A stretch of 64,000 nucleotides of DNA, from the NCBI RefSeq assembly GCF_009258045.1, contig NZ_CP041166.1, positions 310,001 through 374,000 of the forward strand. Direction: 5' to 3'. The DNA is from Sulfurimonas xiamenensis. GTDB taxonomy: Bacteria > Campylobacterota > Campylobacteria > Campylobacterales > Sulfurimonadaceae. The notes under the pieces are model-generated. The model had not been told where the DNA came from. It saw nothing but the letters and a program-made list of their open reading frames with translations, and ran no database searches. Positions 1 to 64,000 of this stretch are shown one piece after another (within the stretch, counting starts at the first letter, position 1; each line of letters starts with the position of its first letter). Made by a program: the position numbers and the translations under genes.

Positions 1-1887
1 GTCATTAAATCTATCTTGGAAACTTTTAGAAAGTGTTTCAATCTCTTCAAAGTCAAGAGTAAAAAAGAAAGTAGTACCCTTTTCTGGCTTACTCTCTAGG
101 TCAAGCTTTCCGCTCATCAGGTCTATAAAGCTGCTAGAAATGGTAAGCCCAAGACCTGTTCCGCCATATTTACGAGTAATGGAAGTGTCTGCTTGGGAAA
201 ATGCTTCAAAAATTCTACTTTTTTGTTCATCTGCTATGCCGATACCGCTATCTTGAATCTCAAACTTAACTCTTGTTTTATCAGCCTCATCAGATTTGAT
301 TTTTCTGATATTAATATTGATAAATCCATTATTGTTTGTAAATTTTATGGCATTTGAGAGAAGGTTGATAAGAACTTCTTTAAGTTTTGTAGGATCACCT
401 TTGAGAGGAGACTCAAGCCTTGGATCGATAAAGCAGCCAAGGTCTATATTTTTTTCGCTGGCACGAACAGCATAAACTTCAACCGCATTTTCAAACTCTA
501 CTATCGGATCAAAGGCAATATTTTCAATTTCAAGTTTATTGCTCTCTATTTTAGATAAATCAAGAATATTATTGATAATCTCAAGAAGATTTTCAGAACT
601 TTTTTCAATAATATCAACAAACTCTTTTTGCTCTTCGCCTAAGCCTGAATCTTTTAAAAGCTCAGTAAATCCGACGATACCGTTAAGAGGAGTGCGAATC
701 TCATGTGACATATTTGCCAAGAACATTGATTTTGCTTCACTCGCTTCCTGAGCAGAAACTTTATCCCTTTTTGTCTGTTCAATAATCTCTTCAAGAAGTT
801 CGTAAGCTAAGTTTGTTCCTTGAGATGTGTGAAGATTGATTTTTTTATCTTGCGTGTTATAGTCATGTGCAACTTTTTTTAGTACATTTTCAAGTTTTTT
901 GATATTTTTAGTTATTTCATTTGCGAGCAGATAGCCGAGAATTGCCAATATAATAGCAATAATCCATATAGTAAAAGTTATAATCAGTACTTGTAAGGAG
1001 CTGTTTTGTATCTCATACGCTTTATTGTCTATAGTATTTAACAATAAAATTTCCGCTTTTGAAATTAGATTGATTTTTTCTGATAACATAGTAAACCAGA
1101 TTCCTGAGTCAATGTCATATTTACCGCTCTTGGCAGCAGTTATAATGGCTGTTCTTTCACTGTTGATATCTGCAAACAACTCTTTGCTCTCTTTGGTTTT
1201 AAATATGGCATCAATTTTTTTTACCAACTCTTTGTTTTGTATTTTCTCATAAGTAATAGCATCAGCTTTACTAATAATAGAAATCCATCTATTTAAATCA
1301 TCAGGCGAAAGTACTCTTGAGCGCGAAATAATGTGGGATATATATCCCCTCTCAATCCCTGAAGCTTCTCGTGTATAAATTAATGAGGTATACAAAAAGT
1401 AGAGTTCATTGATCTCTTTGTCAATATCTTTGTTTGCAATATAATTGAGTTGTTGGATAAGTTTTTCCTGTGCTTTGCTGTATATATCTACAAACATTTC
1501 AGAAAATTCAATTTCGTTACTGTTTACAAGAGCTCTTACAGATTTTATTTTAGATAGCATTAAAGGGATCTCGCTTGATACTTTTTCTTGCTGTAGATGT
1601 TTAATGTATAGTGCTATTTTTTCATCAACGATTTTTCTTTGTTCATTAAGAGATTTTAAAATATTCTCAGTTTGGTTTCCGAGATACATGGCACTCATAC
1701 CACGCTCACGCGCAAGATTTCTGATTAAATCATTGAGAATCTTGTTTTGATCCAACCTGTTTTGCAACTCTTTTGCTGCTTTGTACTCAAAAAAAGAGTT
1801 ATAAAAGTAGTAACTTGTCATTGAAAAAAGTATGATAATGGGCAAAAGACTTATAAGTTTTAGTCTGTTTTTTAATCCAAATTGCAT
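1..1887 (-). CDS. NIT-domain sensor histidine kinase, 3' end outside window
   Basis: Membrane sensor kinase; the first 629 residues lie in the window and the frame is still open at base 1. Visible order: a membrane segment near residues 7-25; a periplasmic region of about 265 residues with the LARERGMSAMYLGN signature of the NIT (nitrate/nitrite-sensing) domain; a second membrane segment at about 296-320; a HisKA dimerisation domain with NMSHEIRTPLNG (phospho-acceptor His395); and an HATPase domain with DSGIGI and GGTGLGLT. The kinase core is complete. A receiver domain may follow beyond the edge, as is common in this class, but it cannot be seen. The start ATG overlaps the stop of the upstream HPt gene by one base (TAATG), so the two are probably translationally coupled and act in one phosphorelay. 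The NIT assignment suggests nitrate or nitrite as signal; the true ligand is unknown. Confidence 0.85.
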   Translation of the reverse strand, partial: MQFGLKNRLKLISLLPIIILFSMTSYYFYNSFFEYKAAKELQNRLDQNKILNDLIRNLARERGMSAMYLGNQTENILKSLNEQRKIVDEKIALYIKHLQQEKVSSEIPLMLSKIKSVRALVNSNEIEFSEMFVDIYSKAQEKLIQQLNYIANKDIDKEINELYFLYTSLIYTREASGIERGYISHIISRSRVLSPDDLNRWISIISKADAITYEKIQNKELVKKIDAIFKTKESKELFADINSERTAIITAAKSGKYDIDSGIWFTMLSEKINLISKAEILLLNTIDNKAYEIQNSSLQVLIITFTIWIIAIILAILGYLLANEITKNIKKLENVLKKVAHDYNTQDKKINLHTSQGTNLAYELLEEIIEQTKRDKVSAQEASEAKSMFLANMSHEIRTPLNGIVGFTELLKDSGLGEEQKEFVDIIEKSSENLLEIINNILDLSKIESNKLEIENIAFDPIVEFENAVEVYAVRASEKNIDLGCFIDPRLESPLKGDPTKLKEVLINLLSNAIKFTNNNGFININIRKIKSDEADKTRVKFEIQDSGIGIADEQKSRIFEAFSQADTSITRKYGGTGLGLTISSSFIDLMSGKLDLESKPEKGTTFFFTLDFEEIETLSKSFQDRFND

Positions 1888-3383
1888 TATTTATTTTCTA
1901 TGTCTAAAATTTTATTGAGTGTTGCTATAATGTTTTTGCCAGCTTTATCAATCGTATCTATGTCATTGGCGTTCATAATCACACTTAAGTCCTGATCAAA
2001 ATTAGGAACTCTCATATTTTGGCTCATTCCTTTTATTTTAAGGACTGCACTTTTGCACCCGTTTATATCACTCTTTTGAATTGATTCAAACATATGATTT
2101 GAGAGCTTTTTCATCTCGTTTAAATAATCTTTAAAGAGTTCATTAAAACTTTTTATATCCAAACCGATATCATCTGCTATCTGTTTTTTATCATAATTAA
2201 AAACAGTATCAGAGCTCTTTTTAGGCAGTTTTTCTTGAAATATATAATCATAATTATCAAAAATAGATAAATCTTCATCAGCTATTTTATCTTGATTTAT
2301 AGTAATCTTTGGTTTTAAAAATTCATCGTCTGCTAGTTCAGTTATCTCTATAAAATCAGGAACTTGAGAGTCATTTATCTGCAGATTTGAGAGATCTTCG
2401 TTTTTGACATCTTCTTTAAATGATAAAATAATTGTATCATCGTTATCAAGTTTAGCTTTCTCAGTAGGCTTTTCTTCAGCCGGTTCTTCTTTATGGGAGA
2501 GCTTATCAATGATTTTATAGAATTTTTCAAGATTGGTTTTAATTTCGTTGTCATCGTTTGATGTATTGATTGTTATTAAAGTATTCAAAGCATTTTCTAT
2601 TCTCAGGTTTGCGGCAACACCTTTGAGTTTATGAGAAAGTACTCTTAGATGATTTAAATCTTGGGTGTTTGCTGCTTCATAGAGATCATTTTTAAAGCTC
2701 TCTGCCTGAGCAATAAAATCTTGAATAAACTCTTCTATAAGATCAATCGGTAAACCAAGCTCTTCAGAAGCTATTTGTGGATTGTACACATACTCTGCAA
2801 AAGAGTTCTTCTCCTCTTTTTGTTCTACATTAACTAGTTGTTTATGCACAGACTCGTTATCTTCTTCTTTTATTTTATTTGTAGAATCTTTGTGTAAATC
2901 CTGTTTTGCCGTAATGGTTGTTTCACTGGAGTTTTTATCATTTTTAGCAGGAGCATCTTTGGGTATTATGGCTCTGTCATATAATTCGCTAGATTGAAAG
3001 TTTTCTCTTGTAGCAGGTTTTTGCATCATAGGAGTAGAGATTTTTTCATCTTGCGCATCTGATAAAAGCTTGATTTTACGAAGATTGACACCATATGCTT
3101 TTTTAGATGGGTTGTCTATAAGGTAGATTGTTTTTATCTTTATATGTGCCGCATAATTTTTATCTTTGATACGAAGAATGACTTTTGAATCTATATTGTT
3201 ACATGTGATGTAATCAATCCAGTGCATATGTTTAAAATTATGAATAAAGCCGGGTTTTTTTACAAAAAGATCTGCAAAATCTGCTGCTTGATCTTGAAGC
3301 TCTTCAATGCTTGAGAGGCCGAGAGCTTTTAAATCATCCTCATCAATTCCCCAAAACTCTTTTTTGTGATTATAGATTAGCAT
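1887..3383 (-). CDS. Two-HPt-domain phosphotransfer protein
   Basis: 498-residue soluble protein. The first 110 residues form a small globular region of unrecognised family. An acidic, lysine-rich low-complexity linker follows to about 200. A canonical HPt four-helix domain spans about 205-300, with SHKLKGVAANLRI placing the phosphorylatable histidine at 251. A second charged linker follows, then a second HPt-like domain at about 405-498. In that second copy the motif reads LKIKGMSQNMRV, so the histidine position is Leu and it probably cannot be phosphorylated. It may instead dock a partner. The gene lies directly upstream of, and overlaps by one base, the NIT-domain kinase, which makes it that kinase's likely partner. 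The output regulator is not in the window. Confidence 0.75.
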   Translation of the reverse strand: MLIYNHKKEFWGIDEDDLKALGLSSIEELQDQAADFADLFVKKPGFIHNFKHMHWIDYITCNNIDSKVILRIKDKNYAAHIKIKTIYLIDNPSKKAYGVNLRKIKLLSDAQDEKISTPMMQKPATRENFQSSELYDRAIIPKDAPAKNDKNSSETTITAKQDLHKDSTNKIKEEDNESVHKQLVNVEQKEEKNSFAEYVYNPQIASEELGLPIDLIEEFIQDFIAQAESFKNDLYEAANTQDLNHLRVLSHKLKGVAANLRIENALNTLITINTSNDDNEIKTNLEKFYKIIDKLSHKEEPAEEKPTEKAKLDNDDTIILSFKEDVKNEDLSNLQINDSQVPDFIEITELADDEFLKPKITINQDKIADEDLSIFDNYDYIFQEKLPKKSSDTVFNYDKKQIADDIGLDIKSFNELFKDYLNEMKKLSNHMFESIQKSDINGCKSAVLKIKGMSQNMRVPNFDQDLSVIMNANDIDTIDKAGKNIIATLNKILDIENK

Positions 3384-3443
3384 CTGAGCCTTTTATGTAA
3401 TATAAATAGTATTAAATGTAGCACAAATAGTTTAAAAAAAAAC

Positions 3444-5246
3444 TTATTTATAAATACTTTTTATTATATTTGCATCTTTTATGTTTAAAACAGAACCAAT
3501 CTCCTCAACACTTAGGTTCTTAAGCGCTTCAAATGTTCCAAAATGGTTTATTAGTTTAACTATTTTTGCCTGTGATATCCCTTTTAGGCTTAAGAGTTTG
3601 CTCTCTTTATCAAGTTTTAGTTTTGTTTTTTTATGAAAGTTTATTGCGCTTCTATGTGCTTCATCTCTTAATTTTTGCATCCATTGAAGTCTTTTATCGC
3701 TGTCTTTAAGCCTAAAAACATCCTCTTTTGTATGAATTATGTCCTTTGCTTTTCCTTTTGCTCGATGTGCTTTTGCATCTATCTTCTCTTTTGATATTGC
3801 GATGACATCCAAAAAAACTCCATTTGATTCTAAAATTTCAAAAGCAAGTTTTAAGAGTGTGCCTCCTCCATCAATAATCCATAAATCTGGAGGAGAGTTT
3901 TTGGAAAAGCTCTCTACTCTTTTTGTAAGTGTCTCTCTCATTTGAGAGTACTCGTCTTTTGCCTGCAGATGATAGGTTCTGTAACTTTTTTTATCAAAAC
4001 CTCCTTTATCATATACCGCCATAGCTCCGACTGTTGCAACTCCTGACATATGAGAGTTGTCAAAAATCTCTACGCGCTTAGGAATTTTTTCTAAAGAAAA
4101 CAACTCTTTTACTTCACTTAAGATCGCATCGCTGTTTTGTTTGCCCTCTTTTCTTAAAAGTTCCTGCGCATTTATCAAAGCCAAATCAATAAGTTTCTTT
4201 TTATCCCCCTTTTTAGGTACTTTTATAAGCGCTTTTTTCTCAAAGAGAGTAGTAAGATACTCTTCTATGATATTTTTATTTTCAAATTCAGTAGCAATCA
4301 GTATCGGCGCTATAATCGGAGGTTTTCCATTTGAGTAAAAATCCATTAGAGCTCTTTGGTAGAGTTCATCTTCATCATATCCTTCATTGAGCTGGATATA
4401 ATCATGCGAAGATGAGATGATTTTGCCTCCTCTCATAAATATTCTTACTATTACTGCTCTGTTTTCAGCATTTTTTAGAACAAAAATATCGTAATTTTCA
4501 TCACTGGCAAAATCAATTTCACTCTTTATCTCTGAACGGCTTATTCTTTGATATCTGTCTCTAATTTCACCTGCCTCTTCAAATCGAAGATTTTGGGCAT
4601 AAAAGTGCATCTTTTCTTCTAGTTTTGCCAGAAGTGTTTTCTTGTTTTTTATCAGTTCTGTAGCCAAATCAAGCTCTTTTTTATACTCTTCATATGGAAC
4701 ATTTAATTCACACGGTCCAAGACATTTGCCTATTTGATAGTAAAGGCAGAGTTTTTTTGATTTTAGAGATCCTTTTTTTTGTACAAGACGGCATATATCA
4801 TAAATTGAGTCTAAGATATCTCTTGCACCGACGGAAAAGGGACCATAATATGTAACATTTGAAGATTGTATGATTTTTCTTGTTATTTCAAATCTTGGAT
4901 ACTCTTTTGCGTTGTCTATGTAAATATAGGGGTAAGTTTTGTCATCTCTTAGTAAAATATTATATTTGGGATTAAGCTGCTTGATAAGTGAATTTTCTAA
5001 AATTAAAGCGTCATGCTCTGAATTTACAACTATGTAGTTCATAGAAACTGCTTGAGAAATCATCTTTTTGATTCTGCTTGAGAGATTTGTATTTGGTTTT
5101 AGAGAAGGGGTGAAAATAAAATAACTTTTTACTCTTTTTGCTAAACTTTTTGCTTTGCCTACATAAAGAAGATGTCCCTCTTTATCAAAATATTGGTATA
5201 TTCCGGCACAATCGGGCAGTTGTTTTATAGTTTCCTCAAGATTCAT
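3444..5246 (-). CDS. uvrC: UvrABC excinuclease subunit C
   Basis: Nucleotide-excision-repair endonuclease that makes both incisions around lesions bound by UvrA/UvrB. The 600 residues carry all expected parts. A GIY-YIG 3'-incision nuclease lies at about 12-90 ([20 protein letters not shown]). A cysteine cluster follows ([15 protein letters not shown]). A UVR motif that contacts UvrB lies at about 200-235 ([16 protein letters not shown]). The RNase H-like 5'-incision domain begins around [11 protein letters not shown], and a C-terminal helix-hairpin-helix pair starts at [12 protein letters not shown]. Length is normal for the family. The start ATG lies 11 bases inside the end of the upstream DUF721-like gene, so the two are co-transcribed. 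Confidence 0.97.
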
Positions 5247-5691
5247 TATTCATCTTTTTTATAATTTTTTGAATATCATGAACAAGTGCATTTAGTTTTT
5301 CATCATCTATATTGATTTCAAAATTTCCGGTTGAACGCTCTTTGTAAACCTGTTTTGTTTCTTTAATCTCTTCTTTGTTTTTTTTGGGAGTGTGTGTTAC
5401 AAAAGCTTTTATATCATCAAATAAATTTTCATCACACTCTTTACACTCTTGGGGCATATGATATTTTAAAGCACTTTTAATGCTTTGTATATTATTATCA
5501 AACTCTTGTTTCCCAACGGGGTGATTAAATACAAAAAACAGAGTTTTGTTTTTGATGTAAGTAAAGTTGATCATTTTTTGTATAGGCGGTGTAAACATAG
5601 ATTGTACTATCTTAATACATTTATAATAAGATAGCTGAGAGAATTGAGGTCTGGTTTGAATAGAATTTATAATTTGACTAGCGTTTTTCAT
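5236..5691 (-). CDS. DUF721/DciA-like protein of unknown function
   Basis: 151 residues, cytoplasmic, no signal or membrane segment. The N-terminal 100 residues (repeated helices, then [19 protein letters not shown] and a helix ending in ALKYHMP) resemble the DUF721 family that includes the helicase loader DciA: a short beta element followed by an L/I-rich helix. This is a weak structural resemblance read by eye, not a motif match. The C-terminal 50 residues are charged. The stop overlaps uvrC by 11 bases. The 5' end is antisense to the first 36 bases of the divergent lipoprotein gene, so the two upstream regions are interleaved. Confidence 0.5.
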
Positions 5692-5844
5692 TTAATAATT
5701 ATAGCAATATTTTTATTAAGTATAAGTGGATGTGGTTATAAAGCAGATCCATATTATTTAGAAGATGCGCCGCAAAGTGATGAAAATATAGAATTTATTA
5801 TTAAAAAAAGTAATAATAATGAAAGCAGCGGTGAAAATAGATGA
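5656..5844 (+). CDS. Small LptM/YifL-like lipoprotein
   Basis: About 62 residues. The N-terminus has a hydrophobic signal ([14 protein letters not shown]) and a lipobox-type SGCGYKADPYYLED, so Cys is lipidated after signal peptidase II cleavage. The CGYK.(D/P)xYxP pattern is that of the LptM/YifL group, small lipoproteins which in Escherichia coli help LptD mature. I prefer the TTG at 5656 because GAGG sits six bases upstream; an in-frame TTG at 5644 has a poorer site. The stop overlaps nadB (ATGA), so the gene leads the nadB transcript. lptD is encoded about 6 kb downstream. The LptM role is inferred from the motif alone. Confidence 0.65.
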   Translation: MNRIYNLTSVFHLIIIAIFLLSISGCGYKADPYYLEDAPQSDENIEFIIKKSNNNESSGENR

Positions 5845-7289
5845 AGTATGATGTAATAATTGTGGGTGCCGGTGCAGCAGGGTTATATGCTGCTATGTAT
5901 CTTCCTCGTGATAAAAAAGTTCTTATTATAAATAAAAGAGAAACTTTTAAATGTAACAGTTTTTATGCTCAGGGCGGAATAGCTTTGGCGATAGATAAAG
6001 AGGATGTGCCTTTGCATATAAAAGATACTCTTGATGCGGGAGCCGGTCTTTGTGATGAAGAGGCTGTAAAAGTGTTAAGCGAAAGTTCAAGAGCTATTAT
6101 AGATGATTTGATAGCTCGTGGATTTGAATTTGACAGAGATAAAGAGGGAAAATTACTTTATACAAAAGAGGCAGCCCATTCCAAAGAGCGTATACTTCAT
6201 GCCGGCGGAGACGCAACCGGCAGATATATGCACTATTTTTTATTAAAACAAAATCCTCATCCTATGTTAACAGATGCCAGAGTTGTGGATCTACTTATAA
6301 AAGATGGCGAATGCTACGGTGTGACTGTCCTTGATCATAGAGAGTGCAGAAATATTTATGCAGATAATGTCATAATTGCCAGCGGCGGAGTGGGTTCTCT
6401 TTATGAGTACCACACAAATGCGCCTTGTATAAGCGCAGATATGCAGGGTCTTTGTGTTATGAAAGGCATAGAGTTGGCTGATATGGAGATGATGCAGTTT
6501 CATCCAACGGTATATGTCGGCAATAATGCAGCTCAAAAATTACTTCTTACGGAAGCATTAAGAGGTGAGGGGGCTACTATTGAAGATGAAAAAGGAAAAA
6601 GATTTTTATTTGATTATGATGAGAGAGGTGAACTTGCTTCAAGAGATATAGTAAGCAAGGCAATATATGATTATAATAAAAAAACAGGCATGCAGACATA
6701 TCTCTCATTTAAAAATTTTGATCATGTCTATTTTACAAAAAGATTTCCAAATATATATAAAAATCTTCAACTTTTAGGTTTTGATGTACCAAAGCAGAGA
6801 GTTCCGATATCACCCGCTTTTCATTATGCTATAGGTGGAATAAAAACAGATGTAAATGGTGCAATTCCAAATGTCAAATCTCTTTATGCCATAGGTGAAG
6901 TCGCATCTACAAAAGTTCATGGCGCAAATAGACTTGCATCAAATTCTCTTTTAGAAGGGCTTGTTTTTGGAAAAAGAGCTGTTGAGGATATTTTAAAAAA
7001 AGAGCATGTTAAAAAAGAGGTTGTTTTTGAAGTTACTGATGAGGTAATGAGTTTTAAAGAGGATAAAGCCAAAAAAAATCTGCTTCGCAAAATTATGTGG
7101 CAAAATGTATCGATAGTCAGAACAAAAAGTGGCTTAAACAGTGCATTGAGCCAAATTAATGCTCTTTTAAATGAGAAAATCGGCAGACTTCTTAAATTTC
7201 GTTTATTGACAGCCAGAGAAATTGTTATTGCAGCATTAGCCAGAGATGAGTCAATCGGGGTACATTTTATACAAAAAGAAGAGAGCTGA
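5841..7289 (+). CDS. nadB: L-aspartate oxidase
   Basis: Flavoprotein that oxidises L-aspartate to iminoaspartate, the first step of NAD synthesis; NadA then uses the product. The 482 residues start with the FAD-binding dinucleotide fold (DVIIVGAGAAGLYAAMYL). The fumarate-reductase-family active-site region follows (HAGGDATGRYM, RGEGA), then the characteristic HGANRLASNSLLEGLVFGKR near the end of the flavin domain. A short helical tail follows, trimmed compared with the roughly 540-residue gamma-proteobacterial enzyme. The start overlaps the lipoprotein stop by four bases. A hairpin terminator overlaps its stop codon. nadA and nadC are not in the window. Confidence 0.95.
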   Translation: MKYDVIIVGAGAAGLYAAMYLPRDKKVLIINKRETFKCNSFYAQGGIALAIDKEDVPLHIKDTLDAGAGLCDEEAVKVLSESSRAIIDDLIARGFEFDRDKEGKLLYTKEAAHSKERILHAGGDATGRYMHYFLLKQNPHPMLTDARVVDLLIKDGECYGVTVLDHRECRNIYADNVIIASGGVGSLYEYHTNAPCISADMQGLCVMKGIELADMEMMQFHPTVYVGNNAAQKLLLTEALRGEGATIEDEKGKRFLFDYDERGELASRDIVSKAIYDYNKKTGMQTYLSFKNFDHVYFTKRFPNIYKNLQLLGFDVPKQRVPISPAFHYAIGGIKTDVNGAIPNVKSLYAIGEVASTKVHGANRLASNSLLEGLVFGKRAVEDILKKEHVKKEVVFEVTDEVMSFKEDKAKKNLLRKIMWQNVSIVRTKSGLNSALSQINALLNEKIGRLLKFRLLTAREIVIAALARDESIGVHFIQKEES

Positions 7290-7300
7290 TAAGCTCTTTT
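7279..7300 (+). terminator. Rho-independent terminator after nadB
   Basis: AGAGCT at 7282-7287, a four-base loop and AGCTCT at 7292-7297 form a hairpin followed by a T run. Flanking A/T bases lengthen the stem. It overlaps the nadB stop codon. A second, larger dyad follows (AGAGTC at 7306-7311 with GACTCT at 7327-7332), enclosing a run of eight T. Confidence 0.65.
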
Positions 7301-7387
7301 GCTTCAGAGTCTCTTTTTTTTCTTGGCGACTCTTGAACTATATCGAAAATTAATCTTAATTATTGTATCCTTTTACTATCAAAAGGG

Positions 7388-7393
7388 TATATT
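7388..7393 (+). promoter_or_regulatory. Probable -10 element of guaA
   Basis: TATATT lies 55 bases upstream of the guaA start. Just before it is a small dyad (CCTTTT at 7369-7374, AAAAGG at 7381-7386) that could be an operator or chance. No good -35 is visible, as is usual in this phylum. Confidence 0.35.
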
Positions 7394-7448
7394 CCCTGTA
7401 AAAAAACCATTTTTGGTACTTCAAAACACTCTTATTAAAGGCATTTAA

Positions 7449-8999
7449 ATGACAAATGTTAGCATTATCGTTTTAGATTTTGGTTCTCAGTATACGCAAC
7501 TTATTGCTCGTCGTCTTCGTGAAGATAAAGTTTATTGTGAAATTCTTCCTTATCATACAAAGATAGAAGATATTAAAGCAAAAAATCCAAGAGGAATTAT
7601 TCTTAGCGGTGGACCGTCGTCTGTTTACAGCAAAGATGCATATACGGTAGATAAAGAGATCTATGCAATGGGAATACCTGTTCTTGGTATTTGTTATGGT
7701 ATGCAAAGAATTGCAGTTGACTTTGGTGGAAGTGTAATCAGAGCTGACCATCATGAATATGGAAAAGCAGAACTCAATATAATAAACGCAGGGGAAGGGT
7801 GTTCGCCATTATTGAAAGATTGTGATAATGAGAGAATTGTTTGGATGAGCCATACAGACAGAGTTGATGTTCTTCCGGAAGGATTTGAGCCTATAGCTAC
7901 ATCTGCTAATTCTCCTTATGCGGCCATTGCAAATGAAGAAAAGCGTGTATATGCAATGCAGTTTCATCCGGAGGTTCAACATTCGGAAGAGGGTTATTTG
8001 ATGCTTCGCAATTTTGCACGAACTATCTGTGGTATTAGTGAAAAATGGAAAATGGAGCACTTTTTAAAAGAGCAGATTAAAAATATAAGAGAAAAAGTGG
8101 GAGATGGAAAAGTTCTTTGCGGACTTAGCGGCGGGGTTGACAGCTCTGTTGTAGCTGCTATGCTTTATGAAGCGATTGGTGATCAGCTTATTCCTGTTTT
8201 TGTTGACAACGGTCTTTTGCGTAAAGGTGAAAGAGAGCAGGTTGAGGAGGTTTTTAAAATCAATTTAAAAGTGCCATTGGTTGTAGTAGATGCAAGAGAG
8301 AATTTTTTAGGCAAGCTTGCAGGAGTGAGTGATCCTGAGAAAAAGCGTCAAATAATCGGGCATACATTTATAGAAGAGTTTGAAAAAGAGGCTAAAAAGC
8401 ATAAGGGCATCAAATTTTTGGCTCAAGGTACTCTCTACCCGGATGTTATAGAGTCTGTAAGCGTAAACGGTCCATCTGAGGTTATAAAATCGCATCACAA
8501 TGTAGGCGGACTTCCTGATTGGATGGATTTTGAGTTGATTGAGCCTTTGCGTGAGCTCTTTAAAGACGAGGTGAGAAAAATTGGTCTAGAACTTGGTCTT
8601 CCAGAATCTATGATCAACCGCCACCCTTTTCCTGGACCGGGACTTGCTATTAGAATTATGGGTGATGTAAATGAAGCTGATTTGACTCTGCTTAGAGAAG
8701 CTGATGTTATACTGCTTGATGAGTTAAAAGCTAGTGGATATTATTATAAAACATGGCAGGCATTTGCGGTTTTACTTAATGTTAAATCTGTGGGCGTAAT
8801 GGGTGACAATAGAACATATGACAATACTGTTTGTGTTAGAGTTGTTGAAGCAGTTGACGGTATGACGGCAACATTCGCTCATCTTCCTCATGATTTGCTA
8901 GAGAGAATAAGCAGAAGAATTATCAATGAAGTTGATGGAATTAATCGTGTAGTTTATGATATATCATCCAAACCGCCGGCAACAATTGAGTGGGAATAA
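7449..8999 (+). CDS. guaA: GMP synthase (glutamine-hydrolysing)
   Basis: Converts XMP to GMP using ATP and glutamine, the last step of guanylate synthesis. The 516 residues have the usual three parts. The N-terminal class I amidotransferase has nucleophile Cys82 in GICYGMQ and the His/Glu of QFHPEV near 171. The ATP-pyrophosphatase domain has the P-loop SGGVDSSV near 227. The C-terminal dimerisation domain ends in the conserved [10 protein letters not shown]. Length matches the family. It has its own upstream region with a terminator behind it. hemD follows 11 bases after the stop. Confidence 0.98.
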
Positions 9000-9010
9000 A
9001 TAGTTTTTAT

Positions 9011-9649
9011 ATGCCAAAAAAAATCTACCTTTTTGCAACTTCCAAGAGTGAGCATGCAATCAATGTAAAATCCCTAGATGTCAGGTACTTGAAGCCTGAT
9101 ATCGATTTTTCCAAATATGATTATCTTATTATTACATCCAAGCAGACCATTAAAGCTTTAAATCAGTATGATAAAAAAGATTTTATAAATATACCTGCAT
9201 TGTGTGTATCCCCAAAAACAGCAGATGCCTATATAAAATTTGGCGCTAAGGTGTTGGCGGTCGGCGATGGCTACGGCGACAATCTTACAAAAAATATAAA
9301 TGAGTTTTCAAAAGATACAAAGTGGCTCTATCTGCGGGCAGAAGTTATAGCTTCGGATTTTGTGAAAAAGTGTAAAGAAGAAGGATATCAAATAGATGAA
9401 AAGATTCTTTATGTAAGTGAATGTTCTCAAGAGATTATGGATGTAAGAGTTGATAGTCCCTCTGTTTTGATTTTTACATCTCCTTCATCAATAGAGTGTT
9501 TTTTGAAAAATAACTCTATTACTTCTGAGGATAAAGTTATAGTAATTGGTACAACAACAGCGAATTTTTTACCGGATGCAACAGAGTATATAATGAGCCA
9601 AAATACATCAATACAGAGCTGTATAGAGCTGGCTCTGCAAATAAAATAA
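9011..9649 (+). CDS. hemD: Uroporphyrinogen-III synthase
   Basis: Closes and inverts ring D of hydroxymethylbilane to give uroporphyrinogen III in tetrapyrrole synthesis. About 212 residues with two alternating alpha/beta lobes. The visible family features are an N-terminal strand (KKIYLFATS), YDYLIITSKQTIKAL, AYIKFGAKVLAVG and VLIFTSPSSIECFL before VIVIGTTTANFL. Sequence conservation is low across HemD, so the call rests on this order of motifs and the length. I chose ATG 9011, whose first residues begin strand one, over GTG 8990, which overlaps guaA. Probably co-transcribed with guaA. Confidence 0.85.
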   Translation: MPKKIYLFATSKSEHAINVKSLDVRYLKPDIDFSKYDYLIITSKQTIKALNQYDKKDFINIPALCVSPKTADAYIKFGAKVLAVGDGYGDNLTKNINEFSKDTKWLYLRAEVIASDFVKKCKEEGYQIDEKILYVSECSQEIMDVRVDSPSVLIFTSPSSIECFLKNNSITSEDKVIVIGTTTANFLPDATEYIMSQNTSIQSCIELALQIK

Positions 9650-9661
9650 CAATTTAAGAAG

Positions 9662-9680
9662 AAAATCAAGATTTTTTTTT
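9662..9680 (+). terminator. Weak A/T hairpin and T tract after hemD
   Basis: A five-base A/T stem (AAAAT, loop CAAG, ATTTT) runs into ten T. It sits where the guaA-hemD message should end, but it also forms the T-rich upstream part of the 6S RNA promoter, so the termination role is uncertain. Confidence 0.3.
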
Positions 9681-9681
9681 G

Positions 9682-9687
9682 TATAAT
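9682..9687 (+). promoter_or_regulatory. -10 box of the 6S RNA promoter
   Basis: A perfect TATAAT preceded by a T-rich tract, the sigma-70 promoter style of Campylobacterota, which often lacks a -35 box. It ends six bases before the predicted RNA 5' end at 9694, exactly where the closing stem of the RNA begins. Confidence 0.75.
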
Positions 9688-9693
9688 TATATT

Positions 9694-9897
9694 AATAGTC
9701 TGGGTAGTTCGATAAATCGCACTAATGAGGGTTCTACATTTTCAAATAGCGAACTAGTAGAATTTCTGTGTGTCGGTGTTATCGTTTGAGACATGTTAGC
9801 TCTGTCGAGATAATGCCGCCGATAGGAGATTCTCTCTTCGCCCAAATTCGGCTTTTAGAACCAAGCCAAATGCGAGACGGCTATCTGGGCTATTTTT
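9694..9897 (+). ncRNA. ssrS: 6S RNA
   Basis: About 200-nt RNA gene that folds as one long rod. 9694-9707 pairs with 9881-9894 in a 14-bp closing stem including G-U pairs. TCGCA pairs with TGCGA and GGTTCTA with TAGAACC. A large internal bubble and an apical arm follow, in which GGTGTTATC pairs with GATAATGCC. A closing stem, central bubble and apical arm are the hallmark of 6S RNA, which mimics an open promoter and binds sigma-70 RNA polymerase. The closing stem is followed by five T and may double as terminator. The position upstream of purD agrees with my recollection of 6S location in Helicobacter and Campylobacter. No ORF of note overlaps. Confidence 0.78.
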
Positions 9898-9978
9898 ACT
9901 ACGATAGTATAAAATCTTTTTATTAAAACCTTCTCTTTATCAATAATCTATCTAAACACAGTTGAGTTTTTTAAAATA

Positions 9979-10006
9979 TTGCAATTAATAGACAATGTGC
10001 TATAAT
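9979..10006 (+). promoter_or_regulatory. Promoter of purD
   Basis: TTGCAA (9979-9984), a 16-base spacer and TATAAT (10001-10006), giving a leader of about 35 bases before the purD start. It makes purD transcription independent of the 6S RNA gene. Confidence 0.65.
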
Positions 10007-10048
10007 TAGCTTAATTAGACTGTTTGTAAAGATATGTATGGAGTGTTG

Positions 10049-11314
10049 ATGAAAATTTTAATTTTAGGCAGTGGTGGCAGGGAGTATTCAATTGCTCGTG
10101 CAATTTCAAAAGAAAAAGAGGGGCATGAACTTTTTTTTATGCCTGGAAATGGTGCGACAAACTCTTTAGGAACAAATGTAGATATTAAAGATTATAATGA
10201 GTTGGCCAAATTTGCTAAAAACAATGGAATTGATTTAACAATTGTAGGACCTGAGGCTCCGCTTGTTGATGGTGTTGTCGATATTTTTAAAGAGCATGGT
10301 CTTACTATTTTTGGACCTAGTAAAAAAGCTGCTCAGCTTGAGGGTTCAAAAGTTTATATGAAAAACTTTTTGGCAAAGTATAACATTCCTACAGCCCGCT
10401 ATATTGAGACGGCATCCATAGAGGATGCTTTTAGATTTGCAGATACGCTAAGTGCTCCTATTGTCGTCAAAGCAGATGGACTATGTGGAGGAAAAGGCGT
10501 TATTATCGCGCAAAATCATAATGAGGCTAAAGTTGCAATTTCTGAAATGTTAAGCGGAAAGAGTTTTGGCGATGCAGGAAAAAAAGTCATTGTTGAGGAG
10601 TTTTTAGACGGTTATGAGCTCTCTATGTTTGCAGTTTGTGACGGAGATGATTATATTCTGCTTCCGGCTGCGCAGGATCATAAAAGACTTAAAGATAATG
10701 ACGAGGGACCAAATACAGGCGGAATGGGTGCTTATGCTCCGACTCCTCTTGTTAATGAAGAGCTTTACCAAAAAGTAAAAGATAGAATTATTCGTCCGAC
10801 GCTTGATGGCATGAAAAAAGAGGGAGCACCTTTTGAAGGAGTTCTTTTTATCGGCATAATGGTTGTAAAGGGCGAGCCGATTACGCTGGAGTTTAATGTC
10901 CGTTTTGGAGATCCTGAGTGTGAGATACTTATGCCGCTTATGGTTTCAAGTGTAAGCGATATGTTTTACAAAGCTGCTACAAACAGACTCGGTGAGATAA
11001 AAGTAGAGTTTTCAAAACAATATGCAGTAGGCGTGGTAATGGCAAGTTCAAATTATCCATACTCAAGCTCTACACCTGCAGAGATAATAGTGGACAATGT
11101 GCATCATGAAGATATAGAAAAATATACACACATCTCTTATGCCGGTGTAAGCATGGTTGATGGCGTGCTTTACGCCGACGGCGGCAGGGTTTTAATCTGT
11201 GTTGGTTTGGGAGACACTATAAAAGAAGCAAGAGACAGAGCATACTTGAGATGCGGGCAAGTTCATTTTGCAGGTAAAAAACTTCGAACAGACATAGCTT
11301 ATCAAGCTTTGTAA
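10049..11314 (+). CDS. purD: Phosphoribosylamine-glycine ligase
   Basis: GAR synthetase: joins glycine to phosphoribosylamine with ATP, the second step of purine synthesis. 421 residues. The N-terminal domain carries the [14 protein letters not shown] nucleotide loop. The ATP-grasp region has [14 protein letters not shown] and [10 protein letters not shown], and the metal-binding stretch is [11 protein letters not shown]. Start chosen at ATG 10049 because GGAGTG lies seven bases upstream and the preferred N-terminus [12 protein letters not shown] then follows; an in-frame ATG 15 bases earlier covers the ribosome site. Length is normal. Confidence 0.97.
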
Positions 11315-11327
11315 AAAAAGAAACAAA

Positions 11328-11777
11328 GTGAACGAAGAGATTCAAGATATCCTTCATCGTGAAGGAATGACTTTATCAAATATTAGAAAAAGGGCTGTGG
11401 CTTTTTTTATAGATGAGATGCTACTCTCATTTTTACTTATTATATCACTGGGTGACTCTTTTTTTGAAGCTCAAACAATGGAAGAGATGGTTCTTATAAC
11501 AAATGCTTATGTCTTTGAGTATATGGCTATGAAAATAATTTACCAAGCTTTTTTTGTTATGCAGTATGGTGCTACTTTAGGTAAAATTGCTATGAAAATA
11601 AGAGTGATAGAGATCTCTACTATGCAAAAACCAAATGTTATAGTTGCTCTTAATCGTTCAATTGTTCGTGTGTTAAGCGAAATGCTTTTTTACCTTGGAT
11701 TTTTATGGGCAGCAATGGATCCTGCAAGACAAACATGGCATGATAAAACTGCTAAAACTTTGGTTGTAGATGTTTAA
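11328..11777 (+). CDS. RDD-family membrane protein
   Basis: 149-residue inner-membrane protein with the family signature arginine and aspartate (KRAVAFFIDEM), two hydrophobic helices (about 24-42 and 64-82) and the typical GATLGKIAMKIRVI turn. A third hydrophobic segment at about 110-125 is followed by RQTWHDKTAKT near the end. RDD proteins are poorly understood; some affect ion homeostasis or envelope stress. GTG start; the stop overlaps the lptD start by eight bases, so the two are co-translated. An envelope role beside LptD is inference from position only. Confidence 0.85.
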   Translation: MNEEIQDILHREGMTLSNIRKRAVAFFIDEMLLSFLLIISLGDSFFEAQTMEEMVLITNAYVFEYMAMKIIYQAFFVMQYGATLGKIAMKIRVIEISTMQKPNVIVALNRSIVRVLSEMLFYLGFLWAAMDPARQTWHDKTAKTLVVDV

Positions 11778-13938
11778 ATTATTTGTATATTTAGTATTAT
11801 TTGCCGCATATGCAATAAGTAGTGATAAAGTTGAAGTGTATGCAACTACTATAGATACAAAAGATAATATTATAAAAGCTGAAGGTGAAGTTGTCGTTAT
11901 CTATAAAGATTATTATTTAAGTGCTCAAAGAGCTGTTTATGATAGAAATAGTTCAGAACTGGAACTGTTTGAGAATATTCGTGCAACTCAGGGGGAAAAT
12001 ATTAAGCTGCTCGGAGAGTATGCCAAATTAAATATAGCTAACAAAGAGCGCACATTTATGCCGTTTTATATGTTTGAAGATAAATCAAATGTTTGGCTTA
12101 GCGGAGCTAAAAGTTATTCAAAAGAGCCAAATGTAGATATAAAATCAGGAATAACAAGTGGATGTGATCCCAACAATCCTTTTTGGAAAATGGAGTTTTC
12201 ATCAGCTGATTACAATACAGAAACAATGTGGCTAAACTTATATAATGCCAGAATTTACATATATGACATTCCCGTTTTTTATACGCCATACTTTGGATAC
12301 TCTTTAGATACAACAAGAAGAACAGGAGTTTTGCCTCCTATGGTCGGGTATTCGGATAAAGAAGGTTTCTACTATGAACAGGCGCTCTTTATAGCTGAGC
12401 AAAATTGGTGGGATTTGGAATTAAAACCTCAAATAAGAACAAATCGAGGTTCAGGCTTATATTCTACATTTAGATTTGTAGACAGCAGAGTTTCAAAAGG
12501 TTCATTGACTGCCGGCTATTTTAAAGAAAAGGAAGAGTATTTTCTTGAAAATGAGTTGGCAAATAAAAAGCATTATGGATTTAATTTTTTATATGAAAAC
12601 AGCGATGTAATAAATCAGTGGTTCGGTACAAATTTTAAAGGTCAGTCAGCTCTTTATATGGATATAGTCAATATGAATGATGTTGATTATATTAATCTCT
12701 CTACAAATGATACAACAGAAAATGCTACGACTACTCAGCTGCTTTCAAAAATAAATCTTTTTTATAATATGAATGATAATTATATAGGAGCATATTTTAA
12801 ATACTATAAAGATTTAAATTTAGATACAAACGAAGAGACTCTTCAAAATCTTCCGGCACTTCATTATCATAGATATATTGATACACTTTTAAAAGATCAT
12901 TTTTTATACAGTTTAGATGTAAAAAGCAATAATTATTACAGAGAAGTTGGAAAGAGTGCTATTCAGACAGATATAAATATTCCCTTGACACTTCAAACAT
13001 CTCTTTTTGATGAGTTTATGCATCTATCCTACGGATCAAATATTTACGCACAACATACAAATTTTAGGGGTGATGTAAAGGATTTGTCAATAGATGAGTA
13101 TAACAATGGCTTTTTTGCAAGGCATGATCATCTAATAACAGCATCATCACAGCTTACTCGCGCTTTTGATGAGATAACACACACTATTGATTTTGGAGCA
13201 CAGTATCAATTGGCGGGTTCTGAATTTGAAGATGGCTATTATGAAGAGCAAAAAGACTACTGTTCTATAAAAGAGAACAGAACGGAAGATATATGTGAAT
13301 TTTACAATATATCAGATGTTAAGGAAAATCTTCAACTCTATTTTTCACACTATCTTTATGATATTTCCGGAAAACAGGTTTTTTACCATAGGCTTTCACA
13401 AAACATCTCTTATGAGGATGTTGAAGGCGGGGCAGAAGAGCTTGAAAATGAGCTAGATTATCAAATAACCGATAATATAAATTTTTACAATAATATGTTT
13501 TATAATTATGATGAGAATGATTTTTCTAAAAATTTCAATAAAATATCTTATGTAAACAGCAGTTTTAATCTTGGTTTGTCGCATATGTATAAAAATTCAT
13601 TTGATATAACTGACCCAGAATCAGAAATCAGCTATATAACATCAAGTTTAAAGTATAAATACGATAAACACTATTCATATAATTTCAAACTCGATTATGA
13701 TTTGCAAAGAAGTGAGAAAAAGAGTTTTGAGGTTGGTTTTTTATATCAAAAAAGATGTTGGGATTTTGGTTTAACATATCTTGAAAATAACAGACCGATT
13801 CTTAACCAGTATGGAGAGTCTGATTCAGTATATGACAGATATATTTATGTAACAATTAGACTTAAACCAATCATGAAACCTGATGGAGGATTATCAGGTT
13901 TTATGTTTAGACTTCCTGATAAGTCGGAGACAAATTAA
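11770..13938 (+). CDS. lptD: LPS assembly outer-membrane protein LptD
   Basis: Outer-membrane translocon that inserts lipopolysaccharide into the outer leaflet with LptE. 722 residues. A cleavable N-terminal signal (FKLFVYLVLFAAYAISS) is followed by the LptA/OstA-like beta-jellyroll at about 20-130 (IIKAEGEVVVIYKDYYLSA, YDRNSSELELFENI). A long beta-barrel with many aromatic-ended strands follows; the family hallmark is in the stretch PVFYTPYFGYSLDTTRRTG (about 170-190). Cysteines occur in SGCDPNNPF, in KDYC and EDIC, and in KRCWDFG near the C-terminus, so interdomain disulfides of the LptD type are possible. The gene overlaps the RDD gene. Confidence 0.94.
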   Translation: MFKLFVYLVLFAAYAISSDKVEVYATTIDTKDNIIKAEGEVVVIYKDYYLSAQRAVYDRNSSELELFENIRATQGENIKLLGEYAKLNIANKERTFMPFYMFEDKSNVWLSGAKSYSKEPNVDIKSGITSGCDPNNPFWKMEFSSADYNTETMWLNLYNARIYIYDIPVFYTPYFGYSLDTTRRTGVLPPMVGYSDKEGFYYEQALFIAEQNWWDLELKPQIRTNRGSGLYSTFRFVDSRVSKGSLTAGYFKEKEEYFLENELANKKHYGFNFLYENSDVINQWFGTNFKGQSALYMDIVNMNDVDYINLSTNDTTENATTTQLLSKINLFYNMNDNYIGAYFKYYKDLNLDTNEETLQNLPALHYHRYIDTLLKDHFLYSLDVKSNNYYREVGKSAIQTDINIPLTLQTSLFDEFMHLSYGSNIYAQHTNFRGDVKDLSIDEYNNGFFARHDHLITASSQLTRAFDEITHTIDFGAQYQLAGSEFEDGYYEEQKDYCSIKENRTEDICEFYNISDVKENLQLYFSHYLYDISGKQVFYHRLSQNISYEDVEGGAEELENELDYQITDNINFYNNMFYNYDENDFSKNFNKISYVNSSFNLGLSHMYKNSFDITDPESEISYITSSLKYKYDKHYSYNFKLDYDLQRSEKKSFEVGFLYQKRCWDFGLTYLENNRPILNQYGESDSVYDRYIYVTIRLKPIMKPDGGLSGFMFRLPDKSETN

Positions 13939-13942
13939 AATA

Positions 13943-14605
13943 ATGAAGAGATATAAAAATATATTCAAAAACAGAGAAGATGCGGCGAAAAGACTTTATG
14001 ATGTTATACCTATGCAAAAGCTTAAAGAAGAAAACTGGAAAATAGTTGCAGTTTCAAGAGGCGGTTTGGATCTTGCCTATTATTTAAGGGGAAAATATAA
14101 AAACAGTATTGATTTTCTTTTTTCAGAAGGAGTTATGGCTCCAAATAATAGTGAATGTGAAATAGCCAGAGTTTGCGAAAGTGAAGAGATAGTGATAAAC
14201 GAAAATCTTGTCTCCGCTTTTGGGATCAAATATGACTATATTTACGGCGAGGCGCATAGAAAACATGAAGAGAAGATATTGAGTTATATGTATCAATACA
14301 GGAAGGGTAGGCCTTTTGCATCAATGCACAAACAAATAGTTTTGTTGGTTGATGAAGGAAGTGAGACAGGGTTAAAGTTTTTAACTGCTCTTAAAATGAT
14401 TTTGTCGATGAAACCCAAAGCAGTTTATATAGCTGTTCCGATTGTACCGAGTGATGTTTTAGAGTCTTTAGAACCGTTTGCGGATGATGTATTTTTTCTT
14501 TACAGTATAGATGATTATGTTGAAACATCACTATATTACGAAGAGTTAGAGAAAATAGATGAAGATAGAATAGAAAAAATACTAGGAGAAAAGAATGAAA
14601 TATAA
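13943..14605 (+). CDS. Phosphoribosyltransferase-like protein
   Basis: 220 residues from ATG 13943. The fold is that of type I phosphoribosyltransferases: an N-terminal NREDAAKRLYDVIP helix of the kind found in the PRTase family, then a core strand KIVAVSRGGLDLAYYL. The PRPP loop is atypical: the usual acidic pair plus TG motif appears as VLLVDEGSETGLKFLTALK. A long insertion (residues about 65-110) is rich in Glu and Lys. The substrate is unknown. It lies between lptD and pnp and overlaps pnp by 11 bases, so it belongs to the pnp transcript. An upstream in-frame start would lie inside lptD and is less likely. Confidence 0.75.
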   Translation: MKRYKNIFKNREDAAKRLYDVIPMQKLKEENWKIVAVSRGGLDLAYYLRGKYKNSIDFLFSEGVMAPNNSECEIARVCESEEIVINENLVSAFGIKYDYIYGEAHRKHEEKILSYMYQYRKGRPFASMHKQIVLLVDEGSETGLKFLTALKMILSMKPKAVYIAVPIVPSDVLESLEPFADDVFFLYSIDDYVETSLYYEELEKIDEDRIEKILGEKNEI

Positions 14606-16760
14606 TGTTAAAATAGATTTAGAAAATAGAAGTGAAGAGTACTCTTTTACCGAAGTTGCAAGACAGGCAAATGGTTCAGCATGGGTAAAAAGCGGTAATA
14701 CAGTTATTCTTGCAACGGTTGTAATAGACGAGACGGAAATAGTAAAAGATGATTTTCTTCCTCTTACAGTTCAATATATTGAAAAAACATATGCAGCAGG
14801 TAAAATCCCAGGCGGATTTTTCAAGCGTGAGACAAAACCAAGTGATTTTGAAACTTTAACATCCCGTATAGTGGATCGTTCACTTCGCCCGCTTTTTCCT
14901 AAAGGTTTTGGACATCCTACGCAAATTACAATTATGACTTTTAGTGTAGATGCAGAGGCAGATTTACAAATTTTAGCGTTAAATGCCGCATCGGCTGCTT
15001 TGTTTGTCAGTGATATTGATATTAACAAGTCAGTTTCTGCTGTAAGAGCTGCAAAAATTGATGGAGAGTTGATACTTAATCCAACGCTTTCTCAACTTAA
15101 TGAATCTACACTCGACCTTTACTTATCTGGAACAAAAGATGAACTTTTGATGATTGAGATGAGAAGTATCGGTGGAGAAAGAGTAAATAGTACTTTATCA
15201 GTAGACCCTTTAATGGATCCGACAATGAGCGCTCCTATCATAACAACACATATATCAAATGCAGTAAACGAAGATGAGCTAATAAGTGTTTTAGAAGAGG
15301 CAGAGAAGCTACTTTTTGCAAATAATGTTAAGTATGAAGATTCATTCCAAGAGTTCAAAAAAGAGACATTGGAGATAGAGTACAAAGCACATGTAATCAA
15401 TGAAGAGATGGTGGATTATGTAAGAAAACATCATTTTTCGGATATAAAATCTGCAATGAATCAGATGGCAAAATCAGAACGCTCAACAGCTCTAAGAGCG
15501 CTTAGAAAAAAAATTATTATTACGCAAGAGCATTGGGATGAGGTAGAGCTAAAAGATGCGATTGAGAAAGTAAAAAGAGAGCAGGTAAGAGCTCAGATAC
15601 TTGAGGAAAGAGTTCGCGCTGATGGCAGAGCTTTAAATGAGATTAGACCAATATCCATTAGTACAAATCTGCTTCCTCGTGCGCACTCATCATGTCTTTT
15701 TACTCGTGGACAAACTCAAGCGCTTGTTGTTCTTACAATTGGAGGAGCAAAAGATGCGCAAATGTTTGAAACCTTGACTGATGAAAGTGCGCAAAATGAA
15801 AATTTTATGGTTCACTATAACTTTCCCGGATTTAGTGTAGGTGAGGCTTCTCCTATAATGGGAACAAAAAGAAGAGAGCTTGGACATGGAAATTTAGCAA
15901 AAAGAGCACTAGAGCCGATAGTTGATCTTGATGGTCAGACGATTCGTCTGGTTTCTGAAATTTTAGAATCAAACGGTTCCTCTTCAATGGCAACCGTTTG
16001 CGGGGGCTATATGGCACTTCGCGCAGCAGATATTGAGACAAGTGACACAATTGCCGGAATCGCAATGGGTATGGTAAGCGAGGGTGATAAATATGCAATT
16101 TTATCAGATATTATGGGACTTGAAGATCATGACGGGGATATGGATTTTAAGGTAACAGGTTCGAAAGAGGGAATAACTGCTATGCAGATGGATATAAAAC
16201 TCGGCGGTATAAGCTTAGATATCCTAAAAGAGGCACTCTACCAGGCAAAAGAGGGAAGAAGCCATATTATAGATATTATGCAAGAAGCTGAAAAAGAGAT
16301 AGAGTTTAATGAGGGAGTTTTGCCAAGTACAGATTTTTTTCATATTCATCCAAGTTTTATAGGTGATATTATCGGTCAAGCCGGGAAAACAATTCGTGAA
16401 ATTATTGAGAAATTTGAAGTTGCTATTGATATAGATAAAAAAGTGGGAAAAGTTAAAGTAACAGGCAAAAGCAAAAGCGGTGTAAAAGCTGCAAGAGAGC
16501 ATATAGAAGGAATTGTCAATGCTCCAAAGGTTGCAAAAATTGAGTATAAAGTAGGCGAAAAATATAAAGGTATTGTTAAAAAAATAGTTGATTTTGGTGC
16601 ATTTATAGAACTTCCAGATGGAACGGATGGGCTTATCCATATCTCAAAAATATCTGATCAAAGAGTAGATAAAGTTAGTGATGTTCTTAAAGAGGGTGAT
16701 GAAATAGATGTAGAAATTTTGGAGTTTAAAGGCAATAAAATTTCTTTAGGCCGTGCGTAA
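14595..16760 (+). CDS. pnp: Polyribonucleotide nucleotidyltransferase (PNPase)
   Basis: Trimeric 3'-5' phosphorolytic exoribonuclease of RNA turnover. 721 residues. Two RNase PH-like domains are visible (RPLFPKGFGHPTQI in the first; the second starts near ILEERVRADGRALNEIRPIS and includes FPGFSVGEASPIMG and GSKEGITAMQMDIK). A linking alpha-helical domain lies between them. A KH domain at about 565-625 has IGDIIGQAGKTIREI, and a C-terminal S1 domain at about 635-700 has YKGIVKKIVDFGAFIELPDG. Normal length with no truncation. It overlaps the phosphoribosyltransferase gene. Nothing resembling a strong terminator lies directly after it. Confidence 0.98.
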   Translation: MKYNVKIDLENRSEEYSFTEVARQANGSAWVKSGNTVILATVVIDETEIVKDDFLPLTVQYIEKTYAAGKIPGGFFKRETKPSDFETLTSRIVDRSLRPLFPKGFGHPTQITIMTFSVDAEADLQILALNAASAALFVSDIDINKSVSAVRAAKIDGELILNPTLSQLNESTLDLYLSGTKDELLMIEMRSIGGERVNSTLSVDPLMDPTMSAPIITTHISNAVNEDELISVLEEAEKLLFANNVKYEDSFQEFKKETLEIEYKAHVINEEMVDYVRKHHFSDIKSAMNQMAKSERSTALRALRKKIIITQEHWDEVELKDAIEKVKREQVRAQILEERVRADGRALNEIRPISISTNLLPRAHSSCLFTRGQTQALVVLTIGGAKDAQMFETLTDESAQNENFMVHYNFPGFSVGEASPIMGTKRRELGHGNLAKRALEPIVDLDGQTIRLVSEILESNGSSSMATVCGGYMALRAADIETSDTIAGIAMGMVSEGDKYAILSDIMGLEDHDGDMDFKVTGSKEGITAMQMDIKLGGISLDILKEALYQAKEGRSHIIDIMQEAEKEIEFNEGVLPSTDFFHIHPSFIGDIIGQAGKTIREIIEKFEVAIDIDKKVGKVKVTGKSKSGVKAAREHIEGIVNAPKVAKIEYKVGEKYKGIVKKIVDFGAFIELPDGTDGLIHISKISDQRVDKVSDVLKEGDEIDVEILEFKGNKISLGRA

Positions 16761-16815
16761 TAGTTTTAATATATAAAATTTATAAAACTTAAACTCTTTT
16801 TTAGAACTAATTTTA

Positions 16816-16821
16816 TATAAT
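16816..16821 (+). promoter_or_regulatory. -10 box of atpE
   Basis: TATAAT about 110 bases upstream of the atpE start, giving a leader of roughly 105 nt. The leader holds a small GGTTA/TAGCC hairpin and a weak in-frame extension of the reading frame that I do not believe is translated. Confidence 0.6.
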
Positions 16822-16933
16822 CGCAAATCAAATTTTAGTAGGGAAATCCTTGCATTTATGTTTGGGTTGCTATATCTTTGTGGGTATGGTTACGCTAGCC
16901 GAAAAAGTTTGTAATAATTTTAATGGAGAAACT

Positions 16934-17248
16934 ATGAAAAAAGTTCTATTTTTAATGTTAGCTCTTGCTACTGCTGCATTTGCTGCTGATGGTGATGTTG
17001 CTAACCAAACTCTTAAAGCGTACTCAATGATCGCTGCAGGTCTTGGTCTTGGTCTTGCTGCTCTTGGTGGAGCTATCGGTATGGGTCATACTGCTGCTGC
17101 TACAATCGCTGGTACTGCAAGAAACCCAGGTTTAGGTGCTAAACTAATGACAACTATGTTTATCGCTCTTGCGATGATCGAAGCTCAAGTTATCTATGCA
17201 CTTGTAATTGCTCTAATTGCACTTTACGCAAACCCTTACTTAGGTTAA
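16934..17248 (+). CDS. atpE: ATP synthase F0 subunit c
   Basis: Membrane rotor proteolipid of F-type ATP synthase. 104 residues. An N-terminal segment (MKKVLFLMLALATAAFAADGD) resembles a signal sequence, as known for this subunit in epsilon-proteobacteria. Two transmembrane helices follow, joined by the polar loop GTARNPGLGAKL. Helix one is glycine-rich (GLGLGLAALGGAIGMGH), and helix two carries the ion-binding glutamate in FIALAMIEAQVIYALV. Start at 16934 is supported by a GGAG site; a longer in-frame reading from 16850 is disfavoured. As usual in this phylum, atpE stands apart from the other ATP synthase genes. A strong terminator follows. Confidence 0.96.
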   Translation: MKKVLFLMLALATAAFAADGDVANQTLKAYSMIAAGLGLGLAALGGAIGMGHTAAATIAGTARNPGLGAKLMTTMFIALAMIEAQVIYALVIALIALYANPYLG

Positions 17249-17264
17249 TCAACCAAAGTAACCC

Positions 17265-17292
17265 TTGCTGACCCTCTAGGGTCAGCAATTTT
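17265..17292 (+). terminator. Strong rho-independent terminator after atpE
   Basis: A perfect ten-base stem (TTGCTGACCC at 17265-17274, loop TCTA, GGGTCAGCAA at 17279-17288) followed by T bases, 17 bases after the atpE stop. It separates atpE from the tRNA-Leu gene. Confidence 0.9.
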
Positions 17293-17305
17293 AAATTTTC
17301 TTTAT

Positions 17306-17390
17306 GCGATCGTGGTGGAACGGTAGACACGCTACCTTGAGGGGGTAGTGCCTTACGGGTGTGAGAGTTCAAATCTCTCCGATCGCACCA
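17306..17390 (+). tRNA. tRNA-Leu(GAG)
   Basis: 85-base type II tRNA. Acceptor GCGATCG pairs with CGATCGC. The anticodon stem CTACC/GGTAG has loop TTGAGGG with anticodon GAG, reading CUC/CUU leucine codons. A long variable arm (GTGCCTTACGGGT region) marks the leucine class, and the T arm contains GTTCAAATC. The 3' CCA is encoded. Confidence 0.97.
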
Positions 17391-17408
17391 TAAAAAATAT
17401 AAAACTTC

Positions 17409-18362
17409 TCAACGCGAAAACAAAAATCCAAATCCAATTCTATTTTGATGATTATTATAATCTACCAAACTTGCTCCATATCCGTTAAACAGTTTAAGAT
17501 ACCAGAAGTTGTTTTTTGAATTTCCTGTAGGGTATGACCACTCTACTTCAATAGAACCTCGATTTTCACCGTTAAAACGAAGATTGTTGCGCCATGTTAA
17601 GTCAAACTGATGTTTTTTAAGAAAATAGTTTAATTTTAAATGTCCATATCCCAGATAAGAGGTTATATCCTTATTGTCGTCTCCTGCATCTGCTACCCAT
17701 ACTCTAAGGCTTGTCATAAGATTTCTGCTGTAAAAAAAAGACTCTAGATAGATTTGATTCCACTCTCTAGAGAGTGGTGCTCCCATTCCATTTGACTCAT
17801 GCCAAAAGCCAATTTTAACAGCTTTAAATCCAAATTCTGAAAACTCTTTATCTTGAATAGGTAAAGTAAGCCATACTTCAGGTCTGTAGTTTGTTTCACG
17901 AAATGGAGCGGAATCTGAATAAAATTGCCACCATACCTCTTGCGTGTATCCCAAACTTATTATCTCATTGAGACCAAATAGATTGTAGCTTATATCTTTT
18001 TTTAAACTTATTTGAAATTCTGCTTCAATATTTTTGTCAAATTGTTCATAGCCTGGGTAGGCGATAGGGTCTCTTTGTTCATAATTTTTTGTTGTATATG
18101 CAAAAGGAATTAAAAAATTTTTTTCATACGGAAGCAACCCGAAGTTACTAAAAATTTTTGTTACCATTGCCTCTCTTCCATCTGAATCTTTTGGCATATC
18201 AAGATGTTGGAAAAGAAAAAGTTTTTTTGCTTCATCTTCACTTGTTACACTATCCGTGGTTTCTTTGTTGCTGTTTATTTCATTAGCAATAAGAGAAGAG
18301 CCGGCTATAAAAAGCAAAGTAACAAAAAGTGTTTTATTTAATAAGAGTAATACAGTCTTCAC
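17409..18362 (-). CDS. pldA: Outer-membrane phospholipase A
   Basis: Calcium-dependent outer-membrane phospholipase A1 that removes misplaced phospholipids from the outer leaflet. The catalytic block HESNGMGAPLSREWN matches the OMPLA HxSNG signature: catalytic His and Ser two residues apart and the downstream Asn. The N-terminal half contains FLIPFAYTTKNY and the C-terminal strands alternate aromatic and polar residues, as in a 12-strand barrel. Signal peptide: LLLLNKTLFVTLLFIAGSSLIA. I prefer GTG 18362, which overlaps the upstream cupin gene by 29 bases; an ATG 66 bases further upstream would add a non-signal-like leader and overlap more. Confidence 0.85.
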   Translation of the reverse strand: MKTVLLLLNKTLFVTLLFIAGSSLIANEINSNKETTDSVTSEDEAKKLFLFQHLDMPKDSDGREAMVTKIFSNFGLLPYEKNFLIPFAYTTKNYEQRDPIAYPGYEQFDKNIEAEFQISLKKDISYNLFGLNEIISLGYTQEVWWQFYSDSAPFRETNYRPEVWLTLPIQDKEFSEFGFKAVKIGFWHESNGMGAPLSREWNQIYLESFFYSRNLMTSLRVWVADAGDDNKDITSYLGYGHLKLNYFLKKHQFDLTWRNNLRFNGENRGSIEVEWSYPTGNSKNNFWYLKLFNGYGASLVDYNNHQNRIGFGFLFSR

Positions 18363-18690
18363 TATTTGGAACCAAACATAAAAAGCTGTATGCTTCTTCA
18401 CCAAGAGTTTTATAACTGTGAGAAACACCTGCTGGTATCAGCAAAATATCACCTGCTTTAGCCTCTATAATTTCATCTTCTATCTGAACGGAAGCACGAC
18501 CTGAAAGCACATATTGTTCATGCTCAACACTATTTGTGTGAAGCGGCATATATCCACCTGCTTCTATTATGAAGTTTCTCATTGCAAAATTTGGCGATTC
18601 ATCAGGAGATAAAAGCATCTTCATAGATACACCTTTTCCCGCTTTTTGAGGCACCGCCTCAATGGAATTGATCTCTTTGTGTAGGTACAT
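18334..18690 (-). CDS. Small cupin-domain protein
   Basis: 118-residue single-domain cupin. Motif one is GGYMPLHTNSVEHEQYVLSG (metal ligands His and Glu are visible) and motif two is AGDILLIPAGVSHSYK. The preceding lines are FAMRNFIIEA and ASVQIEDEI. Cupins range from metal-dependent enzymes to small-molecule binders; the substrate here is not evident. A near-perfect AGGAGG site precedes the ATG. The last bases overlap the predicted pldA start, so both are read together on the minus strand. Confidence 0.85.
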   Translation of the reverse strand: MYLHKEINSIEAVPQKAGKGVSMKMLLSPDESPNFAMRNFIIEAGGYMPLHTNSVEHEQYVLSGRASVQIEDEIIEAKAGDILLIPAGVSHSYKTLGEEAYSFLCLVPNSEDCITLIK

Positions 18691-18759
18691 TATAGCCTCC
18701 TATAATAATATTTTTGGTAGCATATCATAAATTGTGTTTGATTTATATGGAGATTATTT

Positions 18760-19683
18760 ATGAAAATTGCAAAAAATATAACAGAGCTTGTAGGAAACAC
18801 CCCTTTGGTTAGATTAAATAAACCGTCTAAACTTACAGGTGCTAATATAATTGCAAAATGTGAATTTATGAATCCAACAAGCTCGGTAAAAGATAGAATA
18901 GGTTTTAACATGATAAAGCGAGCGATGGAAGCAGGAGAGATAACAGAGGGGACTACTGTAATTGAACCTACAAGCGGCAATACTGGAATAGCGCTTGCGG
19001 CAAACTGTGCAGCACTCAATTTAAAGCTGATTCTAACTATGCCTGAGTCGATGAGTCTGGAGAGAAGAAAACTGCTAAAAGCATTTGGAGCCAAGCTGAT
19101 TTTAACGCCTGCGCATTTAGGTATGAGCGGTGCAATTGTTAAAGCAGATGAACTTCAAAAAGAGATATCAAATTCAATAGTTTTACAGCAGTTTAAAAAT
19201 CCGTCAAACCCTGAAGTTCATATGTTGACAACTGCAAAAGAAATCTTGAGCGATACAGATAAAAAACTTGATGCATTTATTGCTGCTGTTGGAACAGGCG
19301 GAACGCTGAGTGGAACTGGAAAGGTTTTAAAAAAGGAGATACCTCATATTGCAATATTTGCAGTAGAACCTGCAGCATCTGCAGTTCTCTCTGGAGAGTG
19401 CGCTGGAGTGCATGCCATTCAAGGAACTGGAGCCGGATTTATTCCAGACACACTGGATGTTTCTGTTTATGGCGAAGTGATAAAAGTGAGTAACGAAGAT
19501 GCGATAAAAACAGCAAAAATGCTTGCAAAAGATGAGGGCTTGCTTGTGGGCATATCTGCGGGGGCAAATGTATATGCGACGATGCAGATTGCTTCAAGAG
19601 AGGAGTTTAAAGGCAAAACGCTTTTGACTGTTCTTTGCGATACCGGCGAGAGGTATCTAAGTACAGAACTTTTTGATGAATAA
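18760..19683 (+). CDS. cysK: Cysteine synthase A
   Basis: PLP enzyme making cysteine from O-acetylserine and sulfide. 307 residues. The PLP lysine is Lys44 in NPTSSVKDRIG. The phosphate-binding TSGNTGIALA follows, then the second signature AVGTGGTLSGTGKVLK and the closing TGERYLSTELFDE. Length is standard. A small-protein TPESMS-like substrate motif appears as MPESMSLERR. It is divergent from the cupin gene and overlaps the PabC-like gene by eight bases. Confidence 0.95.
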   Translation: MKIAKNITELVGNTPLVRLNKPSKLTGANIIAKCEFMNPTSSVKDRIGFNMIKRAMEAGEITEGTTVIEPTSGNTGIALAANCAALNLKLILTMPESMSLERRKLLKAFGAKLILTPAHLGMSGAIVKADELQKEISNSIVLQQFKNPSNPEVHMLTTAKEILSDTDKKLDAFIAAVGTGGTLSGTGKVLKKEIPHIAIFAVEPAASAVLSGECAGVHAIQGTGAGFIPDTLDVSVYGEVIKVSNEDAIKTAKMLAKDEGLLVGISAGANVYATMQIASREEFKGKTLLTVLCDTGERYLSTELFDE

Positions 19684-20275
19684 AATTTTTTTAGAAACAA
19701 TTAAAGCAGTTGATGGAGAAGTTTTTAATCTCTCTTTTCATCAAAAGAGATATGAGAGCGTTTTAAAAAAATTTGATATTTTAGATGCACAAAATTTGCA
19801 GAAGTATCTAAACCCTCCAAAAATTGGAATTTACAGATGCCGTTTAACATATGACTTGTCACAAGCATCTCATTTGATAAAAGTAACATATCATCCATAC
19901 AAAAAAAGAGATACAAAATCATTAAAACTTGTTTATAATGATAAGATTGAGTATTCATTGAAATCTGTATACAGAGATGAGTTAGATGCTTTGTATGAGT
20001 TAAGAGGTGAGTGTGATGATGTTTTGATAGTAAAAAATTCTTTTATTACCGATACTACGATAGCAAATATAGCTTTTTTTGATTCAAAAAGATGGATTAC
20101 GCCTGCATTACCGCTCTTAAAGGGTACGACTAGAGAGAGACTTTTAAAAGAGAGCAAAATATTTGAAGAAGAGATACATGTAAAAGATTTGAAAAATTTC
20201 AGCAGAGTAGCTCTTATGAATGCCATGATAAATTTTGATATAATTGCAAAAAACACAAAGGATTTTTTGTGCTAG
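19676..20275 (+). CDS. Class IV aminotransferase-like, probable aminodeoxychorismate lyase
   Basis: 199 residues of the branched-chain aminotransferase/4-amino-4-deoxychorismate lyase family, shorter than usual (about 270). Visible features: FHQKRYESVL, YRCRLTYDLS, a region with DVLIVKNSFITDTTIANIAF (phosphate and PLP-contact pattern) and TPALPLLKGTTRERLL. The lysine expected to bind PLP in full-length PabC is in a region that looks like VYRDELDALYELR here, so I cannot point to it with certainty. A pabB is encoded at 46120-47058, which makes a PabC role in folate synthesis plausible. Start ATG at 19676 overlaps the cysK stop. Confidence 0.65.
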   Translation: MNKIFLETIKAVDGEVFNLSFHQKRYESVLKKFDILDAQNLQKYLNPPKIGIYRCRLTYDLSQASHLIKVTYHPYKKRDTKSLKLVYNDKIEYSLKSVYRDELDALYELRGECDDVLIVKNSFITDTTIANIAFFDSKRWITPALPLLKGTTRERLLKESKIFEEEIHVKDLKNFSRVALMNAMINFDIIAKNTKDFLC

Positions 20276-20727
20276 ATAATTTGATAAATGATAATGATTT
20301 TGCAAAAATAATGCAAAAAAATATGGAAAATATAATATTTTTTTTATTTGAGAAAGATCAAAACTTCGGTATTCTTTGTAAAATAGAGAGCATATCTTTT
20401 GATCCGCCTCTTCCTGAAGATATAAGTGCAGAATTTAGACAAATGACACTTTTCTTCTTAGCTGGATATACATTTGAGACGGCTAGCATTGTTGAAAACA
20501 GTTTAGTTTTTGAAGCAGGCTTTGGAGCGGAGAACTTTGGCAGTGTCGTTAGTGTTCCTCTTTTAAGTATAATGCAGATAATTGTTGATGAAACTCCACT
20601 GCTTATAAATTTGGCAAACTACAAAAAAGAGAAAAAAGAAGTTAAAGAAATAGATAATGGAGGAGTTGAAAGTTCAATGGCCTCTTTTCTATCAAATCCT
20701 GAGAATTCAAAATTTATAAAAAAGTAG
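20269..20727 (+). CDS. Conserved hypothetical protein
   Basis: 152 residues, GTG start overlapping the PabC-like gene by seven bases, so part of the cysK transcript. I do not recognise a named family. The protein is acidic, without a signal. It begins with a helix ending NMENIIFFLFEKD and contains PPLPEDISAEFRQMTLFFLAGYTFE, a stretch VVSVPLLSIMQIIVDETPLL, and a charged tail (KKEKKEVKEIDN). The tight operon position suggests co-expression, but no function follows from the sequence. Confidence 0.65.
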   Translation: MLDNLINDNDFAKIMQKNMENIIFFLFEKDQNFGILCKIESISFDPPLPEDISAEFRQMTLFFLAGYTFETASIVENSLVFEAGFGAENFGSVVSVPLLSIMQIIVDETPLLINLANYKKEKKEVKEIDNGGVESSMASFLSNPENSKFIKK

Positions 20728-20737
20728 ATTTTGTTGC

Positions 20738-20765
20738 AACTTGTAGAGTTGTTCTACAAGTTTAT
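20738..20765. terminator. Bidirectional terminator between the hypothetical gene and lysR
   Basis: A perfect ten-base stem (AACTTGTAGA at 20738-20747, loop GTTGT, TCTACAAGTT) with A/T flanks lies between two convergent genes and could terminate both. Confidence 0.75.
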
Positions 20766-20771
20766 TGAAAT

Positions 20772-21674
20772 TTATACTTTATTTAAAGAGAGCAGATAAT
20801 TAACTACACTGTCAATAAAAGCATCATGCTTCTTATCTTTTGAATATGCTATATAGAAATTTCTTTCCATTTTATAGTTTTTAATTCTAGCTTCAAATAG
20901 TCTGCCTTCAGCTACTTCACTAGCTACAACATGTTTTGACATAATAGATACAATAGGTCTTTCACTATGAGGATCTGCATGTAAAATAGACTCTTTTATT
21001 GCTGTTGGACTTTCTAAGACACCAAGTACATTAAGATTGTTGCACTGAACACCAATTTCGTCAAGAACTTCGCTTGTTAATTTTCTTGTATGAGAAGCTT
21101 CATCTCTGCATATCCAGTCAAATCCATTTAAATCTTCAGCTGTCAGGTGTTTTTTTAAAGGTTGATTTGAAAAAACAACCAACTCATCTAAAACCCACTC
21201 TCTATATATAATATCGTTTCTAAAAACTGGAGATTCAATAAGAGCCAGGTCTATTTTTTTATCTTCAAGCTGATCTATAATTTCGCAAGATTTTGCAACA
21301 TTCATATATACATTGTTGTTTATTCTCTTTTTTATTTCAGCAAGATAGTTTGGTAATACATAGTTTCCAATAGCGTTTGAAGAGCCGATAACAAAAGTAA
21401 AATCTTTATGTATTATTTTTAAAAGCTCTTTTTCACAGCTTGCTATTGTTTTTTCAAGTCTAGTTGCGATTCTAAAAAGGTCTTCACCCTCTTTTGTCAG
21501 TAAAATACCATTCTTTTTTCTATCTACTATTTTAGTATCAAGATACTCTTCTATAAATTTTATCTGCTGTGTAACAGCAGGCTGTGAAATACCAAGTTTT
21601 GCCGATGCTTTAGAAAAACTTTTTTCCTTTATGACCATCAAAAAAGTTTGTAGTTTTGCAAAATCTTTTAACAT
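20772..21674 (-). CDS. LysR-family transcriptional regulator
   Basis: 300 residues. The N-terminal winged helix-turn-helix is at 4-64 (FLMVIKEKSFSKASAKLGISQPAVTQQIKFIEE, then LLTKEG). The C-terminal periplasmic-binding-like effector domain (LALIESPVFR, FSNQPLKKHL, GVLESPTAIKESI) extends from about 90 to 295. It is divergent from uvrD/pcrA and convergent with the cysK transcript. An A/T dyad lies upstream of its own start. The effector and targets cannot be read from the sequence; CysB- and metabolite-sensing family members look similar. Confidence 0.93.
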   Translation of the reverse strand: MLKDFAKLQTFLMVIKEKSFSKASAKLGISQPAVTQQIKFIEEYLDTKIVDRKKNGILLTKEGEDLFRIATRLEKTIASCEKELLKIIHKDFTFVIGSSNAIGNYVLPNYLAEIKKRINNNVYMNVAKSCEIIDQLEDKKIDLALIESPVFRNDIIYREWVLDELVVFSNQPLKKHLTAEDLNGFDWICRDEASHTRKLTSEVLDEIGVQCNNLNVLGVLESPTAIKESILHADPHSERPIVSIMSKHVVASEVAEGRLFEARIKNYKMERNFYIAYSKDKKHDAFIDSVVNYLLSLNKV

Positions 21675-21705
21675 AATAATTCCTATAAGTTTAAATAATA
21701 GATAA

Positions 21706-21728
21706 AATTATAACTCATTATTATAATT
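21706..21728. promoter_or_regulatory. Candidate LysR operator dyad
   Basis: AATTATAA, a seven-base spacer and TTATAATT form an imperfectly A/T-only inverted repeat in the lysR-uvrD intergenic region. It is compatible with the T-N11-A core of LysR autoregulatory sites. In a genome this AT-rich it may be chance. Confidence 0.35.
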
Positions 21729-21765
21729 AATGCAATAGTTTTGTAATAATTTACCTCTTTTTGGC

Positions 21766-21771
21766 TATAAT
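21766..21771 (+). promoter_or_regulatory. -10 box of the uvrD transcript
   Basis: TATAAT that would start transcription near 21778. This places an ATG at 21785 almost at the 5' end, and the ATG at 21803 about 24 bases into the message. Confidence 0.6.
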
Positions 21772-21802
21772 AATTTAAATCAATATGAATAGTGGCATAA
21801 GT

Positions 21803-23851
21803 ATGAAAAAAATATTTGAAAAATTAAACGATTCGCAGGCAAGTGCTGTAAAGCAAACAGAGGGTCCTGTGTTGATTTTAGCCGGCGCAGGAAGCGGAAA
21901 AACGACTACTGTCGTTTCTCGTTTGGCTTATCTTATAAAAGGGATTGGAATTCCTGCTTCAAATACTTTAACACTTACATTTACAAATAAAGCTGCCAAA
22001 GAGATGAGAGAGCGTGCTTCTGCTATGATGGATAATCTAGCTTATCCACCGCTATTGTGTACTTTTCATAAATTTGGATTACTTTTTTTAAAATTTAATA
22101 TTCATCTTTTAAAAAGAGAAAATAATTTTGTAGTTATTGATACCGATGATAAAAAACGAATTATTAAAAAAATAAACAGTGAAATTCCAACATCACTTAT
22201 TGCAAGTGAAATATCAAGATATAAGAGTTCGCTTCTAACTCCGGATGACGCTTATAAGCAGGCAGAAATATTTAATTATCAACAGATAGCAAAAGTTTAT
22301 GAAGAGTATGAAAATTATCTGTTAGAAAATAATTTGGTAGATTTTGATGATTTGATAGCACTTACATATAAACTTTTAGATGAAAATGAGGAGCTTGCCC
22401 GAGCTACTTCTGAAAAATATCGCTATATAATGATAGATGAGTATCAAGATACAAATGAACTGCAGCTTAAACTTTTACAAAAACTTTGCACTGTGCATAA
22501 AAATATATGTGTAGTCGGTGATGATGATCAAAGCATTTATGGCTGGCGCGGTGCACATATAAGAAACATTATAGAGTTTGATAAAGATTTTGAAGGTACT
22601 GCTATTTTTAAACTTGAAGAGAATTATCGCTCAAAAGAGCCGATTCTTAAAGTTGCAAATTCGCTAATAGAACACAATAGATCAAGACTTGGCAAAAAAC
22701 TTATCCCCACTCGCGGGAGCGGTGAAGATGTGACTGTTTTAAATTCTGCCGATGAGAATGAAGAGGCAAGAAAAATTGCTTCAAAGATTGCAAAGCTTTT
22801 AGATTCAGGTGTAAAAGCGCAAAATATAGCGGTGCTGTATCGCGTCAATGTCTTAAGCCGTTCAATTGAGGAAGGGCTAAATCGTGCCGGTATTGCATAT
22901 AAGCTTGTCGGAGGTCTGAGATTTTATGATAGAGCAGAGGTAAAAGATCTTATAAGCTATATTAGAGTTATTACAAATTTTCATGATGACTTTTCATTTA
23001 AACGAATAGTAAATAAGCCAAAAAGAGGCTTGGGAAAAGCAAGCGTAGATAAAATAGAGTTGGCTGCACATAAGAATGAAATTTCAATATTTGAATATAT
23101 CACAAAAGTTTCTCTCGCAGATTTAGAGTCTTTGGTTAAAAAGAAAAACGCTAAAACGCTTAAAAAATTTGTAAAAGATATTCAAAGTGTAGCAAAAGAG
23201 GCGACGGAATCTACTTATAACTTTATAGATATTTTAGAAGATACTTTCCATCTTAAAGATATCTATAAAGGTATGCCTGACGAAGTAGAAAGAGTTTTAA
23301 ATATGGATGAGTTTTATGGTCTCTTTAGAGATTTTGTAAAAAATTCTCCAGAATCTTCGCTTGATGAGTTTTTAAATGAGCTTACACTTCAAAGTGAGCA
23401 GGATCAGGTAGAGGGAGAGAGTATTTATATGATGAGTATTCATGCTTCCAAAGGTTTGGAGTTTGACCATATTTTTATTATAGGGTTAGAAGAGGGGTTT
23501 TTGCCTCTTGTGGGTGATGGAAGTGATCTTGAAGAGGAGAGACGGCTTGGCTATGTTTCTTTTACAAGAGCAAAAGAGACATTGACCCTTTCTCATGTAG
23601 ATAGCAGATTTTACAAGGGGCGAAGAAGCGATTTGCAAAAGAGCAGATTTTTTAATGAAGCGGGACTTTGTGAAGGTTCTTTGATAGTCGAGAAAAACAC
23701 GGCTTTTAAAAAAGGTGATTTGGTACGCCATAAAATCTTTGGGACAGGAAGAGTAATAGGAGTAAGTAAATCCGGGCGGGAATTTAAACTAAACATTAAC
23801 TTTGCAGGCACAAAAAGAGATATCTTAGCCTCCTTTGTTGAGAGACTATGA
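21803..23851 (+). CDS. UvrD/PcrA-type superfamily 1 DNA helicase
   Basis: 3'-5' ATP-dependent helicase of replication and repair. 682 residues. Motifs in order: Q-motif and Walker A (LNDSQASAVKQTEGPVL, AGAGSGKTTTVV); Ia (TLTFTNKAAKEM); DEXX box DEYQDTN; VGDDDQSIYGWRGAH; LEENYRS; the IV/V motifs MMSIHASKGLEFDHIFI; and VSFTRAKETL. A tudor-like tail (KKGDLVRHKIFGTGRVIGV), seen in PcrA as an RNA-polymerase contact, closes the protein. The promoter -10 box ends at 21771. I chose ATG 21803; ATG 21785 would leave almost no leader. The stop overlaps truB by four bases. Confidence 0.95.
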   Translation: MKKIFEKLNDSQASAVKQTEGPVLILAGAGSGKTTTVVSRLAYLIKGIGIPASNTLTLTFTNKAAKEMRERASAMMDNLAYPPLLCTFHKFGLLFLKFNIHLLKRENNFVVIDTDDKKRIIKKINSEIPTSLIASEISRYKSSLLTPDDAYKQAEIFNYQQIAKVYEEYENYLLENNLVDFDDLIALTYKLLDENEELARATSEKYRYIMIDEYQDTNELQLKLLQKLCTVHKNICVVGDDDQSIYGWRGAHIRNIIEFDKDFEGTAIFKLEENYRSKEPILKVANSLIEHNRSRLGKKLIPTRGSGEDVTVLNSADENEEARKIASKIAKLLDSGVKAQNIAVLYRVNVLSRSIEEGLNRAGIAYKLVGGLRFYDRAEVKDLISYIRVITNFHDDFSFKRIVNKPKRGLGKASVDKIELAAHKNEISIFEYITKVSLADLESLVKKKNAKTLKKFVKDIQSVAKEATESTYNFIDILEDTFHLKDIYKGMPDEVERVLNMDEFYGLFRDFVKNSPESSLDEFLNELTLQSEQDQVEGESIYMMSIHASKGLEFDHIFIIGLEEGFLPLVGDGSDLEEERRLGYVSFTRAKETLTLSHVDSRFYKGRRSDLQKSRFFNEAGLCEGSLIVEKNTAFKKGDLVRHKIFGTGRVIGVSKSGREFKLNINFAGTKRDILASFVERL

Positions 23852-24669
23852 ATAGACTTTTTGTTGCATACAAACCTACAGGCATAAGTTCAAATTTTTT
23901 TTTAACAAAATTAAAAAGAAAATATAAAACAAAGAAAGCTGGTTTTTCGGGAACGCTTGATCCATTTGCAAAAGGAGTTCTCTTAATAGGAATGGGAAGC
24001 TATACAAAATTGTTTCGTTTTTTAGACAAAACCCCAAAAACATATAGAGCAACTCTTTGGCTTGGTGCAAAATCTGAGAGTTTAGATACTGAGATGATAG
24101 AGCAGGTTGATATATTAAAAGAGTTTAATGAATCTGAGGTTTTAAAGGTTTTAAAATCTTTAGAGGGTGAGCTTGAATATGAACCGCCTATTTTTAGTGC
24201 AAAACGAATAGATGGTCAAAGAGCTTATGATTTAGCTCGCGCCGGCAAAGAGTTTACGCTCAATAAAATACATTCAACCATTTACAAGATTGTTCTTGTG
24301 CATTATTGCCATCCATTTATAACATTTGAAGCAACTGTTTCGGAGGGAACATATATTCGTTCACTTGGTCGGATAATTGCAAATAGACTCGGTGTAAAAT
24401 TTGGCAGTCTTAGTGCTTTGGAGAGATTAAGTGAGGGACAGTTTAGGTATAATAATGAAAAACCTCTGGATATTAAAAAATCTTTAAATATAAAGCAAAA
24501 CTTTTATCTTGGAGAGAGTGATAATTTAAAGTATGGCAGAGTCCTTGCATTAAAAGATTTAAAAATACAAGAAGATGGTTATTATTGGCTTGAGAGTGGC
24601 AGTTTTATTTCGATTATAAATATAAAAGATACAGAAGTAAATTATGAACTAGGCAGGATTGAATGTTAG
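23848..24669 (+). CDS. truB: tRNA pseudouridine-55 synthase
   Basis: Makes pseudouridine 55 in the tRNA T arm. 273 residues. The catalytic aspartate is Asp38 in GFSGTLDPFAKGVLLI. The family turns KTYRATLWLG and PPIFSAKRIDGQRAYDLAR are present, as is the VSEGTYIRSLGRI strand. The C-terminal PUA-like part is short and ends in NYELGRIEC. The start overlaps the helicase stop (ATGA). ispE follows 27 bases later. Confidence 0.96.
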   Translation: MNRLFVAYKPTGISSNFFLTKLKRKYKTKKAGFSGTLDPFAKGVLLIGMGSYTKLFRFLDKTPKTYRATLWLGAKSESLDTEMIEQVDILKEFNESEVLKVLKSLEGELEYEPPIFSAKRIDGQRAYDLARAGKEFTLNKIHSTIYKIVLVHYCHPFITFEATVSEGTYIRSLGRIIANRLGVKFGSLSALERLSEGQFRYNNEKPLDIKKSLNIKQNFYLGESDNLKYGRVLALKDLKIQEDGYYWLESGSFISIINIKDTEVNYELGRIEC

Positions 24670-24696
24670 TGTTGCTAAAAAATAAGAGATAAATAG

Positions 24697-25488
24697 ATGA
24701 AGCTATATAAAGCTTATGCGAAAGTAAATATATTTTTAAAAATTACCGGAGCTAGAGGTAATTATCATGAAATCATATCAAGGTTTATGAGAGTTGATTC
24801 TCTTTATGATGAGCTCTCTTTTGTTGCCAAAAACAGAGATGATGCTTTTAAAATTATAGGCGAGTTCTCATGTAAGACAGAACAAAATACTATTTATAAA
24901 GCATATATTGCACTTTTGGATAGTTTAGATGAGACACCGGCTAAATCACTAAAAAACTTAATGGATAAATATGCTGTTGAAGTGAAAAAAAATATTCCTG
25001 CTTTTGCGGGGCTTGGCGGCGGAAGCAGTGATGCTGCTACTTTTTTAAAAATGTGTAATGAAGTTTTAGACCTTGGGCTTAGCCAGAATGAATTAGCGCT
25101 TATCGGCTTAAAAGTCGGTGCTGACATTCCATTTTTTATTTACGGGTATGATAGTGCAAATGTTGGCGGGATAGGTGAAGTTGTTGAAGAGTTTAAAGAG
25201 GAGTTGCTTGATTTTGAAATTTTCACACCTAAAATAGAGATAAGTACACCCAAAGTCTATAGAGCTTATAGAGAAAATTTTTACAATCCGATAGATGGAT
25301 TTAAAGTAGAGAAGTTGAAAAAAACCCCATCATTGGATATACTAAAAAAAATGAGTGCAGATGAAGCAAACGATCTTTTTAAACCAGCACTTCAAGAATA
25401 CAAAGAGTTGAAAAATTATTATAAATATGGATACTATTTTAGTGGAAGCGGAAGCAGTTTTTTTAGAGTCAAAGAGAGGAAACAGTAA
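24697..25488 (+). CDS. ispE: 4-diphosphocytidyl-2-C-methyl-D-erythritol kinase
   Basis: GHMP-family kinase of the non-mevalonate isoprenoid pathway. 263 residues. The N-terminal AKVNIFLKITGARGNYHEIISRF supplies the conserved Lys. The glycine-rich ATP loop PAFAGLGGGSSDAATF lies near 105-120, VGADIPFFIYG follows, and the third GHMP motif FSGSGSSFFRV is near the C-terminus. The usual proline before the ATP loop is kept. dxs, the entry enzyme of the same pathway, is at 60080. smpB starts three bases after the stop. Confidence 0.95.
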   Translation: MKLYKAYAKVNIFLKITGARGNYHEIISRFMRVDSLYDELSFVAKNRDDAFKIIGEFSCKTEQNTIYKAYIALLDSLDETPAKSLKNLMDKYAVEVKKNIPAFAGLGGGSSDAATFLKMCNEVLDLGLSQNELALIGLKVGADIPFFIYGYDSANVGGIGEVVEEFKEELLDFEIFTPKIEISTPKVYRAYRENFYNPIDGFKVEKLKKTPSLDILKKMSADEANDLFKPALQEYKELKNYYKYGYYFSGSGSSFFRVKERKQ

Positions 25489-25491
25489 GTA

Positions 25492-25944
25492 ATGGGCGAA
25501 ACAGTAGCAAAAAATAAAAAAGCCTATTTTGATTATTTTTTAGAGGAAAAATTTGAAGCAGGTGTAGTTCTTAAAGGGAGCGAGATAAAAGCGATACGAG
25601 CTGGACGCGTCAATCTAAAAGACAGTTTTATTCGTTTTGTAAGTGGTGAGGCATTTTTGTTTAATGCTCATATAGGGAGGCTTGAGACGACACATCACTA
25701 CTATTCGCATGAAGAGAGAGGAAGCAGAAAGCTTCTTTTACATAAAAAACAGATAGCAAAGATGATAAAAGCAGTAGAGAAAGAGGGTTATACGGTTGTT
25801 CCTCTGCAGCTCTATTTTAATGATAGAAATATTATAAAAATTCAAATTGCAATAGCAAAAGGAAAACAGCTTCATGATAAAAGAAACGATTTAAAAGAGA
25901 AGGATATGAAGCGTGATATTGAGCGCTCTATGAAAGATTATTGA
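25492..25944 (+). CDS. smpB: tmRNA-binding protein SmpB
   Basis: Partner of tmRNA in ribosome rescue. 150 residues with the classic [25 protein letters not shown], then [27 protein letters not shown] and [20 protein letters not shown]. The lysine-rich tail is shorter than in some relatives. The tmRNA gene itself is not in the window. The peptidase gene begins with the last base of the stop codon. Confidence 0.98.
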
Positions 25945-26810
25945 TGAGGTTGTTTTTTTTATATCTTTTTTTTGCAACTGCTGTTTTTGGTATAAATGTA
26001 GAAATGGCAGACGAGACGATTACAAACGGAAGAACCGCTCTTTTAGAGTTTAAAAAAGAGAAAAATATCGAATATAAAAGAGTCGTTACAGATAAGAAGA
26101 GTTATAAAATTTTTAAAAATCCTCTAGATGATGAAAAATTTTATGTACTGTTTCCTATTGGTTATTATGAAAAGCCGGCGGATAAAAAGATAGAAGTTTT
26201 TTATGTTGAGCAAGGCAAAGAGAGAAGCAAAACTCTATTTTTTAAAGTAGAGAATGCGAACTATGAAAAGGAGACGCTTAGTGTTGACAGCTCAAAAGTA
26301 ACTTTAAGCGAAGAGGACCAAAAAAGAGCTTCAAAAGAGTATACCGAAGCAATGCAGATCTATAAAAAAACAACTATCCAAAGCTATGTCTCATCCGAGT
26401 TTATTATTCCTATGGAGAGTAAAATAACAAGTGATTTTGGAAAAGCCAGAGTTTATAATGGATCATTAAAGAGTTATCACGGAGGAGTGGATTTTAGAGC
26501 TAGTGAAGGCACACCTCTTATAGCGACTAACAGCGGAAAAGTAGTTCTAGCAAAAGATAGATTTTACTCAGGAGGTTCAGTAGTTATAGATCATGGGCAA
26601 GGTATATACTCATGCTACTTTCACATGAGCAAACTTGATGTCAAAGAGGGAGCTATAGTAAAAAAGGGAGAAACAATTGGTCTCTCCGGAAGCAGTGGCA
26701 GAGTGACGGGTCCGCATCTTCATTTTGGAATCAGGATTGCTTCCCAGCAGGTTGATCCCCTTCAGTTTATTGAGCTGATAAATAAAAATATATTTACACA
26801 AAAAAATTAA
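25944..26810 (+). CDS. M23-family peptidoglycan endopeptidase
   Basis: 288 residues. Hydrophobic signal at 2-16 (RLFFLYLFFATAVFG). An N-terminal region of about 150 residues has beta-rich character (INVEMADETI, EYKRVVTDKKSYKIF). The LytM/M23 metallopeptidase domain lies at about 160-285, with zinc ligands in YHGGVDF (near 178-182) and the HLHFG motif near 257-261. The active-site histidine sits in YSCYFHMSKL. Family members in Helicobacter and Campylobacter cut cross-links and control cell shape. The start ATG shares a base with the smpB stop. Confidence 0.9.
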   Translation: MRLFFLYLFFATAVFGINVEMADETITNGRTALLEFKKEKNIEYKRVVTDKKSYKIFKNPLDDEKFYVLFPIGYYEKPADKKIEVFYVEQGKERSKTLFFKVENANYEKETLSVDSSKVTLSEEDQKRASKEYTEAMQIYKKTTIQSYVSSEFIIPMESKITSDFGKARVYNGSLKSYHGGVDFRASEGTPLIATNSGKVVLAKDRFYSGGSVVIDHGQGIYSCYFHMSKLDVKEGAIVKKGETIGLSGSSGRVTGPHLHFGIRIASQQVDPLQFIELINKNIFTQKN

Positions 26811-26821
26811 GGAATTATAAA

Positions 26822-27391
26822 ATGACACTGTTTCAAATTATCATGCTTGGTGCTTCGGCATTTTTCGCATTTAAAGTTTATGAACATATACAGACTCTTC
26901 AAGATCCTGCACCAAAAAGAGAAGATACTCCACCATCTTCTTTTGATCCAGAATCATTAATCATTAAGGCTGATGAGGCATTTGAAAGTGGTGATTTGCA
27001 AAAAGCTTTGGCGCTATTTACGGAAGCAAATGCAAAAAAGTCGCAAAACTCCGATGTTTTATTTAAAATGGGTTATATTTTGCAGCAGTTAGATAAAAAA
27101 GATGAAGCATTAAACTACTATAAAGAGGCTCTTGAAATGGACAAGGATAATGAGTATATCCATAACTCAATAGCAAGCGTATATAGATCAAAAGAGGAGT
27201 TCGTATCAGCTAGAATGCACTTGAGTGCATCTTTGGATATCAACGATAAAAATCCGATAACATACTATAATTATGGAAATCTTTTGGTTGATATGAAACA
27301 TATAGATGAAGCCAAAGAGATGTATAAAAAGGCACTTGAGATAAATCCGGAATTTAAAGAAGCACGAGAAGAGCTGCAAAAACTTAGTTAG
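26822..27391 (+). CDS. Membrane-anchored TPR protein
   Basis: 189 residues. N-terminal anchor at 3-22 (LFQIIMLGASAFFAFKVY), a proline-rich spacer (AKREDTPP region), then tetratricopeptide repeats from about 47 onward. Typical repeat signatures are DVLFKMGYILQQLDKKDEAL and NPITYYNYGNLLVDMKHIDEAKEM, with A/G/P positions every 34 residues. TPR scaffolds bind partner proteins; no partner is evident. It is translated from a GGAAT site just after the peptidase gene and may share its transcript. Confidence 0.8.
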   Translation: MTLFQIIMLGASAFFAFKVYEHIQTLQDPAPKREDTPPSSFDPESLIIKADEAFESGDLQKALALFTEANAKKSQNSDVLFKMGYILQQLDKKDEALNYYKEALEMDKDNEYIHNSIASVYRSKEEFVSARMHLSASLDINDKNPITYYNYGNLLVDMKHIDEAKEMYKKALEINPEFKEAREELQKLS

Positions 27392-27399
27392 GAGTTGAA

Positions 27400-28122
27400 A
27401 TGAAAATATCAAAGATATATGAATTTTTGGATAATTTATCACCTTTTGAGCTTCAAGAATCATGGGATAACTCAGGGTTAATAATAGGGGATTTTAATCA
27501 AGATGTACAAAAAATAGTATTAAGTATAGATATTGATGAAATGCTTATAGATTCAATGGATGAAAATACTCTTTTGATAACACATCACCCTCTTATTTTT
27601 AGCGGGCTTAAACAATTAGAATTTAATAAATATCCAGCAAATTTGATTCACAAAATGATACAAAAAAATATTTCAAATATCTCAATGCACACAAATTTTG
27701 ATCAAACACATCTAAACGAATATGTTGCAACTGAAATTTTAGGATATAAAATAGAAAAAAAAGATGGATTTGTTCTTTATTTGGATATAGATGAAGATTT
27801 TGATGCTTTTGCACAAAAAATTGCCGCTACATTTTCACTGCCATATGCAAAATGTGTAAAAAGTTCTCAGAGGGTAAAAAAAGTTGCTTTAACAACCGGT
27901 TCGGGATGCTCTTTGATTAAATATATAGAGGCTGATTGTTTTTTAACTGGAGATATAAAATATCACGATGCGATGGAGGCAAAGAGCATAAATTTGTCGC
28001 TTATTGATATAGGACATTTTGAAAGTGAGCACTTTTTTGCAGAGATTTTGCTTAAACATTTGAAAAATTTAGGTTTAGAAGCTATAATTTCATCATCTAA
28101 AAACCCTTTTACTTACATTTAA
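27400..28122 (+). CDS. Nif3-like dinuclear metal protein
   Basis: 240 residues of the Nif3/YbgI family, widespread proteins with a dinuclear metal site and uncertain substrate (some members act on GTP cyclohydrolase-type reactions). Metal-ligand signatures: LITHHPLIFSG, SMHTNFDQTH, and IDIGHFESEHF near the C-terminus. The N-terminal SPFELQESWDNSGLIIGD is diagnostic. In H. pylori this gene sits next to flgZ (HP0958), as it does here. Confidence 0.92.
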   Translation: MKISKIYEFLDNLSPFELQESWDNSGLIIGDFNQDVQKIVLSIDIDEMLIDSMDENTLLITHHPLIFSGLKQLEFNKYPANLIHKMIQKNISNISMHTNFDQTHLNEYVATEILGYKIEKKDGFVLYLDIDEDFDAFAQKIAATFSLPYAKCVKSSQRVKKVALTTGSGCSLIKYIEADCFLTGDIKYHDAMEAKSINLSLIDIGHFESEHFFAEILLKHLKNLGLEAIISSSKNPFTYI

Positions 28123-28158
28123 GAAATCGGTACAACTATTTAATCCAAAAGGAGATTA

Positions 28159-28872
28159 ATGAACTTACACCTAAAACAGCTGATTGACCTATCACAAGTA
28201 GACAAAGAGATAGATGCTTTTGAACCACAGATAGAAGAAGCAAATTATAAGCTAGAAGCAGCACAGGCAAAAAAACAGAGTATAGATTCGGATATTGAAA
28301 ACCTAACAAAAGAGATCAAAGATGAAGAGGTTAAAAAGAAAAAAAATGAACTTCATCTGCAAGAACTTTCTCAAAAATTAGAAGACAACTCTAGAAAAAG
28401 TGCTGAAGTTAAAACTGAGCGAGAGATGAAATCTCTTCAACTTGAAGAGGAGATTGCAAAAGAGCAGGTAACTTTTGCAAACGAAGAGATTGAAAGACTT
28501 GAGAGAGTTATTGCTTCAAAAACTGAGCAGGTAGAAGCTGCAAAAAAATCTCTCGAAGAGTTAGAATCTAGTCTTGCAACAATAAAAGCTGAAGTTGAAG
28601 GAAAACTAGAAGTTATCAATCAATCTCGTCAAGAAGTTTTTATTAAAAAAGAGAAATTAATCTCAGAGATGAACCAAAAAGGTCTTGCGTTTTATCAGAA
28701 AATTCGCAGATGGGCTAAAAACACAACTGTAGTTCCTGTTGTAGATCAAGCTTGTATGGGTTGTCATATGTTGATTAATGATAAAATTTATGCAGATGTA
28801 ATTAAAGGTGAAGAGATTACAACATGTCCACATTGTGGCCGTATTCTCTATATGGAAACTGATAAAGAATAG
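28159..28872 (+). CDS. flgZ: FlgZ-like zinc-ribbon protein
   Basis: 237 residues: a long coiled coil (about 5-180, rich in Glu, Lys and Leu) followed by a C-terminal zinc ribbon with CMGC and CPHC pairs. This is the architecture of H. pylori HP0958 (FlgZ), a chaperone of the sigma-54 factor RpoN and a post-transcriptional controller of flagellin. The gene order with Nif3-like and waaA genes matches H. pylori HP0959-HP0957, which is the main support for the symbol. Its flagellar role is of interest given the reduced flagellar genes at 57342-60066. Confidence 0.8.
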   Translation: MNLHLKQLIDLSQVDKEIDAFEPQIEEANYKLEAAQAKKQSIDSDIENLTKEIKDEEVKKKKNELHLQELSQKLEDNSRKSAEVKTEREMKSLQLEEEIAKEQVTFANEEIERLERVIASKTEQVEAAKKSLEELESSLATIKAEVEGKLEVINQSRQEVFIKKEKLISEMNQKGLAFYQKIRRWAKNTTVVPVVDQACMGCHMLINDKIYADVIKGEEITTCPHCGRILYMETDKE

Positions 28873-28874
28873 GC

Positions 28875-30041
28875 TTGAAGCCGTTTACACTTCTGTACTT
28901 TATCTTAAGCGTAGTGCTCTATTTGGTAGCACTGCCGCTTTTGATTTATCTCTCATTTAAACATAAATACAAAGAGTCGATTCCGGCTCGTTTTTTTCTT
29001 TTTAAAAATCCAAGATTTAAAAGTAGTGACGGGGTTTGGTTTCATGTATGCTCTTTGGGCGAGGCAAGAGCGCTGAAGCCCATCTTAGACCTTCTAAAAG
29101 ATTGTGATATAAAGATAACAACGATAACACATACGGGACAAGCACATGCCAGAAGATATGATGCAGAGGTAAGATATCTGCCTTATGAGATGTTTTTGCC
29201 GTTTTGGGCAAAAAAACAGAGAGTACTTGTAGTTTTAGAAGCGGAATTTTGGTTTATGCTCTTTAGTGTTATGAGAGCAAAAGGGACAAGAGTTATACTT
29301 TTAAATGCTCGTATATCAGAAAAAAGCGTTAAAAAATATCTTCGATTTTCTTGGTTTTATAAAAAACTACTCTCAAATGTAGAGATAATTTATGCGCAGA
29401 GCGAAGCTGATAAAAACCGTTTTTTAGATTTAGGTGCGAAAAATATTGAGATTATCGGAAATATTAAATTAGCAGCTGAGATAAAAAAAACCAAAGAGTA
29501 TAAAAAACCCAGGGGTGAGTTAATAGTCGCAGGAAGTACCCATGAGGGCGAAGAAGAGAGTATCTTAAAATCATTTGTAGAGTATAAAAAACAGAGTGAT
29601 TCAAAACTCGCCGTAGTTCCAAGACATCCTGAGAGATTTGAGGCAGTTTATGAGCTTATGAAAAGGTATGCTGACAAAAACTCTTTGACCCTAAGTCGGT
29701 TTTCGCAAGATAGTGAGTTTGACTCAGATTTGATTCTAGTTGATGCGATGGGCGAGTTAAACAATATATACGCAATCAGTGACATTGCAATTTTAGGCGG
29801 TGCATTCAGGGATGATGTAGGCGGACATAATCCGCTTGAACCAGCTTATTTTGGATGTAAAATCATTACTGGAAAACACTTTTTTCATCAAAGGGAGCTT
29901 TTTAAGTATGTTCATCATGTTCAGTATGTTGAGTCTGATGAAATTTATAAAGCGTTGATGAAATGCAAAGAGTTGCCGCCAAGTATGGTTGAAGAGAAAA
30001 TAGATTTAAAACCTGTAATAGAGAGAATAGTAAAAAATTAA
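28875..30041 (+). CDS. waaA: Kdo transferase WaaA/KdtA
   Basis: Adds 3-deoxy-manno-octulosonate to lipid A precursors at the inner membrane. 388 residues. Membrane anchor at 5-27. N-terminal GT-B domain with WFHVCSLGEARALKPIL and LEAEFWFMLFSVMRAKG, then LNARISEKS. The C-terminal domain carries AGSTHEGEEESIL, VVPRHPERFEAV and ILGGAFRDDVGGHNPLEPAYFG (nucleotide-sugar site). TTG start two bases after the flgZ stop; no closer ATG preserves the anchor. The gene order agrees with H. pylori HP0958-HP0957. Confidence 0.95.
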   Translation: MKPFTLLYFILSVVLYLVALPLLIYLSFKHKYKESIPARFFLFKNPRFKSSDGVWFHVCSLGEARALKPILDLLKDCDIKITTITHTGQAHARRYDAEVRYLPYEMFLPFWAKKQRVLVVLEAEFWFMLFSVMRAKGTRVILLNARISEKSVKKYLRFSWFYKKLLSNVEIIYAQSEADKNRFLDLGAKNIEIIGNIKLAAEIKKTKEYKKPRGELIVAGSTHEGEEESILKSFVEYKKQSDSKLAVVPRHPERFEAVYELMKRYADKNSLTLSRFSQDSEFDSDLILVDAMGELNNIYAISDIAILGGAFRDDVGGHNPLEPAYFGCKIITGKHFFHQRELFKYVHHVQYVESDEIYKALMKCKELPPSMVEEKIDLKPVIERIVKN

Positions 30042-30060
30042 ATCTATCCCGCATGGGTTA

Positions 30061-30140
30061 GCTTCAGTGTCCGAGCGGTCAGTGAAGCCAAAGGGACGAG
30101 TTCCTTTGGCGTACAAATAAATGAAGACTATTCTTCATTT
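30061..30140 (+). other. Tandem-hairpin element upstream of the RluA-type gene
   Basis: Between waaA and the pseudouridine synthase gene (a gap of about 127 bases) three hairpins follow each other. GCTTCA at 30061-30066 pairs with TGAAGC at 30083-30088, enclosing TCCGAGCGGT. GCCAAAGG at 30087-30094 pairs with CCTTTGGC at 30103-30110. AAATGAAGA at 30119-30127 pairs with TCTTCATTT at 30132-30140. The first two share bases, so the structures may be alternatives. The third ends in T bases and could be a terminator. The GC content is well above the surroundings. A cis-regulatory leader, small RNA or repeat is possible. Confidence 0.5.
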
Positions 30141-30168
30141 TATGAAATAAAATTAAGGAAATAATTTA

Positions 30169-30903
30169 ATGGCATTAGAAAAAGCGTATAAACTTTTAGC
30201 AGCACAAGAAGGGATTTCAAATTCTCAAGCGAAGTCTATGATAGATAGAGGTTTGGTTTATGTAGGCAATAAAAAAGTAATGATTGCTCGTGGAGATATT
30301 GATTCAAAAACAGTATTTAGAGTAGAAAAAGTTGAGAAGATAAAACCTATTTTTGAAAATGATGATTTGATTGTTGTGGATAAACCTGCACATATTAATT
30401 CAGATGAGATAGAGAGACAGTTTAAGCCTGCACAGCTTTTGCATAGACTCGATCGTGAGACAAGCGGTGTTTTAATGCTTGTAAAAAATGAAGAGTTTAG
30501 ACAAAAAGCGATACAAGAGTTTAAAAAAGACAGAGTTTATAAAGAGTATATCGCATGGATAGAGGGGATTTTAAGTGAGCCGATTGATATTGATAAACCA
30601 ATTTTGACTACCAAAAAAAACAATCGTGCAACTTCAAATGTTTCAAGCAAAGGAAAACCTGCAAGAACAGAAGTTTTCCCTGATATTGTTAGCGGCAATA
30701 AAACAAAAGTTAAGTGTATTATTCATAACGGAAGAACACATCAGATAAGAACTCATTTAAGATATATTGAACATCCAATAGTCGGTGATGAACAGTACGG
30801 CGGAAGACGGGCAAAACGGGTAATGCTGCATGCTTACAAAGTAAGACTTTTCGATATGGAATTTACAGCACCTGAACCAAAGACATTTGTTCACTTTGAA
30901 TAG
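30169..30903 (+). CDS. RluA-family pseudouridine synthase with S4 domain
   Basis: 244 residues. N-terminal S4 RNA-binding domain (AAQEGISNSQAKSMIDRGLVYV). The catalytic domain has LIVVDKPAHINSDE and the motif HRLDRETSGVLMLV, giving catalytic Asp95. KPARTEVFPDI and THQIRTHLRYIEHPIVGDEQYG complete the family signature. The target uridine (23S rRNA or tRNA) is not determined by the sequence. The family is found next to waaA in H. pylori (HP0956). The GIY-YIG gene overlaps its 3' end. Confidence 0.9.
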   Translation: MALEKAYKLLAAQEGISNSQAKSMIDRGLVYVGNKKVMIARGDIDSKTVFRVEKVEKIKPIFENDDLIVVDKPAHINSDEIERQFKPAQLLHRLDRETSGVLMLVKNEEFRQKAIQEFKKDRVYKEYIAWIEGILSEPIDIDKPILTTKKNNRATSNVSSKGKPARTEVFPDIVSGNKTKVKCIIHNGRTHQIRTHLRYIEHPIVGDEQYGGRRAKRVMLHAYKVRLFDMEFTAPEPKTFVHFE

Positions 30904-31153
30904 TCGTGAGAGTTTATGGAGCGTCTATATGCTAAGGTGCAGCGATGGGACTCTCTACACCGGAATAACTACAGATCTAGCTAGAAGAGTCGAGGAGCAT
31001 AACAGCTCTTTCAAAGGTGCTAAATATACATGTCCAAGAAGACCTGTCGCATTAGTTTACACTGAGTTTTGTGAAGATAAAAGCAGTGCAACCATAAGAG
31101 AGCTAGAGATAAAAAAACTACCAAGAGAAAAAAAATTGGAGCTTATAAAGTGA
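30896..31153 (+). CDS. Small GIY-YIG domain protein (UPF0213)
   Basis: About 85 residues, a stand-alone GIY-YIG nuclease fold: SVYMLRCSDGTLYTGIT with the catalytic region TDLARRVEEH and the closing glutamate in CEDKSSATIRELEIKKLPR. Members such as YhbQ have nuclease activity of unclear physiology. The start is uncertain: in-frame TTG at 30896 (used) or 30887, both inside the previous gene. The stop overlaps the next start by four bases (GTGA). Confidence 0.8.
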   Translation: MNSRESLWSVYMLRCSDGTLYTGITTDLARRVEEHNSSFKGAKYTCPRRPVALVYTEFCEDKSSATIRELEIKKLPREKKLELIK

Positions 31154-31605
31154 TACGAATCTTTGTTGATGGCGATGCTTTTCCAAATCTTTTAAAACCG
31201 ATTCTATTTCGTTCGATAGAAAGATTGAAATTAGAGACTTTTGTTATCTCTAACAAACCAATAACCATAGGAAAATCAAAACTGATTAGTTACATTATAG
31301 TTGAGCAGGGTGCAGATGAAGCGGATCATCATATAGTAGAACTTGCAAAAGAGGGTGATCTAGTTATAACTGCTGATATCCCGTTGGCAGATAGAGTAAT
31401 AACCAAAGCCGCGCATGCAATTGATCATAGAGGTGAGTTATATACTGTTGACAATATTAAGCAATACTTGGCTATGAGAAATTTAATGGAAAAAATTCGT
31501 GAAAGTGGTGAAATAACAAAAGGACCAAAACCTTTTGACAAAAAAGATGCACATCAATTTGCAAATCAGCTTCATAAATTTTTGAGTAAGTATTGTAAAA
31601 TATAA
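31150..31605 (+). CDS. YaiI/YqxD family protein (DUF188)
   Basis: 151 residues of the UPF0178 family, which has a PIN-like fold of unknown target. Signature residues: IFVDGDAFPN at the start, VEQGADEADHHIVELA and DLVITADIPLADRVI with the acidic cluster, then AIDHRGELYTVDNI and a C-terminal FDKKDAHQFANQLHKFL. GTG start overlapping the GIY-YIG gene, so both share a transcript. Function is not established. Confidence 0.9.
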   Translation: MIRIFVDGDAFPNLLKPILFRSIERLKLETFVISNKPITIGKSKLISYIIVEQGADEADHHIVELAKEGDLVITADIPLADRVITKAAHAIDHRGELYTVDNIKQYLAMRNLMEKIRESGEITKGPKPFDKKDAHQFANQLHKFLSKYCKI

Positions 31606-31629
31606 AGCAGAGTTAAAGTAATTTTCAGC

Positions 31630-31635
31630 TAAAAT
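31630..31635 (+). promoter_or_regulatory. -10 element of the ffh operon
   Basis: TAAAAT about 50 bases before the ffh start, with a T-rich upstream stretch. A good AGGAGG ribosome site follows at about 31672-31677. Confidence 0.4.
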
Positions 31636-31682
31636 TCGCCACTTTTTACATTCTAAGATAATTTAAAAAACAGGAGGGACCC

Positions 31683-33029
31683 ATGTTTGATGTATTAACA
31701 GATTCATTTACAAATGCTATTAAAAAAATTCGTTTTCATGATGACGAAAGGGCTCTCTCAAAGGCTCTCGATGAGCTTAAAAAATCTCTTTTAAAAGCGG
31801 ATGTAAACCATAAAGTTGTTAAAGAGCTTATATTTAAAGTTCAGATAGAGACGAAAAAAAATGGGATTGGTAAAGATCAATTTTTAGCGGCTCTAAGAGA
31901 AACACTTTATGAACTTTTAGAAGTTGGCGGAAACAGAGGTTTTATATTTGCTTCAAAACCTCCTACCGTTATACTGATGACAGGGCTTCAGGGTTCTGGA
32001 AAAACTACTACAACTGGGAAATTGGCGCTTTATTTAAAAAACAAGCAAAAAAAAGTTCTTGTAGTCGCAGCCGACTTGCAGCGTTTAGCGGCAGTTGAGC
32101 AGCTGCGTCAAATTACAGCAAAAATCGATGTTGAACTTTATGAAGACGAGAGCACGAAAAATCCTGTTGAAGTCGTAACTGCAGCACTCAAAAAAGCAAA
32201 TAGCAACATATATGATGTTGTTCTTATAGATACTGCTGGTCGTTTGGCGATAGACGATGAGCTTATGAAGGAGCTTGAAGCTGTTAAAAAAGCTGCAAAT
32301 CCAAGCGAGATTTTTTATGTTGCAGACTCTTTGACGGGTCAGGATGCTGTTAAGACGGCTGCTACTTTTAAAGAGAAAATCGGAATTGACGGCGTCATTT
32401 TAAGCAAATACGACGGTGATTCAAAAGGCGGTGTGGCTCTGGGACTCTCATCTCAAGTCCAAGTACCTCTGCGCTTTATAGGTAGTGGCGAAAAGATGGA
32501 AGATTTGGAAGTTTTCTTGCCAGATCGTGTCGTAAACCGTCTTATGGGTTTTGGAGATATTGAGGGTTTAGCTGAGAAAACTTCATCGGTTATTGATGAA
32601 AAACAGGCTAAGAAGCTTACTTCAAAAATTAAAAAAGGGCAGTTCAACTTCAATGACTTTTTAGAGCAGATGGAAAGTATGAAGAAAATGGGAAGTATGA
32701 AGTCTTTAATGGGTATGATTCCGGGCATGGGAAATATGTCTAAGGCACTCAAAGATTTCGATCTTGAAAGTTCAGGTGAGCTTAAAAATATCAAAGCCAT
32801 GGTTTCCTCCATGACTATGAAAGAGAGAGAGAACCCAGATCTTTTAAACAACTCGCGCAAATTAAGAATTGCTAAGGGTTGCGGACTTACTCAAGTTGAG
32901 ATTAACCGCATGATAAAACAGTTCAAAAATGCAGGTAAAATGGCTAAAAAGCTCTCAGGTAAAGGCGGCATGAAAGATCTGCAAGCTATGATGGGACAGA
33001 TGGGCGGCGCAGGAGCTCTTAGAAGATAG
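31683..33029 (+). CDS. ffh: Signal recognition particle protein Ffh
   Basis: GTPase subunit of SRP that targets membrane proteins. 448 residues. N domain at 1-95. G domain with P-loop GLQGSGKTTTTGKLA near 102-116, VAADLQRLAAVEQL, LIDTAGRLAIDDEL and LSKYDGDSKGGVAL. The methionine-rich M domain from about 300 (FLEQMESMKKMGSMKSLMGM) binds SRP RNA and signal peptides. First gene of the conserved block that continues with rpsP-khpA-rimM-trmD-rplS; the SRP RNA gene is not here. Confidence 0.98.
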   Translation: MFDVLTDSFTNAIKKIRFHDDERALSKALDELKKSLLKADVNHKVVKELIFKVQIETKKNGIGKDQFLAALRETLYELLEVGGNRGFIFASKPPTVILMTGLQGSGKTTTTGKLALYLKNKQKKVLVVAADLQRLAAVEQLRQITAKIDVELYEDESTKNPVEVVTAALKKANSNIYDVVLIDTAGRLAIDDELMKELEAVKKAANPSEIFYVADSLTGQDAVKTAATFKEKIGIDGVILSKYDGDSKGGVALGLSSQVQVPLRFIGSGEKMEDLEVFLPDRVVNRLMGFGDIEGLAEKTSSVIDEKQAKKLTSKIKKGQFNFNDFLEQMESMKKMGSMKSLMGMIPGMGNMSKALKDFDLESSGELKNIKAMVSSMTMKERENPDLLNNSRKLRIAKGCGLTQVEINRMIKQFKNAGKMAKKLSGKGGMKDLQAMMGQMGGAGALRR

Positions 33030-33060
33030 CTTGGCGCTAAAGTGAATATAGAAGGTAAAT

Positions 33061-33139
33061 TTATAGACTTTTAGAAGTTTATAGATTTGCATTCAGAATG
33101 CAAAATTTAACATATACAGCAAGTTGAAATATGACTTGC
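33061..33139 (+). promoter_or_regulatory. Structured leader of rpsP
   Basis: The 127 bases between ffh and rpsP hold three hairpins. TATAGACTT at 33062-33070 pairs with AAGTTTATA at 33075-33083. TTTGCATT at 33086-33093 pairs with AATGCAAA at 33097-33104. GCAAGT at 33119-33124 pairs with ACTTGC at 33134-33139 just before the ribosome site GAAGGA. The last could sequester the site's surroundings. Regulation of the ribosomal-protein operon by such a leader is inference. Confidence 0.45.
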
Positions 33140-33156
33140 GCAGAGAAGGACAAAAC

Positions 33157-33387
33157 ATGGCAACAGTAATTCGCCTCACTAGAATGGGAAGAAAAAAACA
33201 ACCTTTTTACCGTATCGCGGTAACAGATTCACGCAAAAGAAGAGACGGTGGCTGGATAGAGTTAATCGGACATCACAATCCGATGGTAGCAGAGAAAACA
33301 ACAGTTGTTGATAATGAGAGATTAGATTACTGGTTAAGCGTTGGCGCTAAAATGAGTGATCGCGTTAAAAAGATAACAGGTCGTTAA
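33157..33387 (+). CDS. rpsP: Ribosomal protein S16
   Basis: 30S subunit protein that helps assemble the 5' domain of 16S rRNA. 76 residues with the family signature [39 protein letters not shown] and [14 protein letters not shown]. Start at 33157 is set by the AGAAGGA site; an in-frame ATG 11 codons earlier is disregarded. khpA begins one base after the stop. Confidence 0.98.
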
Positions 33388-33388
33388 G

Positions 33389-33625
33389 ATGATAGCTGAT
33401 TTTGTCGCACAATTTGCAAGACTTATAGCATCATATCCTGATGATATAAGAGTTGAAGTAAAAGAGAGCGATGAAACAACTGAAATTTTACTATATGCCA
33501 ATCAAGCCGATATTGGGAAGCTTATCGGTAAAGAGGGTAAGATGATAGGTGCTATAAAAACTGTCATCTCAGGCTGCAAAGCTAAAAACGGTATGAGTTA
33601 TCGTATTAATGTCGAAGCAATTTAA
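33389..33625 (+). CDS. khpA: KH-domain RNA-binding protein KhpA
   Basis: 78 residues forming one KH domain with IGKLIGKEGKMIGAIKTVI (GxxG loop variant GKEG) and an N-terminal FVAQFARLIASYPDD helix. KhpA-type proteins act in RNA binding and, in Gram-positives, in cell-size control; the role here is not known. It lies between rpsP and rimM as in many bacteria and overlaps rimM by 17 bases. Confidence 0.92.
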   Translation: MIADFVAQFARLIASYPDDIRVEVKESDETTEILLYANQADIGKLIGKEGKMIGAIKTVISGCKAKNGMSYRINVEAI

Positions 33626-34148
33626 TAAACTTCTTCATATTGCTACAATCGGCAAGTCTGTCGGTTTAAAAGGTGATATGAAACTTCATATAAAGAGTGA
33701 TTTTCCAGAGCAGTTTAAAAAAGGTGCCTCTTTTTTTATAAATGAAAAAGAGAGTCTTACTATAAGTGATATAAATCACGAAAGAGCTCTTGTAAGGTTT
33801 CTTGGCTACTCTTCGCCTGAAGATGCTAAAAAATTTACAAACAAACATCTCTATACTACAATAGAGAGAACAAGAGATGAGTGTCATCTGGAAGATGGCG
33901 AGTATTTTTGGTTCGATATTGAAGGCTGTACGGTAGTTGAAGATGGAGAAGTTTTAGGTGTTGTTGAGGAGATTGATAGAATCTCAATTACTAATTACTT
34001 AAGTGTTAAAACTGATGAAAAATTAGTAAATAAGGGCTTTGCAAAGAGTTTCCTTATACCTTTTAATAAACCCTTTCGAGTACATACGGATATTGATAAA
34101 AAAGTAATAACCGTTAGTGGCGGCATGGATATTCTAGAAGCTTCATAA
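33609..34148 (+). CDS. rimM: Ribosome maturation factor RimM
   Basis: Assists 30S assembly near S19. 179 residues. The N-terminal RimM domain begins IATIGKSVGLKGDMKLHIKS and includes VRFLGYSSPEDAKKFTNKHL. The C-terminal PRC-barrel begins around DGEYFWFDIEGCTVVEDGE, with SFLIPFNKPFRVHTDIDKK. The start is inside khpA; the stop overlaps trmD by one base. Length matches the family. Confidence 0.95.
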   Translation: MSKQFNKLLHIATIGKSVGLKGDMKLHIKSDFPEQFKKGASFFINEKESLTISDINHERALVRFLGYSSPEDAKKFTNKHLYTTIERTRDECHLEDGEYFWFDIEGCTVVEDGEVLGVVEEIDRISITNYLSVKTDEKLVNKGFAKSFLIPFNKPFRVHTDIDKKVITVSGGMDILEAS

Positions 34149-34852
34149 TGAAATTTACTTTTGTTACTCTTTTTCAAAATATAGTTGAGGGTTATTTTGA
34201 AGATTCTATTTTGAAAAGAGCAATTCAAAAAAATATTTTATGTATAGAGTACATAAATCCAAGAGATTTTAGCAGCTCAAAACATAATAAAGTTGATGAT
34301 ACTGCAGTCGGTGGTGGAGCTGGAATGGTGATGAATCCACAACCTTTGTATGATGTATTAAATGAATTAAAAACTAAAGATAAAGATGTACATCTTATTT
34401 TTTTAACTCCAGTTGCAAAACCTTTTAGACAAAATGATGCTAAAAGATTAGCAAAAAAAAACCATATAGCTTTTGTGAGTGGAAGATATGAGGGAATAGA
34501 TGAGAGAGTTATTGAAAAATATGCAGATGAAGTTTTTAGCATCGGTGATTATATTTTAACCGGTGGAGAATTGGCTTCTTTGGTTATTTGTGATGCCGTT
34601 TCTAGGAATGTAAGCGGTGTTCTTGGTAATAGTGATTCTTTAAGTATTGAAAGTTTTGAAAATGAGCTTTTAGAAGCGCCATCTTTTTCTAAGCCGAAAA
34701 ATTATGAAAACAATTGTGTTCCATCAGAATACTTAAAGGGAAATCACAGTAAAATTCGCTCACTAAAATTAGCTCTATCTGAGTGTAAGACTAAATTCTT
34801 CAGGCCAGAGCAGCTTTTAAAGCATAGAACAAGGAAATCTTATGAGAAATAA
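34148..34852 (+). CDS. trmD: tRNA (guanine-37-N1)-methyltransferase
   Basis: SPOUT-class methyltransferase that makes m1G37 and prevents frameshifting. 234 residues. [54 protein letters not shown] and [15 protein letters not shown] form the trefoil-knot AdoMet site. The C-terminal [18 protein letters not shown] is typical. It overlaps rplS by 11 bases in the conserved order. Confidence 0.97.
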
Positions 34853-35201
34853 GTACATAGAAAACTTTGAAAAAGCACAAGTGTCTGAGAAAAATATTCC
34901 AGACTTTCGTGCTGGTGACACTGTTCGTTTAGCAGTAACAATTCAAGAAGGTGACAAAACTCGTGTACAAAATTACGAGGGTGTTTGTATTGCAAAAAGA
35001 GGTCAAGGAACTGGTCAAACTATTACAGTTCGTAAAATCGGTGCCAATAGTGTAGGTATTGAGAGAATATTTCCGATTTACAGTGACTCAATTAATGAAA
35101 TATCAGTTATTCGTCGCGGTCGTGTTCGTCGTGCGAAACTATTTTATTTGCGTGATCTTGCTGGTAAAAAAGCTCGTATCAAAGAACTTAGAAGAAAATA
35201 A
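34842..35201 (+). CDS. rplS: Ribosomal protein L19
   Basis: 50S protein near the subunit bridges. 119 residues: [70 protein letters not shown] and the basic C-terminal [19 protein letters not shown]. Last gene of the ffh operon. A hairpin with an 11-base stem encloses its stop codon. Confidence 0.98.
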
Positions 35202-35212
35202 TCTTCTAAGTT
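35185..35212 (+). terminator. Hairpin at the rplS stop
   Basis: AACTTAGAAGA at 35185-35195 and TCTTCTAAGTT at 35202-35212 form a perfect 11-base stem with a six-base loop. The rplS TAA lies in the loop. There is no long T tract after it, so it may stop transcription only weakly or protect the mRNA end. Confidence 0.6.
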
Positions 35213-35860
35213 ATCTATATTATATTTCCAAACTTTATCATAAAAACTTCTATTCATAAAAACTTCACGATTTTAATAAATTTTAAATAAATATCTACCA
35301 ATCTTAACATTAATTACAATTTTACATAAAATCAACTAAGTAGTATTTTGTTCACTTTACTAAAAAAGATTTTATTTCGTCTTAATTTTCTGCTTATTAT
35401 TGAAAGATGAGTCGATAGTTCTTTTGTTATTTGTTTTTAAAACTGCTGACATATTAATCTTAATTCTATTAATACTACACTTTTTTTTGTATAAAAATAA
35501 GAAAAATAAAATTTCTTCAAAAACTCTTTCACAGATTAAGAAGCCATTAAGAATCATTTCTCTATAATTCCCCTCCACAAACAGAGAGACCTAAAGTTTA
35601 GGATTAAAAATCTAGGTTTGAGATCATTGAAAACTAAGCAAGTAAATAGACTTTAATAACTAGAAATAGTTAGATTGGTCATTAATAAGTTTACTTAGAA
35701 ATAACTAAAATAACAACAACCGTCTATTCTATTTGGTCTCTATTTATTTAGAGATACCCAATAGTATAGATACTATACAAAGTCTATCAGATGTTCACGC
35801 ACTGATAGCAACATAAAGCCAATGATTTAATAATCTTGGGCAAAGATTAAACAACTTCAA
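35213..35860 (+). promoter_or_regulatory. rRNA operon promoter and leader region
   Basis: About 650 bases without a gene and very AT-rich upstream of 35550. The best promoter is TATAAT at 35563-35568, followed by a C-rich discriminator and a likely start near 35575. The leader then holds short self-complementary stretches (CCTAAAGTTTAGG near 35590) and the left half of the 16S processing stem at 35622-35652. I found no certain boxA or second promoter. A short ORF on the minus strand (35372-35578) looks non-coding. Confidence 0.7.
35622..35652 (+). other. Left arm of the 16S processing stem
   Basis: Complementary over about 30 bases, with a few mismatches, to 37451-37480 beyond the 16S gene. 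The core is ACTAAGCAAGTAAA against its complement TTTACTTGCTTAGT. In the pre-rRNA the two arms form the duplex that RNase III cuts to release 16S. Confidence 0.85.
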
Positions 35861-37379
<1,519 letters not shown>

Positions 37380-37450
37380 CTAGAGTAAAGAGAAAACATT
37401 CGTTTGTTTATCTCATACAAAGAAAATCTCACAAGAGAAATAGTTATTTT

Positions 37451-37480
37451 AGTCTTTTACTTGCTTAGTTTTCAGTGATC
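37451..37480 (+). other. Right arm of the 16S processing stem
   Basis: Pairs with 35622-35652 upstream of 16S (core TTTACTTGCTTAGT); together they enclose the 16S gene. Confidence 0.85.
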
Positions 37481-37592
37481 TGTGTTCATTGATTTGTATA
37501 TTTTGAAAAGATTTTTGTTTTAATCGAAGCGGGTTCTTGAATGAGTGAGAGGTTCTAACGAAGAATAAAATAAAAAGAGTTCAAAAGAAAAT

Positions 37593-37668
37593 GGGGAATT
37601 AGCTCAGCTGGGAGAGCGCCTGCCTTGCACGCAGGAGGTCAGCGGTTCGATCCCGCTATTCTCCACCA
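37593..37668 (+). tRNA. tRNA-Ala(TGC)
   Basis: 76 bases in the 16S-23S spacer. Acceptor GGGGAAT pairs with ATTCTCC. D arm AGCTCAGCTGGGAGAGC, anticodon loop CTTGCAC with anticodon TGC, and T arm GGTTCGATCCC. CCA is encoded. It is the only tRNA in this spacer. Confidence 0.98.
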
Positions 37669-37753
37669 TTTTTTGGAAATTTGCACTTGATAAATTTGCT
37701 CACATACATTTAGTATGCTTCGCAACCTTATCAAGCACAACTTTCTCAAAAAA
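37669..37753 (+). repeat. Imperfect palindromic element in the rRNA spacer
   Basis: Directly after tRNA-Ala an 85-base stretch folds back on itself. T-rich TTTTTTGGAAA pairs with its counterpart near 37745. CTTGATAA pairs with TTATCAAG near 37725. Inner TTTGC/GCAA and CATAC/GTATG pairs close the head. It resembles a REP- or MITE-type palindrome. Whether it is repeated elsewhere in the genome cannot be seen here. Confidence 0.5.
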
Positions 37754-37794
37754 CCAAATATAAGTCTTTAATTGAAAAGATTTATATTTGGTTT
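37751..37794 (+). other. Long hairpin in the spacer
   Basis: AAACCAAATATAA at 37751-37763 pairs perfectly with TTATATTTGGTTT at 37782-37794. TCTTT/AAAGA pairs continue inside, giving about 19 base pairs around a six-base loop. Its left arm abuts the palindromic element. It may serve pre-rRNA folding or cleavage. Confidence 0.65.
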
Positions 37795-37817
37795 TATACC
37801 AAAAGTTCATTAAATTA

Positions 37818-37970
37818 TCATTGTTAAAGTCAATAAAATATAGTTATAAGAGATAACTAGAGATAAGAAGAGCGATCTTTGTATTTTCTATGTGAATCAA
37901 ATTATAAATATATCAACTAAATAACTACAATTAAACAGGCACTGTCTTACATTAAGTAAGGTAGTGAACG
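37818..37970 (+). other. Left arm of the 23S processing stem
   Basis: Three blocks pair in order with the region after 23S. 37818-37833 pairs with 41096-41111 (16 bases, perfect), 37916-37928 with 41021-41033 (13 bases) and 37949-37970 with 40986-41007 (22 bases, one G-T). This is the RNase III duplex enclosing 23S. Confidence 0.85.
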
Positions 37971-37985
37971 CAACATAGAATAAAA

Positions 37986-40978
<2,993 letters not shown>

Positions 40979-40985
40979 TACATAT

Positions 40986-41111
40986 CGTTCACTACCTTAC
41001 TTAGTGTATAGGTGTCTGAAGTAGTTATTTAGTGATTAGTGATTAGTCGGCGGTTTTACCTAACCCCTAACATCTAAACCCTAAACCCTGAAATGTTGAC
41101 TTTAACAATGA
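40986..41111 (+). other. Right arm of the 23S processing stem and trailer
   Basis: Pairs with 37818-37970 in three blocks (40986-41007, 41021-41033, 41096-41111). Between the second and third lies a low-complexity bulge with GTGATTA repeats and CCCTAAA-type heptamers. Confidence 0.8.
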
Positions 41112-41177
41112 AAATCTTCTCTAAACCAAGAGCAATCATTTTTAAGTACACACAATAAAGTGTATTTAAATGTGATT

Positions 41178-41295
41178 GTCTAGGTGGCTATAGAGAGAGG
41201 GAAACGCCTGGCCCCATTCCGAACCCAGAAGCTAAGCCTCTCATCGCTGATAATACTGCATCTTTCAGGTGTGGAAATGTAGGTCGCTGCCTAGT
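41178..41295 (+). rRNA. rrf: 5S ribosomal RNA
   Basis: About 118 bases. CTAGG near the 5' end pairs with CCTAG at 41290-41294. Conserved CCATTCCGAACCCAGAAGCTAAG and the GGTGTGGAAATGTAGG stretch are present. Ends are approximate. No strong terminator is obvious in the 60 bases before the convergent aat gene. Confidence 0.93.
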
Positions 41296-41356
41296 TGATC
41301 ATTTCTTCTTTTATTGACAATCGATTAAAATTATTAAATTACAATCACAAAGTTAA

Positions 41357-42049
41357 TCACTTTATTAATGACTTTTCAATATCCCATCTATTCTCAATAT
41401 CGTGCATATTTACTCTATATAATCTATCTAAAAAGTACTCTTTTGTTACCTCTTTTGCACCTAAACTTTTTAGATGATCTGTCGGTACTTGACAATCTAT
41501 AAAATCATATCCCCAAAATTTTAGATGTTTTACCAAAACTGCATAAGCAGATTTTGATGCATCGCTTATTAGAGAGAACATGGACTCTCCGCAAAAAACT
41601 TTTCCTATAACAACTCCATAAAGCCCACCAACAAGTTCCCCATCTTTATAACTCTCAGCGCTATGTGCAACTCCCATATCATAAAGTACGCTATAAGCTT
41701 CTATAATATCATCTTGTATCCAAGTGCCGTTTTGATTTTCTCTTTTTATGCTGCTGCACTGTTTTATAACTTCTGTAAAATTAGTATCAAATTTATACTT
41801 AAATTTTTTCATGCTTTTTTTTAGAGAACGGCTAAGTTTAAAATCATCCAATTCCATAATAAGCCTGGGGTCGGTTGACCACCAAATAATGGGGTCATCT
41901 TTGCCGTACCAAGGGAATATACCGTTTTGATAGGCACGAATAAGCCTAGAGGGGTTTAAGTCGCCTCCCCAAGCGACTATTCCATCTTCGTTTGCACTGT
42001 TTGGATCTGGAAAGAGCAGGTCATATTTTGATAATTTGGGTATATTCAA
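41357..42049 (-). CDS. aat: Leucyl/phenylalanyl-tRNA-protein transferase
   Basis: Adds Leu or Phe to N-terminal Lys/Arg, marking proteins for ClpS-ClpAP. 230 residues with the family blocks FPDPNSANEDGIVAWGGDL, LIRAYQNGIFPWYGKDDPIIWW, TWIQDDIIEAYSVLYDMGVAHS and VGGLYGVVIGKVFCGESMFS. TTG start, four bases of overlap with the clpA stop. Last gene of the clpS-clpA-aat set, so the whole N-degron relay is in one transcript. Confidence 0.96.
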   Translation of the reverse strand: MNIPKLSKYDLLFPDPNSANEDGIVAWGGDLNPSRLIRAYQNGIFPWYGKDDPIIWWSTDPRLIMELDDFKLSRSLKKSMKKFKYKFDTNFTEVIKQCSSIKRENQNGTWIQDDIIEAYSVLYDMGVAHSAESYKDGELVGGLYGVVIGKVFCGESMFSLISDASKSAYAVLVKHLKFWGYDFIDCQVPTDHLKSLGAKEVTKEYFLDRLYRVNMHDIENRWDIEKSLIK

Positions 42050-44226
42050 ATGTCGGACTCTTTAAATTTTAAAATCAACTTTTTACTAAAAGAAACATTT
42101 ACACTTCCGCCGTTTTTCAGTTTACCAAAGAGTATCTCATCACTGAGTTTATTTGTTATATTGTCATGAATATATCTTTTGATCGGTCTTGCACCCATTT
42201 CAGGAGAGTAGGCGCTTTGGGCGATAAACTCTACGGCTTTTGGGGATAGTGTTACGGTTATTTTTTTCTTTTTTAGATCACTGTTTAGCTCTTCTATAAA
42301 TTTCTCTACAATGCCTTTGACAACTTCACTCTCTAGTTGAGAAAATTCTATAACTGCATCGAGTCTGTTTCGAAATTCCGGGGTAAAAAAGAGTTTCAGC
42401 TCCTCATTTTTTGATAGAGAACTGTCTTTGTTAAAACCCATTACGCTTCTGGCAGTTGCACCGATATTTGATGTCATAATGAGAATTACATTTTGAAAAT
42501 TAGTCTTGTATCCGTTATTGTCGGTAAGGGTTGCATTATCCATGATCTGAAGTAAAATATTTACAAGATCAGGATGTGCTTTTTCGATCTCATCTAGGAG
42601 TAAAACAGTATATGGGTGTCTTTTTATAGCTTCTGTCAAAAGCCCGCCCTGCTCATATCCTACATAGCCCGGAGGCGCTCCTACCAGACGGCTTAGAGCA
42701 TGTTTTTCCATATATTCGCTCATATCAAATCTCTCAAAATGTATGCCTAGCGTTTGACTAAGAGAGAGTGCGAGTTCCGTTTTGCCGACTCCAGTAGGAC
42801 CGGAGAATAGAAATGATGCGATAGGTTTGTTTTGCGGAGTAAGACCTGCTTTAGATATTTTTATAGCTTTTGCGACTTCTGCAACTGCCTTATCTTGACC
42901 AATTACTTTTTTGCGTAAATTTTCTTCTAGGTTAGCAAGAGAGAGTGTCTCGTCATGTGTCACTTTTGAGCTTGACATGCCTACTATTTTAGAGATAGTA
43001 TTTTCAATATCTGCTGCGCCTACTACTCTTTTTTTTCTATTTTTAAGATGAAAAGATGCGGCAGTCTCATCTATAAGGTCGATCGCTTTGTCGGGTAAAA
43101 ATTTATCAGTAATATATCTTTTTGACAAGTCTATAGCGGCTTTTAGAGCTTTATCTGTAAATGTTACGCCATGATGTTCTTCGTATTTGCTCTTTAAGCC
43201 TTTTAATATCTTGTATGTTGTTTTAGCAGACGGCTCGTTGATATCTACTTTAGAGAATCTTCTGCTAAGCGCCTTGTCTTTTTCAAAACCGTTTCTGTAC
43301 TCCGCAAATGTAGTCGCGCCCATGCATTTTAGTTCGCCTGATGCAAGGGCAGGTTTTAGCTGATTTGCCGCGTCCATTGTTCCACTTGTCGCACCGGCAC
43401 CAATAAGAGTGTGGATCTCATCTATAAAAAGAATGGCATTTGGAATGGATTTAAGTTCATCCATAACGCCTTTTAAGCGCTTTTCAAAATCTCCTCTATA
43501 TTTTGTGCCTGCAAGCATTGCGCCAAGATCAAGAGCATAAAGCTCAGTGTTTTGTATAATGGAAGGAACTTTGAGAGCGACAATGTTTAGTGCTAAGCCT
43601 TCCGCGATAGCAGTTTTTCCGACACCCGCCTCTCCTACTAAAATAGGGTTATTTTTCTTTCTGCGGCATAAAATTTGTGTGACTCTTTGTATCTCGTCAT
43701 CTCTGCCGATTACCGGATCGATTTTTCCTTCTTTTGCTTTTTGAAGCAGGTTAATAGCGTATTTTTTCAAATAAGACTCTTTCTCTTTTAAAGCCTCTTT
43801 TTCATTGGTGTGTGAAATAATCTCTAAGATATCAAGCCTTGAAATTTGATACTCATTTAACAAAATATAAGCAAAAGAGTTCACTTCATCATAGATAGCA
43901 ACAAGTAGATCCCCGATATCAGCGCTTTGTTGTCCTGAACCTTGAATATGTTTTATCATTCTGTCAATTAGTCTTGAGAGAGCGACACTTTCAAAAGGCT
44001 CTTCGTCTATATTTTGCGGCAATGCATTTATATTTGAATCTATATAATCTTTTAAAAGCGCTTTCATTTTTTCAACATCTCCGCCGCATGCAAATATAAT
44101 TTTAGCACCCTCGCTAGAGTTTAGTATCTGATAGAAAACATGTTCAATAGTAATATACTCATGTCTGAATTTTTTTGCATAAGTTATAGATTTTTGAAAA
44201 ACCTCGTTTAAAGTATAACTTATCAT
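42046..44226 (-). CDS. clpA: ATP-dependent Clp protease ATP-binding subunit ClpA
   Basis: AAA+ unfoldase that feeds substrates to ClpP. 726 residues. An N-terminal Clp repeat domain (about 1-140) binds ClpS. Two AAA modules follow, with Walker A boxes GEAGVGKTAIAEG and SGPTGVGKTELALS and Walker B LFIDEIHTLIGAG and LLLDEIEKAHPD. The sensor-2 region SPEMGARPIKRYIHDN is near the end. The ClpP-docking IGL-type loop was not checked. The start overlaps the clpS stop by one base (TAATG). Confidence 0.97.
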   Translation of the reverse strand: MISYTLNEVFQKSITYAKKFRHEYITIEHVFYQILNSSEGAKIIFACGGDVEKMKALLKDYIDSNINALPQNIDEEPFESVALSRLIDRMIKHIQGSGQQSADIGDLLVAIYDEVNSFAYILLNEYQISRLDILEIISHTNEKEALKEKESYLKKYAINLLQKAKEGKIDPVIGRDDEIQRVTQILCRRKKNNPILVGEAGVGKTAIAEGLALNIVALKVPSIIQNTELYALDLGAMLAGTKYRGDFEKRLKGVMDELKSIPNAILFIDEIHTLIGAGATSGTMDAANQLKPALASGELKCMGATTFAEYRNGFEKDKALSRRFSKVDINEPSAKTTYKILKGLKSKYEEHHGVTFTDKALKAAIDLSKRYITDKFLPDKAIDLIDETAASFHLKNRKKRVVGAADIENTISKIVGMSSSKVTHDETLSLANLEENLRKKVIGQDKAVAEVAKAIKISKAGLTPQNKPIASFLFSGPTGVGKTELALSLSQTLGIHFERFDMSEYMEKHALSRLVGAPPGYVGYEQGGLLTEAIKRHPYTVLLLDEIEKAHPDLVNILLQIMDNATLTDNNGYKTNFQNVILIMTSNIGATARSVMGFNKDSSLSKNEELKLFFTPEFRNRLDAVIEFSQLESEVVKGIVEKFIEELNSDLKKKKITVTLSPKAVEFIAQSAYSPEMGARPIKRYIHDNITNKLSDEILFGKLKNGGSVNVSFSKKLILKFKESDI

Positions 44227-44525
44227 TACTCTTCCTCCATCTCAGCTCTTAATGGAAAGCCGTTTTCTCTGGCTTTTTTATGTACTTGCATTATTTTAGT
44301 TTCTGCAATTTCATGAGTATAAACCCCACATACCCCTTTGTCTTTTTTATGCACCTCAAGCATTATATTTTCTGCTTCTTCATAACTTTTATGAAATATA
44401 TTTATTAAAACATCTACAACAAATTCCATAGAAGTATAATCATCATTTAAGATTAATACTTTATATTTTTTAGGATATTTTAGTGATATTTCGTTAATAA
44501 TTTCCAAGTCTGTATTTGTTGCCAT
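44226..44525 (-). CDS. clpS: ClpS adaptor
   Basis: 99-residue adaptor that delivers N-degron proteins to ClpA. Signature KVLILNDDYTSMEFVVDVLI, HKSYEEAENIMLEVHKKDKG and GVYTHEIAETKIMQVHKKAR are intact; the substrate-pocket Asn-Asp pair and the His are present. An AGGA site precedes the ATG; upstream on the minus strand are two TATAAT-like boxes (44550-44563). First gene of the operon. Confidence 0.96.
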   Translation of the reverse strand: MATNTDLEIINEISLKYPKKYKVLILNDDYTSMEFVVDVLINIFHKSYEEAENIMLEVHKKDKGVCGVYTHEIAETKIMQVHKKARENGFPLRAEMEEE

Positions 44526-44580
44526 ATTTTTCCTATAATAGATTTAAATATTATAAGATTATAACAAAATTGAGATAACT

Positions 44581-45231
44581 ATGGCGAAACGAATTTTTGT
44601 GAGTGCTACAAATACTGATATTGGAAAAACATATACCACAAAATTATTATTAAAAGAGTTTGCTTCCAGAGGTTTTAGAGTCGGTGTTTTTAAACCGATA
44701 GAAACAGGAGTGGAAAAGGTTGCACATGATGCTTTAGAGTTACTTGCATATGTAAAAGAGGTAAATTATGAGTTTAAAGAGATAGACATTGAAGATATAG
44801 CACCTATTACCTACAGGCTTCCGGCTGCACCTTATGTGGCATCTAATAATGAAGAGATAGATTTTAAAAAAATAGATAGTGCATTAGAGAAATTAGAAAA
44901 GTTGTGTGATATTCTTATTATAGAAGGTGCCGGTGGACTCTATGTGCCAATCGATGATAAATATATGATGATAGATTTGATTTCATACTTTAAAGCTTAT
45001 GCACTTTTAGTTACTCACTGCTCTCTTGGCTGTATTAATGATACACTTTTAAGTAAAAAAGCTCTTGAGGATAAAAAGTTGCCATATACAATTGTCTTTA
45101 ACTGCAAAGAGAGAGAAGATAATAGCTTTTCTCAAGTATCAGAGCCGTACTTTACAAAGAATAATTTTGAAGTATTAAAAGTAAGTGAAAATATTGACAC
45201 TATTTGTGATGTTCTGTATAATTATAAATAA
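44581..45231 (+). CDS. bioD: Dethiobiotin synthetase
   Basis: Closes the ureido ring in biotin synthesis using ATP and CO2. 216 residues. P-loop VSATNTDIGKTYTTKLLL at 8-25, the FKPIETGV substrate loop with Lys near 39, TYRLPAAPYVAS, and the IIEGAGGLYVPIDD strand-loop. Divergent from clpS and adjacent to pyrB. Other biotin genes are not in the window. Confidence 0.95.
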   Translation: MAKRIFVSATNTDIGKTYTTKLLLKEFASRGFRVGVFKPIETGVEKVAHDALELLAYVKEVNYEFKEIDIEDIAPITYRLPAAPYVASNNEEIDFKKIDSALEKLEKLCDILIIEGAGGLYVPIDDKYMMIDLISYFKAYALLVTHCSLGCINDTLLSKKALEDKKLPYTIVFNCKEREDNSFSQVSEPYFTKNNFEVLKVSENIDTICDVLYNYK

Positions 45232-45254
45232 TCAATACACATTAAAAGAGTAGC

Positions 45255-46130
45255 ATGAAGCACTTAATTGCAACAAATGATTTAACGCTCCAAGAGATAG
45301 AAGCTATATTAGAAGATGCTGAAGTTTTTAGCGATGGCCGATTTGAAAAAATACTTAAAAACAAGATAATTGTCACCTTGTTTTTTGAAAACTCAACAAG
45401 AACAAGAAGCTCTTTTGAAATAGCTGCAAAAAGACTTGGTGCTGAGATTGTTCATCTTGATGTTGCGCGCAGTTCTACAAAAAAAGGTGAAACATTGGTA
45501 GATACTGCCATGAATTTAGATGCTATGGGACCACATGCTATTATTGTCCGACATGAAAATTCGGGTGTTCCTAAAATACTTTCAAACTATACAAAAGCTT
45601 CTATTGTAAATGCAGGCGATGGAGCACATGCTCATCCGACACAAGCCCTGTTAGACCTTTTTACTTTAAAAAAACATTTTGGTGATGTAAGCGGTAAAAA
45701 AATAGCTATAGTCGGAGATATTAAAAACTCAAGAGTTGCAAACTCAAATATTGATCTTTTAGGAAGATTCGGGATGGAAATTATTTTAGTTGCTCCTCCT
45801 CAATTTTTGCCAAAAACCAACTTGAGAACAACTCACTTTTTAGATGAGATTATTGACGAAGTTGATGTCATTATGAGTCTTAGAACACAGACAGAGAGAC
45901 ACTCATCACAAACTTATGCATCACTTAAAGACTATGCCAGTGATTTTTGCATAACAACTGAACTTATCGGTGACAGAGATATAGTTTTGCTTCACCCCGG
46001 GCCTGTTCATAGAAATATTGATATCTGCGATGCACTTTTAGCAGATAAAAGATGCAAAGTTTTAGAGCAAGTTTCAAACGGTGTGATAATTAGAATGGCA
46101 GTACTTAAAAAACTTATTTATGACATTTGA
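45255..46130 (+). CDS. pyrB: Aspartate carbamoyltransferase catalytic subunit
   Basis: Forms carbamoyl aspartate in pyrimidine synthesis. 291 residues. The carbamoyl-phosphate motif is [27 protein letters not shown] and [18 protein letters not shown] follow, and the second domain has [14 protein letters not shown] and [13 protein letters not shown] regulatory PyrI is absent nearby. The stop overlaps the pabB start by 11 bases. Confidence 0.97.
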
Positions 46131-47058
46131 TGCTATAAATTCTTTTGGCAAAAAAAGAGAGCCATTTTTATTTATATCTGATTTTAAACTCCAAAATTTA
46201 AAAGTTATTCTTCTGGATGAGTTAGAAGCAAATGATATTGAATTTTGCATAGATGAAAACTACATACCTAGATCTCACCTATACTCTTTAGAAAAAAAGG
46301 CACTCTCTTTTAGTAAATATAAAAAAAAGTTTGATTTTGTTTTAGAGAAAATAAAAGCTGGAGAAACCTATCTTTTAAATCTGACACAACCTACACCAAT
46401 CAAAACAGCACTTACATTAAAAGAGATATTTGAGTGTGCTAATGCACACTATAAGTTAAGATACAAGGATAAGTTCGTCTGTTTTTCACCTGAAAAATTT
46501 ATTCAAATTCAAGATTCAAAAATCTCTACATATCCCATGAAGGGTACAATTGATGCGTCTATCCCAAATGCAAAAGAGACTATTTTAAACAATCAAAAAG
46601 AGATGGCCGAGCATGTTATGGTTGTAGATCTTTTAAGAAATGATCTCTCTATTGTTGCAAAAAATGTAAAAGTTGAAAAGTTTAGATATATCACCGAGAT
46701 TGAAGCAGGCAAAAAAAAACTTTTACATGTAAGTTCACACATAAGCGGAAATATCGGAGATGATTGGCATGAAAAAATAGGTGATATTTTAAAAGCACTT
46801 TTACCCGCAGGAAGTATAAGCGGTGCACCAAAAAAGAGTACATTAGATATAATTAATGAAGTTGAAGGGTATGAGCGCGGATATTTTAGCGGAGTTTTTG
46901 GTATATATAACGGAAAAACATTAGACAGCGCAGTTATGATAAGATTTATCGAAAAAACAGAAAGTGGATTTATATATAAAAGTGGCGGTGGCATAACCAT
47001 AGATAGTGATGTTGAAAGTGAATATGATGAACTTCTAGATAAAGTTTATATACCATAA
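46120..47058 (+). CDS. pabB: Aminodeoxychorismate synthase component I (compact PabB)
   Basis: Chorismate-utilising subunit for p-aminobenzoate, the folate precursor. 312 residues, well below the roughly 450 of full-length PabB. It lacks most of the N-terminal domain but retains the catalytic core: [66 protein letters not shown] and [20 protein letters not shown] (read here as [12 protein letters not shown]). Compact forms are common in this phylum. A possible partner, the PabC-like protein, is at 19676. Translation overlaps pyrB. Confidence 0.93.
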
Positions 47059-47072
47059 AAAGGTTGTCAAAC

Positions 47073-48470
47073 ATGTTTAAATTAGATGGTTTTTTTACAA
47101 GTGGATGGACATTTAATGAGGTAGAGTGTGATTTGAAAAATAGATATCAGATGGTAAATATTGCTATCTTACTCTCTGCCGGCGGTTTGATTTATGGAAT
47201 AATTGGAAACTATATAAGAGATATTCAAGGTTTTATACCTATTGAAACTGCTCTTTTATTTATGAATTTTATAATGTTTTTTGCTTTAAGAAAAACGCGT
47301 CAATTTTTTGAAATTTTTGCAATAATTATTACTCTTCAATATACTTTTTTATTTTTATTTCTTATTTATAACGGTGAACCAAATGATTTAAAGCATCTTT
47401 GGATATTTACTTATCCCATAATACTTCTCTATTTTCAAAAGACTATTCATGCGATATATTGGCTTGCATTTGTTTTTTTTATGCTTATAATCGCCCCTTT
47501 GCAAAATTTTGTAGAGATAAATTACACTATGTATCAAATGACATATATATCTTTTGTTTTAATTATAATTAGTGTAATTATCTATTTCTATCAAAGAAAA
47601 ATAGATGAAGCAAGAACTATTATTTTAGAACAGCGAAATATGTTGCGAAATTTTAATCAAGAGCTTGAAAAACAGATAAAAGATAAAACAACTGAACTTA
47701 TTAAACTCAATGAATCTTTAGAGTTGAAAGTTGAGCAAAAACTTGAAGAGTTAAGAAGTAAAGATCAAATACTTCAAGCACAATCAAAACAGGCTGTAAT
47801 GGGTGAAATGATAAGTATGATTGCTCATCAGTGGAGACAGCCGCTCTCTACTATTACCCTTCAAATAGCAGATTTACAGCTTAAGCAGTTACTTGGCAAA
47901 GAGAGAGATTGTGAAGATATCGACAGAGCATTAAATAATATCAGTGATACCATTATTTATCTTTCTGACACTATTGATGATTTTCAAACTTATTTTCGTC
48001 CAAATAGAGAAGTAGTTGAGATTGAAATTCATGAATTACTTCAAAAGGCACTGAACTTTGTCAAATCAAGATTAAGTGATAATAAAATAAAAATAACAAT
48101 TAATAAAGAGGCTGATATATATATAAAAACATATGTAAACGAACTTGTTCAAGTGGTGTTAAATATTTTAAATAATGCAATTGATGCACATAATGATGTT
48201 AGAGTTCAAAATCCTTTTATTGTTTTACATACCAAAGCATCAGAAGAGAAAGTTTTTGTTATTATAGAAGATAATGCAGGCGGGATAACTGATGAAAATT
48301 TTTCACATCTATTTGAGCCTTACTTCAGCACTAAAGATAAAAATGGAACCGGACTCGGTCTTTATATGAGCCAGATGATTATTCAAAAGCAGTTTGGCGG
48401 TGAAATTGATGTTGAAACCTCTAAAAAAGGATCTGTTTTTATTATAAAAATTCCTAAAAATATAACATAG
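47073..48470 (+). CDS. Membrane sensor histidine kinase
   Basis: About 465 residues. The N-terminal sensor is a multi-helix membrane domain (hydrophobic segments at roughly 28-45, 60-78, 85-105, 118-135, 140-155 and 170-190) without a large periplasmic loop. A coiled coil follows (about 195-240), then the DHp domain with the phylum-typical MIAHQWRQPLSTI (His252). The HATPase has LNILNNAIDAH, VFVIIEDNAGG and TGLGLYMSQ. No receiver domain and no adjacent response regulator, so the partner is unknown. ATG 47073 is preferred to an earlier TTG. Confidence 0.9.
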   Translation: MFKLDGFFTSGWTFNEVECDLKNRYQMVNIAILLSAGGLIYGIIGNYIRDIQGFIPIETALLFMNFIMFFALRKTRQFFEIFAIIITLQYTFLFLFLIYNGEPNDLKHLWIFTYPIILLYFQKTIHAIYWLAFVFFMLIIAPLQNFVEINYTMYQMTYISFVLIIISVIIYFYQRKIDEARTIILEQRNMLRNFNQELEKQIKDKTTELIKLNESLELKVEQKLEELRSKDQILQAQSKQAVMGEMISMIAHQWRQPLSTITLQIADLQLKQLLGKERDCEDIDRALNNISDTIIYLSDTIDDFQTYFRPNREVVEIEIHELLQKALNFVKSRLSDNKIKITINKEADIYIKTYVNELVQVVLNILNNAIDAHNDVRVQNPFIVLHTKASEEKVFVIIEDNAGGITDENFSHLFEPYFSTKDKNGTGLGLYMSQMIIQKQFGGEIDVETSKKGSVFIIKIPKNIT

Positions 48471-48525
48471 CGTGATAAAATTATTTTTTTCTATAAAGTT
48501 TAAAAAAAATTGAGAACTTTTGAGA

Positions 48526-48531
48526 TATAAT
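48526..48531 (+). promoter_or_regulatory. -10 box of the tal-pilT transcript
   Basis: TATAAT 25 bases before the tal start; no -35 box apparent. Confidence 0.55.
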
Positions 48532-48556
48532 TTATTAAAATGAAAAAGGTTTATAT

Positions 48557-49537
48557 ATGTATTTAAAGGATTTAAAGTTCTCTTTATGGGCAGATTTTAT
48601 CGAAAGAGACTATTTAGATAATGAATTTAAGGAGTTAGTAGAGGAGGGGATTGTTAATGGAGCAACTTCAAATCCTGCAATATTTAAAAATGCAATACTA
48701 AATTCAAATGCATATAAGGATCAGTTATCCAGACTCTCCTCTTTAACTCCTAAAGAGAAGTATGAAGCTGTTGCTATTTATGATATACAAAAAGCGGCAG
48801 ATATATTAAAACCGCTTTATGAAAGGGGTGATGACGGATATGTTAGCATAGAAGTTGATCCGTATCTTTGTGATGATGCTAATGCTACAATAAAAGAGGG
48901 GGAGCGACTTTTTAGACAAATAGATCGTAATAATGTTATGATAAAAGTTCCTGCTACAGAGGCTGGATATATAGCTATGAGAGAACTTTGCAGCCAGGGA
49001 ATTCCTGTAAATGCGACACTTATATTTAAAAAAGAGCAGGCTCTATCATGTGCGAATGCTTTTAGAGAGGGTCTGGCAAAAAGCGAAACAGAGGTTGATA
49101 CCGTTATAAGTGTTTTTGTAAGCAGAATTGACAGAGCTTTGGATCAAGAGCTAACTAAGCATGGGGTAGCTGCTTCTTTAAGCGGAATATACAATAGTGC
49201 GGATATTTATGCAGAAGTTGAAAAGATGGGAGTTAAGGGGTGCAGAGTGCTTTTTGCAAGTACCGGAGTAAAAGATGATTCTTTGGCGCCTCACTACTAT
49301 ATAGAGAAACTTTTGGCGTACAATAGTGTAAATACAGCACCGGTAGAGACTATAAAAGCTTTTCATTTAAATGGAAATAAGGAGAGCGCTTTACCAATTT
49401 CACCTCAAATAATAGGGGAACATTTTGAAAAAATCAAAGAAATAGGCATAGATTTTAATACTGTGTTAGATAAACAGATAGATGATGGATTAAAATCTTT
49501 CAAAGATGCATTTAAAGATATATTGGAGTCGTTATGA
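48557..49537 (+). CDS. tal: Transaldolase
   Basis: Pentose-phosphate enzyme that moves a dihydroxyacetone unit by a Schiff-base lysine. 326 residues. The start has FSLWADFIERDYLDNEF, then GIVNGATSNPAIFK, VSIEVDPYLCDDAN, and the active-site strand NVMIKVPATEAG (Lys near 135). Later, NATLIFKKEQAL and FVSRIDRALD occur. Normal length. The stop overlaps pilT by four bases (ATGA). Confidence 0.94.
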   Translation: MYLKDLKFSLWADFIERDYLDNEFKELVEEGIVNGATSNPAIFKNAILNSNAYKDQLSRLSSLTPKEKYEAVAIYDIQKAADILKPLYERGDDGYVSIEVDPYLCDDANATIKEGERLFRQIDRNNVMIKVPATEAGYIAMRELCSQGIPVNATLIFKKEQALSCANAFREGLAKSETEVDTVISVFVSRIDRALDQELTKHGVAASLSGIYNSADIYAEVEKMGVKGCRVLFASTGVKDDSLAPHYYIEKLLAYNSVNTAPVETIKAFHLNGNKESALPISPQIIGEHFEKIKEIGIDFNTVLDKQIDDGLKSFKDAFKDILESL

Positions 49538-50730
49538 GTGGTAATAAAAATGAAGTAGATATAAGTCAGTTGACATTTGATCAATTAAAAAAGATTCGAG
49601 AATATCTTAAAAAATTGATTGAAAGCGGCGGCAGTGATTTACATGTAAAATCGAATGGTTTAATAAGAGCTAGAATTAATGGAACAATTGTTCCATTTTC
49701 TGAGAATAAATTTTCTTATGAAGATGCTATGATTCTCTCTAAAGAGATTCTTAGAGGAAGATATGCGGAGCTTATTGAAAATAAAGAAGTTGACTTGGTC
49801 TATCAGTTTGATGAATCTAACCGTTTTCGTGTAAATATTTTCTTTCAGATGGATGGTCCTTCATTTGTATTTCGTGTTATTCCTATGCAGATACCGACAA
49901 TTGAGCAGATGAAATATCCTGAAGCCATAAAAAATTTTACAAAAGAAGAGCGCGGACTGGTTCTAGTTACCGGAACTACAGGGAGTGGTAAATCAACAAC
50001 ACTCGCAGCAATGGTAAATGAAATAAATACAACATATAAAAAACATATTATAACCATTGAAGATCCTATTGAATTTGTGCATAAAGATAGAGGATGTATC
50101 ATAAATCAACGCTCGTTAGGACAAGATACTCTCTCTTTTGATAGAGCTCTAAGAGCTGCTCTTCGTGAAGATCCTGATATTATACTTGTAGGTGAGATGA
50201 GAGACCGTGAAACTATAGAGTTGGCTCTTCATGCTGCAGATACGGGACATTTGGTTTTTTCAACATTGCATACACTCGATGCGAAGGAGACAATTAATCG
50301 AATTATAGGTATGTTTCCTTATGAAGAACAAAATCGTGTTCGCCTCTCTCTTGCAGGAGTTTTAAAAGGAGTTATCTCTCAAAGGTTGATCCCTACAAAA
50401 GAAAATAAACGAATAGCGGCAATGGAGATACTTGTAAAAACTCCTACTATTGAGAAACTTATTTTAGAAAATCGTGATTATGAGATTCGTGATACCATAG
50501 AAAAAGGACGAGAATATTATAAATCACAAAGTTTTGATCAGCATATTTTTGATATATATAATGAAGGCATTATTACAAAAGAAAAAGCAAAAGAGTACGC
50601 AACAAGCGCTTCTGATTTAGAGATGAAAATGAGCGGGTTTAACAGCGGTAAAGCTTCTGATCTTATTAATAAATCTGAAAAAAATAGTAAAAATGAAGCA
50701 GTAGATGAGGATGTATTTGATTTAAAATAA
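49534..50730 (+). CDS. pilT: PilT-type secretion/retraction ATPase
   Basis: Hexameric ATPase that retracts type IV pili. 398 residues. An N-terminal PAS-like domain (about 30-110; GGSDLHVKSNGLIRARING). Walker A GTTGSGKSTTLAA at about 147-159, the aspartate box IEDPIEFVHKDRGCI, Walker B PDIILVGEMRDRE, and the His box ADTGHLVFSTLHTLDA. The AIRNLIRE-type C-terminal motif is replaced by IEKLILENRDYEIRD, as in the PilT/PilU group. No other pilus genes are adjacent, so assignment to PilT versus PilU is uncertain. Confidence 0.9.
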   Translation: MSGNKNEVDISQLTFDQLKKIREYLKKLIESGGSDLHVKSNGLIRARINGTIVPFSENKFSYEDAMILSKEILRGRYAELIENKEVDLVYQFDESNRFRVNIFFQMDGPSFVFRVIPMQIPTIEQMKYPEAIKNFTKEERGLVLVTGTTGSGKSTTLAAMVNEINTTYKKHIITIEDPIEFVHKDRGCIINQRSLGQDTLSFDRALRAALREDPDIILVGEMRDRETIELALHAADTGHLVFSTLHTLDAKETINRIIGMFPYEEQNRVRLSLAGVLKGVISQRLIPTKENKRIAAMEILVKTPTIEKLILENRDYEIRDTIEKGREYYKSQSFDQHIFDIYNEGIITKEKAKEYATSASDLEMKMSGFNSGKASDLINKSEKNSKNEAVDEDVFDLK

Positions 50731-50759
50731 TCTTTAACTGTATTTAAAGCTTAGAGATG

Positions 50760-50765
50760 TATAAT
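50760..50765 (+). promoter_or_regulatory. -10 box of rplY
   Basis: TATAAT preceded by TG, 27 bases before the rplY start, with a good AAGGA ribosome site. Confidence 0.6.
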
Positions 50766-50792
50766 TGCGAACATTTTTATTAAGGATTTAAT

Positions 50793-51329
50793 ATGTTAGA
50801 AGGCATTATTAGAGAGAGTATTGGCAAAAGAAGCACAAAGGCGCTTCGCCGTGATGGTTATCTAATTGCAAACATATACGGAAAAGGGCTTGAAAATATT
50901 CATGCTGCATTCAAAGAGAATGAGTATATCCGTACTGTGCGCAACAAAGATACTTTATCGTTCCCAATCAGCGTTGGCGGAAATGAGATGAATGTTGTTG
51001 TTCAATCCTATGAAACACATCCTGTAACAGCAAAGCTTTTGCATGTAGATTTAATGGTGGCACAACCTGGTGTTGTTACTCACTATCATGTTCCTGTTTT
51101 CGCACAAGGTGAAGCAATTGGACTAAAAAACAAAGGTTTAGTACATATTTCAAAACCTCGTTTAAGAGTAAAAGCTGCAATCGAAAATGTTCCAAACAGT
51201 ATTAATGTTGATGTAACAAAAATGGATGTAGGTGATGCTAAAATGTTGCGTGATCTTGAAAAAATTCCAAATGTTACATTCACAGATGCTGATCGTGTAT
51301 CTGTACTAAGTGTAATTAAAGCTAAGTAA
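50793..51329 (+). CDS. rplY: Ribosomal protein L25 (Ctc type)
   Basis: 178 residues: an N-terminal L25 fold binding 5S rRNA ([21 protein letters not shown]) and a C-terminal TL5-like domain beginning near [19 protein letters not shown], which marks the longer general-stress Ctc type rather than the short E. coli L25. The conserved [18 protein letters not shown] is present. It is followed two bases later by pth, the usual neighbour. Confidence 0.95.
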
Positions 51330-51331
51330 TC

Positions 51332-51889
51332 ATGCTGATAGTCGGTCTGGGAAATCCTGGTCCGAAGTATGAGTTAACTCGTCATAACATAGGTTTTATG
51401 GTTATTGACGAGCTTATCAAAAGAAATAGCGCTCAAAAATTATCTTCTTCATCTTTTAACGGTGAACTTTTTAAACTCTCAAGTCATTTTTTATTAAAAC
51501 CGCTTACTTTTATGAATCTATCGGGTATTTCTATTGCCGCTGTAAAAAAATTTTATAAAATTGAAGAAGTTGTTGTAATACATGATGATTTGGATCTTCC
51601 TTTTGGTGCTCTTCGTTTTAAAAAAGGTGGCGGCCACGGTGGACATAACGGACTTAAATCCACAGATGAAAATATCTCCAAAGAGTACATAAGAGTAAGA
51701 ATGGGTATAGGCAAACCTGAGCATAAAGGTGAGACTGCCTCTTATGTTTTAAGTGATTTTAACAAAGAGGAGCAGCAATATCTAAGCGAGTGGATATCAT
51801 ACGCATGTGAAGCTGTTGAATTTTTGTTAGAAAACTCCTTAGAAGATGTTAGTTCTAAATATACAATTAAAAAATTTCAGCTAAAATAG
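51332..51889 (+). CDS. pth: Peptidyl-tRNA hydrolase
   Basis: Recycles peptidyl-tRNA. 185 residues with MLIVGLGNPGPKYELTRHNI (catalytic His20 in TRHN), FLLKPLTFMNLSG, VVIHDDLDLPFG and KKGGGHGGHNGLKS. Length and motifs are canonical. It is translated from the rplY message. Confidence 0.97.
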   Translation: MLIVGLGNPGPKYELTRHNIGFMVIDELIKRNSAQKLSSSSFNGELFKLSSHFLLKPLTFMNLSGISIAAVKKFYKIEEVVVIHDDLDLPFGALRFKKGGGHGGHNGLKSTDENISKEYIRVRMGIGKPEHKGETASYVLSDFNKEEQQYLSEWISYACEAVEFLLENSLEDVSSKYTIKKFQLK

Positions 51890-51918
51890 CACTAAACTTT
51901 TAATTGGATTTTTAATAT

Positions 51919-52989
51919 ATGCTGGCTTTTAAATATATCTCTTTTCATTATATTAAATACTTCATTGTTATTTTATCAGCACTTGTTCTTTTTTTAGTTG
52001 GTTTTGATTATATGGGAAGTGCTGATAAGTTGGATATATCAGCCAATCTGCTTTTAATATATTTAGTTTATAAAACTTTTTTTGCTATAGATATGCTTTT
52101 GCCTCTTTCTCTTATTTTTGCAATGATAAGTACAAAAATATTTTTGATTCGTTCAAATGCATTGGTCTCTTTTTATTCTCTTGGATATTCAAGAGTTGAT
52201 ATTTTAAAGCCTTTTGTTGTTGTTTCTACTGTAGTTATTATAGCTTTTATCGGAGTTCACTCAATTTCGAATTTTGCAAGAGCAGATGAAATGGCTAAAA
52301 ATATTCGTAAAAATGCCCAATATCTAAGCCCAACAAGAGATCTTTTTTTTACATATAAAGATAAATTTGTATATTTTTCAAAAATGCTTCCTTTGCAAGA
52401 GAGTGCTGAAGATATAAGAGTGTTTAGTTTTAAAGAGAACTCTTTAAAAGAGGTTTTAATAGCTTCTAAAGCAAGATATAGAGATGAAGCGTGGCATATA
52501 GACAGTGCTGATATTATTACTAAACCTGATGAAATTAATTTCAATTCGCTTGGCATAAAGGTAAATGAGAAAAATAATTTAGAAATTCTTCAAGATTTTA
52601 GACCAAAAATGTTAGATCAGGTTTATGAGGGCAAAGTTAATTTTACTATAAAAGATGCGATAGATGCATATACATTATTAAAAGCCCAAAATATCAATAC
52701 AGATATTGTAAAAAGTTCACTCTATAAGATATTTGTTTATCCTTTTTTTGTGCCAAGTATGATTGTTATTATTTTCTTTTTTGTTCCTGTAAGTGTGAGA
52801 TTTTTAAATGTATCACTCTTTAGTTTTGCAGCTATTATTTCCTCTCTTATGATATGGGCACTTCTTTTTGCACTTATTGAACTCTCAAGTCATAAGACTG
52901 TGCCAAGTGAAATTGGTATTGTAGCTCCTGTTTTCATTCTTTTCTTAATTGCTTTTAGGCAGTGGAGAAAATATCGATTAGCCACTTAA
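51919..52989 (+). CDS. LptF/LptG-family permease
   Basis: Inner-membrane permease of the LptB2FGC lipopolysaccharide exporter. 356 residues. The N-terminal helices lie at 10-30, 50-72 and 90-110, a periplasmic beta-jellyroll at about 120-260 (KDKFVYFSKMLPLQESAEDI, KARYRDEAWHIDSADI), and three C-terminal helices at about 275-350. LptF versus LptG cannot be decided from one copy; the partner gene is elsewhere. It pairs functionally with lptD at 11770. Confidence 0.88.
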   Translation: MLAFKYISFHYIKYFIVILSALVLFLVGFDYMGSADKLDISANLLLIYLVYKTFFAIDMLLPLSLIFAMISTKIFLIRSNALVSFYSLGYSRVDILKPFVVVSTVVIIAFIGVHSISNFARADEMAKNIRKNAQYLSPTRDLFFTYKDKFVYFSKMLPLQESAEDIRVFSFKENSLKEVLIASKARYRDEAWHIDSADIITKPDEINFNSLGIKVNEKNNLEILQDFRPKMLDQVYEGKVNFTIKDAIDAYTLLKAQNINTDIVKSSLYKIFVYPFFVPSMIVIIFFFVPVSVRFLNVSLFSFAAIISSLMIWALLFALIELSSHKTVPSEIGIVAPVFILFLIAFRQWRKYRLAT

Positions 52990-53095
52990 AAATTTTCAAT
53001 TTATTTGATGGCGAAGTGCTGCAATCGTATAAATTTTATAACTAAAGTATAAGTACTTTTTGGATAAAATTGTTTAAAAAATATTTGGGACTTTT

Positions 53096-54304
53096 ATGAT
53101 TAATTTTAAAGAACTTGCATCCACATACAAAACCCCGCTTTACATATATGATTTAGACTATATGAGTGCGCAATATAAAGAGTTAAAAGAGGCATTTAAA
53201 GGCAGAAAATCAATTATGGCATATGCTATAAAATCCAATTCTAATCTTAGTGTTATTAAACACTTTGCAGAGTTGGGAAGCGGTGCTGACTGTGTCTCCA
53301 TCGGCGAAGTGCGTCGTGCCTTTTTGGCAGGTATTCCAAGTTACAAGATTATTTTTTCAGGTGTTGGAAAGAGTGATGATGAGATACGCGAAGCAATACA
53401 AAAAGATATTTTATATATTAATGTAGAGAGTGAAGCCGAACTCGGCCGTGTTGAACTTATAGCAAAAGAGTTAAATAGCGTATGTAGAATCAGTATAAGG
53501 GTAAATCCAAATATTGATCCGCTTACACATCCCTATATCTCGACAGGACTTCATGATAATAAATTTGGAGTGGAAATTGATGCTGCAAAAAGAATGTATA
53601 TCCGTGCAAATAACTCAGAGTATCTGGATCCTGTAGGCATTCATTTTCATATAGGTTCTCAACTTACAGAGTTAGAACCCATATATGAGTCTGCTGCAAT
53701 AGTAGCAGATATGGTGCGTTCGCTTCAAAGCATAAAAATAGAGTTGAAATTTTTTGATGTAGGCGGAGGACTCGGTGTTAAGTACAATAATGAAACAACT
53801 ATAAAGCCGTATGATTATGCACAGGCAATATTTTCAACTTTAAAAGGACTGGATTTAACAATTATTTGTGAACCGGGAAGATTTTTAACAGCAAATGCAG
53901 GTTATTTTTTAACAAAAGTTTTATATGAGAAACAAAATGGTTCAAAAAGATTTGTTGTAGTTGATGGTGCTATGAATGACCTTTTGCGTCCGAGTCTTTA
54001 TAAAGCTTACCATAAAATCGAGCCTATAACGGAGAGTAAAAGCGAACTAAGTCAAGCAGATGTAGTAGGACCGGTTTGTGAAAGCGGTGATTTTTTTGCA
54101 AAGGAGTGTATGTTGCCGACTCTGGAACATAATGATCTGCTTGTAGTCCACAGTGCCGGAGCATATGGTTTTGGCATGGGAAGCAACTACAACACAAGAG
54201 GCAGAAGTGCCGAAGTGGCATTAAAAGGCGGAAAGGCAAAACTTATCCGAAGACGCGAAGAGTTTGAAGATTTAATAGCACTAGAGAAAGAGTTTTTAGA
54301 GTAA
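53096..54304 (+). CDS. lysA: Diaminopimelate decarboxylase
   Basis: PLP enzyme that makes lysine from meso-diaminopimelate. 402 residues. PLP lysine near 46 in IMAYAIKSNSN. The family signatures are SGGADCVSIGEVRRA-like SGADCVSIGEVRRAF, FHIGSQLT, FDVGGGLGVKYN, CEPGRFLTANAG and the C-terminal GPVCESGDFF and SAGAYGFGMGSNYN. Barrel and C-terminal domains are complete. A -10-like TAAAAT lies upstream (about 53075). Confidence 0.96.
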   Translation: MINFKELASTYKTPLYIYDLDYMSAQYKELKEAFKGRKSIMAYAIKSNSNLSVIKHFAELGSGADCVSIGEVRRAFLAGIPSYKIIFSGVGKSDDEIREAIQKDILYINVESEAELGRVELIAKELNSVCRISIRVNPNIDPLTHPYISTGLHDNKFGVEIDAAKRMYIRANNSEYLDPVGIHFHIGSQLTELEPIYESAAIVADMVRSLQSIKIELKFFDVGGGLGVKYNNETTIKPYDYAQAIFSTLKGLDLTIICEPGRFLTANAGYFLTKVLYEKQNGSKRFVVVDGAMNDLLRPSLYKAYHKIEPITESKSELSQADVVGPVCESGDFFAKECMLPTLEHNDLLVVHSAGAYGFGMGSNYNTRGRSAEVALKGGKAKLIRRREEFEDLIALEKEFLE

Positions 54305-54374
54305 GTGCTTATAAAACTTTTTCTGTTGTATAGCTGAGAGGTTGAAAAAAATAGAATATTTTGGAGGTGTTTAA

Positions 54375-55160
54375 TTGTATTTCATTGATGTTCAAGGTAC
54401 TTTAATTAGTGATGCGGATAAATCTCCATTGCGTGGAAGCATAGAGTTTATCGAAAAATTAAATGAAGAAAAAATTCCATATATGGTTATTACTAACAAT
54501 ACTAAAAAAGCTTCAAAAGATTTTTATAGTTATCTTCAATCAATAGGTTTTCATTTTGAATTTACAAAATATCTTGATCCGCTTATGCTTTTAGAATCTT
54601 CTTTAGAAAAAGAAGCTGTTGCGGCCTATGGAGCAGAAGAATTTTTGAGCGTTTTAAAAAAAATGGGGTATATTTTAAATTATAAAAATCCCAAAACAGT
54701 TTTAGTTGCGATAAAAGAGAATTTTTCTGCCGAGGAGTATGCGCAGATGATAGATTTTTTGCTTAATGGCGCATCTTTGGTGGGTATGCATGAAACATCA
54801 ATATATGCAAAAAACAACAAAAGGTATCCCGGTGTCGGAGCAATTTTAAAGATGCTTGAATTTGCAACATCTTCCTCTTATGATGTTGTTGGAAAACCAA
54901 GTGTTTCTTTTTACAATGAGGCTTTAAAAATGTTGCAATTACAAGAAAAAAGTGCTAAATTTAGTGATATAACTATTATTAGTGATGATGTAAAGGGTGA
55001 TTTGGGCGGAGCTAAAGAGATGGGAATGAAAACGATTTTTGTTACAAGCGGAAAATATAAAAGTGCTCAAGAGATAGTGCCTTTTTTAAAACCTGAATTA
55101 AAACCAGATTTTATTTATGCTGATATGCAGGAGATTTTGGAGGATAGATGGAAACTTTAG
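54375..55160 (+). CDS. HAD-IIA family protein with altered motif I
   Basis: 261 residues of the NagD-like HAD-IIA group. Motif I is FIDVQGTLISD, where the usual DxD nucleophile/acid pair reads D-V-Q, so the general acid Asp is Gln. Motif II is ITNNTKKA. Motifs III and IV follow, as DVVGKPSVSFYNEA and ISDDVKGDLGGAKEMGM. TTG start with a strong GGAGG seven bases upstream. The same gene precedes pheA in C. jejuni, suggesting a conserved role, but the enzyme activity is doubtful. Confidence 0.88.
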   Translation: MYFIDVQGTLISDADKSPLRGSIEFIEKLNEEKIPYMVITNNTKKASKDFYSYLQSIGFHFEFTKYLDPLMLLESSLEKEAVAAYGAEEFLSVLKKMGYILNYKNPKTVLVAIKENFSAEEYAQMIDFLLNGASLVGMHETSIYAKNNKRYPGVGAILKMLEFATSSSYDVVGKPSVSFYNEALKMLQLQEKSAKFSDITIISDDVKGDLGGAKEMGMKTIFVTSGKYKSAQEIVPFLKPELKPDFIYADMQEILEDRWKL

Positions 55161-56239
55161 AAGATTGTAGAGTTGCAATTGATGCTATTGATGATGAGGT
55201 GCTAAAACTTCTTAATAAAAGAATGGAAATTGTTAAGCGGGTGGGCGAAATCAAAAAAGATAGTGATAGCGCAATATATAGACCGGAGAGAGAAAAAGCA
55301 ATTATTCAAAGATTGACTCAAAATAGTATGGATCAGCAGGGGCTCTTAAATAAAAATGCCATCGAAGCTATATTTTTAGAAATTTTTGCAGTTTCAAGAA
55401 ACTTGGAGCTTCCGGAGCGTATAGCTTATCTCGGTCCTGAGGGAAGTTTTACTCATCAAGCGGCAGAGAGTCGTTTTGGGGCGATGAGCGACTACCTTTC
55501 TTTAAGCTCTATTCACTCTGTTTTTAAAACACTTGAAGCAAAAAGAGCTAAATTTGGAATTGTTCCGATAGAAAACTCAAGAGACGGAGTAGTAGGTGAA
55601 ACACTTGATCTTTTGGCAAAAAGTTCTGTAAAAATTGTGGCAGAACTATATATGCCTATTCATATGTCATTTGTTACAAAAGCAAAGAAAATATCGCAAA
55701 TAACTAAGATTTATTCAAAAGACAAAGGTTTTGGGCAGTGTAAAGAGTTTCTTCAGGAGTATAACCTTGTTAATGTGGAACAAATTCCGGTTGAGTCGAC
55801 TGCAAAAGCAGCAATTTTGGCTTCAAAAGATCCAAATGCTGCTGCTCTTTGTAGTCATATTGCAGCAAAATTGTATCGTGTGCCGACAATGTTTGACCGC
55901 ATCGAAGATGATATAGGCTCTTTGACAAGATTTATAATTCTTAGTGATTTTAAAAATGCTAAGAGTCAAGATGACAAAACTTCTATTTTAGTGAGACTCA
56001 AAGACTCTGTGAAAGCGGGATCGCTTGTTCATTTTTTACAAGATTTTAATGAACAAAATATAAATCTTTCAAAAATAGAGTCACGACCTTCAAAAAACAA
56101 GGGCGGATTTGATTACTGGTTTTTTATAGATTTTTACGGGCATATTGATGATGAAAAGTTTCAAAAGGTACTACAAAAACATAAAGGGGAAGTAACTTGG
56201 TTAGGAAGTTATGTAAAAGGTGAAGAGATTGAAGTTTAA
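55148..56239 (+). CDS. pheA: Chorismate mutase/prephenate dehydratase
   Basis: Bifunctional P-protein for phenylalanine. 363 residues. AroQ-type chorismate mutase at 1-90 ([22 protein letters not shown]). Prephenate dehydratase at about 95-275 with [34 protein letters not shown] and the triplet [12 protein letters not shown] regulatory domain at about 280-355, where phenylalanine binds ([11 protein letters not shown]). It overlaps the HAD gene by 13 bases and hisC by about 11 to 20. Confidence 0.95.
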
Positions 56240-57323
56240 TAAAAATTTAGAAAATATAAAAACATATGAGACTGGAAAACCGATAGAGTTGGTTGTAAGA
56301 GAGTTTGGTATAGAGCCAAAAGATATTATAAAGCTTGCATCAAATGAGAACCCTTACGGAACTTCTCCTAAAGCTGTGGCTGCTGTTAGTGATATTGTGA
56401 CTAAAATGGCTCTTTATCCTGATGATTCTATGATAAAGCTGAAAAATGGATTAAGTAAAAGATTTGATGTTGAAAATGAAAATATAATTATTGGTTCAGG
56501 CAGTGATCAGGTTATAGAGTTTTTAATTCATGCAAAAGCCTCTTCATCTTCAAAAATCTTGATGAACAGTATAACATTTGCGATGTATGAAATATATGCT
56601 AAACATGTAGGAGCAAATATTATTAAAACGGCTTCACAAGAGCATGATCTTGATGAATTTTATGCACTTTACAAAGAAGAGAAACCAGAAATCATATTTA
56701 TATGTACGCCAAATAATCCAACAGGGGATGCGCTTGATGCTCAAAAAATATATGATTTTTTAAAGAAGATAGACAGTGATACACTTGTGGTTATAGACGG
56801 TGCTTATATGGAGTATGCTATTGCTAAAGATAGTTCAAAAGAGATAGCTGTAAAAAAACTTATAGAAGAGTTTGATAATGTTGTTTATCTTGGTACATTT
56901 TCTAAAGCTTACGGGCTTGGCGGGATGAGAGTCGGATATGGCGTGGCTGATCACAATATAATAAAAGAGCTATACAAACTTAGACCTCCTTTTAATATTA
57001 CCACTTTGTCTCTTGAAGCTGCAAGTGTAGCGCTTAGTGATGAAGAGTTTGTAAAAAAGAGTGTAACTCTTAATCTTGAGCAGATGAAACGCTACGAACA
57101 ATTTGCAAAAGAGCAAAAAATAGATATAATAAATAGTTATACTAATTTTATTACATTTTGTTTAAATTCAAATCAAGATTCTACAAAGATATCAAATTCT
57201 CTTTTGAAAAAAGGTATGATAGTAAGAGATTTGAGCAGTTATAATATGAATGCAATTAGAGTTACAATAGGGACAGAAGAGCAAAATAGTCGTTTTTTTG
57301 AATTAGTAAAACAATTTTTATAA
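56229..57323 (+). CDS. hisC: Histidinol-phosphate aminotransferase
   Basis: PLP aminotransferase of histidine synthesis. About 364 residues. [14 protein letters not shown] at the N-terminus, [13 protein letters not shown], and the PLP lysine in [18 protein letters not shown]. Ends with the [16 protein letters not shown] tail. I prefer TTG 56229 over GTG 56220 because the resulting [16 protein letters not shown] matches the usual N-terminus; either overlaps pheA. Placed as in C. jejuni, before fliF. Confidence 0.94.
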
Positions 57324-57341
57324 TTTAAAAATAGGAAATTG

Positions 57342-58703
57342 ATGAATTCTAAAGTACTTTTTTCGCAACTTTTTGTTCTAAAAAATAGGCTAAGTAAAAA
57401 ACAAAAGCTTATTATTGGTTCTGCTGTTGCGGCTATTATCATATTTTTAATTTTTTTGAGTGTTTATACGGCTGAAAAAAATATAAATAGTAGATATGAA
57501 GTGCTTTTTGGCTCTTTGGCTTCAGCAGATGCTGCCAAAGTTATCGAAGAGTTAGAAAAAAAAAGTATCTCTTATGAATTGCTGGATAATAATATTATAA
57601 AAATTCCTAGAAATATTTTATATAAAGAGCGCATTGCAATTGCTTCTTTGGGAATTGTAAAAAAAGGTTCAGTAAGTTTAAGTGCAGAAGATTTTAAGCA
57701 AAATGAAAAATATTTTCAAGCACTAGAAGATGAACTCTCCCGCACGATTAATGCACTTTCAGCGGTTGAAAATGTCAGTGTTCGTTTGACTTTAGAAAAA
57801 AATGCAACAGCTTTGGTTCTGCTTCAATTGACCAAAGGAAGAGAGCTCTCTTTAAAACAAATAAGAGGGATTGAAAATCTTGTTGCAGCAGCGGTACCAA
57901 ACCTTTCTCCATCGGATGTTGTTCTTATAGATAATAATACAGAAATTATCGCTAGTATAGATGAGATGGAGCAGTTGACTGCTCTCTCAATTATGCAGCA
58001 AAATTTTAAAGCAAATGAAGAGAAAAAAAAAGAGAGAAAAATTATAGAGGCTATTTCTCCTTATATCGGTAAAGAGAAAAAAATTGCCGCACAGGTTAAC
58101 ATCGATTTTGATTTTTCTGTTAAAGAACCTCTTTCTGATACATATAATTCCGAGTTTGCACAAATTAAAAAGATTATGGTCACCGTTATTGTGGATGGAA
58201 ATTATAAATATAAATCTGATGCAGATGGCAATCCTACAAATGAGCTGGAGTATGAGCCGTTATCAGAGAATGATTTAAAAACTTTATCTTTATTGGTTAG
58301 CCGTTTAATCGGCATAAACAAGGAGAGAGGTGACCAGATAAGTGTTAAAAATGCGCAGTTTAAAATAGCTGAGGTTAATGCACTAAAAAATAAAACAGAT
58401 GTGTCGTTTTTTGAATTTTTGAAATATTTATTTGTATTTATATTTCTTTTTATTGTCTATATAAAATTGATTGCTCCATTTGCAAAAAAAGCATTTAAAG
58501 TTTCTAAAAAAGAGCAGAAATCAAGTGAAATATTTTTAGATTCTGATGTTGAAAAAAATTTTTATAAAGATGAGGATAAATATACTATTTCTCTTGATAA
58601 AATGAAAATTATGATTGACAAATCACCCGAAGCTGCCGCAAATATTTTTCAAGCTTTAATTGCAGAAGATGCTCAAGAAGCTATAATGCACAGGAGAAGA
58701 TAG
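57342..58703 (+). CDS. fliF: Shortened flagellar MS-ring protein FliF
   Basis: 453 residues; FliF is normally about 540-570. TM1 at 23-43, TM2 at about 356-378. Ring-building motifs 1 and 2 are recognisable (YEVLFGSLASADAAKVIEEL, ELSRTINALSAVENVSVRLT). The RBM2 stretch that normally reads PKxSVF..PPxASV is cut to LEKNATALVLLQL, about eight residues short. Between YNS (270) and EFAQIKKIMVTVIVDG the usual long insert of about 70 residues, which builds the periplasmic beta-collar, is gone. The C-terminal FliG-binding helix is present (MIDKSPEAAANIFQALI). The frame is intact throughout, so this is a deletion, not a frameshift. See findings. Confidence 0.88.
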   Translation: MNSKVLFSQLFVLKNRLSKKQKLIIGSAVAAIIIFLIFLSVYTAEKNINSRYEVLFGSLASADAAKVIEELEKKSISYELLDNNIIKIPRNILYKERIAIASLGIVKKGSVSLSAEDFKQNEKYFQALEDELSRTINALSAVENVSVRLTLEKNATALVLLQLTKGRELSLKQIRGIENLVAAAVPNLSPSDVVLIDNNTEIIASIDEMEQLTALSIMQQNFKANEEKKKERKIIEAISPYIGKEKKIAAQVNIDFDFSVKEPLSDTYNSEFAQIKKIMVTVIVDGNYKYKSDADGNPTNELEYEPLSENDLKTLSLLVSRLIGINKERGDQISVKNAQFKIAEVNALKNKTDVSFFEFLKYLFVFIFLFIVYIKLIAPFAKKAFKVSKKEQKSSEIFLDSDVEKNFYKDEDKYTISLDKMKIMIDKSPEAAANIFQALIAEDAQEAIMHRRR

Positions 58704-59732
58704 ATGAATCTAAATCCCGCACAGCAAGCAAAATTTGATAAAATGAGTAGAGCGGAAAAAATAGCAGTTCTATTAATGCTTATGGGTGAAGATACAACAG
58801 CTTCTGTATTTTCAAATATGAGTGTTGATGCAATAACAGAAGTTTCAAAATATATAGCTAGCAACAAAAGTGTAGAAAAAGCTGTTGCGGTAGCTGTGCT
58901 TAAAGAATTTTATGCAATTTTTCAATCGCAGCAGTTTATTATCGGCAGAGGTATAAAATATACCAAAGAGCTTCTTTACAGAGCACTTGATGTTGAAGAT
59001 GCAGATAAGATTTTAGAAAAACTCTCAAAAACATTACAAGAGGATCAATACTTTTCATATTTGTCAAAAATCAAGCCTCAGCAGCTCTCAAAGCTTCTTG
59101 TTGATGAACATCCTCAAACAGCAGCGCTTATTTTAGCTCACATGGATGCAGTTGAAGCAGCCGATACATTGCACTATTTTTCAGATGATTTAAGAAGTGA
59201 GGTTTTGATAAGAATTGCTAAACTGGGGGATATCTCCTCATCTGTAATAAAAAGAGTTTCCGATGTTCTTAAATCCAAACTGGAACTCTCTTCATCAAAA
59301 GAGTTTAAAATCGGCGGTCTTCGTGCAGTTGCTGCTATTTTAAACTCTTTTGATGAAAAAATTTCCAAAGAGACATTTGTTAAAATATGTGAGCAGGATA
59401 AAGAGATATCAACTCTTATTAAAGATATGATGTTTTCTTTTGAAGATATAAAAACACTTGAAAAAAAAGCAATTATAGAGATACTTAACAGTGTAGATAA
59501 GCATGATTTAATGCTTGCGTTAAAAAGTGCCTCTCCAGAGCTTAGAGATGCTTTTTTTAGTGTTATGAGTGAAAAAGGCAAAAAAGTTTTTGAAGAAGAG
59601 GGTCAGTTTTTGGGTGTAGTAAAGATGAGAGATATTAAAGATGCGCAAAGAAGAGTCATTAAGAGAGTTGAAAGCCTTGTTGAAGATGAAATAATTCAAT
59701 TAGATTTAGGAAAAAAAGAGGCGGTAAAGTAG
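58704..59732 (+). CDS. fliG: Flagellar switch protein FliG
   Basis: 342 residues, starting at the base after the fliF stop. The three FliG regions are all present: an N-terminal FliF-binding domain (KMSRAEKIAVLLMLMGED), the middle armadillo domain with EHPQ at 135-138 and GGLRAVAAILN, and the C-terminal torque domain (LEKKAIIEILNSVDKHDLMLALKSASPELRD). The conserved MSxRA charged loop reads MSEKGKK, so an arginine thought to matter for motor torque is not conserved. No stop or frameshift. Confidence 0.92.
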   Translation: MNLNPAQQAKFDKMSRAEKIAVLLMLMGEDTTASVFSNMSVDAITEVSKYIASNKSVEKAVAVAVLKEFYAIFQSQQFIIGRGIKYTKELLYRALDVEDADKILEKLSKTLQEDQYFSYLSKIKPQQLSKLLVDEHPQTAALILAHMDAVEAADTLHYFSDDLRSEVLIRIAKLGDISSSVIKRVSDVLKSKLELSSSKEFKIGGLRAVAAILNSFDEKISKETFVKICEQDKEISTLIKDMMFSFEDIKTLEKKAIIEILNSVDKHDLMLALKSASPELRDAFFSVMSEKGKKVFEEEGQFLGVVKMRDIKDAQRRVIKRVESLVEDEIIQLDLGKKEAVK

Positions 59733-59733
59733 T

Positions 59734-60066
59734 TTGTCAAGTATAATAAGCAGTGAAAATATTAAAAAACACAATATTGATAAGTATGAATTTAAGATAT
59801 TAAATATTAATTTAGAATCCAAAAAAAAGGTTAAAGAATCTTTAGCAAATCAAGAAAAAAATATTGTTAAAAATCAGAAACATATACAAAAGAGAGAAAC
59901 TGATATAATAACATCTGATATTATAAAGCTTCAAATTAAATTGCAGAAAATGAAACATAAGCATAAAAAAAAGCTTAAAAAAATAAAAGAGAAATCTTAT
60001 GCCAAAGGCATTAAAGATGGTGAAGCAAAAGCTCTTAGACAATATAAAAAAAGCAATATTAAGTGA
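59734..60066 (+). CDS. fliH: Truncated FliH-like protein
   Basis: 110 residues at the fliH position (C. jejuni order: fliG, fliH, dxs), TTG start. The first residues SSIISSENIKKHNIDKYEFKILN resemble the FliH N-terminus (quoted here in part), followed by a lysine-rich coiled coil and AKGIKDGEAKALRQ, the A/GxxxG repeat style of FliH. It then stops. Full FliH is about 250-280 residues, with a C-terminal globular domain that binds FliI. That domain is absent and no reading frame continues in the 13 bases before dxs. Confidence 0.6.
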   Translation: MSSIISSENIKKHNIDKYEFKILNINLESKKKVKESLANQEKNIVKNQKHIQKRETDIITSDIIKLQIKLQKMKHKHKKKLKKIKEKSYAKGIKDGEAKALRQYKKSNIK

Positions 60067-60079
60067 GTAAAATAGATTT

Positions 60080-61903
60080 ATGAATATAAAAACAAGCACA
60101 ATTAAAGAATTAGAAAATCTTTGTAAAGAGATACGAGAAGAAATTTTAAGAGTGGTCAGTAAAAATGGCGGACATTTAAGTTCTACTTTGGGAGCTACTG
60201 AGCTTATAGTAGCTATGCATAAGGTATTTGACAGTAAAAAAGATCCTTTTATTTTTGATGTATCGCACCAGTCTTACGCACATAAACTTTTAACAGGAAG
60301 ATGGAAAGAGTTTGATACACTAAGGCAGTTTAACGGTCTATCTGGCTATACAAAACCAAGTGAGAGTGAACATGACTACTTTGTGGCGGGACACAGCTCT
60401 ACTTCAATATCTTTGGGTGTTGGTGCTGCTAAAGCAATTGCTCTTAAAGGTGAGCAAAATGAAAGAGTTCCTGTAGTTATGATTGGCGATGGGTCTATGA
60501 CTGCAGGGATGGTTTATGAAGCTCTTAATGAACTAGGCGATAGAAAATATCCGATGATTATTATACTTAATGATAACGAGATGAGCATATCTAAGCCCAT
60601 TGGAGCACTAAGCAGAATGCTTAGTTCAGCCATGGCATCACCATTTTATCAAAACTTTAAAAAGCATACTGAAAATTTTGTAGATAATTTTGGAGAGAGT
60701 GCGCACTATATTGCAAAAAGAATGGAAGAGTCTCTAAAGCTTATAACTCCGGGTATTATGTTTGAAGAGATGGGAATTGATTATATAGGGCCCATTGACG
60801 GACATAATCTTCCTTCGCTTATAGAGATACTTCAAAAAGCTAAAGAGCTTAAAAAACCTGTTATTGTTCATGCTCAGACGATTAAAGGAAAAGGTTATGA
60901 AAAGGCTGAGGGACAGGAAGAAAAATGGCATGGAGTTGGACCTTTTGATATAGATAGTGGAAATTCATCTAACAAGAGCACGCTTAAGAGTGCAACTAAA
61001 ATATATGCAGAAGCTCTTTTGCACTTGTGTGAGGAGAATGAAAAAATTGTTGGTGCAACGGCTGCTATGCCTAGTGGAACGGGTTTAAGCGAATTAATTC
61101 AAAAGTATCCAAATAGATTTTGGGATGTGGCAATTGCAGAACAGCATGCTGTTACTTCAATGGCGGCTTTAGCAAAAGAGGGATTTAAACCATTTTGTAC
61201 AATCTACTCTACATTTTTACAACGAGGGTATGATCAAATAATACATGATACATGCCTAATGGATCTGCCGGTTGTTTTTGCACTTGATCGTGCCGGAATA
61301 GTCGGCGAAGATGGCGAAACGCATCAAGGAGTTTTTGATATCAGCTTTTTAAGAGCTATACCAAATATGACTCTTTTTGCTCCTAGAGATGAAAAATCTT
61401 TTCATCAAGCTCTTGCTTTTGCAGCCAGTTATCAGCACACATGTTCTCTGCGTTATCCGCGAGGCTCATTTATAGAGACTGATCTGCCGGAATCTCAGCC
61501 CTTTGAATTGGCAAAATCACAACTGCTTCGTTCAAATAGCAGTGATATTTTGTTTATAGGCTATGGAAATGGTGTCGGTCGTGCTTATCAGACAGCTGAG
61601 TTATTAAATGATGAAGTTAGCATTTTAGATTTGCGATTTGTAAAGCCTCTTGATAATGAAATGCTTCGTGAAATGGCTGCAAAACATAAAAAGTGGTTCG
61701 TATTTAGTGACAGCGCAAAGATGGGCGGAGTCGGCAGTGCTATTTTAGAGTTTTTGTCAAAAGAGAAGATTTTAGATGTAGAAGTGGTGAGTTTTGAGTA
61801 TGAAGATAATTTTATTACTCATGGAAATACGAAACAGGTGGAGGAGTCTTTGGGACTTTTGCCTTTACAGTTGGCAAAAAAGGTTATGGAGTTAGTTGAA
61901 TAA
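60080..61903 (+). CDS. dxs: 1-deoxy-D-xylulose-5-phosphate synthase
   Basis: TPP enzyme joining pyruvate and glyceraldehyde phosphate, first step of the non-mevalonate isoprenoid pathway and of thiamine and pyridoxal synthesis. 607 residues. HLSSTLGATELIVAMHKVFD, the TPP motif GDGSMTAGMVYEALNELG, MTIKGKGYE-type IKGKGYEKAEG, and the transketolase core DRAGIVGEDGETHQGVFDI with LRYPRGSF. Downstream partner ispE is at 24697. The 3' end overlaps convergent pgeF by 20 bases. Confidence 0.97.
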   Translation: MNIKTSTIKELENLCKEIREEILRVVSKNGGHLSSTLGATELIVAMHKVFDSKKDPFIFDVSHQSYAHKLLTGRWKEFDTLRQFNGLSGYTKPSESEHDYFVAGHSSTSISLGVGAAKAIALKGEQNERVPVVMIGDGSMTAGMVYEALNELGDRKYPMIIILNDNEMSISKPIGALSRMLSSAMASPFYQNFKKHTENFVDNFGESAHYIAKRMEESLKLITPGIMFEEMGIDYIGPIDGHNLPSLIEILQKAKELKKPVIVHAQTIKGKGYEKAEGQEEKWHGVGPFDIDSGNSSNKSTLKSATKIYAEALLHLCEENEKIVGATAAMPSGTGLSELIQKYPNRFWDVAIAEQHAVTSMAALAKEGFKPFCTIYSTFLQRGYDQIIHDTCLMDLPVVFALDRAGIVGEDGETHQGVFDISFLRAIPNMTLFAPRDEKSFHQALAFAASYQHTCSLRYPRGSFIETDLPESQPFELAKSQLLRSNSSDILFIGYGNGVGRAYQTAELLNDEVSILDLRFVKPLDNEMLREMAAKHKKWFVFSDSAKMGGVGSAILEFLSKEKILDVEVVSFEYEDNFITHGNTKQVEESLGLLPLQLAKKVMELVE

Positions 61904-62609
61904 CTCCCGCAAACCTTCCTGTTTTTGCTTTAGCTCTGTATGAGAAATATTTATGAGTATTGCAGCATGTGCACTCATCGCAAAACTCAATATTTTCTCT
62001 TTTTATGCCGCAAGATAAAAGTTGTTTTTTTAAAATTGCAGCTACATCAAGATAGAAGTTCTCGTTCCTTTTTTGAACAGCATACTCTAAAGATAGTGCT
62101 TTTGCCTCTTCGTAAATCTCACTTCCAACTTTATAACAGCAGACACCAATGCTCGCACCAGCGCTTACATATATGTCTTTTGGATCTGAGTCAAATTCCG
62201 TTTGCATCTTCTTAATTACATTTTTTACTATATTTTTAAATGCGCCTGCTCTTCCTGCATGAACAGCAGCGATAACCTTTTTTTTATCATCGTATAAAAG
62301 CAAAGGAGAACAATCAGCTACCATAACCATAAGCGGAGTGTTTTTTCTGTTTGTTATAAGCGCATCGCAAGTTGGCGGAGTTTGAAAGTCTTCATCTCTT
62401 ACCATATATACGATATCGGAGTGAATCTGTTTCATGTGCACGAGCGAGTTTTTTTTATACCCTAGCTCTTTTGCTAAGAGTTCATGATTTTTCTGCACCT
62501 CTGTTTCGTTACCTCCGACATGAAATGCCAAGTTTCCACACTCTTTTGTTGTAAAAGCGTGCAAGAGGTTTGTAAATGAGTCTAGTTTTTTACTATAATA
62601 AAATTTCAT
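61884..62609 (-). CDS. pgeF: Peptidoglycan editing factor PgeF (YfiH/DUF152)
   Basis: 241 residues of the multicopper-oxidase-like YfiH family; E. coli members edit muropeptides and others act on purine nucleosides. Metal ligands are seen in MKQIHSDIV, VMVADCSPLLLYD and VIAAVHAGRAGAFKNIV. The CDECTCCN cluster near the C-terminus is another family mark. Convergent overlap with dxs. The start lies 28 bases from the divergent ovoA-type gene, so the promoters must overlap. Confidence 0.93.
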   Translation of the reverse strand: MKFYYSKKLDSFTNLLHAFTTKECGNLAFHVGGNETEVQKNHELLAKELGYKKNSLVHMKQIHSDIVYMVRDEDFQTPPTCDALITNRKNTPLMVMVADCSPLLLYDDKKKVIAAVHAGRAGAFKNIVKNVIKKMQTEFDSDPKDIYVSAGASIGVCCYKVGSEIYEEAKALSLEYAVQKRNENFYLDVAAILKKQLLSCGIKRENIEFCDECTCCNTHKYFSYRAKAKTGRFAGVIQLTP

Positions 62610-62637
62610 AGAAAAATTATATCCAAAAGGGAATATT

Positions 62638-64000
62638 TTGAGTAAGTTTAGTTTATATCCGGTTACTTTGGATGGTTTAGATATAGAGGCAAAAAGAGAA
62701 GAGATAAGAGCATATTTTCACAATACTTACGATATTTTTGAGAAGATTTTTGAAGTACTAAAGAGCGATGAGATTTTTTATCAAAAATCTGAACCGACTC
62801 GTCATCCGATGATATTTTATTTTGGACATACGGCAACTTTTTTTATAAACAAACTAGTTTATATGAAGATAATTAAAGAGCGTATAAACTCTGAGTTTGA
62901 GTCTATCTTTGCCGTGGGTGTGGATGAGATGGAGTGGGATGACTTAGAGAGCAGCCGTTACAAATGGCCTAAAGTGGAGGATGTAAGAGAGTACCGCAAA
63001 AAGGTTAGAAGTCTTGTTGATGGGCTTATAAGTTCACTTCCTCTAACTCTGCCAATCACACAGGAATCGCCTATATGGATAATTTTAATGGGTATAGAGC
63101 ATGAGCGCATTCATATAGAAACCTCTTTGGTTCTGCACCGTCAGATGCCGCTTAAAAATGTTAAAGAGGTAAGAGAGTTCAACATCTGTCCGCATAGTTC
63201 GGAGGCTGTAAAAAATGAGATGATAAAAATAGAGGGTGCCAATGTTGTTTTAGGTAAAGATAAATCACATAATCTCTACGGATGGGATAACGAATACGGT
63301 AAATATTCGCAATATGTGGATGATTTTAAGACTTCAAAATATTTGGTAAGCAATGGCGAGTTTATGGAATTTGTAAAAGATGGCGGATATGAAAATGAAG
63401 AGTTTTGGGATGATGAGGGGAGAAAGTTTTTAAAAATCAGCGGTGCGAAACACCCAACTTTTTGGGTTTTTGAAAATGGCAAATTTAGATACAGAACGCT
63501 TTGTAAGCTCATAGATATGCCGCTTGACTGGCCGGTTGATGTTAACGCACTTGAAGCAGAGGCGTTTTGTCGTTACAAAAGTAAAAAGGATGGAGTATTT
63601 TATTCTTTGCCGAGTGAGGCGGAGTATAGACTGATATATGATTATGCAGGTTTGCGTGATATTCCTGATTTTCATGAGAGCAGAGCAAATCTAAACTTCT
63701 ATCACTACTTTAGTTCATGCCCTGTAAATGAGTTTGGCTTTAACGGCATATATGATGTTGTCGGGAATGTCTGGCAGTGGAGTAGAACGCCGATATTTGG
63801 TTTTGAGGGTTTTGAAGTGCATCCGGCATATGATGATTTTTCTGTACCTACATTTGACAATAGACATGCGCTTATTTTAGGCTCATCGTGGGCAAGTAGC
63901 GGAAATTTAATTATGAAACACTCCCGCTACGCATTTCGCAAACACTTCCCTCAAAATGCCGGTTTTAGATATGTAGTATCAAACAGTGACATAAAGATAG
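62638..64000 (+). CDS. ovoA: 5-histidylcysteine sulfoxide synthase (OvoA type), 3' end outside window
   Basis: Nonheme-iron enzyme that joins cysteine to histidine, first step of ovothiol synthesis. About 454 residues are visible and the frame is open at the edge. N-terminal DinB-like domain with iron ligands His64 in FYFGHTATFF and the HxxxHxE pair of GIEHERIHIE (His155, His159). A formylglycine-generating-type domain follows (PSEAEYRLIY, NVWQWSRTP, GSSWASSGN and AFRKHF). EgtB has a similar core, but the length and start favour OvoA. The C-terminal methyltransferase expected of full OvoA would be beyond the edge. TTG start, AAAAGGG upstream. Confidence 0.85.
   Translation, partial: MSKFSLYPVTLDGLDIEAKREEIRAYFHNTYDIFEKIFEVLKSDEIFYQKSEPTRHPMIFYFGHTATFFINKLVYMKIIKERINSEFESIFAVGVDEMEWDDLESSRYKWPKVEDVREYRKKVRSLVDGLISSLPLTLPITQESPIWIILMGIEHERIHIETSLVLHRQMPLKNVKEVREFNICPHSSEAVKNEMIKIEGANVVLGKDKSHNLYGWDNEYGKYSQYVDDFKTSKYLVSNGEFMEFVKDGGYENEEFWDDEGRKFLKISGAKHPTFWVFENGKFRYRTLCKLIDMPLDWPVDVNALEAEAFCRYKSKKDGVFYSLPSEAEYRLIYDYAGLRDIPDFHESRANLNFYHYFSSCPVNEFGFNGIYDVVGNVWQWSRTPIFGFEGFEVHPAYDDFSVPTFDNRHALILGSSWASSGNLIMKHSRYAFRKHFPQNAGFRYVVSNSDIKI

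Follow-up and report, generated by a model that had tools for sequence, protein, structure and literature searches.

The window analysed here is the whole stretch of 64,000 nucleotides at positions 310001-374000 of a complete, one-contig genome from the genus Sulfurimonas (G000; 1,916,242 bp). It contains genes for a flagellar MS-ring protein and a switch protein in the conserved gene order lysA-HAD-pheA-hisC-fliF-fliG-fliH-dxs. The features, in window coordinates, are as follows.

56220..57323, + strand: hisC, the conserved upstream neighbour by gene order, which also served as a control gene (dN/dS 0.07)
57342..58703, + strand: fliF, encoding a collarless MS-ring protein of 453 aa; start ATG at 57342, alternative start TTG at 57339
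58145..58160, + strand: the junction at which the beta-collar, an RBM3 insert of ~67 residues, is missing, so that SDTYN runs directly into SEFAQ (alignment with flagellated relatives)
58704..59732, + strand: fliG, 342 aa, with N, M, and C domains and the EHPQT motif (Pfam and alignment)
59734..60066, + strand: fliH stump, N-terminal part only, 110 aa (alignment with relatives)
60080..61903, + strand: dxs, the conserved downstream neighbour by gene order

A second, full-length fliF was sought across the genome, and none exists there by family search: the 453-aa protein is the sole YscJ/FliF match. It scores 208.4 bits against a TIGR00206 cut-off of 129.75, both its YscJ_FliF and its YscJ_FliF_C domains exceed the Pfam cut-offs, and its open reading frame (ORF) has no stop codon or frameshift. 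A sequence-only reading of this locus had recognized the short length and the loss of the collar, both of which hold, but it had counted two internal deletions; alignment with FliF proteins from flagellated Sulfurimonas (566-571 aa) reveals five missing in-frame segments. Two of these, of 8 aa and 9 aa, lie around RBM1-2/RBM2 and correspond to GFELFDKQ and to a conserved loop, TLFVEKK. The largest, about 67 aa, is the beta-collar, which sits between the two halves of RBM3. The cytoplasmic tail is shorter by 23 aa, and a further 10 aa are missing ahead of TM2.

RBM3 itself, which had been taken as lost, is retained, as evidenced by residues 214-342 of an AlphaFold model, which match the RBM3 domain of the Salmonella S-ring with the collar absent (8wjr_A; Z 14.4, 110 residues, 1.6 A). 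The model as a whole (mean pLDDT 68) comprises RBM1, RBM2, RBM3, and two long membrane helices, and its RBM1-2 portion matches Salmonella MS-ring chain 8wkq_UI (Z 19.4, 145 residues, 2.8 A). Both membrane helices and the FliG-binding helix are preserved, as had been proposed: the 36-37 residue FliG-binding tail of Helicobacter pylori (5WUJ chain A) can be aligned within FliF, weakly when taken alone (E 0.86), and the tail falls in line with the FliG-binding tail of relatives. In published structures (PMC11481574), FliE and the rod contact the S-ring and collar, and FliP/FliQ contact the inner RBM2 ring, which makes at least the collar a rod-facing part.

FliG keeps its three domains, in agreement with the initial reading, and FliG_N, FliG_M, and FliG_C each exceed their Pfam cut-offs. 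The charged torque-helix positions of FliG_C, by comparison with E. coli numbering, are mostly retained in the alignment, with R changed to K at one. The fliH stump covers the N-terminal ~110 of ~264 residues and includes the conserved DKYxFKxL N-terminus; the C-terminal half is gone.

Gene content elsewhere was assessed by one targeted family search per component, plus selected genome stretches, a scope that covers the MS-ring and C-ring proteins, FlhG, FlhA, FlhF, FliA, MotA, rod and hook proteins, flagellin/FlgL, and MinC. Family searches placed the following genes outside the window, in genome coordinates.

597811-598686: flhG, encoding a MinD-like ATPase
598844-599866: fliM, 340 aa
599859-600719: fliY, 286 aa
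905961-906287, - strand: fliN, 108 aa

Together with FliG, these make the C-ring set complete and of the Campylobacterota type (FliG, FliM, FliY, and FliN). The locus had been proposed as a minimal FliF-FliG system, a description that no longer applies because the complete C-ring and FlhG are retained, with FliM, FliY, FliN, and FlhG encoded at two other loci. By contrast, the filament and export genes tested are all absent, as the first reading had anticipated. There is no PF00771 match for FlhA in the complete genome (FlhA is present in 98 of 121 genomes of the family) and no FHIPEP (FlhA/SctV) export gate of the injectisome type; family searches found no rod or hook proteins, versus seven in the relative G001, and no flagellin/FlgL, versus two in G001. 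FliA was not found by family search, with which the operon comparison agrees, and the family search for FlhF returned matches of the FtsY/Ffh type only. For MotA, the search of the genome found only ExbB/TolQ-sized proteins (152, 153, and 189 aa), whereas G001 carries a 254-aa MotA. MinC was not found in this genome, nor in nine other family members.

In relatives, the operon with flhG, fliM, and fliY reads folK-flhF-flhG-hyp-fliA-fliM-fliY-(LOG)-mnmA. Of 21 flagellated genomes examined, 20 carry it intact, and the exception, G093, lacks a match for folK alone. Here the order is folK-flhG-fliM-fliY-LOG-mnmA, and flhF, hyp, and fliA are gone. Directly upstream of flhG, 23 codons from the end of flhF survive (L046:12741-12809), and flhF was therefore once present in the lineage and later deleted. 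Operon linkage was considered as the cause of retention and rejected, since flhF, hyp, and fliA were lost from between retained genes.

The sequence of FlhG is altered as well. An N-terminal FlhG helix with a DQAxxLR motif stimulates FlhF (review PMC12826062). All 21 aligned relatives have an [HN]QAxxL-type sequence at this enhancer helix (HQAxxLExLV), whereas the helix here reads HQVQKEEESV, in which the glutamine is retained and the A and L positions are lost, a change that fits expectation because FlhF is absent. The KGGVGKS motif and the C-terminal amphipathic membrane helix of FlhG are retained. FliM is merely 59% identical to its relatives, with LSQEEIDALL intact and GGKG (the GGxG joint) retained; in other bacteria, the EIDAL segment is a binding site for FlhG.

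Selection was measured with a two-ratio codon model that compared the lineage's own branch with relatives, using up to 16 taxa; earlier 8-taxon runs agree. The lineage is sister to the pair G079 and G479, with support of 1.0 for that pair and 0.99 for the trio. Own-branch dN/dS values, each followed by the value in relatives, are 0.37 versus 0.056 for FliF, 0.16 versus 0.038 for FliG, 0.26 versus 0.022 for FliM, 0.19 versus 0.052 for FliY, 0.07 versus 0.029 for FliN, and 0.06 versus 0.026 for FlhG; dN/dS = 1 is rejected for each of the six (LR 20.4-77.4), with the qualification that a branch neutral over part of its length could yield intermediate values. The controls HisC, HAD, and FolK do not differ in dN/dS from the background. 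FliH is the exception, with values indistinguishable from 1 (0.89 with 8 taxa, LR 0.0; 0.47 with 16 taxa, LR 1.0). Even 0.1 neutral substitutions per site would predict stop codons in each of three genes, about 7 for fliF, 5.6 for fliG, and 4.9 for fliM, and none is observed. Because dN/dS is below 1 and the stop codons predicted for neutral decay are absent, FliF, FliG, FliM, FliY, FliN, and FlhG remain genuinely constrained, in a relaxed or shifted manner. The idea that the in-frame reduction of FliF reflects selection rather than decay is borne out by these values, which for fliF and fliG are well below 1, and by the undisrupted reading frame.

FliF was found in 127 of 135 genomes of the genus and in all 79 of good quality. 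Among the complete genus genes listed, the collarless form occurs only here, and the others are mostly 566-585 aa; a flagellated relative with a short FliF was sought among the 135 genomes, and there is none. A scan of the genome collection with the short FliF as sole query found no relatives. More broadly, FliF is absent from 17 of 121 family genomes and 67 of 397 order genomes, including several aflagellate lineages. Lineages of the order that are aflagellate and without any FliF include genera g7 and g10, family f5, and others; MinC was not found in the members of g7 and g10 tested, which also have no ring.

A second collarless FliF is encoded by a genome of another genus (G045; 99% complete), in which a 515-aa fusion joins it to the C-terminal FliG domain at the hisC-dxs site. 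The two relevant features of that genome are as follows.

L053:3374-4921, - strand: in-frame FliF-FliG_C fusion, contig 3
L054:6716-7882: flhF, in its usual operon

Family searches found no FlhA, FliM/N domain proteins, rod, or flagellin in G045, and flhG, fliM, and fliY are missing from its operon, in which FlhF is retained. Because G045, a member of another genus, has its own collarless FliF, the collar has been lost at least twice. The LOG-family gene beside fliY, present in both reduced genomes, was considered as a special feature and set aside, as it also occurs in most flagellated relatives.

We propose, with a probability of roughly 0.55, that the flagellum-free MS/C-ring has been kept because it provides a platform at the pole from which FlhG governs placement of the division site. 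After loss of the flagellum, a collarless FliF MS-ring carrying a FliG-FliM-FliY-FliN C-ring would have been kept together with FlhG. Once neither rod nor export gate was left to accommodate, FliF would have dropped the collar and those RBM2 loops facing them, and FlhG, released from FlhF, would have lost much of its FlhF-activating helix while its ATPase and membrane-binding parts stayed. The ring, at the cell pole, might then let FlhG build up there, and polar FlhG would block Z-ring formation, such that division takes place at mid-cell without a Min system. Gene content, gene order, intact reading frames, and purifying selection are established from the sequences, and from these we infer that the ring forms, sits at the pole, and acts in division; the flagellar ring probably survives as a guide for cell division. 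That it amounts to a stand-alone division-site system of MS-ring, C-ring, and FlhG, in which the base has outlived the flagellum because it marks the poles and holds the divisome off from them, is a proposition to which we give about even odds.

The precedent comes from Campylobacter jejuni, which has no Min system. Deletion of fliF, fliG, fliM, fliN, or fliY there yields ~12% minicells, versus 1.3% in the wild type, and deletion of flhG yields 27%, while fliH and fliI deletions yield none (PMC6946799, PMC3228812). Polar FlhG in C. jejuni requires the C-ring proteins (PMC6946799, PMC3228812). FliG was judged dispensable in the 2011 paper (PMC3228812) and was found to be required in the 2020 paper (PMC6946799). 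The set retained here consists of the MS-ring, C-ring, and FlhG genes with a minicell phenotype, and fliH, which has no such phenotype, is the decaying one. Among 19 components tested, 7 are minicell genes, and all six retained genes belong to these 7; the chance probability is 2.6e-4 in a calculation that ignores the physical linkage of ring parts to one another. The division-site reading is favoured because the retained set matches the minicell list and fliH alone looks relaxed.

Several observations count against this reading. Several aflagellate lineages of the family and order have no FliF, so division does not require the ring in general. FlhF is absent, and loss of FlhF in C. jejuni also gives minicells, for which extra FlhG compensates (PMC3228812). 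G045 retained FlhF rather than FlhG. Also, a pure scaffold would not need the torque-helix charges that FliG mostly retains.

The same retention and selection data would be seen if the ring and FlhG formed a polar platform for a task other than division, for example the positioning of type IV pili, of chemoreceptors, or of a signalling protein, which we regard as rather unlikely. FliM retains the EIDAL motif, a binding site for CheY as well, and FlhG of Bacillus subtilis binds two partners simultaneously, a C-ring protein and GpsB, a cell-cycle protein (PMC12327844). Pili are plausible because a PilT-like twitching ATPase is encoded at 49534-50730 in the window. Nevertheless, in the stretches examined the retained genes showed no association with genes for pili or chemotaxis, and the C. 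jejuni minicell gene set matches the retained set more exactly. As a separate point, the PilT-like ATPase suggests that type IV pili may move this organism in place of flagella.

Incidental retention, in which the flagellum was lost recently and the genes have yet to decay, would account for the faster evolution of all six genes than in relatives, the flhF trace that still precedes flhG, the location of fliF-fliG among housekeeping genes, and the relaxed fliH stump in the same operon. We nonetheless judge it improbable, since six long ORFs at three separate loci persist without a stop or frameshift, each has dN/dS below 1, and the expected stop codons (about 7 in fliF, 5-6 in fliG) are missing; the removal of flhF, hyp, and fliA between retained genes leaves no protection by linkage.

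A rotary function, which the sequence-only reading had entertained, is very unlikely because MotA is absent. A filament-less motor in which ExbB/TolQ-type stators substitute for MotA would explain the charged positions of FliG_C and could draw on the ExbB/TolQ-sized proteins in the genome; however, proteins of this size also occur, with their own partners, in flagellated relatives, and there is no rod to transmit torque. Finally, a role for the collarless ring in secretion, as a component of a minimal type III system, is barely credible: FliF is a YscJ-family ring protein, but the genome has no FHIPEP protein, the C-terminal half of FliH is gone, and what FliF has lost are the collar and RBM2 loops, which face the rod and gate.

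The apparatus resembles the Salmonella and Vibrio MS-ring/C-ring in its RBM1-RBM3 domains, two membrane helices, FliG-binding tail, FliG EHPQT, and FliM GGxG, and it differs from them in having no beta-collar, shorter RBM2 loops, and no rod, FlhA, filament, or MotA. A natural collarless FliF offers a test of whether RBM2/RBM3 alone suffice for MS-ring formation. As in C. jejuni division control (PMC3228812, PMC6946799), FlhG, FliF, FliG, FliM, FliY, and FliN are present and Min is absent, as judged by MinC. Unlike in C. jejuni, where there is a working flagellum with FlhF, both are gone here, FliF is collarless, and the putative function is transferred by analogy. Studies of division control by the flagellar base in C. 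jejuni have been confined to cells in which that base builds a flagellum as well.

A recent survey reported that 11% of non-motile species have at least one of FliG/M/N and no filament protein, and it suggested an unknown alternative function (ISME J 2025, PMC12199754). Relative to that survey, the present case is one genome, with a complete ring set, an ATPase, evidence of selection, and a specific functional hypothesis. The G045 fusion shares with it the collarless FliF, the hisC-dxs site, and the absence of FlhA, rod, and flagellin from the genome, yet there FliG is a C-terminal domain fused to FliF, FliM, FliY, FliN, and the operon's FlhG are absent, and FlhF is retained. Open frames of 917 and 919 aa reported at fliF in G479 and G468, respectively, suggested FliF-FliG fusions, but both loci carry separate FliF and FliG ORFs. 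Another genome, from a different family (G292, family f6; 95% complete), has two weak FliF matches, the best at 3e-20, and may encode a split or reduced FliF.
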